Source: Ramlibacter sp. WS9
GTDB taxonomy: Bacteria; Pseudomonadota; Gammaproteobacteria; Burkholderiales; Burkholderiaceae_C
DNA length: 64,000 nt
Assembly: GCF_003797765.1 (NCBI RefSeq)
Contig: NZ_RKMB01000014.1
Coordinates: 1-64,000, forward strand
Direction of reading: 5' to 3'
Positions 1-64,000 of this stretch are shown one piece after another. The notes beneath the pieces were generated by a model, which did no database searches, had not been told where the DNA came from, and saw only the letters and a list, made by a program, of their open reading frames with translations. The translations under genes and the position numbers were made by a program. The stretch's first letter is position 1. Every line of letters starts with the position of its first letter.

Positions 1-2
1 TG

Positions 3-341
3 TCCGGTGGCCGCGCACTCGGCAGCTCGGAGAAGTTCAATGAAGTGATGACGCCCCTGGCCGACAAGCTGGGCGCGGCCATCGGCGCGAGCCGGGCGGC
101 GGTGGATGCGGGCTATGCGCCCAATGATTTGCAGGTCGGCCAGACCGGCAAGATCGTCGCGCCGCAGCTGTACATCGCGGCGGGCATCTCGGGAGCGATC
201 CAGCATTTGGCCGGCATGAAGGATTCGAAGGTGATCGTGGCGATCAACAAGGATCCGGAGGCACCGATCTTCTCGGTGGCCGATTACGGCCTGGAGGCCG
301 ACCTGTTCACCGCGATTCCGGAGCTGATCGCCGCGCTTTGA
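3..341 (+). CDS. etfA: Electron transfer flavoprotein alpha subunit, C-terminal part
   Basis: This is the last 112 codons of the FAD-binding subunit of electron transfer flavoprotein, which passes electrons from acyl-CoA dehydrogenases to ETF-ubiquinone oxidoreductase. The visible part is the FAD-binding domain: SGGRALGS at the very start, then [20 protein letters not shown] and the [10 protein letters not shown] motif followed by the [10 protein letters not shown] element, all typical of EtfA. The start lies outside the window, so the gene is cut by the window edge, not broken. The beta subunit would be expected upstream. It converges on the LysR gene that follows. Confidence 0.95.
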
Positions 342-358
342 CCTGACTTATTCCCTTT

Positions 359-373
359 CCCTCTGGGAGAGGG
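359..373. terminator. Short hairpin between convergent genes
   Basis: CCCTCT, a GGG loop and AGAGGG form a 6-bp hairpin 18 bases after the etfA stop and 16 bases from the stop of the convergent LysR gene. There is no T run on either side, so a terminator role rests mainly on position. Confidence 0.3.
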
Positions 374-388
374 CGCAATACCGGCAAA

Positions 389-1276
389 TCAGGTCCGCAC
401 CTGCTCCAGCATCCAGTCCCTGAACACCGCGAGCACCGGGCTCTCGGCCTTGTGCTCCGGGCTCACGAGGTAATACGCGCGATCGCTCGGCGCCGCATGC
501 TTCACGGGGATGACGAGCCGCCCCGACTTGATGTCGTCGCCCAGGCAGTATTCCGGCACCAGCGCAACGCCCAGCCCCACTGTCGCGGCCTGCAGCGACA
601 TGAAGTACAGCTCGTAGCGCGGGCCGACCAGCTCTTTGCCCGGGCTGTAGCCGATCGACTCGAACCACAGGCGCCAGGAGTGCGGGCGCGTGCTCTGTTG
701 CAGCAGCGGGTATTCCGCCAGCTGCTGCGGCGTGAGCTTCTTGCGCGGTGCGATCAGCGACGGGCTGCACACCGGCACCAGCGTCTCGGGCATCAAATGA
801 GTCGCTACAGTGCCGGGCCAGTTGCCGTCACCGGTGTAGATGGCCGCGTCGAAGTCGGTCTCGTCGAAAAGGAAGGGGCGGCTCTGGCTCGACAGGTTCA
901 GCGTGACGTCCGGGTGCTTGCGCGCAAAGTCGGGCAGACGGGGCAAGAGCCAGCGTGTGCCGAAGGTGGGCACCACCGCCAGTTCCAGCGTGCCGCCGCG
1001 GCCCTGGTGCGCCATCAGGTCGAGCGTGTCGCGCTCCACTTCGTCCAGCCGCTGCGCCACCTTGCGGTGGTAGGTGGCGCCGGCTTCGGTCAGCACCACG
1101 CCACGCCGTGACCGGCGAAAGAGCTTCACGCCCAAAAAGTCCTCCAGGCCCGCGATCTGCCGGCACACCGCGCTTTGCGTCAGCGCCAGTTCATTGGCGG
1201 CCTCGGTGAAGCTGGCGTGCCGCGCGGCGGCCTCGAAAGCGTTCAGCGCGTTGGTGCTGGGGATCTTGCGGCGCAT
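389..1276 (-). CDS. LysR-family transcriptional regulator (GcvA-like)
   Basis: DNA-binding regulator of about 295 aa. The N terminus has the LysR winged helix-turn-helix (NALNAFEAAARHASFTEAA followed by LTQSAVCRQI), and the rest is the substrate-binding effector domain (GTLELAVVPTFGTRWLLPRL). The pattern resembles the GcvA/AmpR subgroup. I chose the ATG at 1276 because the family signature starts a few residues later; an upstream in-frame ATG at 1315 would add 13 residues. Neither has a clear ribosome binding site. It is divergent from the CoA-transferase gene with about 95 bases between them, the usual layout for a LysR protein controlling its neighbour, so that gene is the likely target. 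Confidence 0.9.
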   Translation of the reverse strand: MRRKIPSTNALNAFEAAARHASFTEAANELALTQSAVCRQIAGLEDFLGVKLFRRSRRGVVLTEAGATYHRKVAQRLDEVERDTLDLMAHQGRGGTLELAVVPTFGTRWLLPRLPDFARKHPDVTLNLSSQSRPFLFDETDFDAAIYTGDGNWPGTVATHLMPETLVPVCSPSLIAPRKKLTPQQLAEYPLLQQSTRPHSWRLWFESIGYSPGKELVGPRYELYFMSLQAATVGLGVALVPEYCLGDDIKSGRLVIPVKHAAPSDRAYYLVSPEHKAESPVLAVFRDWMLEQVRT

Positions 1277-1371
1277 GCAGTTCTGCCCGGAGTTCTCGAA
1301 GTGCGATTTTCGCACGAGAGGGTGAGAACAAATCGTTTTACCCCAAAGGCGCGGACTCTTACAGTCGCCCG

Positions 1372-2613
1372 ATGCCCCACCCCGAAATGCAGAAACCGAA
1401 CCCCACCGACAGCACTGCCGGCGCCCTGTCGCACCTGCGCGTGCTCGACCTGTCGCGCGTGCTGGCGGGTCCTTGGGCCAGCCAGATGCTCGCGGACCTC
1501 GGCGCCGAGGTCATCAAGGTGGAGCACCCGGAGCGTGGCGACGATACGCGCGGCTGGGGCCCGCCCTACCTCGAAGACACGGAAGGCCGGCCCGTGGAGT
1601 CGGCGTACTTTCTCTGCGCCAATCGCAACAAGAAGTCGGTGGCATTGGACATGGCTACCGCGGAAGGCCAGGCGCGCATCCGCGAGCTGGCGCTGCAATC
1701 CGACGTGCTGGTCGAGAACTTCAAGGTTGGTGGCCTCGCGAAGTACGGGCTGGACTACGCCAGCCTGGCGAAGCTCAATCCGCGCCTCATCTACTGCTCC
1801 ATCACCGGCTTCGGCCAGACCGGCCCTTATGCGCAGCGGCCGGGATACGACTTCATGATCCAGGGCATGGGCGGCCTCATGAGCCTCACCGGCTTGCCCG
1901 ACACCGAACCGGGCGGCGGGCCGGTGAAAGTCGGCGTCGCGCTCACCGACGTGCTGACGGGCCTGCATGCCGTCGCCGGAATCCTCGCCGCGGTGGCGTG
2001 GCGCGAGAGGTCCGGCGAAGGCCAGCACATCGACCTTGCGCTGCTCGACGTGCAGGTGTCGTGCCTGGCGAACCAGGCGCAGAACTACCTGGTTACCGGG
2101 CGATCACCGCAGCGCCTTGGCAACGCGCACCCGAGCATCGTGCCCTACCAATCCTTCCCCACCGCCGACGGCGACATGATCCTCGCGGTGGGCAACGACA
2201 GCCAGTTCGCATCGTTCTGCCGCGTCGCCGGGCATCTCGAGTGGTCCGCCGATGCGCGCTTCGCGACCAACGCCGCGCGTGTCGAAAATCGGGCCGCGCT
2301 CGTCCCCTTGCTCCGCCAAGCCACCGTGATGCGCACCACGGTGGAGTGGATCGCCCTGCTCGAAACGGCCAACGTGCCCTGTGGCCCCATCAACACGCTG
2401 GAAGAGGTCTTCGCCGACCCGCACGTCATCGCGCGCGGGCTGCGTGTCGAGATGCCGCATGCGGCTGGCGGCACGGCGCCCGCTGTGGCCAGTCCGCTGC
2501 GGCTGTCGAAGACGCCGGTGCGCTACCGGCACGCCGCGCCCGCCTTGGGCGCTGACACGGAGCAGGTGTTGGATGGGTTGACGCGGCCACGACCCGCTGC
2601 GAAAAGGGCCTAA
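1372..2613 (+). CDS. CaiB/BaiF family (class III) CoA-transferase
   Basis: Transfers coenzyme A between organic acids through an aspartyl-CoA anhydride. The 413-aa length is normal. The sequence opens with the family signature LRVLDLSRVLAGPWASQMLADLGAEVIKVE at residues 22-51, has VLVENFK near 112 and the catalytic aspartate at Asp160 in RPGYDF. The overall pattern resembles the succinate-hydroxymethylglutarate/glutarate CoA-transferase branch, but the substrate cannot be read from sequence. It is transcribed away from the LysR regulator at 389-1276, which probably controls it. The next gene starts 78 bases downstream and is unrelated in function. Confidence 0.93.
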   Translation: MPHPEMQKPNPTDSTAGALSHLRVLDLSRVLAGPWASQMLADLGAEVIKVEHPERGDDTRGWGPPYLEDTEGRPVESAYFLCANRNKKSVALDMATAEGQARIRELALQSDVLVENFKVGGLAKYGLDYASLAKLNPRLIYCSITGFGQTGPYAQRPGYDFMIQGMGGLMSLTGLPDTEPGGGPVKVGVALTDVLTGLHAVAGILAAVAWRERSGEGQHIDLALLDVQVSCLANQAQNYLVTGRSPQRLGNAHPSIVPYQSFPTADGDMILAVGNDSQFASFCRVAGHLEWSADARFATNAARVENRAALVPLLRQATVMRTTVEWIALLETANVPCGPINTLEEVFADPHVIARGLRVEMPHAAGGTAPAVASPLRLSKTPVRYRHAAPALGADTEQVLDGLTRPRPAAKRA

Positions 2614-2691
2614 ACCCCATAGGCAAATTGCCTAAGCTTCGGGGGTGGCGGGGTGGTGTGATCGGGGCTCGACTCCCCCAGAGGCCAGCCT

Positions 2692-5163
2692 ATGGACCGC
2701 GCCCCCCACGAGATATCCGCGCTTGCGCATCACGATGCCAGCCTGCACGACCCGCAGGACGAGCTGGCCTGCCTGCGGCGTGAACTGGCCGAGGTGCGCA
2801 GTTCGCAGCAGTTGCTTTTGTCGACCCTCGACGCGGCCAGCGAAGGCATCGTGACGCTTCAGCATTCCGATGGCTCGCTCCACTTCAACAGCCGCTTCGC
2901 GCAGATGTGGGGCATCCCCGAAGCCGAGATCGCGCACATCGACCGGGATGAGCTGGTGCGTCTGCAGGCCACCCGCGTGAAAGATCCGCAGGAGCAGTTC
3001 CGTCGAACGGAAAAACTACTTGGGAACCCGGAGCACGCCGTCATCGGCCAGGTGGAAATGCTTGACGGACGCGTTCTCGAGCGGGAAGTCAGCCCGCAAC
3101 GCGTGGGCGGCAAATGCGTGGGCAGCGTGATCACATTCCGCGACATCACCGAACGGTTGCGCCGCGAAGAAGAAATCCGGGCGGCCGACCGCGAAATCCG
3201 CCGCCATCAAGCCACCCTGCTTTCGCTCATCGACTCGATCCCCGACACCATCACGTTCAAGGACCCGGACGGCCGCTACCTGGGCTGCAACAAGGCATTC
3301 AGCGAAATGACCGGCTACCGCCCAGAGGAGCTGCTGGGCCACACGGCGCTGGAAATGTTCCCCGGGGACAGGGGCCGACTGGTGTGGGACGAGGAGCGCG
3401 CCCTGATGGCCGACCTGCAGCCACGCGTGACCGAAGACCTGCAAGCCTATCCGGACGGCTCGCAACACTACAAGGAGATGCTGCGTTCGCCCTTGCGTGA
3501 TCGGGAGGGCGCACTCCTCGGCATGCTTGCCATCGGCCGCGACGTGACCGAACGCCGCCATGCCGAGGAGGAGGTCCGCCGCGCCAAGGAGATCGCCGAG
3601 GGAGCCACGCGTATGAAGTCGGACTTCCTGGCCAACATGAGCCATGAAATCCGCACGCCGATGAACGCAATCATCGGCCTGTCGCACCTGTTGCTGAAGA
3701 CCGACCTCGCGCCGCGCCAACGCGACTACATCGCCAAGGTCCAGACATCGGGACGGCACCTTCTGGGCGTGATCAACGACATTCTCGACTTCTCCAAAGT
3801 GGAGGCCGGCAAGCTGGACCTGGAGAACAACGGCTTCGAGCTGGCGAGCCTGCTGGACAACATGCACGCGCTGCTGGGAGAGAAGGCGCGGTCGAAGGGG
3901 CTGGAGCTTGCATTCGAAGTTGCGCCTGACGTTCCGTCTCACCTGGTAGGCGACCCGCTTCGGCTCGGCCAGGTGCTGATCAACTACGCGGGCAACGCGG
4001 TGAAGTTCACCGAGCGTGGCCAGGTCACCGTCTCGGTGAGTGCCGCTGAACGGACGGACAACGACGCCCTGCTGCGTTTTTGCGTGCGCGACACCGGCAT
4101 CGGCATCACGCCCGAACAGATGGGGCGCTTGTTCCAGAGCTTCTCGCAGGCAGACGCCTCGACCACGCGCCAGTTTGGAGGAACCGGCCTTGGGCTCGCG
4201 ATTTCGCGGCAACTGGCCGAGCTGATGGGCGGTGAAGTCGGCGTGGAAAGCGTACCGGGTGAAGGCAGCACCTTCTGGTTCACCGCGCGGCTCGGGATCG
4301 GCGCCGGCCAGCCGCCCGAGGCCGAACCGATACTCGCCTCGGCAGGCGATGCCGGCGTCGGGCCGGGCATCGCCACCGGCCTGGAGACGATCCGCGGCGC
4401 ACGCATTCTGCTGGTGGAAGACAACGACATCAACCAGGAAGTGGCACGCGAGATGCTGCAAGACGCGGGCCTCGTGGTCGACGTCGCCGCCAACGGACAG
4501 GTCGCGCTGGCGATGGTGCAGCAGTCACCTTATGACCTTGTCTTCATGGACATGCAGATGCCGGTGATGGACGGCGTGACCGCCACCGTCGAGATTCGCC
4601 GCTGTCCGCTGCTGCGCAACCTGCCCATCGTGGCGATGACCGCCAACGCGATGGAACAGGACCTGCAGCGCTGCATCGATGCGGGCATGGACGATTTCGT
4701 GGTGAAGCCGATCGACCCGTCGTCGTTGTGGGCCGTGCTCCTGCGTTGGATCAGGCCCGCCGCGCAGCCGGTGACCGCGCCGGACCCGTCGGCGCCGGCC
4801 AACCCGTTGGGCGACCTGCCGGAAGGCATCCCCGGGCTCGACACGGCGCTGGGGCTGTCGCGCATGATGGGAAAGAAGAAGCTTTACCTCGACATGCTCC
4901 GGCGTTTTGCCGACAGCCATCGCGGCGCGGTGGAGGAAATTTCGATGGCTTTGGTTTTCGGCGATGCACCAGCCGCCGAGAGGCTGGCCCACACCGCGAA
5001 GGGCGTGAGCGGCAGCATCGGTGCCACCGCGTTGCAAACCGCCGCGAGCGAGCTGGAACAGGGCCTGAAAGACGGGCTGCGCGGCGCGCCACTGGAGCCG
5101 CGGCTGCGGGAATTCGAATCGGCACTCAACGTGCTGATCGAGGCGCTCGACCGCTGCCTTTGA
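2692..5163 (+). CDS. PAS-PAS hybrid sensor histidine kinase with receiver and Hpt domains
   Basis: An 823-aa multistep phosphorelay protein. Order: short coiled coil; PAS domain about 40-160; second PAS about 175-300 ([22 protein letters not shown]); HisKA with phosphoacceptor His318 in [13 protein letters not shown]; HATPase with NAVKFT, DTGIGI and GGTGLGLAI; receiver domain with Asp620 in [12 protein letters not shown]-terminal Hpt with His767 in [11 protein letters not shown] see no transmembrane segments, so a cytoplasmic sensor is likely. All phosphotransfer residues are present. No separate output regulator is adjacent, so its target is unknown. The chosen ATG begins the coiled coil and follows a 78-base intergenic gap. 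Confidence 0.93.
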
Positions 5164-5174
5164 CCGAGTGCGGT

Positions 5175-5546
5175 TCAAGCCGGCGGGAATGACGCCGGCG
5201 TTCCGGTGCGGCCGGTGGGGCGAAGCTGCGACGCCAAGCCCTCCGGCAAGATGCCCTGGAAATGGATGCCCAGGCGCGCCAGCGTCTGGCGGGCCACGGC
5301 CTCACCGTGGTACGACGCCAGCATGCTCATGACCTCCGGGCGCATGTACCACAGGCCGACGGCATCGCCGGCGACGTGGATGCGGTGCATCAGCGCGCGC
5401 GCGCCCGGGGCCGCGCTGATGCCGGCCAGCGCTTCGAGCATCGCGGAGCGGAGCGCCTCGGTGCGTTCCTTGTGAGTCGCGCGGGCCGGGCCGGCACCGG
5501 CGGGCTCGCTGCCCGCCAGGCCGCGGCTGGACGAAAACCAGTTCAT
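5175..5546 (-). CDS. Hypothetical protein, 123 aa
   Basis: I do not recognise this protein. The ATG at 5546 (MNWFSSSRGL) is preceded by AGGAG at good spacing; an in-frame upstream start at 5639 would add 31 residues and overlap the AT-rich promoter region. The N-terminal third is low in structure (Ser, Gly, Ala, Pro), followed by a helical stretch of about 80 residues (EALRSAMLEALAGI, then MRPEVMSMLASYHGEAVARQTL). There is no signal peptide or membrane segment. Its stop lies 11 bases from the end of the convergent hybrid kinase. Function unknown. Confidence 0.6.
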   Translation of the reverse strand: MNWFSSSRGLAGSEPAGAGPARATHKERTEALRSAMLEALAGISAAPGARALMHRIHVAGDAVGLWYMRPEVMSMLASYHGEAVARQTLARLGIHFQGILPEGLASQLRPTGRTGTPASFPPA

Positions 5547-5806
5547 GGCGCTTGCTCCTGAAGATCGGCGCGGCTGCTTGTTTGCGAGCCAGCGAACACT
5601 CCCTGCGTTGGGATAAGTATTGATATGAAGCATAAGCAATTCAAGCTCAATATGGTTATGAACGATCAGTAGTTTCCCTAGCCACTCTCGAACTTCTCAT
5701 TTGACGGAAGGGAGTGGCCGCCGAAAGTGCTCGCATTGCTTGCCAGAAGGTTTCTAATGGTCTATAACTTGTTGGACCCATCGTGCATCGCGGGGAGATG
5801 ATCGCA

Positions 5807-6313
5807 ATGACGAAGAAGATGCCCAGTGCACCGCCGCCCAACGGCAATGCGCGCCTCGAACAGTCCGAGCTGAAGAAGCACTTGGGCTACTTCCTCGCGC
5901 GGGCACGCTTCATCGCCTTCCGGGCCTACGAAGAGCATGTCGGCCGGTCGCACGACTTGAGGCCTGTCGAGTTCTCGCTCATGGTCCTTCTGGCCAGCAA
6001 CGGGCAAGCCACGTTGACGCAGCTGTCGCAGGCCTTGGGCGTGGCGCAGCCGAACATGACGGGCGTCCTGCGGCGACTCGAGGGCCGCGGCCTGTTGGAG
6101 CGCGCGCGCGCCGAGCAGGACAAGCGCATGCAGTTCATCACACTGAGCGCGGCGGGGACGAAGCTGCTGCGCCAGGCCCGCGCGGCAACCAAGGACATGG
6201 ACGAAGGCTGGCTGGGCCAGCTCACCCCGGCCGAACGGGCCATGCTGGTGGAACTGCTGGAAAAAGTGGCGTTCGCGCGGCCTTCGATGCCCGCGGACTC
6301 TCCTCAGGCCTGA
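5807..6313 (+). CDS. MarR-family transcriptional regulator
   Basis: Winged-helix repressor of about 168 aa, probably a dimer that releases DNA on binding a small aromatic ligand. The core TQLSQALGVAQPNMTGVLRRLEGRGLLERARAEQDKRM is the classic MarR recognition helix and wing. A GTG at 5783 and ATG codons at 5798 and 5807 are all in frame; I chose 5807 because GGGGAG sits eight bases before it. The stop overlaps the stop of the convergent fructokinase by ten bases. No drug-efflux partner is adjacent, so the regulated gene is unclear. Confidence 0.9.
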   Translation: MTKKMPSAPPPNGNARLEQSELKKHLGYFLARARFIAFRAYEEHVGRSHDLRPVEFSLMVLLASNGQATLTQLSQALGVAQPNMTGVLRRLEGRGLLERARAEQDKRMQFITLSAAGTKLLRQARAATKDMDEGWLGQLTPAERAMLVELLEKVAFARPSMPADSPQA

Positions 6314-7224
6314 GGCGGCCAGTGCCCGGTCCAGGTTTCGTAGGCCGCGATGTCGGCCGGCACCGCACCGCGCACTTCGCAGATGTGGCCCGCGAACTCG
6401 TTGGCACGCTCCAGCGCCGCCTGCAAATCCCAGCCGCGTAGCAACCCCGCCAGCATCACGGCCGAGAACGAATCGCCCGCGCCCACCGTGTCCACCAGTT
6501 GCGCCGGCCGCGCGCTGCGGTCCCGTGCGACGCAATGCCCCGCCGCATCGAAAGCCATTGCGCCATTGGCGCCGCAGGTCACCAGCAGCATCTGCAGCGG
6601 CAGGCGTTCCAGCAGGAACCGCGCACCCGCCTCCACTGACGCCGCGTCGACGGCGTTGCGGCCCAGCCAGGTGCACAGCATCGCCAGTTCTTCGTCGTTG
6701 ACCTTGAGCACATCGGCCAGGCGCACCACCTGCAATGCGTCTTCGCGTGCTACATGGCCCTCGCGCCAGTTGAGATCGACGTAGCGCTGGCCGGCATGCG
6801 CGCGCAACAGTGCCAACCCGGTGGCGCGAGACGCCGGCGAGCGCAGCGCCAGCGTGCCGCAGTACAGCCAGCCGCCCGGTTCCAGCGTCGCCAGCGCGCC
6901 GTTCGCCGGCGCTGGGTCGATGAAATCCCAGGCGCTGTCCTTGCAGATGTAGAAGGCGTGGCCGCCACCCGGCAGTGTCTCCACGTCCACAGCGCCAGTC
7001 GCCCGCGCCGGCAGGATTTGCACGCCCTCGCGCGCCATGCCGTAGCGTTCGAACTCCGCCATCACCGGTTGCGCCGTGGCGTCCGTGCCTACGGCGCTGA
7101 TCATCAACGGCGCTTGGCCGAACGCCGCCAGGTGGCGCGCCACATTGAACGGTGCACCACCCACCACCGGACCGGTGTCGAACCGATCGACCAGCATCTC
7201 CCCGAAAACGGCAACGCGCGTCAT
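6304..7224 (-). CDS. mtlZ: PfkB-family carbohydrate kinase, probable fructokinase
   Basis: Phosphorylates a free sugar, most likely fructose made by the mannitol dehydrogenase of the same operon. The ribokinase-fold signatures are clear: GEMLVDRF at the N terminus, GGAPFNVARHLAAFG at residues 22-36 and the C-terminal DTVGAGDSF with catalytic Asp251. Length 306 aa is normal. It overlaps the xylulokinase gene by four bases, so translation is probably coupled. Position at the end of an mtl-type operon matches MtlZ of Pseudomonas fluorescens; the exact sugar is inferred from that context. Confidence 0.88.
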   Translation of the reverse strand: MTRVAVFGEMLVDRFDTGPVVGGAPFNVARHLAAFGQAPLMISAVGTDATAQPVMAEFERYGMAREGVQILPARATGAVDVETLPGGGHAFYICKDSAWDFIDPAPANGALATLEPGGWLYCGTLALRSPASRATGLALLRAHAGQRYVDLNWREGHVAREDALQVVRLADVLKVNDEELAMLCTWLGRNAVDAASVEAGARFLLERLPLQMLLVTCGANGAMAFDAAGHCVARDRSARPAQLVDTVGAGDSFSAVMLAGLLRGWDLQAALERANEFAGHICEVRGAVPADIAAYETWTGHWPPQA

Positions 7225-8693
7225 GCGGGGACCTCGTCGAAGTGCGGCGCGAGCGCTGGGTACAAGGAGCGAAAGCGCCGGTAGCGCGGTTGCAGGATCG
7301 CCGCCTCACCGGCGTCGGGCGCGAACACACGGCCGCCCACCGCGGCAGTGCACACGTCGGACTCGCTGCCTTCGTCGGCCAGCCACGCCAGCCGCGCGGC
7401 GCCCACGGCCGCGGCGGCGTGGGCACCGTCGGCACGCCGCAGCACACAGCCCAGTGCGGACGCCAGCAACTGGGCCCAGGCATCGCTGCGCGCGCCGCCG
7501 CCGACCAGCGCGAGTTCGCCCGTTGCGGCGTCGCGCTGCATCGCCATCAAGCCATCTTTCAAGCCGAAGGCCACGCCTTCCATCACCGCATAGCCGATGT
7601 CGGCCGGACCATGTTCCTGGCGCAGGCCAGCCAGTACACCGCTGGCCTGGGGGTTGTTGTGCGGCGTGCGCTCGCCCGACAGGTAGGGCAGGAACAGCGG
7701 CGCCCGCGCGCGTTGCGCCGAAGAGAGCTGCGATGCATGCGCCACCAGTTCGGCTTCGGTGTTGCTGCCCGTGAGACGCTTCGCCCACGCCAGCGCGCTC
7801 GCAGCGCTGAGCATCACCGACATCTGGTGCCAGCGGCCCGGCAGTGCATGAGCGAAGGCATGAACGGCCTGCTCCGGCGCCGGCCTGAACGCATCGCCGG
7901 CCAGGAACACCACGCCCGACGTGCCCAGCGACACGAAACCCTGCCCCGCGCGCGCCGCGCCCATGCCCACCGCGCTGGCGGCGTTGTCGCCACCGCCTCC
8001 GGCCACCACGACCTCGGGGCGCAATCCCCAGGCCAGGGCCAGCGCGGACCGCAGGACGCCGGTCGGCGCGCTGCCCTCCACCAGCCGGGGCATGTGCTCC
8101 AGCGAGAGGCCGCAGGCTTCGAGCATCGCGCCGCTCCAGCGCCGTGCCGCCACGTCCAGCCACAGCGTACCGGAAGCATCGGACATGTCGCTCACCGCCT
8201 CACCGGTCAGCTGAAGGCGCAGCCAGTCCTTGGGCAGCAGCACCTTGCGCGCCTGCGCGAACACTTCCGGCTCGTGCTTGCGCAGCCACAGCAGCTTCGG
8301 CGCCGTGAAGCCGGCCATGGCGAGGTTGCCTGTGATCTCGCGCGAACGCGGCTCGATGGCTTCGAGTTCGGCGCATTCGGCGAATGCGCGGCCGTCGTTC
8401 CACAGAATAGCCGGGCGAAGCACCCGCTGCGCCGCATCGAGTACCACCGCCCCGTGCATCTGGCCCGACAGGCCAATGGCGCGCACCGCAAGCCAGGCCG
8501 CAGGCGCCGCGGAGCGCAACTGCGCCACCGCCTGCTCGACCGCCCGCCACCAATCCTGCGGATTCTGTTCGCTCCACAGGGATTGCGGGCGCGAGACTTC
8601 AAGCGGCGCGTCGGCCGTGGCCACGACGTGATGATTGCTGTCGAGCAGGACCAGCTTGACACCCGAGGTGCCGAGATCGATTCCGAGGTACAT
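7221..8693 (-). CDS. xylB: Xylulokinase
   Basis: FGGY-family kinase of 490 aa that converts D-xylulose to D-xylulose 5-phosphate. The N terminus MYLGIDLGTSGVKLVLLDSN and the SGQMHG motif are typical of XylB, as are the GGGGDNAASAVGMG segment and the C-terminal GGGARSDAWAQLLA. D-xylulose would come from D-arabinitol oxidised by the dehydrogenase of this operon. It corresponds to MtlY of the P. fluorescens mannitol operon. It lies two bases after the AraC-type gene and overlaps the fructokinase start by four bases. Confidence 0.93.
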   Translation of the reverse strand: MYLGIDLGTSGVKLVLLDSNHHVVATADAPLEVSRPQSLWSEQNPQDWWRAVEQAVAQLRSAAPAAWLAVRAIGLSGQMHGAVVLDAAQRVLRPAILWNDGRAFAECAELEAIEPRSREITGNLAMAGFTAPKLLWLRKHEPEVFAQARKVLLPKDWLRLQLTGEAVSDMSDASGTLWLDVAARRWSGAMLEACGLSLEHMPRLVEGSAPTGVLRSALALAWGLRPEVVVAGGGGDNAASAVGMGAARAGQGFVSLGTSGVVFLAGDAFRPAPEQAVHAFAHALPGRWHQMSVMLSAASALAWAKRLTGSNTEAELVAHASQLSSAQRARAPLFLPYLSGERTPHNNPQASGVLAGLRQEHGPADIGYAVMEGVAFGLKDGLMAMQRDAATGELALVGGGARSDAWAQLLASALGCVLRRADGAHAAAAVGAARLAWLADEGSESDVCTAAVGGRVFAPDAGEAAILQPRYRRFRSLYPALAPHFDEVPA

Positions 8694-8695
8694 GG

Positions 8696-9637
8696 CTAGT
8701 GCTTGAGGCCGAAGCGCGTGTCGACCTGCCGGCGGAACTCGCTGGGCGTCATGCCCTTGATGTCCAGGAAACGGCGGTTGAAGTTGGCGATGTTGTTGAA
8801 GCCCACTTCGTAGCAGATGTGCGTGATGAAGCGGTCGGACTCCATCAGCAGCTGGCAGGCGCGGTTGATGCGCACCTGGTTCACAAAGTCGGTGAAGGTG
8901 TTGCCGGTGGCGCGCCGGAAGAAGCGCGAGAAGCGGCTTTCGGTCATGCCCAGTTCCTCGGCCAGATCGGCGGCGGACAGGGGCTGCGACAGGTTGTCGG
9001 TGATGCGGCTGACGATGGCGTTGATCTGGTCGAGCTGCGTGTTGTCGTCGACGCTCTGCAGTTGTGCGTGCGACAGCAGCCGGTAATCGGTGCAGCGCGC
9101 CAGCTCGCCCAGGAATTCGCAGAACACGCCCAGCCGCGCGAGGCCGTGGCTGGCCTTGATGTCGTGCCAGTGCTCGGCGGCGTGATCCGACAAGCCGAAG
9201 AATTCGACACCATGGCGCGAGCGCTCCAGCAACGGCAGCACTTCGCCGAGTTCGGGGATGTGTTCGGCCGCATGCTCGATCGGCGCGTGCGGGAACTGGA
9301 TCACCAGGTCGCGCTCGGGGATGCCGCCTTCGGGCATGTCCAGCGAAATCCAGTTGTGCGGCAGGCGCGGGCCGGTCAGAACCAGGTGGCCCGGCTGGAA
9401 GTAGCCGATGTAATCGCCGACGAAAGCCTTGCCTGACGACGCGACGATGAGGTGCAGCTCGTACTCGTCGTGGTAGTGCCAGCGCGCCAGGGGCGTGGGG
9501 AAGCCGTGCGAGAGGCAGCGGATGAAGCCTGTCTCCGGCGGCTCGTAGCCCAGCGACGGGCTGCGCGCATAGTCGTGCTCCAGCTCCGGCTGGCGCTGGC
9601 GGGGGACGTTGCGGCGGCGGGTCATCATGCTGGCCAT
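8696..9637 (-). CDS. mtlR: AraC-family activator of the polyol operon (MtlR-like)
   Basis: A 313-aa regulator with an N-terminal cupin-type sensing domain (ARWHYHDEYELHLIVASSGKAFVGDYIG) and a C-terminal pair of helix-turn-helix motifs (ADLAEELGMTESRFSRFFRRATG and ICYEVGFNNIANFNRRF). It lies inside the operon it should control, between the short-chain dehydrogenase and xylulokinase genes. MtlR of P. fluorescens activates the homologous mannitol genes. Probable binding sites are the matching upstream regions of the two binding-protein genes (16061-16149 and 20744-20832). Several in-frame ATG codons exist near the start, so the first few residues are uncertain. Confidence 0.88.
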   Translation of the reverse strand: MASMMTRRRNVPRQRQPELEHDYARSPSLGYEPPETGFIRCLSHGFPTPLARWHYHDEYELHLIVASSGKAFVGDYIGYFQPGHLVLTGPRLPHNWISLDMPEGGIPERDLVIQFPHAPIEHAAEHIPELGEVLPLLERSRHGVEFFGLSDHAAEHWHDIKASHGLARLGVFCEFLGELARCTDYRLLSHAQLQSVDDNTQLDQINAIVSRITDNLSQPLSAADLAEELGMTESRFSRFFRRATGNTFTDFVNQVRINRACQLLMESDRFITHICYEVGFNNIANFNRRFLDIKGMTPSEFRRQVDTRFGLKH

Positions 9638-9659
9638 GGCGAAGGTACCTGCTGAAAGG

Positions 9660-10460
9660 TTAGCTCATGACGTTGCCGCCGTCCACATTGAGCGTCTGGG
9701 CGGTGATGTAGGAGGCCTCGTCGCTGCCCAGGAACACGGCCGCACCGGCGATGTCCGACGGCGCCCCCATGTAGCCCAGCGGTACGGCCAGGCCGACCTG
9801 CTTTTTTTTCTCGCCGGGTGCCAGGCCCTCGTGCCGGGCGAACAGCGCATCGACGTGCTGCCACATCGGCGTGTCGATGACGCCCGGCGAGATGCCATTG
9901 ACGCGAATGCCATAGGGCGCCATCGCCAGCGCGGCCGACTGCGTGTAGCTGATCACAGCCGCCTTGGTCGCGCAATAGTGCGACACCAGCGCTTCGCCAC
10001 GGCGGCCGGCTTGCGAGGCCATGTTGATCACCGCGCCGCGCACCTCGCGCGCCACCATGCGCGTCAGCACTTTCTGCATGACGAAGAACAGGCCCTTCAC
10101 GTTGACGGCGAACAGGCGGTCGTACATCGCCTCGTCGCTTTCCAGCAGCGGCGCCAGGTCGAATACGGCGGCGTTGTTGAAAAGGATTTGCGGTACGCCC
10201 AGGCGCTCTTCTGCAGTGGCAATCATGGCGTCGATCTGCGCGGCCCGTGTGATGTCGGCGCTGACATAGTGCGCGCGGCCGGCGTGCGCCGCCAGCAGCG
10301 GCACGAGGGCGGCGGGTGCAGTTGGCGCGATGTCGACGATCGTGCAGCGGGCGCCCTGCTCCAGGTAGGCTTGCGCGACGGCCAGGCCGATGCCGCCGCC
10401 GGCGCCGGTGAGCAGCGCGTGCTTGTCTTGCAGGCGCCCGAGCATTCGTACTTCGCTCAT
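9660..10460 (-). CDS. SDR-family polyol dehydrogenase
   Basis: NAD(P)-dependent short-chain dehydrogenase of 266 aa. The cofactor motif TGAGGGIG is at residues 18-25, and the catalytic residues Ser149 and Tyr162-x3-Lys166 (YCATK) are in place. The end, DGGNVMS, is typical of classical SDRs. The best guess from context is a sorbitol or L-iditol 2-dehydrogenase, which would widen the operon from mannitol/arabitol to other hexitols. Its start overlaps the stop of the mannitol dehydrogenase gene by four bases (ATGA). A gene of this type is not part of the P. fluorescens mtl operon as I know it. Confidence 0.85.
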   Translation of the reverse strand: MSEVRMLGRLQDKHALLTGAGGGIGLAVAQAYLEQGARCTIVDIAPTAPAALVPLLAAHAGRAHYVSADITRAAQIDAMIATAEERLGVPQILFNNAAVFDLAPLLESDEAMYDRLFAVNVKGLFFVMQKVLTRMVAREVRGAVINMASQAGRRGEALVSHYCATKAAVISYTQSAALAMAPYGIRVNGISPGVIDTPMWQHVDALFARHEGLAPGEKKKQVGLAVPLGYMGAPSDIAGAAVFLGSDEASYITAQTLNVDGGNVMS

Positions 10461-11875
10461 GCGTATTCCTTTTGCAGTTGCTCCACCCGTTCGGCGGCTC
10501 CGCGCAATGCGGCCAGCAGTTGGGCGTTTCCGGCTTGCGGCCCCCAGAGCGATGTGTCGGCAGCGAAGGCGGCCACCGGATCGGGTGCGGCGCAGATCGC
10601 GTGGGCGACTTGCGGGTCCATGGCCTGGTCCTCATACGCATACGGCAGCTCACCGTCGTGCCAGCGCCGCAGGCAGGCCAGGAACAACGCCGGCAGCATC
10701 GCCACAGCGTCTATGGATTCGCCGCGCGCCATGCGCTCGCGCACCGTCGGCGCGATGAAACCCGGAATCTTGGAGAAGCCGTCCATGGCGACGCGCTGGT
10801 TCGTGTCGCGAAGCGCCGGGTTGCCGAAGCGTTCCAGCACCACGTCGCGGTAGCGCGCCAGGTCAATCGGGCTGGGCTCGAGCACGGGGATCGTGTCGTC
10901 GGTCACGTAGTCGTAGGCCAATTGCCGGATTCGCGCGTCGCGTGTGCCTTCATGAATGAAGCTGTAGCCCGCCAGCGTGCCGGCCCAGGCGATGCAGCTG
11001 TGCGTGGCGTTGAGCAGGCGAATCTTCGCCTCTTCATGCGCATCCACCGACTTCACCATCTCCACGCCGACTTTCTCCCAGTCGGGACGCCCATTGGCAA
11101 AGCGCTCTTCGATCACCCACTGCGTGAAGCTCTCGGCCATCAGCGCCGCGGGATCGTCGTGCCGAGTGGCGGCCTTCACGCGCTGCACCACTTCGGCGGT
11201 GGGCCGCGGCGTGATGCGGTCGACCATCGCGTTAGGGCTGGCGGTGTGGGTGTTCACCCAATCCAGCAGGCGGGCATCGCCCAACCGCTCGATGAACTGC
11301 AGCAGGCCGGCGCGCGAGCGGTCACCGTTGTGGCGCAGGTTGTCGCAATTGAGCAGCGTCACGCCGCTGGCGCCGCGCGCCATGCGCTCGCGCAGGATGG
11401 CGGCGAGCGCGCCGTAGATCGTGCTGCCGGGCCGGCCGGCGCGTGCGGCCGCAAGATCGTTCTCGACGTCGGCGAGCGCGAAGTCCAGCTGGTTGGCCGC
11501 GTTGAGGTAGTAGCCCGCCTCGGTCACGGTGAAGGAAATGATGCGCGTATGGGCGTCGGCGCCGCGCGCAACCAGCCCGGACAACTCCGCATCCCAAGGC
11601 ACCACGGTGCGGATGGACGCGATGCGCGCGTAGTTGCGCTCGCCGGCCGGCGTCACGGTCTCGAGCGTGTAGGCCCCGCCCTGCGCTTGCAGCGCGGCGA
11701 TGGTCTCGGCCATGTCGGGACGGATATTGCCGGCCGCGAGCACCCAGCCGGTGTCGCCGGCCTCCATCAGCCGGTGCAGGTACACCGCCTGGTGCGCGCG
11801 GTGAAAGGAGCCCAGCCCGAGATGCAGCATCACGAGCGGCGCGGAAGAAGCGGTTGCGGAAGCGGGAACGGCCAT
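10457..11875 (-). CDS. mtlD: Mannitol/D-arabinitol dehydrogenase (long-chain polyol family)
   Basis: Oxidises mannitol to fructose or D-arabinitol to D-xylulose with NAD. The N terminus MLHLGLGSFHRAHQAVYLHRL is the family signature. The catalytic set known from P. fluorescens mannitol 2-dehydrogenase is visible as Lys284, Asn289 and His292 in KIRLLNATH, with exactly the family spacing. Length 472 aa. I chose the ATG at 11875; a longer reading to 12031 runs into the ATPase gene and has no homology-like content. The two sugar kinases downstream fit its two expected products. It could equally be named dalD. Confidence 0.9.
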   Translation of the reverse strand: MAVPASATASSAPLVMLHLGLGSFHRAHQAVYLHRLMEAGDTGWVLAAGNIRPDMAETIAALQAQGGAYTLETVTPAGERNYARIASIRTVVPWDAELSGLVARGADAHTRIISFTVTEAGYYLNAANQLDFALADVENDLAAARAGRPGSTIYGALAAILRERMARGASGVTLLNCDNLRHNGDRSRAGLLQFIERLGDARLLDWVNTHTASPNAMVDRITPRPTAEVVQRVKAATRHDDPAALMAESFTQWVIEERFANGRPDWEKVGVEMVKSVDAHEEAKIRLLNATHSCIAWAGTLAGYSFIHEGTRDARIRQLAYDYVTDDTIPVLEPSPIDLARYRDVVLERFGNPALRDTNQRVAMDGFSKIPGFIAPTVRERMARGESIDAVAMLPALFLACLRRWHDGELPYAYEDQAMDPQVAHAICAAPDPVAAFAADTSLWGPQAGNAQLLAALRGAAERVEQLQKEYA

Positions 11876-11894
11876 TTGTCTTCGCGAGCCTTGT

Positions 11895-12941
<1,047 letters not shown>

Positions 12942-12957
12942 ATTGTTTCTTTCGCGA

Positions 12958-13788
12958 TTACTTCACAGCGCCGAAGGTGAGGCCTTGGACCAATTGCTTC
13001 TGGCAGAACCAGCCGAACACCACGATGGGCGCGATGGCCATCAGCGAGGCGGCCGAGAGCTTGGCCCAGAAGAGGCCTTCGGGGCTCGAATAGGAGGCGA
13101 TCAGTGCCGCCAGCGTGCCGGCCTTGGCCGCGCTCAGGTTCAAGGCCCAGAACGCCTCGTTCCAGGACAGCACCAGGCACAGCAGGCCCGTGGATGCCAG
13201 GCCGCCCATCGCCAGCGGCGCGAGCACCATGCGGCACTCCTGCCACAGCGTGGCGCCGTCCATTCGCGCGGCTTCCAGGATCTCGTGCGGGATGTCCTTG
13301 AAGTGCGAGTACAGCATCCAGACCATGATCGGCAGGTTGGACAGGGTGAAGACGATGATCAGGCCGGCCTGCGTGTCCAACAGGTGGCTCTTTTGCGCCA
13401 GCACATACACCGGCACCAGCGCGCCGACGGCCGGCATCATCTTGGTCGACAGCATCCACATCAGGATGTCGCGGGTGCGCTTGGTCTTGAAGAACGTCAT
13501 CGAATAGGCGGCGGGCGCGGCGATGGCCAGGCCGATCAGCGTGGACAGCACGCTGGTGATGACGGAGTTCTTGGCGTACAGCAGGTAGTCGCTGCGCTGC
13601 TGCACCTCGTGGAAGTTTTCCAGCGTGGGCGAAAAGAAGAACAGCGGCGGCACGTTGATGGCCTGCAACTCGGTCTTGAAGGCCATCATGAACAGCCAGC
13701 CGAGCGGGAAGAAAATCATCAGCGTGACGATCCAGGCCGCGGCCGTGCGGGCGACGAGGGCCGGGGTGAAGCGATACGGCAAGTTCAT
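12958..13788 (-). CDS. mtlG: ABC transporter permease, polyol uptake (second subunit)
   Basis: Integral membrane subunit of 276 aa with about six transmembrane helices. The EAA loop that contacts the ATPase reads EAARMDGATLWQECRMVLAPLAMGG. The start MNLPYRFTPALV at 13788 lies two bases after the stop of the first permease gene. A longer open frame continues upstream to 14514, but that part is out of frame with the real first permease and is spurious. Matches the SmoG/MtlG class of carbohydrate CUT1 permeases. Confidence 0.92.
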   Translation of the reverse strand: MNLPYRFTPALVARTAAAWIVTLMIFFPLGWLFMMAFKTELQAINVPPLFFFSPTLENFHEVQQRSDYLLYAKNSVITSVLSTLIGLAIAAPAAYSMTFFKTKRTRDILMWMLSTKMMPAVGALVPVYVLAQKSHLLDTQAGLIIVFTLSNLPIMVWMLYSHFKDIPHEILEAARMDGATLWQECRMVLAPLAMGGLASTGLLCLVLSWNEAFWALNLSAAKAGTLAALIASYSSPEGLFWAKLSAASLMAIAPIVVFGWFCQKQLVQGLTFGAVK

Positions 13789-13790
13789 GA

Positions 13791-14648
13791 TCAGTCCAGG
13801 TTCTTGCCAACCATGCGGATCAGGAAGATCGCGGCGATGTTGGCGAGCAGCACCGCGAACAGCGCACCGGCCGACGCGACACCCGCGTCGAAATTGAGCA
13901 GCGCCTGCTTGAAGATCAGGAAGGCGATGTTGGTGCTGGCGTCGCCGGGTCCGCCGCCGGTGGTGGTGAAAATCTCGGCGAACACGCTCATCAGGAAAAT
14001 CATCTCGATCATGATCACCACGGCGATCGACCGGCCCAGGTGCGGCAGCACCATGTAGCGCAGCTGCTGCAGGTAGTTGGCACCGTCCATGCGCGCCGCC
14101 TCCAGCTGCTCGCGGTTCATCGATTGCAGCGCGGTGATGAAGATCAGCGTGGCGAACGGCAGCCACTGCCAGGCGACCATGATGATCACGCTGAAGAGAG
14201 GCAGGTCGGTGAGCCAGTCCACCGGGGTCGCGCCGAAGAAGATCCAGACCTGGGCCAGCACGCCGTAGATCGGGTTCATCATCATGTGCTTCCACAGCAG
14301 CGCGTTGACCGTGGGCATCACGAAGAAAGGCGAGATCAGCAGCAGGCGGACCACGCCGCGCCCCGGGAAGGGCGCGTCGATCAGCAGGGCCAGGGCGACA
14401 CCGCCGACCACGGTGATTGCAATCACGCTGCCCAGGAGCAGCAGCGTGTTCCCAACGGCCACCGTGAACGACGGGTCGGTGACGAAGAACTCGTAGTTGG
14501 CCAGCCCCGCCCAACCGATCACCTCCGGCTGCATCAGGTTGTAGCGGATGAATGAGAAGTAGATGGTCATCAGCAGCGGCACGATCATCCAGAGGAAGAG
14601 CGCGCCCACTGCAGGCGCCATCAGCGCGCGGGGCAGGAACCGGGTCAT
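13791..14648 (-). CDS. mtlF: ABC transporter permease, polyol uptake (first subunit)
   Basis: Integral membrane subunit of 285 aa, MalF/UgpA type. Several hydrophobic helices are visible, beginning with LMAPAVGALFLWMIVPLLMTIYF. The EAA loop reads EAARMDGANYLQQLRYMVLPHLG. It follows the binding-protein gene by about 40 bases and abuts the second permease. Together with MtlE, MtlG and MtlK it would form one importer for mannitol and related polyols. Confidence 0.92.
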   Translation of the reverse strand: MTRFLPRALMAPAVGALFLWMIVPLLMTIYFSFIRYNLMQPEVIGWAGLANYEFFVTDPSFTVAVGNTLLLLGSVIAITVVGGVALALLIDAPFPGRGVVRLLLISPFFVMPTVNALLWKHMMMNPIYGVLAQVWIFFGATPVDWLTDLPLFSVIIMVAWQWLPFATLIFITALQSMNREQLEAARMDGANYLQQLRYMVLPHLGRSIAVVIMIEMIFLMSVFAEIFTTTGGGPGDASTNIAFLIFKQALLNFDAGVASAGALFAVLLANIAAIFLIRMVGKNLD

Positions 14649-14688
14649 CGAGAATTCGCCTTGCTGTTGCCGAACGTGTTGCGGCGGA

Positions 14689-15996
14689 TTACTTGTAGTA
14701 CCCGGCCTTCTTCATCTCGCGCTCGGCCGAGTTCTGCGAGGCCTTCAGCGCCGCGTCCACAGTCGTCTTGCCCGCGAGTGCCGCGCTCATCTGCTGGCCC
14801 ACGGCGATGCCGATGGCCTGGAACTCGGGGATGGCGGCGAACTGCACGCCCACATACGGGCTCTTGGGCAGTGTGCTGTCGTTCGGGTTGGCAGTGTCGA
14901 TCGCGGCCTTCTCGGCGGTGGCGAACTTGGCGGCCTTCAGGAAGTCGGCGTTGGCGTAGGTGCTCTTGCGCGTGCCGGTCGGCACCGTGCCCCAGCCGTT
15001 GGTCTTACCCACCAGCTGGATGTAGTCCTTGGACGTGGCCCAGTCGATGAACTTCTGCGCCTCGGTGACTTTGGCCGAACCCGCCGGAATCGCGAGGGCC
15101 CAGGCCCACAGCCAGTTGGCACCCTTGGGCGTCACGGCCGTCGGGGCTTGCGCATAGGCCACCTTGTCGGCCACCTTCGACTGCTTCGGGTCGCTGATGA
15201 AGCTGGCTGCGATGGTCGCATCGACCCAGGCGCCGCATTTGCCGGCGTTGAACAGGGCCAGGATCTCGTTGAAGCTGTTGGCCGACGAACCCGGCGGGCC
15301 GTAGTTCTTCAGCAAGTCCACGTAGAAGTTGATCGCGTCCTTCCAGGGCTGCGATTCCAGCTGCGGCTTCCAGCTGTTGTCGAACCACTGGCCGCCGTTG
15401 GTGTTGACCAGCGTGGTGAGGAAGGCCATGTTGTCGCCCCAGCCCGGCTTGCCGCGCAGGCAGATGCCGTAGACGCCTTCCTTGGGGTTGTGCACCTTGG
15501 CCGCGAAGTCCTTCACCTGCGCCCAGGTCGGCTTGTCGCCCAGCGTCACGCCGGCCTTGTCGGCCAGGTCCTTGCGGTACATCAGCATCGAGCTCTCGCC
15601 GTAGAAGGGCGCGGCAAACAGCTTGCCGTCGAGCGACAGGCCGTTGCGCATGGCGGGCAGCAGGTCGTCCACGTCATACGCGGCGGTGGGCTTGAGTTCC
15701 TGCAGCCAACCCTTCTTGCCCCAGATCGGCGTTTCGTACATGCCGATGGTCATGACGTCGAACTGGCCGCCCTTGGTGGCGATGTCGGTCGTCACACGCT
15801 GGCGCAGCACGCCTTCTTCCAGCGTGACCCACTTCAGCTTGATGTCGGGATTGGCGGCCTCGAAGTTCTTGCCGAGCTTCTGCATCTCGATCATGTGCCC
15901 GTTGTTCACGGTGGCAATGACCAGCTCGGTGGCTGCCTGGGCAGCGCAGGACAGGGCCAGCGCGGCGCCGAGCGCCAGAGTCGCTTTGAATTTCAT
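14689..15996 (-). CDS. mtlE: Polyol-binding periplasmic protein of the ABC importer
   Basis: Extracellular solute-binding protein of 435 aa (family 1). It begins with a Sec signal peptide, MKFKATLALGAALALSC, with cleavage after AQAA. The mature part begins TELVIATVNNGHMIEMQKL and holds the conserved GVYGICLRGKPGWGDN segment of polyol-binding proteins. AGGAG is well placed before the ATG. It is first in the mtlEFGK order. A paralogue with the same length and nearly the same sequence lies at 19372-20679, differing mainly at the signal peptide and scattered positions. Confidence 0.94.
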   Translation of the reverse strand: MKFKATLALGAALALSCAAQAATELVIATVNNGHMIEMQKLGKNFEAANPDIKLKWVTLEEGVLRQRVTTDIATKGGQFDVMTIGMYETPIWGKKGWLQELKPTAAYDVDDLLPAMRNGLSLDGKLFAAPFYGESSMLMYRKDLADKAGVTLGDKPTWAQVKDFAAKVHNPKEGVYGICLRGKPGWGDNMAFLTTLVNTNGGQWFDNSWKPQLESQPWKDAINFYVDLLKNYGPPGSSANSFNEILALFNAGKCGAWVDATIAASFISDPKQSKVADKVAYAQAPTAVTPKGANWLWAWALAIPAGSAKVTEAQKFIDWATSKDYIQLVGKTNGWGTVPTGTRKSTYANADFLKAAKFATAEKAAIDTANPNDSTLPKSPYVGVQFAAIPEFQAIGIAVGQQMSAALAGKTTVDAALKASQNSAEREMKKAGYYK

Positions 15997-16060
15997 GTAT
16001 GTCTCCTAGAGAAACCGGTAAAGGGTTTTTGCGACGCGAATCGCTTTGGGCGCCGACGGG

Positions 16061-16149
16061 TGAACGATAAGTCTTCCCCGCGGCGCGACTGATACTCGGC
16101 TGAGGCTTGCTGGTACTTTAAATCGCGCAAGTCTCAGGGATTTCACCAA
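16061..16149 (-). promoter_or_regulatory. Probable activator-dependent promoter of the mtl operon
   Basis: Read on the minus strand, the region has TTGGTGAAATCCCT, then 37 bases that include AGTAC, then CGAGTATCA, then 20 bases, then TATCGTTCA, whose first six bases would be the -10 element. The same blocks with the same spacings (37 and 20 bases) occur upstream of the second binding-protein gene. The position where a -35 element should be is poor (TCAGTC), as expected when an activator bound just upstream replaces it. The AraC-type protein of the operon is the likely activator. Confidence 0.6.
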
Positions 16150-16182
16150 GTTATGCGATTTCGTACACCTTGGCGGTGGGTG

Positions 16183-17274
16183 TCAGAAGCTGTGGCGGAT
16201 GCCGAAGTCGTAGCCGCTGGACGAGCCGCTCGGGCCCGTCACGGCGCCATTCAGCGCGATGGAAGCGTTGATCGTGCCCGCATTCGAAGCCACCGTGCCA
16301 CGGTTGTTGACGCGGGCAAACGTGGCGAACAGCGCCGTGCGCTTGCTCAGGTTGTGCACATAACCGACAGCCAGCTTCTTGCTGGTCGGGTCGCCGGCCA
16401 TATCCAGGGAGTAGCGGGCATAGGACAGGCGGATGACACCGGCACCGACGGGCACGTGGCCGCCCACCAGGTAACCGCGTCCATCGACCGAGCCCAGGCT
16501 GTCGCTGGCGAACTGCGCCATCACCTTGGCCGCGCCGAAGTCGTACGACACGCCGGCGTTGTTCTGCTTGGCATCGCCCGCCGCGTACTTGGTGCGGCTC
16601 ACGGCCAGCGAGACGTTGAAGGGGCCGGTGGCGTAGCCGATGCGCGCGCCCGCGCCATTGCCGTCGCTCGAAGTCGCGGCACCGCTGTTGTTCTCGCCCA
16701 GGTAGTACTGCACCGTGCCGTAGAAGCCCGGGCCGCTGCTCCAGCCGTTGGTGTTGAACAGGTACGCGACGCCGTTGGAAGCGCGCACGTAGGTCGGGAT
16801 GTAGTCGACCATCGGGAACAGCAGCAGGTTGGTGCCCACGCCGTTCGTGCCCATGGGATCGAACACGTCGGTGTTGCGGAACTGCGGCGTGTAGTCGCGG
16901 CCCACGCGCAGTTCGCCCCAGCTGCCGGCGAGGCTCAGCCACGACTGGCGGTTGAACGTCAGCGCATTGCCGCCGGTGCCGCCGCTGGGCTGGTTGTTGG
17001 TGTTGGTGCCCTGCCCGGCGCCGCTGTCGTTGTTCACGCCGGCTTCCAGCGCGAAGGACGCGGAAAGGCCGCCGCCCAGGTCTTCCGTGCCGCGCATGCC
17101 GAAGTGCGAGCTGTTGTAGCCCGAGCCTTTGAGTTGCGTCTTGTTGGAGATGTCGCCGGAGCCGTGGGCCAGCGCCGCGTCGACGAGGCCGTACAGCGTG
17201 ACGGACGATTGGGCCTGCGCCGAACCGGCAGCGATGGCGGCCAGCGCTGCGAGAGCGATGATGGAATGTCTCAT
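16183..17274 (-). CDS. Outer-membrane porin (general diffusion type)
   Basis: Trimeric beta-barrel porin of 363 aa. It has a signal peptide, MRHSIIALAALAAIAAGSAQA, followed by QSSVTLYGLVDAALAHG, the standard opening of burkholderial gram-negative porins. Alternating hydrophobic strands run throughout, and the protein ends in GIRHSF with the terminal phenylalanine needed for barrel assembly. The ATG at 17274 has GGAGA upstream. The gene lies between the two copies of the polyol-binding protein, so it may provide outer-membrane entry for polyols. Confidence 0.93.
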   Translation of the reverse strand: MRHSIIALAALAAIAAGSAQAQSSVTLYGLVDAALAHGSGDISNKTQLKGSGYNSSHFGMRGTEDLGGGLSASFALEAGVNNDSGAGQGTNTNNQPSGGTGGNALTFNRQSWLSLAGSWGELRVGRDYTPQFRNTDVFDPMGTNGVGTNLLLFPMVDYIPTYVRASNGVAYLFNTNGWSSGPGFYGTVQYYLGENNSGAATSSDGNGAGARIGYATGPFNVSLAVSRTKYAAGDAKQNNAGVSYDFGAAKVMAQFASDSLGSVDGRGYLVGGHVPVGAGVIRLSYARYSLDMAGDPTSKKLAVGYVHNLSKRTALFATFARVNNRGTVASNAGTINASIALNGAVTGPSGSSSGYDFGIRHSF

Positions 17275-17490
17275 GTAGATTTTCTCCGGGGAGTTGATTT
17301 GGAATGACGCAGCATCCATTCGGATGCCGCAATTCATTGCATCAGCGATGCTGCAAATCACGCAAAGCCTGGAGTACTCGCGCGAGTTTCTTTAGAGGTA
17401 CGGCGTTGCGGTGCGGCGACGTGCCTTCGGTGCCGACAATGAATTCGCTGTTCGGCACGCGCTTTTCTTGACCCCCTTCGAAGCATTCAT

Positions 17491-17762
17491 AGACCTCGCG
17501 GCAAAGCTGTGCATGGCTGGGCCGCGGCGCGAATAAAGCACAGACGCCCGCGGTGGACGGTCTTGCGGCCCAGCGTCGCTGGCGACGCGACCGTCTCATG
17601 CTCGCGGCGCCTGTTTGAACCCCGCAAGGCGGGGTGAGTTGCGCCGCGCGGGCCGCAAGACCGTTCAGCGCGGGGAATCCGGCTATAGGTGCGAAGCACC
17701 GCAGCCGGACGTCGTAGCCCTCGCGCCGCGGCCCAGCCATGCGCGGCGTTGCCGCGAGGTCT
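17491..17762. repeat. Fold-back element with 42-bp inverted arms and internal hairpins
   Basis: Two arms of 42 bases (17491-17532 and 17721-17762) are inverted copies with three mismatches. Two of the mismatches would be G-U pairs in RNA. The 188-base centre contains more hairpins: GACGGTC/GACCGTC at 17556-17595 enclosing GCGTCGC/GCGACGC, ACCCCGC/GCGGGGT near 17619-17635, and TCCGGCT/AGCCGGA near 17678-17708 enclosing GGTGC/GCACC. No transposase is encoded. Open frames exist on the minus strand but are by-products of the repeat. It could be a MITE-like non-autonomous element or a structured RNA. I see no clear target-site duplication. Confidence 0.7.
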
Positions 17763-17798
17763 CAGCACGCAGCACGCAGCTCAGTGAAGAACCAATTG

Positions 17799-19304
17799 CT
17801 ATTCCAGCAACTCCTTCAGCAACGGCGCCGCCTTCGCCGCCCAATGCCGCCCGAATCCGTAGTGCGACCACGAGCGGCCAATCTCCGCCGGGAAGAACAT
17901 GCTCTCCGAGATGGAGAGCGCCTTGAACATCTCCCTTTGCGTCCGTCCTTTGTGGAGCGCGAAGATGTTGTCGAACGACGAAGACCCATTAAAGAACGAC
18001 GCAGCGCGTTGCAGCTCGGCTTTCATCGGTTCGTGGATCGCCGGCGCCAGGCGGCCTTTGGGATTCTCCTTGGCCGTGCCGGGGATCAGCACGCCCCAGG
18101 GCCGGATGTCGCGCCGCGCGTTGAAGTTGAGCGCTTCCCTTCGGGTCAGGTGGAAGGCGCGAGCCAGCGCCAGCCGCGCCGCGAGTTCGGCATCCACGGC
18201 GCGCACCTTTTCCACGATCGTTGTTTCGACACCCGCCGGCAACGTGGGCAGCGGCAGCACCAAAGTCTCCAGCAACTCGCGTGCCGCGCCGTCCCCACCT
18301 TCGGCCGCGGCATTGAGCCAGTGCACACCCGCCTCCGCCCTTTCGAGGCTGGTGGCTTCGCCGAGCAGCAGCGCGCCGAGCTTTCGCTGCGCCAGCACTA
18401 CGCCGCACTTCGCGGCCTTTTCCAGAAAGAAGCGCGCCGCTTCCTGATTGCCTGCCGCGCTCTTGGGGTCCGACGCGATCTCGTAGAGGTTCAGCCAGGC
18501 CTCGGCTTTGCCAGCGTCGGCGGCACGCAACAACAGCGCTGCCGCTCGCCGCAGGTTGGTGCGGGTCGCGAGCTCCTGCGGCAGCAGGTGTCCATACGGG
18601 ATGCCGGCAAACGCGCAGCCCAGCCCGTACTGCGCTTCCACTTCGCCATGCTCGCTGCGGCTGGCCAGGCAGGTCTCGACCAGTTCCGCCGGCAGGCCTA
18701 GCGGGATGATGGTGGTGGCGGCCAGCCGCACGGCTGCCGATACGGCTTGCGCCAATTGGCCAGGGTGCTCCATCACTTGCGCGGCCGCCCGGATGCAATA
18801 GCCCACGTCCCGCGCGTCCTGCTCTTTCAGCGCTTCGCGCGTGCCGGCCAGGCACACCTCGCCGGCATCGAGGATGTCCGGGTGAAGCTGCGCTTTGAGC
18901 TGCAGCGCAAATTCGCGCGGATCGTCAAAGTCCTGCGGCTTGTATTCGCGGTCGAGTCTTGCGGACCGATTGATCCAGTCAATGCCTTCTCGCCGGTGTC
19001 TGCCGCAAAGTGTTTGCCACACGCCCAGCTTCAGCATGGCGGCAGTGGAGCCGAAGCGCGTGGCAGCCACCAGCGTGTCCTTTGTTTGCTGGGCCATCAG
19101 CACTTCGAGCGGCACCATGTCCGCCACGAGCAGGATCGCTGCACTGGATTGGCGGTCCAGTTCCTGTTGTATATAAGCTAGGCCCAGTTTGAAGTTCCGG
19201 GAAAAGCCGTTTTTTCCGGCGAACAGCCGGTTTGCCATTTCGAGGCAGGCGCCGGGTTCCCCACGGCGCGCGGCTTCTCTCAGCAGGATGTCTTCACGCC
19301 GCAT
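17799..19304 (-). CDS. Sel1/TPR-like repeat protein, 501 aa
   Basis: Helical repeat protein of unknown role. Several segments follow the Sel1 pattern of paired helices with small residues, for example AARRGEPGACLEMANRLFAG near the start, EVEAQYGLGCAFAG, KAEAWLNLYEIA, VVLAQRKLGALLLGEA and GVHWLNAAAEGGDGAARELL. Such repeats usually bind other proteins. There is no obvious signal peptide. The C-terminal 150 residues are not repeat-like (FFNGSSSFDNIFALHKGR). The gene lies between the fold-back element and the second binding-protein gene on the same strand; I see no functional link to polyol use. Confidence 0.75.
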   Translation of the reverse strand: MRREDILLREAARRGEPGACLEMANRLFAGKNGFSRNFKLGLAYIQQELDRQSSAAILLVADMVPLEVLMAQQTKDTLVAATRFGSTAAMLKLGVWQTLCGRHRREGIDWINRSARLDREYKPQDFDDPREFALQLKAQLHPDILDAGEVCLAGTREALKEQDARDVGYCIRAAAQVMEHPGQLAQAVSAAVRLAATTIIPLGLPAELVETCLASRSEHGEVEAQYGLGCAFAGIPYGHLLPQELATRTNLRRAAALLLRAADAGKAEAWLNLYEIASDPKSAAGNQEAARFFLEKAAKCGVVLAQRKLGALLLGEATSLERAEAGVHWLNAAAEGGDGAARELLETLVLPLPTLPAGVETTIVEKVRAVDAELAARLALARAFHLTRREALNFNARRDIRPWGVLIPGTAKENPKGRLAPAIHEPMKAELQRAASFFNGSSSFDNIFALHKGRTQREMFKALSISESMFFPAEIGRSWSHYGFGRHWAAKAAPLLKELLE

Positions 19305-19325
19305 GGTGTTGTTCGTCCACGTTGA

Positions 19326-19356
19326 ATCGGCCGCACGCCTTGCGGGTGCGGCCGAT
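19326..19356 (-). terminator. Probable terminator after the second binding-protein gene
   Basis: ATCGGCCGCAC (19326-19336) and GTGCGGCCGAT (19346-19356) form a perfect 11-bp stem with a 9-base loop, 16 bases after the stop of the second binding-protein gene. The trailing T run is weak, so it may act as a partial terminator that lowers expression of downstream genes. Confidence 0.5.
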
Positions 19357-19371
19357 ATTTGAGTTAGGCGC

Positions 19372-20679
19372 TCACTTGTAGTAGCCGGCCTTCTTCATCT
19401 CGCGCTCGGCGGCGGCCTGCGAGGCCTTGAGCGCCTCGTCTACCGTGCTCTTGCCCGCGAGCGCCGCGCTCATCTGCTGGCCGACGGCGATGCCGATGGC
19501 CTGGAACTCCGGAATGGCGGCGTATTGCACACCGACGTACGGGCTCTTGGGCAGCGTGCTGTCGTTCGGGTTGGCGGTGTCGATGGCCAGGCGCTCCGGC
19601 AGCGCGAACTTCGCGGCCGACAGGAAGCCCCGGTTGGCATACGTGCTCTTGCGCGTGCCGGTCGGCACATGATCCCAGCCATTGGTCTTGCCCACCAGCT
19701 GGATGTAGTCCTTGGACGTGGCCCAGCTGATGAACTTCTGCGCCTCGACGGCTTTTTGCGAGCCCGCGGGAATCGCAAGGGCCCAGGCCCACAGCCAGTT
19801 GGCGCCCTTGGGCGTGACGACGGTCGGCGCCTGCGCGAACGCCACCTTGTCCGCCACCTTCGACTGCTTCGGGTCGGTGATGAAGCTCGCCGCGATGGTC
19901 GCGTCCACCCACATGCCGCACTTGCCCGCGTTGTACAGCGCCAGAATTTCGTTGAAGCTGTTGGCCGACGAGCCGGGTGGGCCGTAGTTCTTCAGCAGGT
20001 CCACGTAGAACGTGATCGCGTCTTTCCAGGGCTTGGATTCGAGCTGCGGCTTCCAGCTCATGTCGAACCACTGGCCGCCATGCGTGTTGACGAGCGTGGT
20101 GAGGAAGGCCATGTTGTCGCCCCAGCCCGGCTTGCCGCGCAGGCAGATGCCATAGACGCCGGCCTTCGGGTTGTGGATCTTCGCTGCAAGATCCTTCACC
20201 TGCGCCCAGGTCGGGCGATCGGGCAGCTTCACGCCCACCTTGTCGGCGAGGTCCTTGCGGTACATCAGCATCGAGCTCTCGCCGTAGAACGGCGCGGCAT
20301 ACAGCTTGCCGTCGGCCGAGAGGCCGTTGCGCATTGCGGGCAGCAGGTCGTCGACGTCGTAGGCGTCATCGGTCTTCAGCTCTTGCAGCCAGCCCTTCTT
20401 GCCCCAGATCGGCGTTTCGTACATGCCGATGGTCATCACGTCGAACTGCCCGCCGTTGGTGGCGATGTCGGTCGTCACGCGCTGGCGCAGCACGCCTTCT
20501 TCGAGCGTCACCCACTTCAGCTTGATGTCGGGGTTGGCCGCTTCGAAGTGCTTGCCGAGCTTCTGCATCTCGATCATGTGACCGTTGTTCACGGTAGCGA
20601 TGACCAGTTCGGTGGCCGCGTGCGCGGCGCCCGCCACCGCCAGCGCGGCCGCGAACACCAGTGTCGTTTTGAAATTCAT
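19372..20679 (-). CDS. Second polyol-binding periplasmic protein (MtlE paralogue)
   Basis: A 435-aa paralogue of the binding protein at 14689-15996. After the signal peptide (MNFKTTLVFAAALAVAGAAHA) the two mature proteins match over almost their whole length, including TELVIATVNNGHMIEMQKL and GVYGICLRGKPGWGDN. The ATG at 20679 has the same GGAGACAT ribosome binding region as the first copy; a longer frame to 20838 is unlikely. No permease or ATPase lies next to it, so it must share the mtlFGK membrane complex or be used for scavenging. It has its own copy of the operon's promoter pattern. Confidence 0.92.
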   Translation of the reverse strand: MNFKTTLVFAAALAVAGAAHAATELVIATVNNGHMIEMQKLGKHFEAANPDIKLKWVTLEEGVLRQRVTTDIATNGGQFDVMTIGMYETPIWGKKGWLQELKTDDAYDVDDLLPAMRNGLSADGKLYAAPFYGESSMLMYRKDLADKVGVKLPDRPTWAQVKDLAAKIHNPKAGVYGICLRGKPGWGDNMAFLTTLVNTHGGQWFDMSWKPQLESKPWKDAITFYVDLLKNYGPPGSSANSFNEILALYNAGKCGMWVDATIAASFITDPKQSKVADKVAFAQAPTVVTPKGANWLWAWALAIPAGSQKAVEAQKFISWATSKDYIQLVGKTNGWDHVPTGTRKSTYANRGFLSAAKFALPERLAIDTANPNDSTLPKSPYVGVQYAAIPEFQAIGIAVGQQMSAALAGKSTVDEALKASQAAAEREMKKAGYYK

Positions 20680-20743
20680 GCGATGTCTCCTAAGACCTGT
20701 TTGGGTGGGAACGTCGTCAAACGCTCCGGTTGCGTTGACAGAC

Positions 20744-20832
20744 TGAACAATAGGAGTTCGCGTGTCGGACATTGATACTCGACGCGGCTTTGGCTGTACT
20801 CTCTTTCGAAGGCCTGCCAGGGATTTCACCAA
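20744..20832 (-). promoter_or_regulatory. Second copy of the polyol promoter/operator pattern
   Basis: Minus strand: TTGGTGAAATCCCT at 20819-20832, 37 bases containing AGTAC, CGAGTATCA at 20773-20781, 20 bases, then TATTGTTCA at 20744-20752. This is block for block the arrangement upstream of mtlE at 16061-16149, while the sequence between blocks differs. Conservation of blocks and spacing suggests one regulator binding both. Confidence 0.6.
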
Positions 20833-20897
20833 CTGCACCTAGAACGTACAGGAACTGCGTTCGAGGCCCTCGGTGCAACCAATGGGCGGTAGTCGTT

Positions 20898-21419
20898 CTA
20901 GCCGTCGACCGGCTTCAGCGGCGTTTCGAGAACGAGCTGGAAGAACGCGAGATCGAGCCAACGTCCGAACTTGAACGCTGCCTGGCGAATGGTGCCTGCA
21001 TGCTCGAAGCCCAGGCGCTCGTGCAGCGCGATGCTCGCAGTGTTCTGCAGGTCGATGGCTCCCACCATGATGTGCACGTCATGCTCACGGGCACTGGCGA
21101 TCAGCGCCTCCAGCAACGTGCGGCCCAGCCCCGCGCCGCGTTGGCCCGCCTCGATGTAGATCGAGTGCTCCACCGTGTACTTGTAGGCCGGCCACGCGCG
21201 GAAGGTGCCGTAGCTGGAGAAGCCCAGGAGCCGGCCGCTGTCGTCTTCCGCGCCGATGACGGGGAATCCGTTGGCACGCTTGGTGGCGAACCACGGCGAC
21301 ATCGCTTCCGGCGCGCGCGGCTTGTAGTCGTACAGGGCCGTCGAGTTGACGATCGCTTCGTTGAAGATGGCCAGGATCGCACCGGCGTGGCGCTCTTCGG
21401 TGCATTGGACGAGATGCAT
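20898..21419 (-). CDS. GNAT N-acetyltransferase, phosphinothricin acetyltransferase-like
   Basis: Acetyl-CoA dependent N-acetyltransferase of 173 aa. The opening [23 protein letters not shown] and the substrate-site region [24 protein letters not shown] are typical of the Pat/MddA group, which acetylates phosphinothricin or methionine sulfoximine and sulfone. The acetyl-CoA loop is QRGAGLG. The true substrate is probably a small amino acid analogue. It is divergent from the XRE-cupin regulator with only 54 bases between starts, so the two may be co-regulated. Confidence 0.88.
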
Positions 21420-21473
21420 GGGGACTCCTTTCGCAGCCGGATGTCGTCAAATATAGGAGAATACTAATCCAAT

Positions 21474-22073
21474 ATGAGAAACACGTCTTCCATCCGGTCT
21501 GCACGCACCCCGGCCACGGACTCCGGCATCGACACCCTCATCGCTGCGCGGCTGCAGGCGCTGCGCCAGGCGCGAGGGCTCAGCCTGACCCAGCTGTCGG
21601 ACGCTTCCGGCGTGAGCAAGGGAATGATCTCGAAGGTGGAGCGCGCCGAGAGCAGCCCCACCGCCACGCTCCTTGGCAAATTGGCGGCCGGCCTGGGCGT
21701 GTCGCTGGCGCAATTGCTGACCGAAGACCCAAGCCCGGGCCGCATGCTGCGAAAACGCGAGGAGCAGGAAACCTGGCGCGACCCCGACTCGGGCTACCGC
21801 CGGCGCCAGGTCCGCGAGCGCGGCGCCGGCAGCGACGTCGAGCTGGTCGAGATCGAGCTCCCACGCGGTGCGCAGGTCAGCTACCCGCGCTGGGGTGGCA
21901 AGCCCTACCGCCAATGCTTGTGGCTGCTCGCGGGCGCGCTGCGGCTGGAGTACGGCAAGGACAGCTTCGAGCTGGCACCGGGGGACTGCCTCGACTTCGG
22001 CGTCGACCGGCCGCTGGTCTTCAAGGCGATGGGGCGCACCGCTTGCCGCTACCTGCTGGTCATGAGCCCCTAG
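21474..22073 (+). CDS. XRE-family regulator with C-terminal cupin domain
   Basis: A 199-aa repressor-type protein. The helix-turn-helix is at residues 28-80 ([42 protein letters not shown]). A C-terminal cupin ([40 protein letters not shown]) probably binds a small ligand. This architecture is common in regulators of small-molecule detoxification genes. It is divergent from the GNAT gene, its most likely target, and is followed 14 bases later by crcB. Confidence 0.9.
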
Positions 22074-22087
22074 AATCTGGCGCAAGC

Positions 22088-22468
22088 ATGCTCGCCTCCA
22101 TCCTCTCCATCTGCGCGGGCGCCTCGCTGGGCGCCCTGTTGCGCTGGGGGCTTGCCGGCCGCTTCAACCCGCTGTTCCCCGCCTTGCCCATGGGCACGCT
22201 GGCGGCCAACCTGATCGGCGGCTACCTGATCGGCGTGGCGGTGGCGGTGTTCGCGACCATGCCGCAGCTGCCGCCACAGTACCGGCTGTTCGTCGTCACC
22301 GGCTTCCTGGGCGGGCTGACCACGTTCTCGACGTTTTCCGCCGAAGTCGTGACACAGTTGCAGCAAGGCCACGTGCCATGGGCGCTGGCCACGGCGTTCG
22401 CGCACATGCTGGGCTCTTTTGCGCTCACCGGCCTGGGCATCGCCACCGTGGCCTGGCTGCGGGCCTGA
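22088..22468 (+). CDS. crcB: CrcB/Fluc fluoride channel
   Basis: Small membrane protein of 126 aa that exports fluoride as a dual-topology dimer. Four hydrophobic helices are visible, with the conserved [26 protein letters not shown] (with the pore Asn) and [13 protein letters not shown] motifs. The ATG at 22088 gives the normal family length; the longer frame to 21914 belongs to the overlapping regulator. It follows the XRE gene by 14 bases, so they may share a transcript and no fluoride riboswitch space is present. Confidence 0.93.
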
Positions 22469-22574
22469 GCTCGCACCTTAAGAAAATTCCCTAAGCTCGC
22501 GGCGACGATTCCCCTAAAGCGCCGCCCGCCCGGCAAGCCAGACTCGGTCCATAGCTTTGAACGAGGGACGGGTG

Positions 22575-22916
22575 ATGCCAAGTGTCTACGACACGCTGTG
22601 CGAATGGGCCAGGAAGACGACGACGTCGTTCGCCGACCTGCGCTTCATGCCGTCGCAGCGGGACGACCTGGACAACGTCGGCGATGGGCTGATCTATCGC
22701 CTCAAGCACTGGCCCGAGCTGCCGTCCGCCAGCCGGACGGCGGACGTGCTGCGCGCCCTTTCGGTCATGAGCAACCGCCCCGTCAACCGCCAGTGGATCC
22801 TCTCCAACTCCAAGCTGCGCGCCCAGGACGTCGACCGCCTGCTGGCACGCCTGGTGGCCCAGGACGCCGTCGACGTGATCGACGGCTCCAAATTCCCTGC
22901 GGCCTCGGCCCGGTAG
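22575..22916 (+). CDS. Hypothetical protein, 113 aa
   Basis: I do not recognise this protein. The ATG at 22575 has GAGGGACGGG upstream; a TTG at 22557 is a possible longer start. It reads as a compact helical domain, and the C-terminal half (VLRALSVMSNRPVNRQWILSNSKL then VDRLLARLVAQDAVDVID) resembles a winged-helix fold, which is inference only. Its stop is followed at once by the stop of the convergent SapC gene. Confidence 0.65.
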   Translation: MPSVYDTLCEWARKTTTSFADLRFMPSQRDDLDNVGDGLIYRLKHWPELPSASRTADVLRALSVMSNRPVNRQWILSNSKLRAQDVDRLLARLVAQDAVDVIDGSKFPAASAR

Positions 22917-23666
22917 TCAGGCGGGCTTCGGCGCCGGCTGCAGCTGCACCTTGCGGCCGGCCATCTGGTCGACCAGCTTCTTCATGTTGGGCAGCGACAT
23001 CAGGTGCATCGAGATCAGGTGCAGCTCGCCGGCGCGAAACAGCGACAGCGCGACCGCGTCCGGAAGCGCCATCAGCTTCTTTTCATCGACCACCAGGAGC
23101 CCGTTCACGGTGAAGGTTCGGCCATCGGAAAGGTCCGCCTTCGCGTTCATCTCGGTCAGCAGGTCCGCTTGCACCAGGCGCTGGCAGAAGGCTTCGGTGC
23201 GGCGATACTCCTGCTGGTAGCGGGTGAGGAAGTCGACGGCGTTCTTCAGGAACGGCGTGACGTTGCCCTGCGAATCGAACAGCGCCTCGCCTTCCGTGTC
23301 GTTCAGTCCCGGGAAGGCCTCGTCGATGCACACGCCCATGGTGGCCTGTCCGGCGAGCTCGGTCAGCACGAATGGGTAGCGACGGACGAACGCGGGGATG
23401 TACTTGCCCGTCCACTCCCCCTCCTCGTTGACGAACAGGTTTTCCCGTGCGCGCAGGCCGAGCATGGCCACGGGCACGACGGCACCGCCGCTGCGCGTGA
23501 AGACGATCGGGTACTCCTTGCAAGCTTCGGCGAATTCCGCGCCGGCCAGGTACAGCGAGTTGGCCTTGCGCGCGAATGCGAAGCTGGTGCTGGGCCGCAC
23601 GCGGCGATGGCGATGCTTGTCGCGCTCGAGCAGCACCGGCTTTTCGTAGTACATGGTGTCCGACAT
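22917..23666 (-). CDS. SapC-family protein
   Basis: A 249-aa protein of the SapC family, named after a gene next to an S-layer gene in Campylobacter; its biochemical role is not settled. Typical segments are FAFARKANSLYLAGAEFAEACKEYPIVF near the N terminus and RRYPFVL followed by CIDEAFPGLN in the middle. The start at 23666 (MSDTMYY) has GAGGAGA upstream. The gene is followed on the other strand by a 113-aa unknown and preceded by a CorC-type gene 15 bases away, so the latter two may be co-transcribed. Confidence 0.85.
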   Translation of the reverse strand: MSDTMYYEKPVLLERDKHRHRRVRPSTSFAFARKANSLYLAGAEFAEACKEYPIVFTRSGGAVVPVAMLGLRARENLFVNEEGEWTGKYIPAFVRRYPFVLTELAGQATMGVCIDEAFPGLNDTEGEALFDSQGNVTPFLKNAVDFLTRYQQEYRRTEAFCQRLVQADLLTEMNAKADLSDGRTFTVNGLLVVDEKKLMALPDAVALSLFRAGELHLISMHLMSLPNMKKLVDQMAGRKVQLQPAPKPA

Positions 23667-23680
23667 CGTCTCCTCGGATT

Positions 23681-25015
23681 TCAGGTTGGGGCCCGGGCAG
23701 GGGCCGCGTTGTTTTCGGCCGGCACGGCGTGGCCCTGCCCCCGCGCGCTGGCCAGCACCTTGTCGATACGCCTGCCGTCCAGGTCGACCACCTCGAACAG
23801 CCAGTCGCCGCATTCGATGCATTCGCCGACCTCGGGCAAACTACCCGACACCGACATCAACAGGCCCGCCACGGTGTTGTAGCGGCCCTTGTCTTCTTCC
23901 GGAAGCTCGCGGATGCCCAACCGCGCCTTGAGTTCGGCCACCGGCATCAGGCCATCGAGCAACCAGGAGCCGTCCGCGCGTTGTGTGGCCCACGCATCGG
24001 CCTGCGCACCCGGTTGGAGTTCGCCGGTGATGGCCTCCAGCAGGTCGTGCGGCGTCATCAGGCCCTGCACCACGCCGTATTCGTCCACCACGAAGACCAT
24101 CCGGCCGGAGCGCGAGCGGAACTGCTCCAGCAGTTCCATGCCGCTCAGCGTCTCGGGCACGAAGAGGGCGGGCGTGGCATGCGCCTCCAGCGTTCCTGCC
24201 GGATCACGCTCCAGCGCCAGCAGCCGTGCGACGCTCACGACGCCCAGCACATCGTCGAGCGAGCCGCGGCACACCGGATACCACGAGTGCGCGCCATCGT
24301 CGCCGATCTTGCGCAACGCAGCGGCAACACCCAGGCCGGCGTCCAGCCACTCGACATCGGAGCGGGGGATCATCATCGACGTGAGCGGGCGATCGTCGAG
24401 GTGGAACACGTTCTGCACCATCTGGCGCTCGTGCTGCTCGATGACGCCGGCGTCCACGCCCTCTTCGAGGCTGTGGGCGATTTCTTCTTCGGTCATGCCG
24501 CGCGAGAGCGTGGTATCGATGCCGAGCAGCTTCAGCACGGCCTGCGTCGAAGCCGAAAGCAGTTTGACGAACGGCCCCGCGGCGCGGGCCAGCCACGCCA
24601 TGGGCCGTGCGAGCCAGCGCGAGACCGCCTCGGGATGAAGCTGGGCGATGCGCTTGGGCACCAGCTCGCCGAAGATGATGGTGATGTAGGTGATGATTGT
24701 GACGACGATGGCCGTGGCCACATAGCCCGAAGGCCGCGCACCCATGCCCAGGCCCTGCAGCCAGCGCGCCAGCGAATCGCTGAAGGCTGCTTCGCCCACG
24801 ATGCCATTGAGCACACCGATGGACGTGATGCCCACCTGCACGGTGGACAGGAAGCGCGTTGGCGTTTCCATCAGCTTCAGCGCAGCGGCCGCCCCCGCGT
24901 CGCCCGCCTCCGCCATCGCGGCCAGCCGCGCCTTGCGGCTGGAGGCCAGGCCCATCTCGGACATGGCGAACACGCCGTTGAGCAGCGTCAGCAGCGCAAT
25001 CAGCAGGATTTCCAC
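23681..25015 (-). CDS. CorC/HlyC-type membrane protein with CBS domains (CNNM/DUF21)
   Basis: A 444-aa inner-membrane protein. The N-terminal CNNM/DUF21 domain (about 1-190) has four hydrophobic segments, including MEILLIALLTLLNGVFAMSE and the YVATAIVVTIITYITIIFGELVPKRIA block. A CBS pair follows (about 205-330, with MIPRSDVEWL and VFVVDEYGVVQGLMTPHDLLEAI). The C-terminal transporter-associated CorC_HlyC domain ends the protein. Members are linked to magnesium or cobalt homeostasis; the ion is not deducible here. Confidence 0.92.
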   Translation of the reverse strand: MEILLIALLTLLNGVFAMSEMGLASSRKARLAAMAEAGDAGAAAALKLMETPTRFLSTVQVGITSIGVLNGIVGEAAFSDSLARWLQGLGMGARPSGYVATAIVVTIITYITIIFGELVPKRIAQLHPEAVSRWLARPMAWLARAAGPFVKLLSASTQAVLKLLGIDTTLSRGMTEEEIAHSLEEGVDAGVIEQHERQMVQNVFHLDDRPLTSMMIPRSDVEWLDAGLGVAAALRKIGDDGAHSWYPVCRGSLDDVLGVVSVARLLALERDPAGTLEAHATPALFVPETLSGMELLEQFRSRSGRMVFVVDEYGVVQGLMTPHDLLEAITGELQPGAQADAWATQRADGSWLLDGLMPVAELKARLGIRELPEEDKGRYNTVAGLLMSVSGSLPEVGECIECGDWLFEVVDLDGRRIDKVLASARGQGHAVPAENNAAPARAPT

Positions 25016-25039
25016 AATTCGGGGCGAGAATCAAACACC

Positions 25040-25870
25040 ATGGGACTTTACTTGATTGGAGACGTGCAGGGCTGCGACGCGCCCCTGGCGCGCCTCTTGG
25101 CAAAGATCGATTTCTTCCCCAGCCGCGACACGATTTACCTGCTGGGCGACCTGGTCAACCGCGGGCCCGAATCGGCGGCAGTGCTACGCCGGCTCACGGG
25201 CTATGGCGACGCCGCGCAATGCCTGCTGGGCAACCACGACCTCAGCCTGCTCGCGGTGGCGCACGGCCTTCGCGCGCCGCACCGCAACGACACGATGGAC
25301 TCCGTGCTGCTGGCGCCGGACCGGGACGCGATGCTGGAGTGGCTGCGGCACCGGCGCATGGCCATCCACGCGCATGGCGTGCTCATGGTGCACGGCGGTG
25401 TGCTGCCGCAATGGGACCTGGCGCAGGCCTTGTCGCTGGCCGCGGAAGTGGAGGCCACTTTGCGCGGGCAAGGGTTGGTGGATTTCCTGGCGCGGATGTA
25501 TGGCAACGAGCCGGCGCAATGGGACGACAGCTTGCAAGGCGCGGATCGCTTGCGCGTGATCGTTAACGCCCTCACGCGGCTTCGGTTCTGCACGCCTGAA
25601 GGCGAGATGGACTTGCGGGCTTCGGGCGGCCTGCGCGATGCGCCGCCGGGCTACCTGCCGTGGTTCGATGTTCCCGGACGCAAGACCGCGCGTGAAACGA
25701 TCGCCTTCGGGCATTGGTCGACGCTGGGGTTCATGCAACGGCCAGACATCATTTCACTGGACACGGGCTGCGTGTGGGGCGGCTGTTTGAGCGCGCTGCG
25801 GCTGGGACCGCAAGGTACGCATGAACTGATCCAGGAGAAGTGCGAGCAGGCGCAGGTGCCTGGGGACTAA
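25040..25870 (+). CDS. apaH: Symmetrical bis(5'-nucleosyl)-tetraphosphatase
   Basis: Hydrolyses Ap4A to two ADP, limiting alarmone-like dinucleotides and RNA caps. The metallophosphatase motifs are in order: GDVQGC, GDLVNRGP, GNHD, and the later VHGGV and GHWS. The 276-aa length is normal. The ATG at 25040 is divergent from the CorC-type gene by 24 bases. Its stop overlaps the stop of the convergent rhlE gene by four bases. Confidence 0.96.
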   Translation: MGLYLIGDVQGCDAPLARLLAKIDFFPSRDTIYLLGDLVNRGPESAAVLRRLTGYGDAAQCLLGNHDLSLLAVAHGLRAPHRNDTMDSVLLAPDRDAMLEWLRHRRMAIHAHGVLMVHGGVLPQWDLAQALSLAAEVEATLRGQGLVDFLARMYGNEPAQWDDSLQGADRLRVIVNALTRLRFCTPEGEMDLRASGGLRDAPPGYLPWFDVPGRKTARETIAFGHWSTLGFMQRPDIISLDTGCVWGGCLSALRLGPQGTHELIQEKCEQAQVPGD

Positions 25871-27303
25871 GCCTCTTCGGCCTTGAACAGCGCCGCCACC
25901 TTGCGTTTGGGCTTGATGTTCGTCGACACACGGCTGGTCGCGGGCTTGGCACCGGCCTCCCACGCGGGGGGCGCATCGGTCGACGGTGCCTGGTAAGGCT
26001 GGTCGAAGAACGGGTCGCGCGGGGCCGCGGGGGCGCGGTACTCGCGCTGCGGGCGCGGTGCGCGATCGCGCGGGGCGTCCAGCACGTCGCGCGGGTCGCC
26101 CACTTCGCCGGCTTCGCGCCAGGCGCGGCGGCCGTCGTTGATGCGGCCACGAGGCGTGTCCTCGTCGAACTCCAGCGCTTCCAGCTCGATCTTGCGCTTG
26201 AGCAGCTTTTCGATATCGCCGACCAGGCGCGCGTCGCTGCCCGAAACGAACGTGACGGCCAGGCCCGAGGCGCCGGCACGGCCGGTACGGCCGATACGGT
26301 GCACATAGTCTTCGGCGTTGAAGGGCACGTCGAAGTTGAACACTGCCGGCACATCCTTGATGTCCAGGCCGCGCGCCGCGACGTCGGTGGCCACGAGCAG
26401 GTCAACCTCGCCGGCCTTGAACGCGGCGAGCGCTTTCAGCCGCTCGTCCTGGCTCTTGTCGCCGTGCAGTGCGGTGGTGTTCATGCCTTCGCGTTCGAGC
26501 GAACGCGCGAGACGCGCGCAGCCGAGCTTGCTGTTGACGAACACGAAGGCCTGCTTCAAGCCGCGCGATCGCACGATCTGCTTGAGCGCGTGGCGCTTCT
26601 CTTCGTCGGACACACTGTAGAAATGCTGTTCGACCGTGGACGCTTCCTGGTTGGGGCGCGCCACTTCGATGGTGATCGGATCCTGCAGGTAGCTGTTGGC
26701 CAGGCGCTTGATCTCGGGCGAGAACGTGGCCGAGAACAGCAGCGTGGTGCGCGCCTTGGGCAAGAAGGACAGGATGCGCTGCAGGTCGGGCAGGAAGCCG
26801 ATGTCCAGCATGCGGTCTGCTTCGTCGAGCACCACGTATTCGACCTGGTTCAGCACCGCGTTCTTGGCTTCGATGTGGTCGAGCAATCGGCCCGGCGTCG
26901 CCACCAGCACTTCGACGCCTTTCTTCAATTCGATCGTCTGCGGCTTCATGTCGATGCCGCCGAACACCACCGCGCTGCGCAGGTTGGTGTACTTGGCGTA
27001 CATCTTGACCTGCTGTGCGACCTGGTCGGCCAGCTCTCGCGTCGGCAGCAGCACCAGCGCCCGCACCGGGTGGCGCGCGGGCGAAGTCGATGTGTTCTCG
27101 TGTTTGAGGAGCCTCTGCAGCAGCGGAAGCGCGAACGCCGCTGTCTTGCCGGTGCCGGTTTGCGCCGCGCCCATCACGTCCTTCCCCGTCAGCACGACCG
27201 GGATGGCTTGCGCCTGGATGGGTGTCATTTGCTCGTAGCCCATTTCGGCCACGGCACGGGCCAGCGGGGCGGCCAGCGAAAGATTGGAGAAGGAACTAGG
27301 CAT
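25867..27303 (-). CDS. rhlE: DEAD-box ATP-dependent RNA helicase, RhlE type
   Basis: RNA helicase of 478 aa used in RNA decay and ribosome assembly. Q motif (GYEQMTPIQAQAIPVVL), Walker A (AQTGTGKT), PTRELA, DEAD box (VLDEADRMLD), SAT, and the helicase C motifs ARGLDI and HRIGRTGRAG are all present. The C terminus from about 375 is a basic, proline-rich tail (PQREYRAPAAPRDP and KPKRKVAAL) typical of RhlE. No close operon partner; the metallopeptidase gene ends about 105 bases upstream on the same strand. Confidence 0.95.
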   Translation of the reverse strand: MPSSFSNLSLAAPLARAVAEMGYEQMTPIQAQAIPVVLTGKDVMGAAQTGTGKTAAFALPLLQRLLKHENTSTSPARHPVRALVLLPTRELADQVAQQVKMYAKYTNLRSAVVFGGIDMKPQTIELKKGVEVLVATPGRLLDHIEAKNAVLNQVEYVVLDEADRMLDIGFLPDLQRILSFLPKARTTLLFSATFSPEIKRLANSYLQDPITIEVARPNQEASTVEQHFYSVSDEEKRHALKQIVRSRGLKQAFVFVNSKLGCARLARSLEREGMNTTALHGDKSQDERLKALAAFKAGEVDLLVATDVAARGLDIKDVPAVFNFDVPFNAEDYVHRIGRTGRAGASGLAVTFVSGSDARLVGDIEKLLKRKIELEALEFDEDTPRGRINDGRRAWREAGEVGDPRDVLDAPRDRAPRPQREYRAPAAPRDPFFDQPYQAPSTDAPPAWEAGAKPATSRVSTNIKPKRKVAALFKAEEA

Positions 27304-27408
27304 CGGCAGTCGTTGATGAACCCTCTATTGTCGCACCCGGCGGGGTCGGATGCGGACGCAAAGAGAAATCAGGACCACCAGAAACTAGGACTTAAGGGCT
27401 ATTTCGAG

Positions 27409-28290
27409 TCAAAGGTTGTTGCTGGCAAAGGTGTCGCAGGCCTTCACGCTGCCCGATTTCAGGCCGGTGGAGAACCAACGCTGCCGCTGTGCACTGGTGC
27501 CGTGGGTGAAGCTTTCCGGCACCACGGCGCCGGCACCCCGGCCCTTTTGCAGCGCGTCGTCGCCGATCTTGGCCGCGGCATTCATGGCTTCTTCCACATC
27601 GCCCTGCTCCAAAATCTGGCGGGCGTTCTGGGCGTGGTGGGCCCACACGCCCGCAAAGCAGTCGGCTTGCAACTCCAGCCGCACGCTCATCGCGTTGCCT
27701 TCGGCCTGGCTGGCGCGGCCCCTCAACTGGTCCACCTTGTCGGTGAGCCCCAGCAGCTTCTGCACGTGGTGGCCGACTTCGTGTGCTATCACGTAGGCCT
27801 GCGCGAAGTCGCCGGGCGCGCCCAGGCGCGTCTTGAGCGTTTCGTAGAAGTCCAGGTCGATGTAGACCTTCTGGTCGGCCGGGCAGTAGAAAGGGCCCAT
27901 GGCCGCTTGGCCCTGTCCGCACCCGGTGCGTACGGCGCCGCGGAACAGCACCAGCTTCGGCTTGATGTACGTCGCACCGCCCTTGGTGAAGAGCCCGGTC
28001 CACACATCTTCGGTGTCGGCGAGCACGGTGGAGACGAACTTCGCCATCTGGTCGTTGGCGGGCGGCGCTTGCGCCGGACCCTGCTGCTGCACCGGCGCCG
28101 GGCCACCGCCGCCTGTGAGCACGCCCAGGATGGTGAGCGGGTTGATGCCGAAGATGGCGCCGCCCACCAGCGCGATGACGATCGTGCCGATGCCGATGCT
28201 GCGGCCGCCGAAGCCGAAACCGCCGCCTCCCCCGCCGCTGCCGCGCGCGTCCTCGACGTTGTCCGATTCCCGATTGCCTTCCCAACGCAT
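27409..28290 (-). CDS. Membrane-anchored neutral zinc metallopeptidase (YpfJ family)
   Basis: A 293-aa protein with a glycine-rich cytoplasmic start (ARGSGGGGGGFGFGG), one transmembrane helix (IGIGTIVIALVGGAIFGI) and an extracytoplasmic peptidase domain. The zinc site HEVGHH is seen in AYVIAHEVGHHVQ, with the later ELQADCFAGVWAHHA supplying the third ligand. The ATG at 28290 has AGGAGA upstream; longer frames into the pcp region are spurious. Its physiological substrate is unknown. Confidence 0.92.
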   Translation of the reverse strand: MRWEGNRESDNVEDARGSGGGGGGFGFGGRSIGIGTIVIALVGGAIFGINPLTILGVLTGGGGPAPVQQQGPAQAPPANDQMAKFVSTVLADTEDVWTGLFTKGGATYIKPKLVLFRGAVRTGCGQGQAAMGPFYCPADQKVYIDLDFYETLKTRLGAPGDFAQAYVIAHEVGHHVQKLLGLTDKVDQLRGRASQAEGNAMSVRLELQADCFAGVWAHHAQNARQILEQGDVEEAMNAAAKIGDDALQKGRGAGAVVPESFTHGTSAQRQRWFSTGLKSGSVKACDTFASNNL

Positions 28291-28339
28291 GCTTGTCTCC
28301 TGTGCTTTCGTGGTACCACCGCTGCGGTACAGTGAATCC

Positions 28340-29011
28340 ATGGTATCTCCAACAGGCCCAGCCGTGGGGCGCTTTCCCACGGTGTTGGTAACGGGCTTCG
28401 AGCCTTTCGGTGGCGAAGACGTCAACCCCAGCTGGATGGCCGCGCAGGCGCTGCATGGCCGGACAGTCGCTGGGCACAGGCTCATCGGCGCGCAATTGCC
28501 CTGCGTCTTCGGCCATTCGCTGGAGGTGCTGCGGGGCCTGCTGCATCGGCACCGTCCGGCCCTCGTCGTTGGCGCCGGGCAAGCCGCGGGCCGCGTTGCA
28601 CTGTCGCTGGAACGTGTGGCGATCAACGTCAACGATGCCCGCATTCCGGACAACGACCAGGTCCAGCCGGTCGATACCCCCGTGGTCGCGGGCGGGCCGG
28701 CAGCCTACTTCACCAGCCTTCCCATCAAGGCGATGCTGGCCAGCCTCCTGGCCGAGGGCATCAACGCAGAGGTATCGCAAACGGCCGGCACCTTCGTTTG
28801 CAATCACGTGTTCTATGGGCTCATGCACGAGCTGGCGACGCAGCGTGACCTGCAGCGCACGCGCGGCGGCTTCATCCATGTCCCCTGGTTGCCGGCGCAG
28901 GGCCAGCCCTCGATGCGGCTGGACGAGATCGTCCAAGGCATCAAGGTCGCCATCGCCTGCGCGCTCGTCACAGCACAAGATATTCGCAAGGAAGCCGGTA
29001 GCCTGAATTGA
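28340..29011 (+). CDS. pcp: Pyroglutamyl-peptidase I
   Basis: Cysteine peptidase of 223 aa that removes N-terminal pyroglutamate. The opening VLVTGFEPFGGEDVNPSW is the family signature. The catalytic triad is visible as Glu in SLERVAIN, Cys in GTFVCNHVFYG and His in GFIHVPWLP. The ATG at 28340 gives the normal length and lies 50 bases from the divergent metallopeptidase start. The longer frame to 27899 is antisense to that gene. Confidence 0.94.
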   Translation: MVSPTGPAVGRFPTVLVTGFEPFGGEDVNPSWMAAQALHGRTVAGHRLIGAQLPCVFGHSLEVLRGLLHRHRPALVVGAGQAAGRVALSLERVAINVNDARIPDNDQVQPVDTPVVAGGPAAYFTSLPIKAMLASLLAEGINAEVSQTAGTFVCNHVFYGLMHELATQRDLQRTRGGFIHVPWLPAQGQPSMRLDEIVQGIKVAIACALVTAQDIRKEAGSLN

Positions 29012-29085
29012 AAAGTGGCAGCAGGCTACAGCGCAACGTACACGCAGCCCGGCACGGGAAATGGCCCGCGCCCTAAAATCGGGTC

Positions 29086-29937
29086 GTGTCCATCCTCAAC
29101 GCCGACCTGCATTGCCACTCCGTGGTGTCCGACGGCACGCTGACGCCCGAAGAGCTCGCGGCCCGCGCGGCGGCCAACGGGGTCGAGCTGTGGTCTCTCA
29201 CCGACCATGACGAGATCGCCGGCCAGCACCGCGCCGCAGCGGCCGCGCGAAGTCACGGCATGAAGTACCTCACCGGCACCGAAATCTCCGTCACCTTCGC
29301 GGGCCACACCGTCCACATCGTAGGCCTGGGCTTCGACGCCGATGACCCGGAGATGAAGCAGGGCCTGCTGGCGACGCGCGGCGGCCGGGGCGCACGCGCC
29401 CGCGAGATGGCCGAGGGCCTGGCACGGGTGGGCATCAAGGACGCCTACGAAGGCGCGCTCAAGTACGTGGGCAACCCCGAGCTGATCTCGCGCACCCACT
29501 TCGCGCGTTTCCTGGTGGACAGCGGCGTTTGCCAGGACACGAGTGAAGTCTTCCGGCGCTTCCTGGTCGAAGGCAAACCGGGCTATGTGTCGCACCGTTG
29601 GGCCGCGCTGGGCCCGGCCATCCGGTGGATCACGCGCGCCGGCGGCATCGCGGTCATCGCGCACCCGGCGCGGTATCACTTCACGGCGAACGAGGAATAC
29701 GCGCTGTTCACCGAGTTCAAGGCCCACGGTGGCAAGGGCGTGGAGGTTGTCGTCGGCAGCCACACCGCCGCGGAATACGTGACGTACGCCGAAACCGCCC
29801 GTGAATTCGGCCTGGCCGCTTCGCGCGGCAGCGACTTTCACAGCCCCGATGAGAGCCACACCGACCTGGGCCAGCTCCCCTATTTGCCCGGCACGCTGAC
29901 GCCCGTGTGGGAACTGCTGGCCGATCGCATCCGGTGA
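29086..29937 (+). CDS. PHP-domain 3',5'-nucleoside bisphosphate phosphatase / RNase AM (TrpH/YciV family)
   Basis: Metal-dependent phosphoesterase of 283 aa. E. coli YciV (RNase AM) degrades pAp and trims RNA 5' ends. PHP motifs are clear: DLHCHSVVSDG at residues 6-16, SLTDHDEIAG, GTEIS, and the C-terminal SRGSDFHSP. The start is GTG at 29086. It is followed directly by the EamA transporter gene, whose possible GTG start overlaps this stop by three bases. Confidence 0.92.
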   Translation: MSILNADLHCHSVVSDGTLTPEELAARAAANGVELWSLTDHDEIAGQHRAAAAARSHGMKYLTGTEISVTFAGHTVHIVGLGFDADDPEMKQGLLATRGGRGARAREMAEGLARVGIKDAYEGALKYVGNPELISRTHFARFLVDSGVCQDTSEVFRRFLVEGKPGYVSHRWAALGPAIRWITRAGGIAVIAHPARYHFTANEEYALFTEFKAHGGKGVEVVVGSHTAAEYVTYAETAREFGLAASRGSDFHSPDESHTDLGQLPYLPGTLTPVWELLADRIR

Positions 29938-29957
29938 CGCCCGCGCCCGGCAGCACC

Positions 29958-30857
29958 ATGGCCGCCAGCCGGTCGCTGGCCGGCATCGCGCTGGTCGTGG
30001 CGGCCGGCGCCTGCTTCGCCGCACTGGACACGGTGACCAAGTTCGTCAGCGCGTCGGTGCCGCTGCTGATGGCCCTGTGGTTCCGCTACGCGTTCCAGGC
30101 GGTCGCCACGACCGCCGTGGTGCTGCCTTTGCGCGGCATGCGCGCGCTGCGCACCTTGCACCCGAAGTTCCAGGTGCTGCGCGGCGTGCTGCTCCTCACC
30201 AGCAGCCTGTTCGCATTCGCCAGCCTCAAGTACATGCCGGTGGGCGAATTCACAGCCATCGTCATGATCGCGCCGCTGGCCATCACCGTGCTGGCCGCCA
30301 CGGTGCTCAAGGAGAAAGTGTCGGCCATGCGCTGGGCCCTGGTGGCCGGCGGCTTCGCAGGCACGCTCGTCATCATCCGCCCCGGCGGCGACGCCTTCAA
30401 CTGGGCCAGCCTGCTGCCGCTGGGCCTGGTGGCCTCCAATGCATGGTTCCAGGTGCTGACCAGCAAGCTCGCGCGCACCGAGGACCCGGTGACGATGCAC
30501 CTGTACACCGGCTGGGTCGGCACGCTGATCGCGTCGCTGGCCCTGCCCTTCGTCTGGACGGCGCTGCCCGTGTGGTGGCTGTGGGCCGGGTTGCTCTTCA
30601 TGGGTCTGATGGGCACCGTCGGCCACTTCATGCTGATCCTGGCCTACCAGCGCGCGCCTGCTGGCACACTCACGCCCTATTTATACGCGCAGATCGCGTT
30701 CGCCATGCTGGGCGGATGGCTCGTGTTCTCCCACGTGCCCGATGGCTGGGCCATGATCGGCATGGTGATGATCGCGGTGTGCGGCGCGGCCGGTGCCTGG
30801 CTCACCGTGCGCGAGGGCCGCCGCCCCATGGAAACTGCCGAAGCCGCGGAAGCTTGA
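29958..30857 (+). CDS. EamA-family (DMT superfamily) transporter
   Basis: Ten-helix inner-membrane transporter of about 299 aa with two EamA repeats. Helices are visible throughout, starting with AGIALVVAAGACFAALDTVTKF, and the repeat motif APLAITVLAATVLKEKVSAMRWALV ends the first half. The ATG at 29958 is chosen; the in-frame GTG at 29934 overlaps the preceding stop and would allow coupled translation. The substrate is unknown. It is followed 17 bases later by the Sua5/YciO gene. Confidence 0.9.
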   Translation: MAASRSLAGIALVVAAGACFAALDTVTKFVSASVPLLMALWFRYAFQAVATTAVVLPLRGMRALRTLHPKFQVLRGVLLLTSSLFAFASLKYMPVGEFTAIVMIAPLAITVLAATVLKEKVSAMRWALVAGGFAGTLVIIRPGGDAFNWASLLPLGLVASNAWFQVLTSKLARTEDPVTMHLYTGWVGTLIASLALPFVWTALPVWWLWAGLLFMGLMGTVGHFMLILAYQRAPAGTLTPYLYAQIAFAMLGGWLVFSHVPDGWAMIGMVMIAVCGAAGAWLTVREGRRPMETAEAAEA

Positions 30858-30874
30858 ACACACCCTGAAACACC

Positions 30875-31510
30875 ATGGCCCAGTATTTCGAAGTTCACCC
30901 TGACAATCCGCAGCCGCGCCTGCTGAAGCAGGCCGTCGCGCTGCTCGAAAAGGGCGGCGTGGTCGCCGTGCCCACCGACTCCAGCTATGCGCTCGCTTGC
31001 CACCTGGACGACAAGGCCGCTGCCGACCGGCTGCGGCAGATCCGCCAGGTGGACGAGAAGCATCACCTCACGCTGCTGTGCCGCGACCTGAGCGAGCTGG
31101 CCAATTACGCGCGCGTCGACAACCGGCAATACCGCTTGCTCAAGTCGGCCACACCCGGCGCCTACACCTTCATCCTCGAAGCCACGCGAGAAGTGCCACG
31201 CCGCGTGAGCCACCCGCAGCGCAAGACCATCGGCCTGCGCGTGCCGGACCACAAGGTGCTGCAGGAGTTGCTGGCGCTGCACGGCGCGCCGCTGCTGGCG
31301 ACGACGCTGATCGCACCGAACGAGTCGCAGTCGCTCAACGACGCGCACGAGATTCGAGACCGCTTCGAGAAGCAGATCGCCGGCGTCATCGACGCAGGTG
31401 CCTGTCCGTCCGAGCCCACCAGCGTGATCGACCTGACGCCGATGGGGACGGGTGGTGAAGCGGTCGTGGTGCGCGAGGGACGGGGCGACATCGCGGCTTT
31501 GGGTCTCTGA
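30875..31510 (+). CDS. YciO-type threonylcarbamoyl-AMP synthase family protein
   Basis: A 211-aa protein of the Sua5/YrdC/YciO family, which makes threonylcarbamoyl-AMP for the tRNA t6A modification. The family core is seen in GGVVAVPTDSSYALACHL, then KHHLTLLCRDLSELANYARVDN and the PGAYTFILEAT segment. DSSYAL in place of the usual DTVYGL and the HHLTLLCRD form indicate the YciO branch, whose role in t6A synthesis is less certain than that of TsaC. It is in a tight run with the PHP, transporter and site-2 protease genes. Confidence 0.9.
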   Translation: MAQYFEVHPDNPQPRLLKQAVALLEKGGVVAVPTDSSYALACHLDDKAAADRLRQIRQVDEKHHLTLLCRDLSELANYARVDNRQYRLLKSATPGAYTFILEATREVPRRVSHPQRKTIGLRVPDHKVLQELLALHGAPLLATTLIAPNESQSLNDAHEIRDRFEKQIAGVIDAGACPSEPTSVIDLTPMGTGGEAVVVREGRGDIAALGL

Positions 31511-31540
31511 CTGTCATTGCCCGTCTGAGACAATCCCTCG

Positions 31541-32215
31541 GTGGACACCACCAACCTAATCCAAACCGTTCTCATCTACGCACTGCCCGTGCTGTTCGCC
31601 ATCACGATCCACGAGGCCGCGCACGGCTACGTGGCACGTGCGCTGGGCGACAACACGGCGTACATGATGGGCCGCGTCACCCTCAACCCGATCAAGCACA
31701 TCGACCCGATCGGCACCATCCTGATGCCGCTGATGCTGTACTTCGCGACGTCGGGCGCCTTTCTGTTCGGCTACGCCAAGCCGGTGCCGGTGAACTTCGG
31801 CCACCTGCGCCGGCCCAAGCGCGACATGATCTGGGTCGCGCTCGCAGGCCCCGCGTCCAACTTCGTCCAGGCCATTGCCTGGGCGATCGCTTTCACGGCG
31901 CTGGCAGGTTCGGGCGTGGAGGAGCGCTTCTTCATCGAAATGGCCAAGGCCGGCATCCTCGTCAACCTGGTGATGTGGGCTTTCAACCTGTTCCCGCTGC
32001 CGCCGCTCGATGGCGGGCGCATCCTGGTGGGCCTGCTGCCGTACCGCCAAGCCCACGCGGTGAGCCGTATCGAGCCTTGGGGGTTCTTCATCGTTCTGGC
32101 CCTTGTCGCCATTCCGCCCGGCCTGATGGGTGCGTACTGGCTGCGGCCTTTGATATCGGCAGGCTACAGCGCCATCGCCCTGCTGCTGACGCCCCTGACT
32201 GCCCTCTTCCATTGA
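31541..32215 (+). CDS. Site-2 protease family membrane metallopeptidase (M50)
   Basis: Intramembrane metalloprotease homologue of 224 aa. HEAAHGYVARALGD carries the HExxH zinc motif in the first hydrophobic region, and the second conserved motif LFPLPPLDGGRIL supplies the third ligand. About six hydrophobic segments are visible. The start is GTG at 31541. No PDZ domain is present, so it belongs to the short Rip3/SpoIVFB-like group. It is followed seven bases later by trpS. Confidence 0.92.
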   Translation: MDTTNLIQTVLIYALPVLFAITIHEAAHGYVARALGDNTAYMMGRVTLNPIKHIDPIGTILMPLMLYFATSGAFLFGYAKPVPVNFGHLRRPKRDMIWVALAGPASNFVQAIAWAIAFTALAGSGVEERFFIEMAKAGILVNLVMWAFNLFPLPPLDGGRILVGLLPYRQAHAVSRIEPWGFFIVLALVAIPPGLMGAYWLRPLISAGYSAIALLLTPLTALFH

Positions 32216-32222
32216 CTTCGCC

Positions 32223-33518
32223 ATGAGCCCGACCGCCCCCATCCGCTTCCTCACCGGCATCACCACCACCGGCACGCCCCACCTGGGCAACTACGTGGGC
32301 GCGTTCCGCCCGGCCATCGAAGCCAGCCGCCGCCCCGGCACCGAAAACTTCTACTTCCTGGCCGACTACCACGCGCTCATCAAGTGCGACGAGCCGGCGC
32401 GGGTGCAGCGCTCCACACTGGAGATCGCGGCCACGTGGCTGGCGGTGGGGCTGGACCCGGAGCGGGTGCTGTTCTACCGCCAGTCCGACATCCCCGAAAT
32501 CCCCGAGCTGACGTGGCTGCTCACCTGCCTCACGGGCAAGGGCGTGCTCAATCGCGCGCACGCCTACAAGGCGTCGGTCGACAAGAACCTGGCCGCCGGC
32601 AACGATCCGGACGTCGACGTGACGGCCGGCCTGTTCATGTACCCGGTGCTGATGGCCGCCGACATCCTGATGTTCAAGGCCCACAAGATCCCGGTGGGGC
32701 GCGACCAGGTGCAGCATGTGGAAATGGCGCGCGACATCGCCAACAGCTTCAACCACCTGTATGGCGACCTGCTGGTGCTGCCCGAGGCGCAGATCGACGA
32801 GACGGTGGCCCTGCTGCCGGGCGTTGACGGCCGCAAGATGAGCAAGAGCTACGACAACCACATCCCGCTCTTTGCCCCGCGCGAGCAGTTGCGCAAGCTG
32901 ATCGCGGGCATCGTGACCGACTCGCGCGCGCCTGGCGAGCCCAAGGCCACCGAGGGCTCGGCCCTGTTCCAGATCTACGAAGCCTTCGCCTCGGTCGACG
33001 AGACGGCGCAGTTTGCCAAGGCCTTTGCGGCCGGCATCTCGTGGGCCGACGCCAAGCAGCAGCTCTTCGAGCGCATCGACCAGGAGATCTCTCCCCTGCG
33101 CGAACGCTACGAGTCCCTGATCGCCGACCCGGCGCTGATCGAGGCGACGCTGCGGCGGGGCGCCGAGAAGGCCCGTGCCACCGCCACGCCCTACATGCGC
33201 CAGCTGCGCGAGGCCGTGGGTCTTCGCAGCCTGGCCAGCCAGGCCGCCCCGGCCAAGAAGGACAAGCAGGCCAAGGCGGCGCTGCCGTCGTTCAAGCAAT
33301 ACCGCGAGGCCGACGGCCTGCACTACTTCAAGGTGGTGGATGCGGGCGGCACCCTGCTGGCCCAGAGCACCGGCTTCGGCTCGCCCCAGGACGCGGGCCG
33401 GGCCGTCGCCCAGCTCAAACAGGGCCGGCTCGACGGCCTGCAGGACACCTTGCAACTGGCTGACGGGGTCACGCCGGCCGCGCTGACCCAGGCGCTTGCG
33501 CTGCTCGCTCAGGCCTGA
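32223..33518 (+). CDS. trpS: Tryptophanyl-tRNA synthetase
   Basis: Class I aminoacyl-tRNA synthetase of 431 aa. The HIGH-like motif is TGTPHLGNYVG at residues 16-26 and the KMSKS loop reads GRKMSKSYDN. At 431 aa it is longer than the usual 330-350. The extra C-terminal part (after about 340, beginning AAPAKKDKQAKAALPSFKQY) looks like an appended domain, a form known from beta-proteobacteria. It is the last gene of the plus-strand run that begins at 29086. Confidence 0.95.
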   Translation: MSPTAPIRFLTGITTTGTPHLGNYVGAFRPAIEASRRPGTENFYFLADYHALIKCDEPARVQRSTLEIAATWLAVGLDPERVLFYRQSDIPEIPELTWLLTCLTGKGVLNRAHAYKASVDKNLAAGNDPDVDVTAGLFMYPVLMAADILMFKAHKIPVGRDQVQHVEMARDIANSFNHLYGDLLVLPEAQIDETVALLPGVDGRKMSKSYDNHIPLFAPREQLRKLIAGIVTDSRAPGEPKATEGSALFQIYEAFASVDETAQFAKAFAAGISWADAKQQLFERIDQEISPLRERYESLIADPALIEATLRRGAEKARATATPYMRQLREAVGLRSLASQAAPAKKDKQAKAALPSFKQYREADGLHYFKVVDAGGTLLAQSTGFGSPQDAGRAVAQLKQGRLDGLQDTLQLADGVTPAALTQALALLAQA

Positions 33519-33596
33519 GGAAAGACTCGCCGCTGATGGCATGCTAAAGGGCAATCCCTAGCGCGCATCCGCCAATCGAGGTTATCCTTCCTTCTT

Positions 33597-34232
33597 ATGT
33601 CCGCTGATATCAAAACCCCGACCACGCCGCCCAAGCCCATGATCCTCTACGTCATCGACGATCACCCGTTGATGCGCGAGGCGGTGGTCATGCTTTTGCG
33701 CAGGCTGCGCCCCGGCGCCACCATCGTCGAGCTCGACCGCATCGGCGGTGTCGAAGCCGCGGTCAAGCAGCACGGCGCGCCCGATCTCATCTGCCTCGAC
33801 CTGAAGCTGCCGGACACCACCGGCACCTCCGGCATCCACGAGATGAAGAACCGCTTTTCGGACACGCCCTTGGCCGTGCTGTCCGCATCCCCGGCGGCCG
33901 ACGCCGAAGAGCACTGCATCGACGCCGGCGCCGACATCTACATCGAGAAGTCTTCAGGCGCCCAGGAGATCGGCAATGCGCTGCGCGCGCTGATCAACGC
34001 CGACGGCGGCTTCGAAGAACTCTCGCCCACCGACAACAAGCTGTCCAAGCGGCAAAAGCAGCTGATCGTCATGCTCGATCGTGGGCTGTCCAACCGCGAG
34101 ATCGCCGACGAGCTGGGCATCAGCGAGCACACGGTCAAGGTCCACCTGTGGCGCCTGTTCCGGCGGCTCGGCGTCAAGAGCCGCACCCAGACCATCCACT
34201 ACGCCCGCACGCATGGCATGTTGACCAGCTGA
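33597..34232 (+). CDS. NarL/FixJ-type response regulator
   Basis: A 211-aa two-component regulator. The receiver domain starts VIDDHPLMREAVVML, has the phosphoacceptor Asp in ICLDLKLPDTTG and the conserved Lys in IYIEKSSG. A LuxR-type helix-turn-helix ends the protein (LSKRQKQLIVMLDRGLSNREIADELGISEHTVKVHLWRLFRRLGV). It is convergent with the histidine kinase gene, six bases apart, which is its probable partner. Confidence 0.93.
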   Translation: MSADIKTPTTPPKPMILYVIDDHPLMREAVVMLLRRLRPGATIVELDRIGGVEAAVKQHGAPDLICLDLKLPDTTGTSGIHEMKNRFSDTPLAVLSASPAADAEEHCIDAGADIYIEKSSGAQEIGNALRALINADGGFEELSPTDNKLSKRQKQLIVMLDRGLSNREIADELGISEHTVKVHLWRLFRRLGVKSRTQTIHYARTHGMLTS

Positions 34233-34238
34233 AGCTGG

Positions 34239-35654
34239 TCAAGGCATGCTCACCAGCTGAGCGACGGACGCGGCCGCGCGATCGGCCGCATCCTGCGCGT
34301 CGGTGGGCTGCAGCATCAGCCGGAACACCGTACCGCGCCCCGGCCGCGAGGCCAGGCCCAGCGGATGGCCGAGGATGGCCGCCAGGCGGGCCACGATGTA
34401 CAGCCCCAGGCCGAAGCCGTCTTCGGTGCCAGCGTGGCTCGGCACCTTGTAGAACTCCCGGAAGATCTCGCGCTGGTGCACCGGTGCGATGCCCAACCCA
34501 GTGTCCCACACCTCGATGCGCGGGCCGTTGGCCGTGGAGCGCGACGCCAGCAGCACGCCGCCGCGCTGCGTGTACTTGACGGCGTTCGACACCAGGTTGC
34601 CGACGATGCGCCGCAAGAGAATCGGGTCTGACAGCACCGTGCCCGCCGAGGCATGGACCCGAAATTCGAGGCCCTTCGCCTGGGCGAGCGGCCGGTACTG
34701 CAGCTCCAGGTCGTGCAGCAGCTTGCCCAGGTCGACCGCCTCGATGTTCAGCTTGATCTTGCCGGAGTCCAGCCGTACCAGGTCGAACAGCGAATCGAAC
34801 AGCGCGTTGACGGCCTTGGTCGATTCCACGATCTTGGGCGCGATCTCGTGCACCAGTTCCGGCTCGCTGCCCAGCCAGTCGGCATAGAGACTGAGCGCGT
34901 GCACCGGCTGGCGGATGTCGTGCGCCGCGCTGGCGAGAAACCGGTTCTTGATTTCCACCGCGTCGAGCGCGGCCTGGGTCTGCCGGGTGAGCGATTCGAT
35001 CAGCTGGTTGTTGCGGTACTGCAGCTCGAAGTTCTTGCGGTGCGTGACGTGCAGGCGCAGGCCCGCCTGGCGCAGCACCTGCCAGAAGATCACCAGCAGC
35101 GCGATCACCCAGTAGTGATAGTACGGGCCGTGGAACTGCAGCTCGATGCCCACCCGCCAGCCCATCACCGCCAGCGCCGTGAAGGCCAGCGTGTCCAGGT
35201 AGGCGCGCATGGTCGCCAGGTGGCTGGACAGGCTGTTGATCGAGAACATCGCCAGCCCCGCCATGATCAGCCAGCAGATGAACTGGTCGGCCAGCGACGA
35301 GCGGTCGAAATAAAGGAGCGCCGTCAGCCCCCACACGAAAGCGCTGATCGGCCAGAGAATGCGGTAGCGCCTGAAAAAGGCCAGGTGGCCCGCGGGCCCG
35401 CGCGCCATCACCTGGGCGACGTACTTGCGGATGATGGAAAAACGGGCGGCCGCCACCATCAGGGCGACGCCGGCCCACAGCAGCAGCACGCCGACGGTCG
35501 CGTCGTCCCACAGCACGCCCACGAAGATCGGGATCAGCAGCCATCCGGCCAGCTGGGTGGTACGCGCCGTCCGCATCAGGCTGCGGATCAGCTCCGCCTC
35601 GACCCACTGGGCCTCTGCGGGCGTGGCGATCACGGGCTGGACGTCGGGTTTCAT
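34239..35654 (-). CDS. Membrane sensor histidine kinase
   Basis: A 471-aa kinase. The N-terminal half holds about six hydrophobic segments (LAGWLLIPIFVGVLW, VLLLWAGVALMVAAA, LPISAFVWGLTALLY and later ones), then a coiled coil. HisKA carries its phosphoacceptor in ASAAHDIRQPVHAL. The ATPase domain has NLVSNAVKYT, DTGLGI and GFGLGLYIV. The HDIRQP form is shared with kinases that pair with LuxR-type regulators. I chose the ATG at 35654; the longer frame to 35789 crosses the divergent promoter region. Likely partner of the regulator at 33597-34232. Confidence 0.9.
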   Translation of the reverse strand: MKPDVQPVIATPAEAQWVEAELIRSLMRTARTTQLAGWLLIPIFVGVLWDDATVGVLLLWAGVALMVAAARFSIIRKYVAQVMARGPAGHLAFFRRYRILWPISAFVWGLTALLYFDRSSLADQFICWLIMAGLAMFSINSLSSHLATMRAYLDTLAFTALAVMGWRVGIELQFHGPYYHYWVIALLVIFWQVLRQAGLRLHVTHRKNFELQYRNNQLIESLTRQTQAALDAVEIKNRFLASAAHDIRQPVHALSLYADWLGSEPELVHEIAPKIVESTKAVNALFDSLFDLVRLDSGKIKLNIEAVDLGKLLHDLELQYRPLAQAKGLEFRVHASAGTVLSDPILLRRIVGNLVSNAVKYTQRGGVLLASRSTANGPRIEVWDTGLGIAPVHQREIFREFYKVPSHAGTEDGFGLGLYIVARLAAILGHPLGLASRPGRGTVFRLMLQPTDAQDAADRAAASVAQLVSMP

Positions 35655-35807
35655 GGGCCCGAGTCTAGAACATCGATGTAAGTCGGAGGGACCAAAGGCG
35701 CCATTGTTGACGGCGTTGTCCGACACGCCTGCCAGACACGTCCTACAACCGAAATCAGCCCGGCCGGAGTACGCTGGCTCTCTGCACAACGTTTCTTATG
35801 CAAGCAA

Positions 35808-36071
35808 ATGCAACGCCTTGAGCAAGCCCTAGCTCTCTGCGAGAGCAAGTCGTTCGGGCATGATGAATTCATCGCCTTGCTCAACCATGAGTTGCGTACA
35901 CCGTTGGGCGCACTGTTGGCGGCAAGCGAAGTACTGGACTCCGTGACGCCCGGATCGCCGGACGACGCCTCGGCACGCGCCGTGATCGCGCGCCAGGTAC
36001 GCCAGATGGGGAGTGTGTTGGATGAGTTGGTGCGCATCGGACGCACCATCGCTTCCAGGCAGGAGATCTGA
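35808..36071 (+). CDS. Orphan HisKA-domain mini-protein, 87 aa
   Basis: A very short protein that looks like the dimerisation and phosphoacceptor domain of a histidine kinase and nothing else. The H-box is intact: ALLNHELRTPLGALLAASEVLD, with His27. The second helix follows (ARAVIARQVRQMGSVLDELVRIG). No HATPase domain follows: the stop TGA is three bases before the ATG of the sigma-54 response regulator. It could accept phosphate from another kinase and pass it to the regulator, or be a remnant of a full kinase. Spacing to the next gene suggests one operon. Confidence 0.75.
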   Translation: MQRLEQALALCESKSFGHDEFIALLNHELRTPLGALLAASEVLDSVTPGSPDDASARAVIARQVRQMGSVLDELVRIGRTIASRQEI

Positions 36072-36074
36072 ACG

Positions 36075-37409
36075 ATGAGCCACGCATTGATCGTCGAAGA
36101 TGACGTCGACTCGGCGCGGATGATGGCGACGCTGGTGACGCAGAAGGGCTTTTCGGCCGCCACGGCGCCATCGCTGTACGATGCCCGCCGCCAGATCGCA
36201 TTGCAAACCCCCGACGTGGTGCTGCTGGACCTGGGCCTTCCGGACGGCAATGGCATGTCGCTGCTGGATGAGCACGACTTGATCGGCAGTTCCGAAATCG
36301 TGCTGATGACGGGCAACGCCACCTTGGAAACGTCGATCCAGGCCCTGCGTTATGGGGCTGCGGACTACCTGATCAAGCCCGTCAGTGCGCGGCAGTTGCA
36401 CAGCGTCCTGTCGCGCGTCAGCCCGCCGGCGGTGATGCGGGCGGAGGTCGACAACTTCCGGCTCGACCTGAACCGTACGGGCCGCTTCGGGCACCTGGTG
36501 GGGACCTCCGACGCGATGAAGCGCGTGTATGAGCAGATCGGCCGCGTCGCCGCCACCTCGGTCACGGTGCTCATCACGGGCGAAAGCGGCACCGGCAAGG
36601 AACTGGCGGCCCGCACCCTGCACGACCTGAGCCGCCGGCGGGCGCATCCGTTTCTCGCGATCAACTGCGGCGCGATCTCGCCACACCTGATGGAAAGCGA
36701 GATCTTCGGCCACGAAAAAGGCAGTTTCACCGGCGCCGAGCGCCAACACCTGGGCTTCTTCGAACGAGCGCACGGCGGCACGCTGTTCCTGGACGAGATC
36801 ACCGAGATGCCGCCTTCGCTGCAGGTCAAGCTGCTGCGCGTGCTGGAGACGGGGACCTTCATGCGCGTCGGGTCCACCGTGCCGCAGGAAACCGACGTGC
36901 GCGTCATCGCGGCCACCAACCGAGACCCGCTGCGGGCTGTCGGCCAGGGCAGTTTGCGCGAAGATCTGTACTACCGCCTCAACGTCTTTCCGCTGCACAT
37001 GCCAACCTTGCGCGAACGCGCCGAGGATCTTCCGCTTTTGGCCAACCATTTCCTGCAGCAGATCGGCCAGCGCGAAGGCGCCTTCAAGCGCATCACGCCG
37101 GCGGCACAGCAGCGGCTGGCCGCGATCCGCTGGCGGGGCAACGTGCGCGAGCTTCGCAACGCCATGCAGAGGGCCTACGTGATGGCGGCAGGCCCCGAGA
37201 TCGGCGACCAGTGGCTGCCGCAGGATGCCCAGACTGCTGCTTACGATGGCACGCTACAAATGCCGCTGGGCATGCCGCTCGCCGAAGTCGAACGCCGGGT
37301 GATCCTGGCGACGCTGGAATACCACGACTTCCACAAGGAGCGAACGGCCGCCGGCTTGGGGATCAGCCTGAAGACCCTTTACAACCGCCTGAAAGAATAC
37401 GGCCTTTAG
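36075..37409 (+). CDS. Sigma-54-dependent response regulator (NtrC family)
   Basis: A 444-aa enhancer-binding protein. The receiver domain opens HALIVEDDVDSARMM with phosphoacceptor Asp52 in VVLLDLGLPDG. The AAA+ domain has Walker A GESGTGKE, the sigma-54 contact loop as GSFTGAE, and Walker B LFLDEI. The C-terminal Fis-type helix-turn-helix is ERTAAGLGISLKTLYNRLKEYG. It should drive sigma-54 promoters when phosphorylated, but no full kinase is encoded upstream; only the 87-aa HisKA protein is. Confidence 0.94.
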   Translation: MSHALIVEDDVDSARMMATLVTQKGFSAATAPSLYDARRQIALQTPDVVLLDLGLPDGNGMSLLDEHDLIGSSEIVLMTGNATLETSIQALRYGAADYLIKPVSARQLHSVLSRVSPPAVMRAEVDNFRLDLNRTGRFGHLVGTSDAMKRVYEQIGRVAATSVTVLITGESGTGKELAARTLHDLSRRRAHPFLAINCGAISPHLMESEIFGHEKGSFTGAERQHLGFFERAHGGTLFLDEITEMPPSLQVKLLRVLETGTFMRVGSTVPQETDVRVIAATNRDPLRAVGQGSLREDLYYRLNVFPLHMPTLRERAEDLPLLANHFLQQIGQREGAFKRITPAAQQRLAAIRWRGNVRELRNAMQRAYVMAAGPEIGDQWLPQDAQTAAYDGTLQMPLGMPLAEVERRVILATLEYHDFHKERTAAGLGISLKTLYNRLKEYGL

Positions 37410-37579
37410 GGCCTGCGGAAGAAAGAGCTTTGCTCGGCATTGCCGCAAGATTTACCGATGGGCAGAAACCGACGCACATCCGAATCCTTGCAAATCAACA
37501 ACATAGCGCGCGCGCACGGCGGGCACGAAGATTGCCACTAGACAGTTCTCTTCAACCCCCCGTCTAGAAAGGACGCCAC

Positions 37580-37807
37580 ATGTCTCTCGAATACACGGAA
37601 CAGGTCAAGGACACCCCGATCGCGGCGCGCCGCAACCCGCGTGGTTTCGCCGCCATGGATCCGCAACGCCAGCGTGAGATCGCGAGCCTTGGTGGCCGCG
37701 CCGCGCATCAGAGTGGCCACGCGCACGAGTTCAATAGCGAAGAAGCCCGCGTCGCCGGGCGCAAGCGCCACCAGCCGAAGGACGGCAGCGCCGCCGGCAA
37801 GCGCTGA
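37580..37807 (+). CDS. KGG-repeat stress-induced protein
   Basis: Small, very hydrophilic 75-aa protein with the con-10/KGG-type pattern of general stress proteins (RGFAAMDPQRQREIASLGGRAAH, then EEARVAGRKRHQ). Members rise in stationary phase or under general stress and are probably intrinsically disordered. GAAAGGA is positioned before the ATG (AGAAAGGACGCCAC). The gene stands alone after the sigma-54 regulator, with a 170-base upstream gap. Confidence 0.85.
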   Translation: MSLEYTEQVKDTPIAARRNPRGFAAMDPQRQREIASLGGRAAHQSGHAHEFNSEEARVAGRKRHQPKDGSAAGKR

Positions 37808-37859
37808 TGCGCGTTCTCCCGCGACCGCCCCGCTGTAGGACACGGCGGGCCGTTCTTGG

Positions 37860-37884
37860 GCCGAGGCACTGACAGTGCCTCGGC
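37860..37884. terminator. Perfect 11-bp hairpin, possible terminator
   Basis: GCCGAGGCACT, a GAC loop and AGTGCCTCGGC form a perfect stem 53 bases after the KGG gene stop and 23 bases before the next ATG. There is no U tract, so intrinsic termination is uncertain; a role as an mRNA 3' end stabiliser or a leader structure for the next gene is possible. Confidence 0.4.
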
Positions 37885-37907
37885 GCGGCAGGCCCTACGA
37901 TGTTTCG

Positions 37908-38234
37908 ATGAATGCCCCCGCCGCCCTCCTTCATGAGGCCAATGTCGCAGCGCTGGCGCAGGCCTGCAATGCCCTCTGGCTGGCCACCCTGTCGCTGATG
38001 ACAGCCTTCATGCACAACACAGCGCCCGCGCACCGCTACCTGCTCGCGCGCAAGATCGCCAGCAACTTCGCGCTGCTCGAGCAGCAACCCGAATGTTTCA
38101 GCGCGGACAGCCGCACTTCCTTCGCGCGCCTGGCGCGCACCTGGACCGCCCAGGCCGACCGCCTGGCCCGCCAGGAAGACCGGCCACGCGGCGGGCTGGG
38201 ACTCTTGGTTCCCGCGCTGTTCGGCGGCCGCTAG
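37908..38234 (+). CDS. Hypothetical protein, 108 aa
   Basis: I do not recognise this protein. The ATG at 37908 (MNAPAALLHEANV) is preferred over an upstream frame start at 37875 inside the hairpin region. It reads as an all-helical domain (ALAQACNALWLATLSLMTAFMH, then HRYLLARKIASNFALLEQ) and ends with a glycine-rich segment. One helix is hydrophobic but looks amphipathic and not membrane-spanning. It is followed 24 bases later by another unknown gene on the same strand, so the two may form an operon. Confidence 0.65.
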   Translation: MNAPAALLHEANVAALAQACNALWLATLSLMTAFMHNTAPAHRYLLARKIASNFALLEQQPECFSADSRTSFARLARTWTAQADRLARQEDRPRGGLGLLVPALFGGR

Positions 38235-38258
38235 CGAACCGCGTCCAGAGGCGCCCCC

Positions 38259-38759
38259 GTGTCAACCACCGCCTACTACCTGGCTTGGCTCGGCGTGGGC
38301 CTCTCGGTGATCGCCCTGGCCAGCGGCTTGATCGTCCGGCACCTACGCTTGGGGTGGACGCGCCAGGCGATGGCCGCCCAGCTGTTCGATGCCCTGGATC
38401 GTTGCTCGACATGGGTGGCCGCGCAAAGGCAAGCCATGTTGTTCCAACCGGATGCCTGGGGCGGTGACGCGGCCCTGGAAGAAGTGCGCACGATCCAGCG
38501 GCAATGGTTCGCGCCTCTGGAACGGGAGGCGCAGGAGCTGTACGCCGCCCACGCGCAATTGGCGGAATTCCTGTGGACGCAGCAAGCGCTTCGGCTGACG
38601 GACACGGAGGCTTGGCTGCTGTCCGAAGCCGACACGCAATTCATGGCACTGTGGCGGCTGCACCGCGCTGCCACGCAGGCGCTCGCGGTGAAGCTGGAAG
38701 GCGTGGCGGGTGTCGCGGCGACGCGCGGCCTGGGCGCCGCGTCATCGTTCCCGGCGTAG
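38259..38759 (+). CDS. Hypothetical membrane-anchored protein, 166 aa
   Basis: Unknown protein with one N-terminal transmembrane helix (YYLAWLGVGLSVIALASGLIV) followed by a helical, Gln- and Ala-rich cytoplasmic part with regular heptad-like spacing (FAPLEREAQELYAAHAQLAEFLWTQQALRL). The start is GTG at 38259. The size and topology suggest a small anchored coiled-coil protein. Its stop overlaps the small convergent open frame at 38742. Confidence 0.6.
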   Translation: MSTTAYYLAWLGVGLSVIALASGLIVRHLRLGWTRQAMAAQLFDALDRCSTWVAAQRQAMLFQPDAWGGDAALEEVRTIQRQWFAPLEREAQELYAAHAQLAEFLWTQQALRLTDTEAWLLSEADTQFMALWRLHRAATQALAVKLEGVAGVAATRGLGAASSFPA

Positions 38760-38945
38760 CTTGGCCAGCGTCACCGGTTCAGAAGGCTCGGCGAACTGGA
38801 CGTCGTCCACGCCGGCTTCGTCCGGATCGGATTCACGCCTGCGCTGCCGCTCCAGATTCATGTGGGGGATGACGCTTGCAGCGCCATGGCCAGATCGGGG
38901 CGCGATGAGATCCTTGCTTACGTCGGCAGGCTTGCGGATTAGCAT
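38742..38945 (-). CDS. Hypothetical protein, 67 aa
   Basis: Short minus-strand frame starting MLIRKPADVSKDLIAP at 38945, with an alternative start at 38999. The protein is charged and rich in Arg and Glu (MNLERQRRRESDPDEAG), without a membrane segment. It overlaps the end of the preceding plus-strand gene by 18 bases and is the last gene before the island. It may be a genuine small gene or chance. Confidence 0.35.
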   Translation of the reverse strand: MLIRKPADVSKDLIAPRSGHGAASVIPHMNLERQRRRESDPDEAGVDDVQFAEPSEPVTLAKLRRER

Positions 38946-39033
38946 TTGATGCGCATCGTACCGGCCGCCCCCATGGTCCAGCACCAGCAGAAGTCGCACC
39001 TGGGCGTCATCCTTTTCCTACATGGAGAACGCC

Positions 39034-39071
39034 AAAAAAAAGCCGGCCGCTACGTTTTCGATAGCGGCCGG
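39034..39071 (-). terminator. Rho-independent terminator, probably the original one of tRNA-Ser
   Basis: On the minus strand, CCGGCCGCTA (paired arms at 39043-39052 and 39062-39071) forms a 10-bp stem followed by eight Ts (39034-39041), a textbook intrinsic terminator. No minus-strand gene ends next to it: the only sequence upstream is the island's left attachment repeat. If the island is removed by joining the two repeats, this terminator falls about a dozen bases after the CCA end of tRNA-Ser(CGA). Confidence 0.85.
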
Positions 39072-39081
39072 ACTTGATGGC

Positions 39082-39095
39082 TGGCGGAGCAGGTG
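39082..39095. repeat. Left attachment repeat (attL)
   Basis: TGGCGGAGCAGGTG, identical to the complement of the last 14 bases of tRNA-Ser(CGA) including CCA. After this core the sequence diverges (CCCGCC here, GGATTC in the tRNA), which marks the island side. Confidence 0.85.
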
Positions 39096-39116
39096 CCCGC
39101 CCGTCGAGCTCCCGTT

Positions 39117-39206
39117 AGGCCTCCGCAGGCCATCTTGGCCGCGCGCCTTCACGCTTCCTCAGAGGTACGAGCGGTTCCCCTTCCATCCTCAGGCCTTCTT
39201 AGGCCA
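39117..39206. repeat. Paired AGGCCT-N4-AGGCCA repeats upstream of the integrase gene
   Basis: Two 16-base copies, AGGCCTCCGCAGGCCA at 39117-39132 and AGGCCTTCTTAGGCCA at 39191-39206, share both outer hexamers and differ in the four centre bases. They lie between attL and the integrase start, where integrase arm or excisionase sites are expected. Function is inferred from position only. Confidence 0.4.
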
Positions 39207-39224
39207 GCGCAGAATTCCGTATCA

Positions 39225-39248
39225 ATAACGGGGTCCGAAAACGGGGTC
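39225..39248. repeat. Left copy of an end repeat (ACGGGGTCCGAAAACGGGGTC)
   Basis: Contains ACGGGGTC twice. A closely related 23-base sequence lies near the other end of the island (50432-50454), in the same orientation. It sits ten bases before the integrase ATG and so may also overlap its promoter or operator. Confidence 0.45.
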
Positions 39249-39257
39249 TGTGGATTT

Positions 39258-40547
39258 ATGGCACGGATAGCTAAGCAGTTGTCGGCGGCTGAGGTTGCGC
39301 GGCTGAAGATGCGCGATGACCGCCGCTTGCACGCAGTAGGCGGCACGCCGGGCCTGTGCTTGCAACTGATGCCCGACCGGTCGCCGTCCTGGGTGTTGCG
39401 GTGCACGGTGGACGCGCGGCGGCATGAAATGGGGCTGGGCAAATACCCCGAGGTCACGCTGGCTCAGGCGCGCCAGAAGGGCCGCGAGGCGCGCGACCTG
39501 GTGGCGTTGGGCATTGACCCCATCCTTGACCGGCGAGAGGCCCGAGGGGCCAATCTAGGCGCGCAGGCGAAGGCTCGTGCGGACCAGCTGGCTGCGGAAG
39601 CCAAGGCCGCCGAGGCAGCTGCTGAGGCAAAGGCCAAGTTGGTCACGTTCAAGGAGGCTGCGGAGCGGCTCATGAAAGTGAAGTCGCCGGAGTGGCGCAG
39701 CGCCAAGCACGCCGCGCAGTGGCGCGCCACCCTGGAGACGTACGCCTACCCGAAGATCGGGCACATGCCAGTGAATGAGGTGAAGAAGAGCCACCTGCTA
39801 GAGGTCCTTGAGCCTCTTTGGCACACACGGACCGAAACCGCCGAGCGCCTCCGCCAGCGGATTAGCGTTGTCCTGGATTGGGCTACATCCAGCGAACTGC
39901 GCTCGGGGCCGAACCCGGCAAGATGGAAAGGAAACTTGGACACCGAGCTGCGCAATCCCAAGAAGCTTAAGCCGGTGAAGCACCTGCGCGCGTTGCCAGT
40001 CGCCGCCATGCCCAGTTTCATGAAGGACCTGCGTGGGCAAGCCGGGATGGGCGCGTTGGCCTTGCAAGTGCTGGTCTTGACCGCCGCGAGGTCGGGCGAG
40101 GTGCGCGGCGCAACCTGGGACGAGATCGATCTGGACTCGGCGGTGTGGACCGTGCCTGCCGGAAGAATGAAGGGCGGCAAACTGCACAGGGTGCCGCTCA
40201 GCGACGCAGCGGTGCTGCTGCTGCGGGGCGTGCCCCGGATCGAGGACTGCAACTTGGTGTTCCCGTCGAACAAGCTGGGGCAGGTGAGCGATATGACCCT
40301 GCTCGCCGTGCTGAAGCGCATGAAAGTGAAGGCCACGGTTCACGGGTTCCGAAGCGCCTTCCGGGTTTGGGTTGGCGAAAACACGGCCTTCCCGTCCGAG
40401 CTGGCCGAACAAGCGCTGGCTCACGCCCTGGGTGGCGTGGAAGCCGCCTACATGAGATCGGACCTGCTGGAAAAGCGGCGTCAGCTGATGGAGGCGTGGG
40501 CACAGTTCCTGGCGGGACCCAAGGTCATGGAAATCGAACCAACGTGA
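39258..40547 (+). CDS. int: P4-type tyrosine integrase
   Basis: Site-specific recombinase of 429 aa. The N-terminal DUF4102 arm-binding domain is about residues 1-90 (KQLSAAEVARLKMRDDRRLHAV and KYPEVTLAQARQKGREARDLVALGIDP), followed by an Ala/Lys-rich linker, a core-binding domain and the catalytic domain. Catalytic residues are Arg278 (AARSGEVRG), His362 and Arg365 (HGFRSAFR), His389 and the nucleophile Tyr398 (AAYMRSD). It appears complete. The ATG at 39258 follows the end repeat; a longer frame to 39093 lies in the att region. It should integrate the island at tRNA-Ser. Confidence 0.93.
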   Translation: MARIAKQLSAAEVARLKMRDDRRLHAVGGTPGLCLQLMPDRSPSWVLRCTVDARRHEMGLGKYPEVTLAQARQKGREARDLVALGIDPILDRREARGANLGAQAKARADQLAAEAKAAEAAAEAKAKLVTFKEAAERLMKVKSPEWRSAKHAAQWRATLETYAYPKIGHMPVNEVKKSHLLEVLEPLWHTRTETAERLRQRISVVLDWATSSELRSGPNPARWKGNLDTELRNPKKLKPVKHLRALPVAAMPSFMKDLRGQAGMGALALQVLVLTAARSGEVRGATWDEIDLDSAVWTVPAGRMKGGKLHRVPLSDAAVLLLRGVPRIEDCNLVFPSNKLGQVSDMTLLAVLKRMKVKATVHGFRSAFRVWVGENTAFPSELAEQALAHALGGVEAAYMRSDLLEKRRQLMEAWAQFLAGPKVMEIEPT

Positions 40548-40618
40548 GCGGACTTTTGCAGGGCCCGACCTTGCGCCTAGCTGCCTTTCAGTTGTGGCCT
40601 GGTTCTCCTGCTTTCGTC

Positions 40619-40647
40619 GTGCATCACTATGGTGTAAAGTGGTGCAC
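40619..40647. promoter_or_regulatory. Inverted repeat upstream of the RHH gene, probable operator
   Basis: GTGCATCAC at 40619-40627 and GTGGTGCAC at 40639-40647 form an inverted repeat with one mismatch and an 11-base spacer, 20 bases before the ribbon-helix-helix gene. A repressor of that class commonly binds such a site in its own promoter; binding here is inference. Confidence 0.45.
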
Positions 40648-40667
40648 CTCTGCTACGGGTATTGTCC

Positions 40668-40856
40668 ATGGCCCAGAAGAAGTCCAAATCGAGTACGACA
40701 ACCACACGCCGGACGTCCGTTACCTTCCCCAGTGATCTGTATCGAACGCTTGAGCAGATCGCTGAACAGCAGAAATTGTCAGTCGCCTGGGTCATCCGGG
40801 ATGCGACAGAAAAATATGTCAGCGAGCGATGGCCGCTGCTAGAGAGGAAGGAGTGA
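40668..40856 (+). CDS. Ribbon-helix-helix (CopG-like) DNA-binding protein, 62 aa
   Basis: Small regulator. A basic start (MAQKKSKSSTTTTRRTSVTF) leads into the beta strand, and the two helices follow (PSDLYRTLEQIAEQQKLSVAWVIRDATEKYVSE), the standard CopG/Arc fold. The ATG at 40668 is preferred over the TTG at 40662. Its stop lies four bases before the methyltransferase ATG, with the AGGAAGGAG ribosome binding site inside this gene's last codons, so the two are probably translated together. It may set the level of the methyltransferase, as control proteins do in restriction-modification operons. Confidence 0.8.
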   Translation: MAQKKSKSSTTTTRRTSVTFPSDLYRTLEQIAEQQKLSVAWVIRDATEKYVSERWPLLERKE

Positions 40857-40860
40857 GGCA

Positions 40861-42066
40861 ATGACCATTGCGGAACGAGTCCGGGGAAGTCCCGCATGCC
40901 TGGCTAATCTGGTGGAGGCCGCCTGCGATTCATCGCCCATAGCTGGCCTTACGCACAATTTCTATCGGTACCCCGCGCGTTTCTCGCCCAAACTTGTCCG
41001 TGCAGCCATAGACGCTTTTACTGATCCGGGCGATCTTGTGCTTGACCCATTTGTGGGTGGTGGCACCACGCTCGTCGAGGCGATGGTTTCAGGCCGCCAT
41101 GCTATCGGCTCCGATATCAGCTCCCTCGCGACATTCGTCAGTGAGGTAAAAACGACCCTCTTCACTGACGCCGAGTTGGAACGATTAACGAAGTGGGCAG
41201 GCACGATCGCAGCGGGGATCAACATCTGGGCACCTGTGACTCAGGATGTCATGTATGAGAACGCGGGTTACATGCGCAATCTTGACGGTGCGGCGACCTG
41301 GCGCTTAAAGAAGGCCATCGAGCAGGTGCTACAGACGGCCAGACTGCTGAACAGCAGCCGACTAGAAGCCTTCGCGCGCTGTGTCGTGCTCCGTACCGCG
41401 CAATGGGCATTGAATGGACGCAAAAAGCTGCCGACGATCGACGACTTTCGCGAGATGTTGTGCACCGACGCTGCCGCGATGATTGAAGGATCACGGGCAC
41501 TGCGTGAAGCCATCAAGACTGGGGGCCACGCTGAGGTCAAAGTTCACTGCTTGAATCGGACAACGAATGGCCTTGAAACCGAAAAGATATTTGCCACTGG
41601 GAAAGCGCCCCAGCTGGTTGTTACTTCGCCTCCGTATCCTGGCGTGCATGTCCTGTATCACCGATGGCAAGTTGACGGTCGAAAAGAAACTCCGGCTCCG
41701 TTCTGGATCGCCAATCGACTGGACGGCGATGGTGCCGCTTACTACACGATGGGCGCGCGCAATACGGTGCAGCTCAACACCTACTTCGCGAATTTGCGTG
41801 CGTCCCTGAAGTCCGTCGCGGCGCTGTGTTCAAGGGAAACCATGGTCGTGCAGGTCGTTGCATTCTCGGAGCCGGAATGGCAGCTACCTCGCTACTTGTC
41901 GGTAGCTGATGACGTCGGGTTGATCGAATGCATTTTGCCAAATGTGAATCACGCATCGGATGGCCGCCTTTGGCGGACAGTGCCAAATCGCAAGTGGTAC
42001 GCGGACCAACGCGGCGACACTAGCAGTAGCCAAGAGGTCGTCTTGTTTCACCGTAAGCGTTTATAA
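40861..42066 (+). CDS. DNA methyltransferase, N4-cytosine/N6-adenine type
   Basis: A 401-aa S-adenosylmethionine-dependent DNA methylase. The cofactor motif DPFVGGGTT is at residues 62-70 and the catalytic motif SPPYP at 256-260. SPPY is most often seen in N4-cytosine enzymes. The cofactor motif precedes the catalytic motif by about 190 residues, leaving space for a target-recognition region between them. N-terminal HNFYRYPARFSPKLVRAAID resembles other orphan methylases of this class. It shares a promoter with the RHH gene and ends tail-to-tail with the GHKL-like gene, sharing six bases. No restriction nuclease of a known family is adjacent. Confidence 0.85.
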   Translation: MTIAERVRGSPACLANLVEAACDSSPIAGLTHNFYRYPARFSPKLVRAAIDAFTDPGDLVLDPFVGGGTTLVEAMVSGRHAIGSDISSLATFVSEVKTTLFTDAELERLTKWAGTIAAGINIWAPVTQDVMYENAGYMRNLDGAATWRLKKAIEQVLQTARLLNSSRLEAFARCVVLRTAQWALNGRKKLPTIDDFREMLCTDAAAMIEGSRALREAIKTGGHAEVKVHCLNRTTNGLETEKIFATGKAPQLVVTSPPYPGVHVLYHRWQVDGRKETPAPFWIANRLDGDGAAYYTMGARNTVQLNTYFANLRASLKSVAALCSRETMVVQVVAFSEPEWQLPRYLSVADDVGLIECILPNVNHASDGRLWRTVPNRKWYADQRGDTSSSQEVVLFHRKRL

Positions 42067-44619
42067 AACTTCCTCGACGGCCGCGTCCACGTCGTTGGTC
42101 TCCGCCAAGCCCGCTAAATCACTTTCGTCCAAGTCGTCTTCGCCCAATTCCCCCAGGGTCTGGATCATGGGTAAGAGTACTGGAGCGACCGCACGGCTGA
42201 AAACGCGGACGTGGTCCTGAAGGTTAGCCTCCGCGTCTTTCTCGTCGCTCGCCGCTGCGCCGGGCTTCTTGTGCAGATGCTCATGTATCAGACCCATGCC
42301 GATCAATACTGCACCAACTTCAAATTGCTTCAGCAAGACTTGGGCGTTTGACTTGCTCGCCTTCAGTTCTGTCTGCAGGGAAAGATTGTCCTCATTGAGA
42401 TAGAACATGTAGCTGATTTCGGACTTGCCGTTAACCTCACTGATGTCCTCAATGAGATCGAGGCATGAATTCTCATCCGAAAAATGCTCGGCCCACTTGG
42501 GATCCGACTTCTTCAGGCGGATTACCGTTGGGAGCGCTATTCCCCCTTCACCGTCTGGTACGGGGCCAGGCTTACTGCCCGGCGGCGGCGGCTTGACTGA
42601 CGGCGTGCTCTTGACTACGTGCATAGCGGGGGCGACCAGCAACGTCATCACGTTCTTGAACGTGCGTTGCATGATTTCGTCTTCGACGATCATTTCGTAG
42701 ATAAGCGTGTCGCCGGGTTTCGCACTGGCGGGCAGATCGAATGAAATCGTGGCACGTCCGCGGACCAAATTCGGTCCATTAAACGACTGAATGGGCTCTG
42801 ACTGACCATCCGTGAGACGGTGGAATTTGAACACTCCAGGATCGTACTTGCGCGTGAAATAGGCGTCTTCCGCGTCCGTCGCGAAGATGACGCGGCACTT
42901 CTGATCCATATGAGCCGCCCTCTTGAGTTCCACGCCTGGTTCCTTGCCAGTGAAATGGAAGTACGTTGGGTGTGAATGCAGTTTGGGCGGCGCGGGGTCG
43001 GGTTGCACTTTTTCCGGCTTGAACGGTGTGGAAAGACGTTCACCCTTTCCGAACAGCTTCGCCAATGCCGGCGAACTCTTCAGCACGTGTTTAAGCACAG
43101 ATTCGAGCGGCTTGTTGTCGCTCAACTGTTCTTGAAGGTCTTGCTGGGCGCGTTTATTGCGCAACTCGCGCAGCCCCGGGTGCTCATGCAGTGCGTCCTC
43201 CAGGTTTCGTTCCAGTTCCGTGAACAGGGGCGATTCCTCGGCCACGCGGTCGCGGCTGCTCATGAACAAATCATCCCTCTGGTTGGCATCGAGCGTAGAG
43301 CAATCCACGACGACAAGAAGATCTCTGGCGAGCCGCTGAAGCCCAACGCGCTTCCTGGCAAATATGGTGGCCTTGATATCCGCATGTGCCTGCCCATTCA
43401 CCGTAAAGATGACACCTTCATTGCTCCTGTACGTGGCTGCCTTCGTAGGCTTGAACGCGAAGACGCGCGCAATAATCTGCTTGCCTTGGATAGTGATGGG
43501 CATGCTCATTGGCGGCGTATCTTCGAGGTTGTCACTTTTTTGCAAACGCGCGAATAGTCCGGCCATGGTCGTCGACTGCTCGGACGCCCCCTTTTCGCCT
43601 ACCCCATGGGCGCGCTTGCGGCACTCGTGCATTCGAATGGGTAGAGCCGGGTCTGGCAAGAGTAGGTCGAGCTTGTACAGCAAGCCGTCACGGCGAATGA
43701 TGTTGCCTGTGCTCTTCAGCTGGTAGGCATACAGCTTTATTAGGGTTCCAGATTCCACATCGCGCTTGTATGCCACATCCCCCTTGGGAAAGAGCGGCAT
43801 CGTCGGCGCCTTAAAGCGAAGAACCCCGCCCTTTCGTGGCTCAGTATCGGCACCCAATGGAGCTAGATAAGTCAACACCGGAATTTTGCTGGTCGCTGTG
43901 GCCTCCTCGCGCCGGACGATGGTAAAGCCCCAGCAATCGTCGCTCTCGTGCTTGGGGTAATTTGCGGAAACGTTGGGCGCCCCGATGAGCTTGGGGTGCC
44001 GGCGCGAAACGATGAGCTGAAGCTTGGCATTTCCGCAATGGCGAATGGCTCCGCTTCCGCCTTGACAGAATTTTCCCTGGACGAACGGGACGGATGCCTT
44101 GTTGCGCTTGCCTAAGGAGACCAAGGTATCGGGGAACGCTTCGGGGGTATGACCCTCTCCCAGGTCGGCAATGTTTACCGAGGGCTTCGTTGAAGATTTG
44201 GAGCCGGGCGCTTCTGTCGTAAAAACGGAGATATTCTCCGCGACCTTCGTGCGAAAACTGACCGGCCAATCTTCGACCCGGCCACCCGACGTTGTGAGCT
44301 TGGCCGTGTGCTCGATGAACTTCGCCACCGCTTCGCGAATGGACTTCGGCGCGGTGGGGCCTTCGGGATCAATCCCTTCGAGCAGACACTTCAACGTCAG
44401 AACAGAGTCGATCGAGTTGATGTTCTTTTCGTTCAACGCGAAGTCGGCGCGCCCTTGCTGTCCGCCCGCCTGCGACCAATTCAACTCGTTGTCGCCGTAA
44501 TAACGCCAGCACGCCGGGTTGTCCCAATAGCCTGCGTTCTTGAGAAGGGCGATTACCTCCGCCTCGGAGTCTTCATGGATGAGTTTTTCGCAGAGATCCT
44601 TGGCGGTGTTGGAGTGCAT
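42061..44619 (-). CDS. Large protein with GHKL/MORC-like ATPase motifs, 852 aa
   Basis: I do not know a named family for this protein. The N-terminal 200 residues carry what looks like a GHKL (gyrase/Hsp90/MutL) ATP site: Glu64 and Asn68 in NEKNINSIDS match the ExxxNSxD box; Asp152, Gly154 and Gly156 in NIADLGEGHTPEAF match DxGxG; QGKFCQGGSGAIRH at 181-194 matches the glycine-rich lid. Middle and C-terminal parts include a charged helical stretch, a possible beta-sandwich (RGRATISFDLPASAKPGDTLIYEM) and an acidic tail. The ATG at 44619 has AAGGG upstream. MutL/MORC-like ATPases are known beside DNA methylases in restriction-modification loci, which fits the convergent methylase. The fold assignment is by eye. 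Confidence 0.75.
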   Translation of the reverse strand: MHSNTAKDLCEKLIHEDSEAEVIALLKNAGYWDNPACWRYYGDNELNWSQAGGQQGRADFALNEKNINSIDSVLTLKCLLEGIDPEGPTAPKSIREAVAKFIEHTAKLTTSGGRVEDWPVSFRTKVAENISVFTTEAPGSKSSTKPSVNIADLGEGHTPEAFPDTLVSLGKRNKASVPFVQGKFCQGGSGAIRHCGNAKLQLIVSRRHPKLIGAPNVSANYPKHESDDCWGFTIVRREEATATSKIPVLTYLAPLGADTEPRKGGVLRFKAPTMPLFPKGDVAYKRDVESGTLIKLYAYQLKSTGNIIRRDGLLYKLDLLLPDPALPIRMHECRKRAHGVGEKGASEQSTTMAGLFARLQKSDNLEDTPPMSMPITIQGKQIIARVFAFKPTKAATYRSNEGVIFTVNGQAHADIKATIFARKRVGLQRLARDLLVVVDCSTLDANQRDDLFMSSRDRVAEESPLFTELERNLEDALHEHPGLRELRNKRAQQDLQEQLSDNKPLESVLKHVLKSSPALAKLFGKGERLSTPFKPEKVQPDPAPPKLHSHPTYFHFTGKEPGVELKRAAHMDQKCRVIFATDAEDAYFTRKYDPGVFKFHRLTDGQSEPIQSFNGPNLVRGRATISFDLPASAKPGDTLIYEMIVEDEIMQRTFKNVMTLLVAPAMHVVKSTPSVKPPPPGSKPGPVPDGEGGIALPTVIRLKKSDPKWAEHFSDENSCLDLIEDISEVNGKSEISYMFYLNEDNLSLQTELKASKSNAQVLLKQFEVGAVLIGMGLIHEHLHKKPGAAASDEKDAEANLQDHVRVFSRAVAPVLLPMIQTLGELGEDDLDESDLAGLAETNDVDAAVEEVL

Positions 44620-44653
44620 GGTTGCCCTTGGTAGTGAAAGGTGAGATCCGGTA

Positions 44654-44917
44654 CTACAGCTTGAACTCGACGGCAACACGACTGCCTTGCTCGGTCATGC
44701 GCGCCTTCAGGGCATCGACTTCCTTGTTCAGGGCGTTGACGATTTTCTTTACGTCAGCCTCGTCGTATTGATAGTGGGACTTGTTGCCGAGCTTGCCGAT
44801 AACTCGGATGGCACGGATCGCATTGATGGTGCGGTTCTCCGCTAGTAGAACGAACTTTTCACGCTTCGCGCTGGTCAGTTCCTTGACCACCGATTTCGAT
44901 TTTGTCGCGGATTCCAC
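44654..44917 (-). CDS. Small conserved-looking partner protein, 87 aa
   Basis: Unknown 87-aa basic helical protein. It begins ESATKSKSVVKELTSAKREKFVLLAENRT, continues NAIRAIRVIGKLGNKSHYQYDEADVKKIV and ends in a probable coiled coil (NALNKEVDALKARM). The start is GTG at 44917 with AAGGAG eight bases upstream. It is the first gene after a near-consensus promoter and lies 34 bases before the large GHKL-like gene, so the two form one operon. Its size and position suggest a regulatory or scaffold subunit of the large protein. Confidence 0.75.
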   Translation of the reverse strand: MESATKSKSVVKELTSAKREKFVLLAENRTINAIRAIRVIGKLGNKSHYQYDEADVKKIVNALNKEVDALKARMTEQGSRVAVEFKL

Positions 44918-44943
44918 GGGCTTCTCCTTTTCCGAAAAGACAG

Positions 44944-44972
44944 ATCATATTGGCGACAAATCTCCTTGTCAA
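44944..44972 (-). promoter_or_regulatory. Near-consensus sigma-70 promoter
   Basis: Minus strand: TTGACA at 44967-44972, a 17-base spacer, then TATGAT at 44944-44949. Only one base differs from consensus. Transcription would begin about 20 bases before the 87-aa gene. No operator-like repeat overlaps it, so the 87-aa/GHKL-like operon is probably expressed constitutively. Confidence 0.8.
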
Positions 44973-45654
44973 ATAGCCGTAAAAATCTTTGCTAAATTAG
45001 GCGATATCTGAAGCACAAAATGCCATCGAATTCTTGCAAAAAGTGCTGTCGCGCCTCTGGGAATTACGATCGCGTTGCGCGTGCGCGCACGGAAACCAAT
45101 AACTAGACAAAATAAGTAGGCTATTAGGGGCTTGGAGCAATGCAACATGGCCCCCGACTCCAAGGATTTGCGTCGCTGGGGCGGGCCGCGCTGAGTCTTT
45201 GGCTAAGCGGATTAGTCCGCCCCTGTGGGTTTTTTGGCCGGATTTGGCCCCTCCCACGCCGTGGCGACGCGCTGCTAGAAGCCCTCGCGCTTGAGCGGCG
45301 ATACCACAGACTCCGATCGAGAGTCGCGTGGACCTTCGCCAATCGCTCCTACAGTACGGCAGCCTTAAGGCTGTGAAACGCAGTGGACCTCAACGTTCGG
45401 CAGTCCGGATAAATCCGCTCGCGCTGCACGTGCGACGCCTTTTAGATCTGGTTCAGTTGTCGGGACGACAGACTGTTAGGGGTGGAGCTCGCTGTTTGAA
45501 GTGAATACCTGGGACTCAGCGAGCAGCAACGTGTGGACGGCCCCCCGGGGCGCCAGTCCAACCTGTGCGTTCGACGCATTGAGCTGCCGCAACGTCTCCA
45601 CCGGCAAGGAAAACATCGGAGGTAGGTCCTGATGGCAGGGTTGGAGAGCCTGGC
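44973..45654. other. 682-base stretch without a convincing gene
   Basis: Lower GC than the window at its left end, rising to the right. Small open frames occur on both strands (for example 45140-45376) but none has protein-like composition. Two hairpins are visible: GCGGA/TCCGC at 45207-45220, followed by a T-rich stretch on the plus strand, and GCTCGCTG/CAGCGAGC at 45487-45524. It may hold promoters, a small RNA or decayed genes; nothing decides. Confidence 0.4.
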
Positions 45655-46245
45655 TTATATCTGACGCGCTTCGGGCGGCAGCAACGCCTCTATCACAGCA
45701 TTCAAATTCAAACCTAGGCCCGCTACGTTGGGCTTCAGTTCGATCACCCTATTCAGGCGCCGAAGGTTGACGACAAATAACCCTCTGCCTGTAGCAGACA
45801 GCTGGAGCTCGTGGGCGCCGAGCGATCTCACCAACTCTTGGAGTTTGCCCGCACCCAGCGCACCCGCGATCATTCGGAGGAGCGTCTGTATGAGGTCGTG
45901 AGCGCTCTCGCTTGCCTCCGAGGTGGCGAGTGGAACCAAATACACCGGCTGCTGGGTATGCGCCAAGTTCCCTTCCGAAATTACGAGACACGTAGTTGAG
46001 TGGAGAATGCCCTCGATCGCGCCAAGTCCACCCGCCAAGTTGCGCGACAAAAACTGATACAGCTCCTCGGAAAGGTCTCGGGGTCCCGTGACAAGCCCAG
46101 CGTTCTTTCCAAATGACGCGGCCAAGCTTTGAAGGTTGTCGCCAATCCATCGCGCATGCACACCGGACGACATGTCTAGGACGTGAACGAAGTATTCGAT
46201 TCCGCCGGTAGGTAGATTGTGAAGAGTGCTGACGTGGAAGCCCAT
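45655..46245 (-). CDS. Hypothetical protein, 196 aa
   Basis: I do not recognise this protein. AAAGGGG precedes the ATG at good distance. The sequence is protein-like, with alternating strands and helices: GGIEYFVHVLDMSSGVHARWIG, SEELYQFLSRNLAGGLGAIEGIL, QQPVYLVPLATSEASES and a hydrophobic C-terminal stretch (LNLNAVIEALLPPEA). No signal peptide or membrane helix is evident. It is the last gene of a minus-strand run of unknown genes in the island. Confidence 0.65.
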   Translation of the reverse strand: MGFHVSTLHNLPTGGIEYFVHVLDMSSGVHARWIGDNLQSLAASFGKNAGLVTGPRDLSEELYQFLSRNLAGGLGAIEGILHSTTCLVISEGNLAHTQQPVYLVPLATSEASESAHDLIQTLLRMIAGALGAGKLQELVRSLGAHELQLSATGRGLFVVNLRRLNRVIELKPNVAGLGLNLNAVIEALLPPEARQI

Positions 46246-46360
46246 GATGACCCCTTTAGCGTAGATGCAGCGGCGGCGAAGTATTTCGGAGTGTCTAGCA
46301 CAAGGACGCCCTTGCGTCCGTCGCGGGACTGCCTTCTACGATCGCACGTGCCAGGACACG

Positions 46361-46597
46361 CTAGCCTTTAGATTGGAAGGCAAGGATCTGCTCCATCTCT
46401 TCGATCTTGATCTGTGCAACCGACTCGTCGAATTTCCGCCGGTTCAACTCCTCTTGCAACGCAAACTGGACGGCGAGCTCTTTGGCGCGACCAACCTCAC
46501 CTTGCAAGAATGCGATGTCGTGCTGAATCACTTTAAGTCGCTTGAGGAAAAAATCTCGAATATCCGTGCATGCATTCTCGTTGTACACAAAGCTCAT
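46361..46597 (-). CDS. Hypothetical coiled-coil protein, 78 aa
   Basis: Unknown small protein. The whole length reads as helix with heptad-like spacing (FFLKRLKVIQHDIAFLQGEVGRAKELAVQFALQEELNRRK), suggesting a dimeric coiled coil. GGGGACGAAG stands before the ATG at 46597. Part of the minus-strand island run. Confidence 0.6.
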   Translation of the reverse strand: MSFVYNENACTDIRDFFLKRLKVIQHDIAFLQGEVGRAKELAVQFALQEELNRRKFDESVAQIKIEEMEQILAFQSKG

Positions 46598-46685
46598 CTT
46601 CGTCCCCTACCTATAAATCAAGCGTCAAATCTCCAGCATAGCGTCAGAATCGAGGGCCGACCGCGTCTGGGCGTCCGTGTGTTCT

Positions 46686-46925
46686 CTAAGCCTTGCCGAT
46701 CCGCTCCGTACCTTCGCGAGACACGATGTCGTCGGGGTGCATTTTCTGAACCATTCGGATGGCCTCCGCCTCGTTCCTTGCTTCGACGGTGACGGGGAAA
46801 CTCAGTTCGTCTGACTTAAGTTCCACGCCCTCGCCGTTCACATTTCTACCCTCATTCCAGAATAGACGATAGTCGTTCTGTCGACCACGGAAAATGACCA
46901 GAACGCTGTAAATGCTCTTTGACAT
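46686..46925 (-). CDS. Hypothetical protein, 79 aa
   Basis: Unknown small protein starting MSKSIYSVLVIFRGRQND, with GGGGAGA before the ATG at 46925. An upstream in-frame ATG at 46946 is less well placed. Strand-helix order (SVLVIFRG, then FPVTVEARNEAEAIRMVQKMHPD) suggests a small alpha/beta fold. Island gene; function unknown. Confidence 0.6.
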   Translation of the reverse strand: MSKSIYSVLVIFRGRQNDYRLFWNEGRNVNGEGVELKSDELSFPVTVEARNEAEAIRMVQKMHPDDIVSREGTERIGKA

Positions 46926-47002
46926 CCTACTGTCTCCCCGGCGCATTAGCCCAAAGAAACCGGCGCTTGAGCGTCGGTTTTGGCTGACAGGTTAGTCTTC
47001 CG

Positions 47003-47758
47003 CTACACGTGAAATGCATGAACCAGGTTGCCTAAAAGAGTGGGCTGGAGATACGTGGTCTTGTTCACTGGAATGATCATCGTAGAGACGCTGGGTAGCA
47101 ACTTGACGCCTAAATTCATGCGCCACGCCGTGAGCCCGCAGACCAGATCTCTCCACTTGTGGGGCGGCTCGTTCTTGTAAGGAAGAACAAGGAAGAACCA
47201 ATAGCAGTTAATTGCGATCATACGGACTACGAAGCGATGAGACATTGGACCATCGTATGGAATCTCCGCACATCGTAAGTGCCTCGGCTCCAGAAATTTC
47301 TCAGTTCCTTCGTTTAAATTGATCGCCCTCGAAGCAGTGACAATCTGAAGGCGGAGCTCAACTGGGGGGCGATAGCCGCCGTGAAGCATGAAGTTGATCA
47401 AACCCTTGTGTGCTTTAACAACCTTCTCAGAGGCATCTGCTCTGGCGGAGTTGAATGATACTTTTAGCAGCGCCCTTAGGAGCAATTCATGGTCATACGA
47501 GATAGACGCCTGCTCCCCTGGAAGCAAGATCTGGTGGAAGTGAGCGTCATAAAGAGAGGCAAGGTAGGAATCAAGCTTGCTGAGAAGAACGTTATTGCAG
47601 TGTGCGCAAACGTCCTTGATCGTTGGGTCTCCTTTATAGAACTTGGATTCCCTCTTCGAATACGTTAGCAAGCTCTCATACTTTTCAATCAAGCAGTTGG
47701 GCCAAATATGCTCCTTGGTAAGCGGAGCACTCTGGCCACAGTATGAGCACGTCTTCAT
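47003..47758 (-). CDS. HNH-type zinc-finger protein, possible endonuclease, 251 aa
   Basis: The N terminus has the treble-clef layout of HNH proteins: Cys4 and Cys7 in MKTCSYCGQ, then KEHIWPN at 15-21, then Cys51, Cys54 and Asn55 in CAHCNN. The order CxxC, EH, CxxCN matches the HNH_5-like class, where His17 would be the general base. The rest (about 80-251) is a larger domain I do not recognise (LLLRALLKVSFNSARADASEKVV). Length and island setting are consistent with a defence nuclease, but activity is inference. Confidence 0.75.
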   Translation of the reverse strand: MKTCSYCGQSAPLTKEHIWPNCLIEKYESLLTYSKRESKFYKGDPTIKDVCAHCNNVLLSKLDSYLASLYDAHFHQILLPGEQASISYDHELLLRALLKVSFNSARADASEKVVKAHKGLINFMLHGGYRPPVELRLQIVTASRAINLNEGTEKFLEPRHLRCAEIPYDGPMSHRFVVRMIAINCYWFFLVLPYKNEPPHKWRDLVCGLTAWRMNLGVKLLPSVSTMIIPVNKTTYLQPTLLGNLVHAFHV

Positions 47759-47994
47759 TGTGCCAGCAACCCTACCGTGATGTGCGCCGCAGCGCGGGTG
47801 TGATGAACCGACGGTGGCGGCCTACGCTGACGGCCAAGTGGGGCGATGCTTTCGGTTTGGACATTTGCTGCTTGTTCTGCACAGCCAAATTGGACCACAA
47901 ACCCATCACGCTCGATCTAAGCTTTTCGACACCTTGACCAATCTGTCAAACACACAGCCTCTTCTCAACCCGGCGGAGCCTCTGGTAGGGCTTG

Positions 47995-48225
47995 TCAGTG
48001 AAGCAGTTGCGCCGGCCCTTCTGGCTCTCCCAGCCTCGCAGCGATTCCTGCCGAGTCCCGCTCTAGCTGTTCGTTGAGCAACATGAGCAAACGCAGCGTA
48101 ATCGCTTCTTCTACCCCTGCCTGTGCGCTGTAGCCCTCAGCTCGAAGACTGTCCATGAACGCTCGGGCCGCGCACGTCGCCCGCTCGTCGTTCAAGCGCC
48201 GCTGATGCAAGACCATGTCAGCCAC
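47995..48225 (-). CDS. Hypothetical protein, 76 aa
   Basis: Unknown helical protein (ERATCAARAFMDSLRAEGYSAQ, then LLMLLNEQLERDSAGIAARL). The start is GTG at 48225 or ATG at 48216. It overlaps the end of the next upstream small gene by 34 bases, suggesting translational coupling. GC-rich compared with the neighbouring island genes. Confidence 0.45.
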   Translation of the reverse strand: MADMVLHQRRLNDERATCAARAFMDSLRAEGYSAQAGVEEAITLRLLMLLNEQLERDSAGIAARLGEPEGPAQLLH

Positions 48226-48428
48226 GCTCTCGTACTAGTTTCCAGCGTGGCCGCAGCCGCGCGTAGAACGGCGCTCGGGGGCAGACTCGCTCCGACGCGG
48301 AGGTTGCTGCGATATGCGCCCAACAGCGCTCCAAGCTCGGCTTGGAGCGTGGCGGCATCGATGCCGTGCGGTGCGAGCAGGCCCGCTAAATCGGCGACCG
48401 TTTCGTCGATCCAAAAGTGGTCGGCCAC
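48192..48428 (-). CDS. Hypothetical protein, 78 aa
   Basis: Unknown small protein starting at GTG 48428 (MADHFWIDETVADLAGLLAPHG) with AGAGG upstream. It is helical (TLQAELGALLGAYRSNLRVG) and ends in a Trp- and Ser-containing tail that overlaps the next gene. Middle member of three minus-strand small genes. Confidence 0.45.
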   Translation of the reverse strand: MADHFWIDETVADLAGLLAPHGIDAATLQAELGALLGAYRSNLRVGASLPPSAVLRAAAATLETSTRAWLTWSCISGA

Positions 48429-48451
48429 CTCGGTCGCCTCTTGGGCAGATG

Positions 48452-48688
48452 TCAGCCCTCGGCGAGTTCTTCCGGCACCTCATGCAAGGTACGCAGCCTC
48501 CAATTGCCCAGCGGCGGCCCGACGACCTCGTAAACGCCCAGGATGTCAGAGCCATTGCGCAATACCACGCACAGCATTTCCCCGACATCCTCCACCGTGC
48601 AGAGTTGGCGGCTGGGCGTATACCCCACCGGCCCGACGGCGCGCCTGTACACGGTCAGCGCCCGGTCAATCATCGCTTGGTCGTCCAT
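48452..48688 (-). CDS. Hypothetical protein, 78 aa
   Basis: Unknown small protein (MDDQAMIDRALTVYRRAVGP). The middle has strand-like segments (EMLCVVLRNGSDILGVYEVV). The ATG at 48688 follows GGGGTGAAG. It is first of three closely spaced minus-strand small genes ending at 47995, which look like one operon. Confidence 0.5.
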   Translation of the reverse strand: MDDQAMIDRALTVYRRAVGPVGYTPSRQLCTVEDVGEMLCVVLRNGSDILGVYEVVGPPLGNWRLRTLHEVPEELAEG

Positions 48689-48900
48689 GGCTTCACCCCA
48701 CCAAAGAAGTAGTCAAGGACTCAGCGTAGCCATCGCGGCCTTCAAAGGCAACTCGACCGCGCCACTCAATTGTGACGCGACGTCCAGGGAGTTTTTTGGC
48801 GCTTCTGGGGCCGCCTGTGATAGCGTGACGCCCACATCAATGCACTTGTTGAGGTGCCTTTAACACCTTGCTGGACAGCACATTTCCAAGGACGGTCGAA

Positions 48901-49245
48901 ATGGATTTCTCTATTGGCAACTACCACAGCATCGCCGACTCGATGATTTCAGAGTGGACCCGAAGAAGCCTAGCTCCGATGGTTGCGTCGAAAGGTCCTG
49001 GCTGTTTCATTTGGGATGCGAAGAAGAACGGTATTCAAAGTACAGGCATGTTCTACACAAAGGACATGGTCCCGAAGTACTTCAACGGTGAAATGGCCAT
49101 TGGGCTCCAGCAAATGATCGAAGAGGCTGACCACTCAAGTGAAGTTGTGGTGGCCTTGATCTTCGACGACAAGGCGATGGGCTTGCGGTTGGCGAAGACG
49201 GACTCCAATAAAGCCAAGGAACTCGTTCCGCCGATCATTCACTAG
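48901..49245 (+). CDS. Hypothetical protein, 114 aa
   Basis: Unknown protein starting MDFSIGNYHSIADSMISEWTRR, with AAGGA at good distance before the ATG at 48901; a TTG at 48868 is a less likely start. The middle shows GCFIWDAKKNGIQSTGMFYTKDMVP and then a strand-rich end (SEVVVALIFDDKAMGLRL). The only plus-strand gene in the right part of the island. Confidence 0.6.
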   Translation: MDFSIGNYHSIADSMISEWTRRSLAPMVASKGPGCFIWDAKKNGIQSTGMFYTKDMVPKYFNGEMAIGLQQMIEEADHSSEVVVALIFDDKAMGLRLAKTDSNKAKELVPPIIH

Positions 49246-49318
49246 CAGCGAGGCCCGGCAACTTTGAGCTGCCGATGATTTTGGCGGCTATCGGGCCTTG
49301 CCAGTGGTGGCGAGCAAC

Positions 49319-49726
49319 CTATGCCCGCGTGATCGCTTGCAGGGCGGCTATGTACTCCGAGTTCATGATAGGGTGAATGCCGAAGCCGAAGTTGCCCATG
49401 CGCTTCAAAAACTCCGGGAACCAGTCCAGGTCGCTGAGCGGGATCATCGGATTGAACATCATGCCATCGCTGCCCGTCACCATCTTGTCGAAGCCCTGGA
49501 CCGCACCGGTGTAGGGCGAAATTCTGTCGATGACGAAGGTGTTGCGCAAGGAGTAGTGCTTGCGAGGCGAACCCGCCAGTCGCTCGCCCGTCACGGTCCA
49601 CAAGCGCGCACCAATGAACCGGGTTGGGTCTGCAATGCGCTGACCGGTAAGTTGCGAATGGACGTTGATGTCCAACGCGCCATACCCCATCGTGTCCGGA
49701 TTGTGATAGGCGGCGAAGTGGTTCAT
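49319..49726 (-). CDS. Hypothetical protein, 135 aa
   Basis: I do not recognise this protein. It begins MNHFAAYHNPDTMGYGALDINVHSQ, with AAGGGAATC before the ATG. Aromatic and glycine residues are frequent (GNFGFGIHPIMNSEYIAALQ), suggesting a compact globular protein. Island gene of unknown role. Confidence 0.6.
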   Translation of the reverse strand: MNHFAAYHNPDTMGYGALDINVHSQLTGQRIADPTRFIGARLWTVTGERLAGSPRKHYSLRNTFVIDRISPYTGAVQGFDKMVTGSDGMMFNPMIPLSDLDWFPEFLKRMGNFGFGIHPIMNSEYIAALQAITRA

Positions 49727-49762
49727 TGATTCCCTTAAGTGGCCCTATCGGCGGCCAAGAAT

Positions 49763-50260
49763 TTACCGTGAGTACCCGTCCTCGCGCAATTTGTTCAGCT
49801 CCACCCGCAGTGCCGACTTGGCTTCATCACTTCGTTGGGCGAACAATCGCAACCCGGCTTCCTGTTGCGCTGAGGTGAGGTCATTCCAGTTGGACAGTTT
49901 GGGGCCGTCAACAAGCTGACCCAGCGCGCCCGTGTAGTCGTTGTAGGCTTTTTGAGCGCGCTCCGAGCACGCCGACAGGTGACTGACCTCCCAAATTTCG
50001 CCGCCCCTCGATTCCGCATGCATGAGCTGCGTCGCAACCCTGCCTTCCCTACTTAGCTTCATGAGATTGGCAGTCTTTTCCGCATAGCGCGTCGCTTTCT
50101 CGAGCACGGCGGCGCCTTCCCGGCAGTCGCGCTTAGTGGGAATTGGGGCGGCTTCAATTTGGGCGGACACTTTCTCGGGTGAAAACTTCGACGCGAGGTG
50201 GGATCCGCCGAAAATTATCAATACAGCGGCAGCGCCGAGAGCGAACGAAGACTTGTCCAT
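49763..50260 (-). CDS. Hypothetical membrane-anchored or exported protein, 165 aa
   Basis: Unknown protein with an N-terminal hydrophobic segment (FALGAAAVLIIFGGSHLA) that could be an uncleaved anchor or signal peptide. The remainder is helical and charged (EGAAVLEKATRYAEKTANLMKLSREG), with two cysteines. It is the last gene before the tRNA and is separated from it by about 250 bases containing the right end repeat. Confidence 0.6.
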   Translation of the reverse strand: MDKSSFALGAAAVLIIFGGSHLASKFSPEKVSAQIEAAPIPTKRDCREGAAVLEKATRYAEKTANLMKLSREGRVATQLMHAESRGGEIWEVSHLSACSERAQKAYNDYTGALGQLVDGPKLSNWNDLTSAQQEAGLRLFAQRSDEAKSALRVELNKLREDGYSR

Positions 50261-50431
50261 GATGCAAAACTCGCCATGTCGAAGGCTTCAAGTGGACTGG
50301 CAGCTGCACCCTGGCACAAGGCCAAAATGTCCTCATTCCACTGGGATTTGTCTCCTAGGAGCCCAGCTCCAGAATCCGCTGGGGTCGCACGAGCCGACGG
50401 ACGACCCGCAAGCGCGCTGATCCGTGCTGCG

Positions 50432-50454
50432 ATACCGGGGTTCAAAACGGGGTC
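50432..50454. repeat. Right copy of an end repeat
   Basis: ATACCGGGGTTCAAAACGGGGTC is closely related to the 24-base sequence at 39225-39248 near the left end, in the same orientation and 52 bases inside the tRNA. Possible integrase arm or accessory-factor site. Confidence 0.45.
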
Positions 50455-50469
50455 GAACAAAGAGAAATG

Positions 50470-50503
50470 CCCCATGAGGCTACGAGCCGCATGGAGCATG
50501 GGG
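50470..50503 (-). terminator. Replacement terminator downstream of tRNA-Ser on the island side
   Basis: CCCCATG (50470-50476) and CATGGGG (50497-50503) form a 7-bp stem three bases after the CCA end of tRNA-Ser on the minus strand, followed by CATTTCTCTTT. It looks like an island-supplied terminator for the tRNA transcript. Confidence 0.5.
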
Positions 50504-50506
50504 TCT

Positions 50507-50520
50507 TGGCGGAGCAGGTG
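50507..50520. repeat. Right attachment repeat (attR) inside tRNA-Ser
   Basis: TGGCGGAGCAGGTG, complement of the tRNA 3' end (CACCTGCTCCGCCA), identical to 39082-39095. It covers the CCA, the 3' half of the acceptor stem and the start of the T stem. Confidence 0.85.
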
Positions 50521-50597
50521 GGATTCGAACCCACGGTACGGCATAACCGTACACCGGATTTCGAGTCCGGCGCATTCGACCACTCTGCCACCGCTCC
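50507..50597 (-). tRNA. tRNA-Ser (anticodon CGA)
   Basis: On the minus strand the 91 bases run from GGAGCGG to CCGCTCC-type pairing and end in an encoded CCA. The D arm begins TGGCAGAGTGG, the anticodon loop is CTCGAAA (anticodon CGA, reading UCG), a long variable arm follows as in serine tRNAs, and the T arm is GGGTTCGAATCCC. It lies 41 bases after serS on the same strand. Its 3' end is the insertion site of the island; the integrated copy keeps an intact tRNA. Confidence 0.97.
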
Positions 50598-50638
50598 TGA
50601 TTCGGTTCGCGTGGTGCGAAGCCCGTGATTCTAACCGA

Positions 50639-51958
<1,320 letters not shown>

Positions 51959-52088
51959 TTAGTTGCCAAGCACGCGGGTCCGAGCGGCCATGGACACCGG
52001 GTGGCCGATGCAGCGAATGTCCCCCGTCGGCCTCCGGCCTCCCTCCTCCTTTATTTCGCCGCCCCGATCCCGACCCGGCATGTCGAGC

Positions 52089-53027
52089 CTAGGAGAGCGT
52101 CGCCGGATCCAGGTTCGCCCCGCAAATGACGAGGCAAACCTTCTCATCCGCACGTGGTTTGTAGACGCCCGTCTGCAAGGCGGCTAGCCCCAGCGCCGCC
52201 GCCGGCTCCACGGCGAGCTTCATCTGCTTCCACAGCCACAGCTGCGCGTCGCGTATGGCGGCATCGGGCAGCAGCAGTGAATCCTTCACGTGACGCTGCG
52301 TGATCTCCCACGCGATGCCGCCGATGCGTTTGGCACCCAGTGAATCCGCGGCGACGCCACTGACCGCTACGTCCACTGGCTCGCCGGCCCGGCGTGCGGC
52401 ATACAACGTCGGCGCGAGCTCGGGTTCTAGCGCCACCACACGCGCGCGCTGTTCGAACCAGGACGCGATGCCCGCGATCAGGCCGCCGCCGCCCACGCTC
52501 ACGAGCACGCTGTCAGGCAACCCGCCCTGCTCTTCGATCTCCTGCGCCAGCGTGCCGGCGCCAGTCACCACTTCGGGCTGGTCATACGCATGCGTGAGCA
52601 GCGCGCCGGTTTCCTTTTGGCGTGCCAGGCAGGCTTCCAGCGCCTCGGCGTACACCGCACCGGTCACCACCACCTGCGCGCCCAGCTCGCGCAGCTTGGC
52701 CTGCTTCATCGCGCTGCTGACGGTGGGCACGAAGACTTCGCACTTCACGCCCAACGCCTTCGCCGCCGCGGCGGTGGCGATGCCCGCATTGCCACCGGAA
52801 GCCACGATGACGCCGCTTTCCGGCACCGGGTTCGACAGCAGCCGATTAAGCATCCCGCGCGCCTTGAAGCTGCCGCCGACCTGGAACTGCTCGAGCTTCA
52901 GCCAGACCTCGGCGCATTCCACACCCAGCGCCGCACCGGGCAGCTGCCACAACGGCGTACGGCGAATGAAATGGCCGTAGCCCTCGCGGAATCTTGCGTT
53001 CGCGCTCTCGATTTCAGAGCGGCTCAC
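52089..53027 (-). CDS. PLP-dependent serine/threonine dehydratase-like protein
   Basis: Fold-type II pyridoxal phosphate enzyme of 312 aa, threonine dehydratase or serine dehydratase-like. The Schiff-base lysine is in GGSFKARG, the substrate loop is ASGGNAG (the usual SSGNHG is changed), and the phosphate-binding loop is [10 protein letters not shown]. No ACT regulatory domain is present, so it is a catabolic-type short form. The start is GTG at 53027, overlapping the ispH stop (GTGA), so translation is coupled. The altered loop leaves the substrate uncertain. Confidence 0.85.
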
Positions 53028-53959
53028 AGCTTCAGCCCCTTCGGCAGCGGGAACTTCACCGTCTCTTCGATGCCGTCCATCTTGCGCACCGACACGGCGC
53101 CCAACTCCTTGATGCGCGCGATCACTTCTTTCACCAGCACCTCGGGGGCCGACGCTCCGGCCGTGAGGCCCACGCGCGACTTGCCCTCGAACCATTCGGG
53201 CCGCAGCTCGCCCGCGTTGTCGACCATGTAGCTGTCCACGCCCAGCTTGCGCGCCAGTTCGGCCAGGCGGTTGCTGTTGGAACTGGTGGGGCTGCCCACC
53301 ACCACCATCACATCGACCTGCGGCGACATGACCTTGACCGCGTCCTGCCGGTTCTGCGTGGCGTAGCAGATGTCCTGCTGCTTGGGCTGGCGGATGCTGG
53401 GAAAGCGCTCGCGCACGGCGGCCATGATCTCGGCGGCGTCGTCCACCGACAAGGTGGTCTGCGTGACGACGGCCAGTTTGGCGGTTTGCTCCGGCTGCAC
53501 ACCAGCCACGCCGGCCACATCTTCCACCAGGTGAATGCCGTGGTCCAGCTGGCCCATCGTGCCTTCCACTTCCGGATGGCCCTTGTGGCCGATCATGATG
53601 AACTCGTAGCCTTCTTTTGCGAGCTTGGCCACTTCGATGTGGACCTTGGTCACCAGCGGGCAGGTGGCGTCGAAGATGTCGAAGCCCCTCGCCCGCGCCT
53701 CTTCCTGCACCGCCTTGCTCACCCCGTGGGCCGAGAACACCAGCGTGGAACCCGGCGGCACCTCGGCGAGGTCTTCGATGAAGATCGCGCCCTTGGCCTT
53801 CAGGTCATTGACGACGAAGGTGTTGTGCACGATTTCGTGGCGCACATAGATCGGCGCGCCGAATTTCTGCAACGCGCGCTCGACGATCTCGATCGCGCGG
53901 TCCACACCCGCGCAGAAGCCGCGCGGTTCCGCCAGCAGAATTTCCATGTCGGGAGTCAT
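53024..53959 (-). CDS. ispH: 4-hydroxy-3-methylbut-2-enyl diphosphate reductase
   Basis: Iron-sulphur enzyme of the MEP pathway that makes IPP and DMAPP. The three cluster cysteines are visible in [26 protein letters not shown] and [15 protein letters not shown] and TSSNSNRL are the substrate loops. Length 311 aa. The ATG at 53959 overlaps the FKBP stop (ATGA); a second ATG lies four codons later. FKBP, ispH and the dehydratase form a tightly overlapped operon. Confidence 0.96.
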
Positions 53960-54444
53960 AGCACGCCGATCACTTGCACTTCGAACGTGACGGGCTGGCC
54001 TGCCAGCGGGTGGTTGAAGTCGAACAGCACCGCGTCCGCCTTGCCGTCGGGAAGTTCTCCATTCCCGCCGTCTTTGCCCACCTGCCGTACGCTGCCCGCA
54101 TAGCTGGCCATGCCGTCGGGCGTGGGGAACTGCACCACGTCGCCGACCTGGTAGTTCTCGTTCGGGTCGCCCATTTCGTTGAGGAGGCGCCGCGCCACCC
54201 ATTGCAGCATTTCGGGGTTGCGGTCGCCGAAAGCCTCGCCGGGCGGGATGTCGAAGGTGGCGTGCGCGCCCTCCTCCAGGCCGATCAGGCGCTTCTCCAC
54301 GGCCGGCGAAAGCTCGCCCGTGCCCAGCGTCAAGGTGGCGGGTTTGTCCTTGAAGGTGTTGATGATGTCGCCGTCCGGCCCGGCCAGCCGGTAGTGCAGC
54401 GTGAGGAAAGAGCCCGCCTGGATGCGGTGCGCGGTGGTGGCCAT
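53956..54444 (-). CDS. FKBP-type peptidyl-prolyl isomerase (SlpA-like)
   Basis: A 162-aa prolyl isomerase and chaperone. FKBP residues are seen at the start ([21 protein letters not shown]) and end ([21 protein letters not shown]), with an inserted flap (IF) domain between ([19 protein letters not shown]). This is the SlyD/SlpA group without the histidine-rich tail. SlpA and ispH are neighbours in many proteobacteria, as here. The ATG at 54444 is divergent from radC by 54 bases. Confidence 0.93.
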
Positions 54445-54498
54445 GGAAGTCCCGATAAACTGCCTCCATTGTAGAAACCCCGCCCGGCCCGCTCCACC

Positions 54499-55176
54499 AT
54501 GTCCCTCAATACCCTTCCCGCCGACGCCCGGCCGCGCGAGAAGCTGCTGGCGCGTGGACCAGCGTCGCTGAGCGACCCGGAGCTGCTGGCACTGCTGCTG
54601 CGCACCGGCACCCCCGGGCGCGGCGTGCTGCAGATGGCGCAGGAAGTGCTGGACAGTTTCGGCGGCATCGCCGGCCTGCTGCACACCACCGCCGACGATT
54701 TGAAGCGCATCAACGGCCTGCGCGGCCCGGCCAAGCGCGCCCAGCTGGTGGCCGTGCTGGAGTTGGCGCGCCGCGCGCTGACGCAGCAGTTGAAGGAGCG
54801 CGAAGTCTTCAGTTCGCCCGGGGCCGTGAAGCAGTACCTGCAACTGCACCTGGCCGAGAAAGGGCACGAGGTGTTCGCCGTCTTGTTTCTCGACGCGCAG
54901 AACCGGCTGATCGCGATGGAAGAATTATTCCGCGGCACTTTGACGCAGACCAGCGTCTACCCGCGTGAAGTGGTGATGCGCGCGCTGCACCACCACGCCG
55001 CGTCGGTCGTGCTGTCGCACAACCACCCGAGCGGCACGGTGCAGCCCTCGCGCGCTGATGAAGCCCTGACGCAAACGCTCAAGGCCGCCCTCGCGCTGGT
55101 CGACGTGCGCGTGCTGGACCACGTCATCGTCACGCGCGGCGACTCGCTTTCCATGGCCGAAAAAGGTCTCTTGTAG
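54499..55176 (+). CDS. radC: RadC family (JAMM/MPN domain) protein
   Basis: A 225-aa protein with an N-terminal helix-hairpin-helix-like region ([27 protein letters not shown] and [18 protein letters not shown]) and a C-terminal JAMM metal site: the glutamate is in the [21 protein letters not shown] region and the metal ligands are in SHNHPSG. Despite the name, RadC is not proven to be a DNA repair enzyme. The next gene, an Smr protein, begins 15 bases after its stop. Confidence 0.95.
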
Positions 55177-55191
55177 ACCGGAAAGAAAGCG

Positions 55192-55848
55192 ATGAAGTTG
55201 AAATCGCTGAAAGACCTGCAGCACATCCAGCAAAAGCTGGTCGAAGATCAGAAGCTGGCCGCCGCACAGGAAGCCGCGCGCGTGGAACTCGAACTCAAGG
55301 CCGCGGCCGAGCGCGACCTGTTCGTGCGCGCGGCCGGCGCGGTGAACCCGATGCGGGCGCAGCACCGTCGCGTGCACCTGGCGCCCGACCAGCCGCCGCC
55401 GATCCCGGTGCAGCAGCAGCTCGACGACCAGCGCGTGCTGCACGAGGCGATCAGCGACGAGTTCGACGCCGGCACGCTGCTCGATGTGGACGACGCCCTG
55501 AGCTTCCGCCGGCCCGGCATCGGCACGGATGTGACGAAGCGCCTGCGCAAAGGCGACTGGAGCATCCAGGGCGAGATCGACCTGCACGGCTTTCGCCGGG
55601 AGGAAGCGCGTGAAGCCCTGGCGGAGTTCATGCGCGACGCGCATCGCCGCGGCTGGCGCTGCGTGCGCGTGGTGCACGGCAAGGGCCTGGGCTCGCCCGG
55701 CAAGACACCGGTGCTGAAAGGCCGCGTGCAAAGCTGGTTGATCCAGAAGAACGAGGTGCTGGCTTTCGTGCAAGCACGCGGCGACGAAGGCGGGGCCGGC
55801 GCGCTGGTCGTGCTGCTGAAACCTGGACTCGCCACTCCGCTTCGCTGA
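55192..55848 (+). CDS. Smr-domain protein
   Basis: A 218-aa protein of the DUF/Smr family (SmrA/YdaL-like). The C-terminal Smr domain has EIDLHGFRREEARE with the DLHG motif, and VVHGKGLGSPG with the HGKG-type motif; together these form a nicking or RNA-cleaving site in relatives. The N-terminal half is charged and helical (DLQHIQQKLVEDQKLAAAQEAA). It follows radC closely and may share its transcript. Confidence 0.92.
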   Translation: MKLKSLKDLQHIQQKLVEDQKLAAAQEAARVELELKAAAERDLFVRAAGAVNPMRAQHRRVHLAPDQPPPIPVQQQLDDQRVLHEAISDEFDAGTLLDVDDALSFRRPGIGTDVTKRLRKGDWSIQGEIDLHGFRREEAREALAEFMRDAHRRGWRCVRVVHGKGLGSPGKTPVLKGRVQSWLIQKNEVLAFVQARGDEGGAGALVVLLKPGLATPLR

Positions 55849-55893
55849 GCATCGCTGCCGTATCCTCACGCCCTACCTGGAGAAACTTGCCGC

Positions 55894-56349
55894 ATGAAGA
55901 TCGAAGTGGACGACCTGAGTCGCAGGGAAGTCATCGCCCTGCTCGAAGAACACCTCTCGAACATGTACGAGCTCGGCCCGCCCGAAACCGTCTTTGCGCT
56001 GGACGCGACCGAGCTGCGCAGTCCGGAGATCACGTTCTGGACCGTGTGGGACGAAGACATGCTGGTTGGTTGCGGCGCGCTGAAGGAACTGTCGCCCAAG
56101 CATGGCGAGATCAAGTCGATGCGCACGCCGAAGGCGTTGCGCGGCAAAGGCGCGGGGCGTGCGATGCTGGCACACATCGTCGACGTGGCGAGGCAGCGCG
56201 GCTACCGGCGGTTGAGCCTTGAAACCGGAACGGTGGATGCGTTCGTGCCAGCACAGAAGCTTTACGCGAGTCTTGGCTTTTCGGTGTGCGGTCCTTTTTC
56301 GGACTACAAGGAAGATCCTCACAGCCTTTTCATGACGCTCGCGCTGTGA
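55894..56349 (+). CDS. GNAT N-acetyltransferase
   Basis: Acetyltransferase of 151 aa, most similar in pattern to the YhgX/ElaA-like group of small GNATs. Strand and acetyl-CoA loop are visible: ELSPKHGEIKSMRTPKALRGKGAGRAMLAHIVDVA (loop RGKGAG), followed by RLSLETGTVDAFVPAQKLYASLGF. The substrate is unknown. It stands 45 bases after the Smr gene. Confidence 0.9.
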   Translation: MKIEVDDLSRREVIALLEEHLSNMYELGPPETVFALDATELRSPEITFWTVWDEDMLVGCGALKELSPKHGEIKSMRTPKALRGKGAGRAMLAHIVDVARQRGYRRLSLETGTVDAFVPAQKLYASLGFSVCGPFSDYKEDPHSLFMTLAL

Positions 56350-56434
56350 GCGGCCAAGCTGCGCGACGACAAAAGACCTAGTGCACGGCAGTTGCCATCT
56401 GTGACACCGTCCTGGCTCAAGCGCTAGGCGTCTG

Positions 56435-56698
56435 ATGAATCGCGGGTTAGCATTCACCATGGTTCTTACCGACGCATCGATCCGTGCAGCCCAGGCACGC
56501 TGGGAACTTCAACTCGCCATCCTTCAGGAAGAGGAAGCGCGGCTGCTGCGCGCCCTCGAGGAACACTCACGCGACAAAGCCGTCGTGGCCCAGGAGATCC
56601 TGGACCGGCTCAAGGCGGCACGAGCGCAATGCAACGTCGCGTTCCAGTCGCTCATGGGCTCCATCGAACAGCGCATCAGCCAGGACGCGGCGCGCTAG
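56435..56698 (+). CDS. Hypothetical coiled-coil protein, 87 aa
   Basis: Unknown helical protein with a long coiled coil (ARWELQLAILQEEEARLLRALEEHSRDKAV). An alternative start at the ATG 56459 would remove eight residues. No membrane segment. It lies between the GNAT and the convergent globin gene. Confidence 0.55.
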   Translation: MNRGLAFTMVLTDASIRAAQARWELQLAILQEEEARLLRALEEHSRDKAVVAQEILDRLKAARAQCNVAFQSLMGSIEQRISQDAAR

Positions 56699-56742
56699 CC
56701 GCACAGAGTGGGCGGAACTGCACGCGGGCAGGACTGCGCGCG

Positions 56743-57147
56743 TCACACGTGCGTGTTGCGCATCCAGTCCGCTGTCTGGAAGAAGCTGTCCTTCAAGCGC
56801 GTTCGCAGCGCCTGCGGCACACCTGCCTCGCCCATCGCCTGGTCCATGCAGGCCAGCCACTGGTCACGCTCCAGGATGCCGATGGGGAAAGGCATGTGGC
56901 GCATGCGCAGCTTCGGGTGGCCGAAGCGGTCGGTGTAGTGTTGCGGCCCGCCCAGCCAGCCGCATAGAAACCAGAACAGGTGCTGGCGGGCCTTGGTGAG
57001 CTCGCTGCCGTGAACGGCGCGCAACGCGGCGTACGCGGGCTCGAGGTCCATCAGGTCATAGAAGCGCTCGACCAGCGCCTTCACTTTTTCTTCGCCGCCG
57101 ATCCATTCGAAGGGGCTGTCGAACGGCGGTTTGTCTTGGATCTGCAT
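56743..57147 (-). CDS. Group II truncated haemoglobin
   Basis: A 134-aa 2-on-2 globin that binds oxygen or nitric oxide through haem. Key features are VERFYDLMDLEPAYAALRAVH near the start, the LTKARQHLFWFLCGWLGGPQHYTDRFGHP block, where the group II Trp and the proximal His region lie, and LRMRHMPFPIG. The ATG at 57147 is chosen; a longer frame to 57354 overlaps the permease gene. It lies at the end of the minus-strand run. Confidence 0.92.
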   Translation of the reverse strand: MQIQDKPPFDSPFEWIGGEEKVKALVERFYDLMDLEPAYAALRAVHGSELTKARQHLFWFLCGWLGGPQHYTDRFGHPKLRMRHMPFPIGILERDQWLACMDQAMGEAGVPQALRTRLKDSFFQTADWMRNTHV

Positions 57148-57185
57148 CCGCCTATTGTCGTGCGGACCGAAAAAGCCCTTGTCCC

Positions 57186-59708
57186 CTACTCCGGCGCCCT
57201 GCGCAGGGTCTCCACCACTGGCCGATTGAGCACTTCGCGCAGGCCCCACCACCCCGCCGCAAGCGCCAGGCCGGCCCCTGCCAGCGCGCCGAACAGCGGC
57301 ACCCACGGCGAAGCGGTCCAGTCGAAATCGAACGTGTAGCGCGCCAGGCCCCAACCCACCACCGATGCGACCACACTGGCCAGGAAGCCCGCGAGCAAGC
57401 CCACGCCCACCAATTCGGCGCGCTGCACGCGCCTTAGCAGCACGCTGCTCGCGCCGACGGCTCGCATCACGGCGAACTCGCGGGCGCGCTCTTCGCGTGT
57501 GGCCGTCACTGCCGCGAACAGCACCACCACGCCGGCCGCGAGCGTAAAGCCAAAGAGGAATTCCACCGCGCGGATCACCTTGTCGAGCACGCCCTGCACC
57601 TGCGTGATGGTGCTGGTCATGTCGACGTTCGTGATGTTGGGAAAGGCCCGCACCAGTTCGTTGTCGAAGCCCTTGCGCACGGGCGCGCGAAAGGCCGTCA
57701 TGTACGTGACCGGCACATCGGCGAGTTGCTGCACCGGATAGATCACGAAGAAGTTCGCGCGCATCGAACTCCAGTCGACCTTGCGCAGGGAAGTGATCTT
57801 CGCGTCGGTGACGATGCCGCCGATGTCGAAGCGCACGGCGTCGCCCAGTTTCAGGCCGAGCGTCGTTGCGATCCCCTCTTCCATGCTCACCGCGCCGCGT
57901 TCATCCGGCTGCCAGCGCCCGGCCACAACCGGGTTGTGCGGCGGCTGTGCTGCGCTGGCGGAGAGATTGAATTCGCGGTCGACCAGGCGCTTGGCGCGGT
58001 CTTCGATGTAGTCGTCCGGCGACACCGCCTTGCCGTTGACCGCGACCAGCCGCCCCCGGATCATCGGGTACCAGTCGAACCGATTCACGCCCGCATCGCG
58101 CAGCGCTTTCTGGAATGCGTCTCCCTGCTCCGGCATGACGTTGATCACAAAGCGGTTGGGCGCGTCCGGCGGCGTCGCCTGCCGCCACGCGGCCACCAGG
58201 TCGGTGCGCAGCAGAACCAGCAGCACCAATGCCAGCAAACCCACAGCCAATGCACTCACCTGCACGACGGTGTAGGCGGGACGCGCGGAAATCTGCCGCG
58301 TCGCCAGCACCAGCCAGCGCGGCGCCGTGGCTTCATTGACCGACCATCGCAGCGCCTTGACGGCGAGCCAGCTCAGCCCCGCGAACAACAGCGCCGCCGC
58401 GGCAAAGCCACCGACGGCGATGCCGCCCAGCAGCAAATCGCTGCTCGCAGCCATCAACAGCGCGGCGAAGCCGATGACGCCGATGGCCAGCACACCGGCC
58501 GATGCGGGCTTGAGCCCGCCCAGGTCGCGCCGGATCACGCGCAACGGCGGCACCTGCGCCAGTTGCAGCACGGGCGGCAAGCCGAAGGCGAACAGCAGCG
58601 TCAGGCCCATGCCCATGCCGAACACCACCGGCCAGATGGTGGCCCCCGGCAAAGTCGTGCCCACCAGCCCCGAGAGCAGGATCAGGAACACGAAGTGGAC
58701 CGCGTAGCCGATGGCCACGCCCAGCGCGCTCGCAAAGATGCCGATCATCGCGAATTCGAAGCTGTAGCTCCACGCGATCGTGCGTTGGCTTTGTCCCAGC
58801 ACGCGCAGCATCGCGCAGTCATCCAGGTGGGCGGCCGCAAAGCCGCGAGCGGCCAGCGCCACAGCCACCGCGCTGAGCAGCGCGGCCAGCAGGGCGACCA
58901 GGTTCAGGAATTTTTCGGCGCGATCCAGCGTCTGCCGCATCTCGGGACGGCCGCCCTCGAGCGACTCGACCCGCACGCCGCGCACGCCGGGCTTCTTCGC
59001 TTCATCGACGGCCCATTTGACGAAGGCGCTCACCTGCCGGTCGGCGCCCGCAACCGCGTAGCGATACGTGACCCGGCTGGCCGGCTGGATCAGCTTGCTG
59101 GCGGGCAGATCGGCCTCGTTGATCATCACGCGCGGCGCAAAATTGACGAAGCCGGCGCCGCGATCCGGCTCGGTGACGATGATGCGGCCGATCCGCAGGC
59201 GCGCATCGCCCAGCAGCAGCGAGTCGCCGACCTTGAGCTCCAAGACGTCCAGCACCGGCCCGTCAACCCAGGCTTCGCCGCGCGCGGGGATCTCGCGCGT
59301 TTCCGCGCCCGTCGCGTCCGGCTGCGACGCCACGGTCAAGCTGCCCCGCAACGGATAACCCTGCGGCACGGCCTTGAGCGCCACGAGCTTGGCGCCCCCG
59401 CCTTGCGACTCGGGCGCGCGCGCCATCGTCGGGAACCCCAGCGTCACGACACTCTGCAGACCGAGCGACCGGGCCTTGTCGAGGAATGCCTGCGGCGTCG
59501 GGTTGTCGCTGCTCACCACGGCGTCGCCGCCCAGCATCTGGCGCGCGTCTCGCGTGAGACCGCCCTTGAGCCGATCGGCGAAGAAGCCCACCGCCGTCAG
59601 CGCGGCGACGGCCAGGGTCACCGCCACAATGAGGAGGCGCAATTCCCCCGCGCGCAGGTCACGCCAGAGCGTGCGCCAGCCCAGCTGCCAGGACGAAGAT
59701 CGAGTCAT
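57186..59708 (-). CDS. FtsX-like ABC transporter permease, 840 aa
   Basis: Large inner-membrane permease of the YbbP/LolC-MacB type. It has an N-terminal helix (RLLIVAVTLAVAALTAVGFFAD), a periplasmic domain, and two FtsX blocks: about residues 280-420 (FLNLVALLAALLSAVAVALAARGF) and the C terminus (FLFGFTLAAGVVVLFAAVTATREERAREFAVMRAVGAS). This architecture belongs with a LolD-like ATPase, but the window does not contain one next to it. Its likely role is lipoprotein, lipid or small-molecule export. The globin gene lies 38 bases downstream. Confidence 0.9.
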   Translation of the reverse strand: MTRSSSWQLGWRTLWRDLRAGELRLLIVAVTLAVAALTAVGFFADRLKGGLTRDARQMLGGDAVVSSDNPTPQAFLDKARSLGLQSVVTLGFPTMARAPESQGGGAKLVALKAVPQGYPLRGSLTVASQPDATGAETREIPARGEAWVDGPVLDVLELKVGDSLLLGDARLRIGRIIVTEPDRGAGFVNFAPRVMINEADLPASKLIQPASRVTYRYAVAGADRQVSAFVKWAVDEAKKPGVRGVRVESLEGGRPEMRQTLDRAEKFLNLVALLAALLSAVAVALAARGFAAAHLDDCAMLRVLGQSQRTIAWSYSFEFAMIGIFASALGVAIGYAVHFVFLILLSGLVGTTLPGATIWPVVFGMGMGLTLLFAFGLPPVLQLAQVPPLRVIRRDLGGLKPASAGVLAIGVIGFAALLMAASSDLLLGGIAVGGFAAAALLFAGLSWLAVKALRWSVNEATAPRWLVLATRQISARPAYTVVQVSALAVGLLALVLLVLLRTDLVAAWRQATPPDAPNRFVINVMPEQGDAFQKALRDAGVNRFDWYPMIRGRLVAVNGKAVSPDDYIEDRAKRLVDREFNLSASAAQPPHNPVVAGRWQPDERGAVSMEEGIATTLGLKLGDAVRFDIGGIVTDAKITSLRKVDWSSMRANFFVIYPVQQLADVPVTYMTAFRAPVRKGFDNELVRAFPNITNVDMTSTITQVQGVLDKVIRAVEFLFGFTLAAGVVVLFAAVTATREERAREFAVMRAVGASSVLLRRVQRAELVGVGLLAGFLASVVASVVGWGLARYTFDFDWTASPWVPLFGALAGAGLALAAGWWGLREVLNRPVVETLRRAPE

Positions 59709-59787
59709 GGTCGCCAGCTTAAGGCCAAAGACTCAGGCAGGGATTAGGGTCGGCGTGCGCGACGGGCGATTTGGCGTACGCGACAGT

Positions 59788-61236
59788 CTATTTCGCCACC
59801 GCGCTGTCCAGCCGCTCTTCCAGCGCTTTCAACACCAGCCGGATCTTCTCGCCAACGCTGATCTGCGGGTTGGAAAAACCATCGGGCTTGCCGGCCTCGA
59901 CCTCGCGCTGCCGGATGACCGGCACAGCGGCAGCGAATGCCTGCTCGAACGAATGCGTCTTGCGCAGCGCTTCGTCGAACACGGCACGCCCGAAGAACGT
60001 CAGTTCCGACAGCTTGCCGCAGCCGTAGGACGTGTGATCGGCGTCCGCAGCCGTTATCACCAGCGTCGAATCGCCGCCCAGTGGGCCCAGCCAGCCGCCG
60101 GCGTAGCAAGCCGACACGGCGATCACGCGGTTGCGGATGCCCGCGTTGTCCAGTGCCTGACGCAGCTCGCCGGGGCTGATCGGCTCCACGGTCAACGGAT
60201 CGTTGGCGGCCGCGAGCTTGAAGTCGTTCGCGCCGTGCGAGGTGAGGTACACCACGAGAACATCGTTCTCGCGGTCCATGCGCGCGCCGATGGCCTCGAC
60301 GGCACGCCCCAGGTTCGTGAGCGTGGCCCAAGGATAGGTCTGCGCGGTGGAGGGGTGGTTGACCAGTTGGACGACGCGGCCTTGCGCGTCGAAACGCTCC
60401 TCCAGCACCTTGGCCACCATCGTGCTTTCGCGCAGGAATACGTCTTCCCTGGCATACGGCGAGAACACCAAGGCATAGACGTCGGCAACGCCCGGCCGCT
60501 CGGCTGCGAGCGTGTCGACGGTTTTCTGCCACAGCGCTTGCTGTGCTTCGAACGTTTCCTGGCTCAACTCCAGTTGCGGCGGTCGCTCTGCCTGAAATTG
60601 GGAGAGGTCCGCCTGCCAGGGCCGATCGGGGAACTGCCACGCGACCAGCGAGAACAGGGCCACCATGCCCAGGCCCAGCACGCCCAACCGCGCGCGCGTC
60701 ACGCCGAAGTGGAACGACAGGCGCAAAGCCGCGCCGATGGCCCAAGCCCACAGAGACAGATACAAGGCCCAAGCCGCCGCGGCCGATGTCTCGAACAGCT
60801 GTGGCAGCGCCTGGTGCGACTGCGCGATGCCGAGCAACAGCGCCACCAGATTGGCGGGCAAGGCCGTGGCCGACCACAACGCCAGCCACGTCGCCGCGCC
60901 GCGGGGCCGCTCGGCATCGATGTGCCCGGGGTCGGGCGCGGGCAGGGCCCACCAGGCCAACAGCAGCAGCACGCCGGTGCTCCACCAGGGCGCGAGCCAG
61001 CCACGCAGGTCGAAGTTGGCGGGGCCTGCCACTTCGAACCGCGCGAGCCCGACTTCCAGCAGCGCCAGGACCAAGAGCAGTGCGACCACCTGCAACGGTG
61101 ACGGCTGCTGGGGGCCGACGCGCGGGCGCATGAAGAAGCCCGCACGCAGGCCTTCGCGCACCCAGTCACGCAGGCGCAGCCGCACCGGCGGAATGGGGAT
61201 GTACTGATTCGAAACCGCGTCCATGGCGGCCATCAT
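59788..61236 (-). CDS. Membrane-anchored C13 (legumain-like) peptidase
   Basis: About 482 aa. The N-terminal half holds several hydrophobic helices (PLQVVALLLVLALLEVGLARF, TGVLLLLAWWAL and two more). The C-terminal half is a caspase-fold C13 domain: the catalytic His is in LVVYLTSHGANDF and the Cys in RVIAVSACYAGGWLG, in the standard order. Bacterial C13 proteins of this form are described but their substrates are not known. Starts at 61236, 61233 and 61224 are all in frame without a clear ribosome binding site. The fdhD stop is 17 bases upstream. Confidence 0.85.
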   Translation of the reverse strand: MMAAMDAVSNQYIPIPPVRLRLRDWVREGLRAGFFMRPRVGPQQPSPLQVVALLLVLALLEVGLARFEVAGPANFDLRGWLAPWWSTGVLLLLAWWALPAPDPGHIDAERPRGAATWLALWSATALPANLVALLLGIAQSHQALPQLFETSAAAAWALYLSLWAWAIGAALRLSFHFGVTRARLGVLGLGMVALFSLVAWQFPDRPWQADLSQFQAERPPQLELSQETFEAQQALWQKTVDTLAAERPGVADVYALVFSPYAREDVFLRESTMVAKVLEERFDAQGRVVQLVNHPSTAQTYPWATLTNLGRAVEAIGARMDRENDVLVVYLTSHGANDFKLAAANDPLTVEPISPGELRQALDNAGIRNRVIAVSACYAGGWLGPLGGDSTLVITAADADHTSYGCGKLSELTFFGRAVFDEALRKTHSFEQAFAAAVPVIRQREVEAGKPDGFSNPQISVGEKIRLVLKALEERLDSAVAK

Positions 61237-61252
61237 GCCACTGCCGTGTGGC

Positions 61253-62110
61253 TCAGGCGGCAGTGCGCACCAGCTTCGGGCCGGCCAGTTCGGGCTGCAG
61301 TTGCAGCCGATGCGGCGCGCTGTAGCACAGGAAGTGCCGGCCATGGGCGCGGCCGATGGCGCACAGTCCCACCTGTTCGGCGATCTGGTGGCCCATCTGC
61401 GTGATGCCGCTGCGCGACACGACGATGGGCACACCGAGTTGCGCGGACTTGATCACCATCTCGCTGGTGAGGCGGCCCGTCGTGTAAAAGACCTTGTCGC
61501 CGCTTTGAACCGAAACGTCCTGCAACCACATCCAGCCGGCGATGGTGTCGATGGCGTTGTGGCGACCGACGTCTTCCACCAGCAGCAGCATCTCTTCGCC
61601 CCGGAACAGCGCGCAGCCATGCACCGAACCGGCGGACTTGTACGTTGTCTCTTGCAGGCGAATTGCGTTCAGGATGCCGTAGAGCTGCTGCTGGCTCATG
61701 GTCGCCTGCGGCAGCGCCACAGACTCGATCTCGTCCATCAGGCCGCCGAACACGCTGCCCTGGCCGCACCCTGTGGTGACGACGCGCTTCGAAGTGCGCT
61801 CTTCGATGTGGTCGATACCCGAACGCGTCTTGACCGCCGCGGAGCCGACCTCCCAATCGACGGTGACGGATTCGATTTCATCGATCGACTTCACCAGCCG
61901 CTGGTTGCGCAGGTAGCCCAGCACCAGCCATTCAGGCCGCTCGCCGAGCGTCATCAGCGTGACCAGCTCGCGCTTGTCGACATAGACCGTCAGCGGCCGT
62001 TCGGCGGGGATGGAGATGGTGCCGCGGTCGCCGTGTTCGTTGACGGTTTCGATCTCGCGCGTCAGCGGGGCACGCGCTTCGGTGAGGAAAGGCAGGGGCA
62101 TGCCCTGCAT
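61253..62110 (-). CDS. fdhD: Formate dehydrogenase accessory sulfurtransferase FdhD
   Basis: A 285-aa protein that sulphurates the molybdenum cofactor of formate dehydrogenase. Family segments are RPLTVYVDKRELVTLMTLGERPEWLVLGYL, then TTGCGQGSVFGG and GRHNAIDTIAGWMWL. The active loop has one cysteine (CGQGS) where E. coli FdhD has CxxC; a single cysteine fits relatives in this group. It lies in the formate dehydrogenase gene cluster. Confidence 0.94.
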   Translation of the reverse strand: MQGMPLPFLTEARAPLTREIETVNEHGDRGTISIPAERPLTVYVDKRELVTLMTLGERPEWLVLGYLRNQRLVKSIDEIESVTVDWEVGSAAVKTRSGIDHIEERTSKRVVTTGCGQGSVFGGLMDEIESVALPQATMSQQQLYGILNAIRLQETTYKSAGSVHGCALFRGEEMLLLVEDVGRHNAIDTIAGWMWLQDVSVQSGDKVFYTTGRLTSEMVIKSAQLGVPIVVSRSGITQMGHQIAEQVGLCAIGRAHGRHFLCYSAPHRLQLQPELAGPKLVRTAA

Positions 62111-62120
62111 GTTATCCCCC

Positions 62121-62594
62121 TCAGGACTTCTTCTTGGCCGGGGCCATCTCCGCTGAGTTGGGTTTTACGCTGGGAGGACTTGCCGCCGTGCCGGTGGGCG
62201 AATGCGCGCCGGACGTTTCCAGCGGCTTCTGTTCCGGCGGGTTGTACGCAAATGGGCCAGGATCCGTACAGGGCGGCGGGGGCGCGGAGGCAACGGGCGT
62301 TCCCGACGCTGCGGTGGCGACCGCAGAGGCAGCAGGGGCGGCGGGCGCTGTGGCCGACGCCGCTGCAGCCATTGGCTTGGCCGCCGGGGCCGCTGCGGTC
62401 TTGCGATAGGCCGCGGCCACCTTGTCTTGCGCCTTGCACAGCTGGTAGCCGTCGAGCTTGGCCTGCCATGCGGCCTTCGCCGTCGTCTCGGCCGCCTTGG
62501 CCTTGGCCGCGTCGTCGAGTTGCGGCGCGGGCAACTTGGCGAAGGCCAGGCCGAAGCCTGCAAGCAGCATACCGGTCAGCAGAACTTTCTTCAT
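62121..62594 (-). CDS. Exported Ala/Pro-rich protein of the formate dehydrogenase cluster
   Basis: Unknown 157-aa protein. A Sec signal peptide (MKKVLLTGMLLAGFGLAFA) is followed by a helical part (DAAKAKAAETTAKAAWQAKLDGYQLC) and a low-complexity Ala/Pro/Ser tail (SGTPVASAPPPPCTDPGPFAYN). AGGAGA precedes the ATG at 62594. It lies between the cytochrome b and fdhD genes on the same strand, 19 bases after the former. It may be a periplasmic partner, but no enzymatic motif is seen. Confidence 0.75.
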   Translation of the reverse strand: MKKVLLTGMLLAGFGLAFAKLPAPQLDDAAKAKAAETTAKAAWQAKLDGYQLCKAQDKVAAAYRKTAAAPAAKPMAAAASATAPAAPAASAVATAASGTPVASAPPPPCTDPGPFAYNPPEQKPLETSGAHSPTGTAASPPSVKPNSAEMAPAKKKS

Positions 62595-62613
62595 CGGTGT
62601 CTCCTGTTCTCTC

Positions 62614-63801
62614 TCAGGCAGGACGCGCGGTTTCCCGCTCATCCGGCACCACCAGCGACTGGCTGCGCTGCGCTGGAATCTTGCCGGCGGCGACGTCGTC
62701 GCACCAGTATTCGTGATGTTCGCGGGCCCATTCTTCGCTGACGTAGCCGTTGCGCATGGCCTTGTAGGCGCCGCGCATGCCGATCGTGCCGATGTAGATG
62801 TGGCCGAGGAACAAGGCCATCATGAGCATCGCCGCCACGGCGTGGATCATGTGGAACTGCTGCATCGTGGCGCGCTCGTACAGCAAGCCGGGAATCAACT
62901 TGTCCAGCACCAGCCCGGAGGCGACGACGATGGTGCCCAGAAGGAACACGCCGCCCCAGAACACGCCTTTCTCGCCGGCATTGAACCGGTGCGAAGGCAC
63001 CTCCGGCCCCTTGCCCATCAGGCCGCCCAGGCGCAGCAGCCAGCGCAGGTCGCCGCGCTGCGGGAAGTTGTCGCGCAGGAAAGTAAGGAAGATGATGATC
63101 AATGACACCACGAACAGCGGCCCGACGAAGTTGTGCAGATTCTTCAGCAGGTACGTGAGATAGCCGAACAGGGTCTGGCCGATGATCGGCATCAGGAAGA
63201 ATTTTCCGAAGGCCATGACGATCCCCGAGATTGCGAGGATCACGAAGGCCGTGGCGTTCGACCAGTGCGCGGCGCGCTCGAACGGGGTGAACCGTTCGAT
63301 GCGGCGCCCACGGCCCAAGGCTTCGGAGTGCCCCAGCCGCCCCTTGGTGAAGTAGAAAATCGCGATGGCCAGCGCCACGATCAGCAGCAGGGCGCCACCA
63401 TAGGGCACGATCCAGTTGTTGCGCACTTGGCGCCAGGCCTCGCCCGCCGTCGTCATGCGCGAGCCGGGGTACTGCACCGGCGCCTGGATCAGCACGCCTG
63501 CTTCGGGTGCATCGCTCTTGGGATAGCTGGTGAAGCCTTCCACGCCGGCAGCCACGCCGCGCCACATCGGCGCGCTGTTGCCGGGCTGCACCTTGTTGCG
63601 CTCGGCATTGCTCTGCTGCATGTACTTCGGATCAGAGCTCGCGTCGGGCTTGACCTCGGGCTTCACGTCGAAGATGTTCTGGCCCTGGATGCCGCCGGTC
63701 GCGGCGGGCGGCGTGGGGATGGGGTCATCCTGCGGCTTGGTCTGCGCCGCGGCGGAAAGGCTGAGCGCCAGCGAAAAGACCCACAACAATGAACGCAGCA
63801 T
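62614..63801 (-). CDS. fdoI: Formate dehydrogenase gamma subunit (cytochrome b556)
   Basis: Membrane subunit of 395 aa that takes electrons from the iron-sulphur subunit to quinone. It has a signal peptide (LLWVFSLALSLSAAAQ), a periplasmic part of about 120 residues, and then four to five transmembrane helices with histidines that can bind two haems (RAAHWSNATAFVILAISGIVMAFG, LKNLHNFVGPLFVVSL, FHMIHAVAAMLMMALFLGHIYIG). The GMRGAYKAMRNGYVSEEWAREHH tail is typical. It is longer than E. coli FdoI because of the periplasmic extension, as in other beta-proteobacteria. Confidence 0.92.
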   Translation of the reverse strand: MLRSLLWVFSLALSLSAAAQTKPQDDPIPTPPAATGGIQGQNIFDVKPEVKPDASSDPKYMQQSNAERNKVQPGNSAPMWRGVAAGVEGFTSYPKSDAPEAGVLIQAPVQYPGSRMTTAGEAWRQVRNNWIVPYGGALLLIVALAIAIFYFTKGRLGHSEALGRGRRIERFTPFERAAHWSNATAFVILAISGIVMAFGKFFLMPIIGQTLFGYLTYLLKNLHNFVGPLFVVSLIIIFLTFLRDNFPQRGDLRWLLRLGGLMGKGPEVPSHRFNAGEKGVFWGGVFLLGTIVVASGLVLDKLIPGLLYERATMQQFHMIHAVAAMLMMALFLGHIYIGTIGMRGAYKAMRNGYVSEEWAREHHEYWCDDVAAGKIPAQRSQSLVVPDERETARPA

Positions 63802-63810
63802 CGGCGGCCC

Positions 63811-64000
63811 CTAGTTCACTTTGGTGTAGTCGTTCTGGCCGTTCTGGGTGCGCGTCTTGAGGTGCTGCTCCCAGCTGGTCTTGTCGCCCTGCTTCCAGCC
63901 GGGCGCGGCGTACGGCTTGCCGGTGCCCTGGAAGGATGCTGCGTCCGCCTTGTAACCGGTGTTGCCGATGGTCTGTGGCTGCTCGCTGCAACCGGCGATG
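63811..64000 (-). CDS. Small protein upstream of the cytochrome b gene, C-terminal part (possible lipoprotein)
   Basis: The last 62 codons of a minus-strand gene cut by the window edge. The visible part begins IAGCSEQPQTIGNTGYKAD and continues as a polar sequence (GKPYAAPGWKQGDKTSWEQHLKTR), ending YTKVN. IAGC resembles a lipobox, so it could be a small lipoprotein with its signal peptide outside the window; it could also be the C terminus of a larger formate dehydrogenase subunit. It lies nine bases before the gamma subunit gene. Confidence 0.65.
   Translation of the reverse strand, partial: IAGCSEQPQTIGNTGYKADAASFQGTGKPYAAPGWKQGDKTSWEQHLKTRTQNGQNDYTKVN

Follow-up and report, generated by a model that had tools for sequence, protein, structure and literature searches.

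A tail-to-tail pair of DNA methyltransferase and GHKL ATPase genes on a tRNA-Ser island of Ramlibacter sp. WS9 hints at an atypical kind of restriction-modification defence

Described systems and the position of this locus

GHKL clamps, MORC among them, close on DNA, and BREX systems mark self DNA by methylation, the role of a nuclease in them having long been unclear. In the present study, we analysed a module within a 64,000-nucleotide stretch of Ramlibacter sp. WS9 (the window), in which a DNA methyltransferase gene faces a GHKL ATPase gene. The likeness to BREX lies in methylation-based self marking, and no PglZ- or BrxC-type gene was found among the window proteins scanned (nine in one scan, eight in the other).

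Prokaryotic MORC and paraMORC GHKL ATPases in restriction-modification loci were described by Iyer, Abhiman and Aravind in 2008 (PMC2292703); in the available part of that paper, a minority of the neighbourhoods have methylases or restriction endonucleases but no helicase. The Ramlibacter module resembles these systems in its GHKL plus S5 ATPase, mobile locus and DNA methylase. However, the MORC S5 motif as given there (GhXhhpXXRhl, last position taken as aliphatic) occurs in 0 of 80 rows of the window family, and the same part of the paper describes no fixed tail-to-tail N4/N6-methylase pair, swapped upstream partner or 87-aa companion. The GHKL-type Shedu protein VcSduA (paraMORC3) also has an N-terminal GHKL ATPase and belongs to an anti-phage system, but it carries a C-terminal PD-(D/E)xK nuclease (DUF4263), and no methylase partner is named in the available text (PMC12137116). 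Pfam gave no match to this Shedu type I-D nuclease domain, and our ATPase has no conserved Glu or Lys after residue 500. In the HEF_HK/Response_reg_2 loci, GHKL ATPases are likewise linked to restriction-modification genes; unlike the window, these loci are described, in the part available, with a two-component-like pair and conspicuous C5-cytosine methylases (PMC8011034). Neither PF19191 nor PF19192 was matched among nine window proteins scanned. The reading that we favour, at about even odds, is that our cassette is a compact, mobile defence resembling restriction-modification, in which methylation would protect self DNA while DNA without the mark would be acted on by an ATP clamp guided by a partner.

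The module and its island

On the plus strand, a ribbon-helix-helix (RHH) protein of 62 aa from its ATG (40668..40856; RHH_5, E 1.8e-7; RHH_1, E 1.3e-6) is followed by an amino-DNA methyltransferase of 401 aa (40861..42066; PF01555 N6_N4_Mtase, E 2.1e-14 in Pfam). These face, tail-to-tail, a minus-strand operon of two genes, encoding the 87-aa protein (44654..44917, GTG start) and the 852-aa ATPase (42061..44619, from its ATG), and the methylase and the large gene overlap by 6 nt (42061-42066). This layout, noticed in the original prediction, is real, and ORFs, motifs and Pfam agree on an RHH gene coupled to a methylase with DPFVGGGTT (residues 62-70) and SPPYP (256-260).

The methylase motifs fall in conserved columns in the order X-I (H32..P43, D62..T69) and then IV (TSPPYPG, 255-261). 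The nearest solved chain is a DNA N4-cytosine methyltransferase (E 7.3e-7, residues 36-89 only), and among the four module proteins the methylase alone was matched by PADLOC 2023 (MTase_II). Judged by its PF01555 domain, it would serve as the DNA methyltransferase of a Type II restriction-modification system. The RHH protein is a probable regulator of the methylase; RHH homologues precede the methylase in two other loci (L009 and L022), and in L009 an integrase-like gene, named by reading of the sequence, precedes the module. A promoter-like site of the small gene-ATPase operon (44944..44972, minus strand; TTGACA-17-TATGAT, 11 of 12 matches) is a consensus match only, and it is weak evidence because two such sites were found in the region against 1.9 expected.

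The module was also placed on an island, and this was borne out. It is carried on an 11.4-kb mobile island at a tRNA-Ser gene (CGA; 50507..50597, minus strand; ARAGORN, and Rfam RF00005 at 61.5 bits), with 14-nt direct repeats. The right copy of TGGCGGAGCAGGTG (50507-50520) lies within the 3' end of the tRNA, and the exactly matching left copy (39082..39095), a putative attachment site, precedes the tyrosine integrase of the island (39258..40547, plus strand; Phage_int_M 5.7e-31, Arm-DNA-bind_3 4.4e-17, Phage_integrase 3.4e-12). The integrase ORF opens at 39093, and its likely start from the sequence is the ATG at 39258. Between roughly 40.5 and 50 kb the GC content is 0.51-0.61, down from about 0.65. 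Thirteen congener genomes were searched, all matching the right flank or the tRNA; no empty site was seen in the five congener loci read, where the sequence left of the tRNA differs from that of the window. In L140, two stretches left of the tRNA are 70-71% identical to the integrase region of the island.

The ATPase, its methylase pairing and its upstream partners

The GHKL residues claimed for the 852-aa protein lie at the positions given for them, and Glu64, Asn68, Asp71, D152-x-G154-x-G156 and the lid residues Q181, G182 and G187 do not vary across 72 aligned rows (the ATPase of the window plus 71 relatives), which accounts for the Bergerat motifs of the superfamily (N-box, G1 DxGxG and glycine-rich lid). 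Structure prediction and fold search upheld the GHKL assignment: the model (pLDDT 84.7) contains a GHKL domain (~1-355) and an S5/transducer (~355-500), followed by an Ig-like domain (~554-663) and a C-terminal alpha/beta domain (~698-825), all borders being drawn by eye. Within residues 43-496 the model matches topo VI-B, Hsp90, GyrB and MORC2 (Foldseek E 1.7e-8 to 4.3e-7, TM by target 0.28-0.43) and TRAP1 (Z 15.6, rmsd 4.5, 294 residues). Pfam gave no match for the window protein, HATPase_c_3 was found in 7 of 41 scanned ATPase rows, and phmmer and profile searches against the PDB gave nothing credible. A search of phage records with the ATPase gave no match, and a genome-contig scan with the single protein as query gave no relative. 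PADLOC 2023 assigned no family to the window ATPase or the 87-aa protein and matched 0 of 41 ATPase rows, so that the ATPase has no defence label to rely on.

It is unlikely, in our view, that the locus is a Type II-like restriction-modification system whose large protein is an ATP-dependent nuclease with an unrecognised C-terminal active site and the small protein as cofactor. Such systems classically consist of a methylase and one large protein, and the sole NCBIfam match of the ATPase, local and weak, is to the BbrUII/HgiDII family (NF050001; E 0.015, 13.8 bits, residues 438-497, after the ATP site). However, this match falls far under the curated cut-off of 550 bits, so that the protein is not a member by that model; the matched residues belong to the transducer and the helices that follow, and none of 41 ATPase rows matches the family at E 0.01. 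The middle domain, moreover, matches Ig-like folds. After residue 500, the charged or amide positions conserved in at least 90% of 80 rows are R576, D582, R590, D647, N742 and N745, with no conserved Lys, Glu or His, and therefore the protein suits no PD-(D/E)xK or HNH site. No nuclease was recognisable in it by Pfam or conserved residues; Foldseek and VIA matches barely reach beyond residue ~665, from which absence nothing is drawn, and the C-terminal domain may harbour a novel nuclease.

A genome scan gave 429 ATPase relatives, of which the best 80 by similarity to the window protein were kept. Among the 79 usable large genes, the methylase family lies nearby in 45, which is not a whole-family rate because the loci were chosen by that similarity. 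In 41 of these 45 loci the genes converge, their ends separated by -80 to +65 nt, and the ATPase and methylase are thus kept as a conserved pair, as expected of the one functional unit that had been proposed. The pair is found in numerous bacterial phyla, in most cases with no nuclease that can be recognised, and this recurrence takes the convergent layout beyond chance. Eight loci with a large gene broken or cut off had been dropped before this count (L042, L045, L046, L052, L055, L078, L081, L092); the methylase is convergent in L042 and L081 too, and L052 has a piece of it. Duplicate views of other loci (L007, L001, L002) and the broken L010 were also omitted. L016 was counted, its gene being cut by the contig end so that a methylase could not show. 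On the ATPase tree, methylase presence requires 3 changes, whereas shuffled labels need 23.3 (75 rows scored; L016, L071, L072, L075 and L089, too near a contig end, unscored). Chance adjacency of two unrelated modules is ruled out by the convergent pairs and the tree. Within 6 kb, no other gene family occurs in more than 3 of the 79 loci, upstream partners excepted (a PIN-type partner is present in four loci), in keeping with the helicase, Z1 and nuclease partners noted as absent. Among viral-collection contigs, complete modules occur on L121 and L122/L125, and L126 has no small-gene match. L124, which reads as phage, has the methylase and no ATPase match, with just 1.1 kb following; such a methylase might be carried by a phage escaping this kind of system.

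The pairing is not universal. A clade of 26 ATPase relatives (22 scored, four too near contig ends) lacks the window-type methylase, and in 31 of 34 methylase-free loci no other methylase was found by motif within the DNA examined, so the ATPase needs no marked host, at least in this clade. A search of 399 family genomes gave two other matches without a methylase nearby, L008 and L010, the latter with a broken ATPase gene. Co-occurrence with methylases was thus confirmed and its generality was not; among the 79, a sample biased towards the window protein, relatives are not mostly methylase-free in unrelated contexts. The methylase-free clade, with its same ATPase architecture, leaves some small probability that the ATPase and its partner need nothing else for defence and answer to a trigger of their own (type IV-like or abortive), the methylase being linked but secondary in one lineage group. 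PIN/VapC-like and DndB-like (L072) partners point the same way, as do three plasmid relatives, which lie near PAPS reductase genes and in two cases near DUF4007 as well. Yet the loci that do have the methylase hardly vary in its convergent placement, and this constancy, together with the three tree changes, argues for a working methylase-ATPase link.

The 87-aa protein was identified by alignment, a model and HMM matches upstream of GHKL genes. It has two helices, which in the model probably form a hairpin, and a loose C-terminal tail ending in FKL. Pfam gave only sub-threshold matches (E 0.04 or worse), and PHROGs gave nothing for the window protein (P0002) and an unnamed family for two relatives. 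The protein had been counted as part of the unit, but it is not specific to it: the gene before the ATPase is exchangeable, with at least seven upstream types, and members of the 87-aa family are found upstream of other GHKL-type ATPases as well, from at least four families that BLAST does not link to ours, several of them in restriction-modification loci. DNA binding is suggested for some upstream partners by Mrr_N matches in L054 and L082 and by an HTH_17 match in L021 that falls just short of the cut-off.

We considered whether the small protein reads the same DNA target as the methylase, because small-protein and methylase distances correlate in 24 cassettes (rho 0.74, Mantel p 0.0005); in the same set, small-ATPase (0.12) and methylase-ATPase (-0.01) distances do not. 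The idea was weakened when four cassettes with diverged ATPases were dropped (0.69, 0.44 and 0.35, respectively), by the number of changes in upstream type, 10 on the ATPase tree and 13 on the methylase tree (45 cassettes, the window plus 44), and by the pairing of the small family with other ATPases and m5C methylases. Over the 45 cassettes, ATPase-methylase distances correlate at 0.15 (Mantel p 0.05). The region between motifs I and IV gave no clear excess correlation (0.73 against 0.67 for the catalytic part), and the co-variation may come from shared host lineage.

An epigenetic or chromosome-structure module, that is, MORC-like silencing or compaction read against methylation and kept for island stability or gene regulation, would agree with a MORC-type fold without a recognised nuclease, with the methylase-free clade and with an integrative island. 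We consider it improbable, in view of the patchy spread over many phyla and viral-collection contigs, the swapping of upstream genes, and the relatives of the companion protein beside m5C methylases, Vsr, restriction endonucleases and Shedu.

Proposed action and significance

Under the defence reading, the methylase would mark its target sites in the host at N4 of cytosine or N6 of adenine, and the RHH protein would control its expression so that the mark is made first. The ATPase would be bound by its upstream partner (the small helical protein in this module), which would load or license it on DNA. By analogy with MORC and other GHKL clamps, the ATPase dimer, on binding ATP, would then clamp shut on incoming DNA that lacks the mark; the ATPase has an intact Bergerat ATP site plus transducer. 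Replication and transcription of the trapped DNA would be blocked, or the DNA would be passed to a host nuclease. This defence-cassette reading is supported by the conserved pair, the tree, the GHKL/Hsp90/MORC2 fold, the lack of conserved nuclease residues, the DNA-binding-looking upstream partners and the mobile contexts. It is weakened by the methylase-free clade, by L008 and L010, and by the PADLOC result. Overall, the original interpretation is partly supported.

A bolder and rather doubtful extension is a non-cutting restriction-modification system, in which the methylase protects self and a nuclease-less GHKL clamp with an exchangeable loader traps unmethylated DNA. The helical protein of 75-100 aa would then serve several unrelated GHKL ATPase families of defence loci as a common subunit for loading or gating, and stand-alone cyanophage copies would be jamming decoys; the cyanophage homologue is S-CRES3 gp49.

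If the defence-cassette reading is true, the layout would be a widespread form of defence coupled to methylation, with an effector that is unlabelled by PADLOC 2023 and has no Pfam family of its own. The small cassette would make testable a question standing since 2008, namely what GHKL ATPases contribute to restriction-modification loci, and the companion protein would offer a sequence handle for further GHKL-based systems in which the ATPase has diverged beyond recognition by sequence. It would also provide a two-to-three-gene model for asking what bacterial MORC-like ATPases do to DNA.

The module and its proteins

As the original prediction had described, the module consists of an RHH gene (40668-40856, + strand) and an amino-DNA methylase gene (40861-42066, +), facing tail-to-tail the genes of the 852-aa ATPase (42061-44619, -) and the 87-aa small protein (44654-44917, -). 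These genes lie in the window, which makes up the opening 64 kb of a 157-kb contig from a 6.98-Mb genome. The GC content of the module region is 0.51-0.61 versus about 0.65 around it, the low-GC region starts with a tyrosine integrase, and it is flanked by two exact copies of a 14-nt repeat (39082-39095 and 50507-50520), of which the second forms the 3' end of a tRNA-Ser gene. Thus, the module sits on an 11.4-kb island at this gene, and the island location proposed earlier was confirmed. Different DNA was found left of the same tRNA-Ser in the five congener loci examined, and the site is likely an integration hot spot, judging from the congener locus L140, where two stretches left of the tRNA-Ser share 70-71% DNA identity with the integrase region of the island. 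About 2 kb past the module, the island encodes a 251-aa protein (47003-47758, -) with a weak, sub-cut-off HNH_5 match (E 0.002), possibly a nuclease cargo; an 86-aa protein (46686-46946, -) gave a faint, unconvincing DpnD/PcfM-like match (E 0.015).

No Pfam family matched the ATPase of the window, and HATPase_c_3 was matched by 7 of the 41 rows in an alignment of its relatives. The expected GHKL fold was recovered from a structure model built on a 72-row alignment (mean pLDDT 84.7, pTM 0.82): Foldseek found topo VI-B, Hsp90, GyrB and MORC2 (E 1.7e-8 to 4.3e-7; since just part of each target aligns, the TM-scores by target are 0.28-0.43), and VIA-align placed residues 43-496 on TRAP1 and other Hsp90s (Z about 14-16). 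An Ig-like domain follows at about 554-663. The ATP-site residues are invariant among the aligned relatives. In the part past residue 500, six charged or amide residues reach at least 90% conservation (R576, D582, R590, D647, N742 and N745); none of them is E, K or H, so no known nuclease signature is seen among the conserved residues. The MORC motif of S5, the transducer domain after the GHKL domain, as given by Iyer et al., was absent from all 80 rows of the family.

The methylase shows the motif order X-I ... IV, with TSPPYPG, and its nearest solved structure, matched over residues 36-89 at E 7.3e-7, is that of a DNA N4-cytosine methyltransferase; the predicted mark could be either m4C or m6A. 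At E 1e-20 it was found in 2 of 399 genomes of the host's order, own included, and is thus rare there.

The methylase-ATPase pair across genomes

The methylase-ATPase pair is conserved. A scan covering a single genome for each species yielded 476 stretches, of which 429 were relatives of the ATPase and the best 80 were kept; plasmid relatives and those of a family search (5 of 399 genomes, including the host's own) were added, giving 79 usable large proteins, of which one is cut. In this set, the methylase family of the window was nearby in 45 of 79 ATPase loci, convergent with the ATPase in 41 of them, where the gene ends are separated by -80 to +65 nt, and placed elsewhere in four (L020, L033, L040, L049). 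Among these best relatives, the pair has hosts in, for example, Pseudomonadota, Acidobacteria, Chloroflexota, Planctomycetota, Bacillota and Omnitrophota. Methylase presence requires 3 changes on the ATPase tree versus 23.3 with shuffled labels (75 scored rows; trees here are quick searches without bootstrap).

One large ATPase clade (26 rows, 22 scored) is methylase-free. Among the 34 loci without the methylase, five lie too near the end of a contig to be assessed (L016, L071, L072, L075, L089), and only three held another methylase by motif (L058, L077, L094). The one in L058 (12379-13206, -) is Dam-like, convergent and 36 nt past an ATPase of the methylase-free clade, and may replace the usual methylase.

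Upstream partners aside, no gene family was found in more than 3 of the 79 loci within 6 kb of the ATPase, in a census of simple ORF models with often short flanks and family names read from sequence. Those reaching three were a histidine-kinase/GHKL-like gene (L011, L013, L018), a large ATPase (L011-L013), an ABC ATPase-like gene and a 1132-aa protein. In the plasmid loci L011, L012 and L013, ATPase relatives have PAPS reductase genes close by, and in the last two DUF4007 as well, in phosphorothioation-like clusters. The large gene is split in two in L010 (genome G056) and L123, where the small gene is a full match, as is the methylase in L123; these are probably decaying copies.

Locus L097, of which L132 is the wider stretch, carries a methylase relative (about 42% identity) with no window-type ATPase, and a different GHKL-like gene (LLELVKNSYDADA) follows downstream on the same strand. 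The methylase family was also found at 3994-5178 of L124, a contig reading as phage, with no ATPase or small-protein match in that contig, of which just 1.1 kb follows the methylase; phage self-methylation against such cassettes is possible.

Upstream partners and the small protein

The gene upstream of the ATPase is exchangeable. One of seven partner types stands directly before the ATPase in 44 of the 45 methylase cassettes (small helical 19, b 12, c 4, PIN 3, Mrr_N type 3, e 2, HTH_17 type 1), the remaining one, L047, having no recognised type, and in 17 of the 34 loci without this methylase. Pfam naming used one or two examples per type, and types b, c and e received no name on that basis; b and c might, as a guess from sequence, bind DNA. 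Partner type changed 10 times on the ATPase tree and 13 times on the methylase tree, versus 22.5 when shuffled and a possible minimum of 6 (45 rows). The ATPase itself has also been swapped, since in genome G098 (L009) the methylase and small protein are 75% and 66% identical to those of the window and the ATPase just 29%. The co-occurrence originally proposed as a check recurred for the methylase, and the 87-aa type proved to be one partner among several. A PIN/VapC-like gene occupies its place in L028 (Pfam PIN, E 1.2e-19), L039, L064 and L088, preceded in the first three by an AbrB-like small gene (read by eye).

By gene neighbourhood, the 87-aa family is a general companion of GHKL-type ATPases. 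In searches that used only the small protein as query, the next same-strand gene encoded such an ATPase in 8 of 11 examined plasmid loci (15 records matched), in 8 of 8 Pseudomonadota genomes besides its own (9 matched of 398 searched), in 3 of 3 assessable genomes besides the centre in the phylum to which L094's host belongs (5 matched of 348; L148 runs into a contig end) and in the single viral-collection contig. It was missing from this position in plasmid loci L101, L107 and L108 (an IS3 transposase comes next in L108) and in the two phage records examined (L106, L110) of 12 matched, 11 of them from Synechococcus phages. The downstream proteins, clustered by BLAST without those of L098 and L105, form five GHKL-type clusters unlinked at 1e-8, one being the window's ATPase family. 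Pfam HATPase matched only those of L098, L099 and L100 (E 0.001-0.06) and, at 0.1, not those of L102, L103, L105, L109 or the annotated part of L104; beyond the window's family the GHKL label rests mostly on motifs read by eye, such as REAIQNSLDA with GGSFGIGK, and L109 has Asp where the N-box Asn is expected. Neighbours at these loci beyond the window's family include m5C methylases, Vsr, an AlwI-type endonuclease, MutH/Sau3AI, DUF6339 and Shedu.

The small-protein model (helices 3-44 and 53-76; pLDDT above 90 for residues 21-70; pTM 0.58) suggests that the two helices probably form a hairpin, followed by a loose tail that ends in FKL. Synechococcus phage S-CRES3 gp49 (L106, 3010-3261) is a clear homologue (53 bits) that stands alone and lacks this tail, and the surrounding 6.2 kb contains no annotated GHKL gene; it may be a decoy or serve an unrelated phage use.

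Relation to known systems and proposed mechanism

GHKL ATPases in R-M loci have been known as a kind since 2008, and GHKL+S5 modules were proposed there as engines moving or looping DNA (Iyer et al., PMC2292703). Within the accessible portions of PMC2292703, PMC8011034 and PMC12137116, on which the comparison is based, and among listings of open PMC papers, we found no fixed convergent pair, exchangeable upstream partner or companion protein, though figures or supplements of PMC2292703 could show part of them.

The methylase-free ATPase clade means that a methylation-based mechanism cannot account for the family in full. For the cassettes with methylase, we infer a methylation-guarded, partner-licensed GHKL closure on DNA. 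Self DNA would carry methylation, with the RHH protein tuning the methylase; the upstream partner would license the GHKL dimer, which, with ATP, would close on unmarked DNA and either block it or hand it to a host nuclease.
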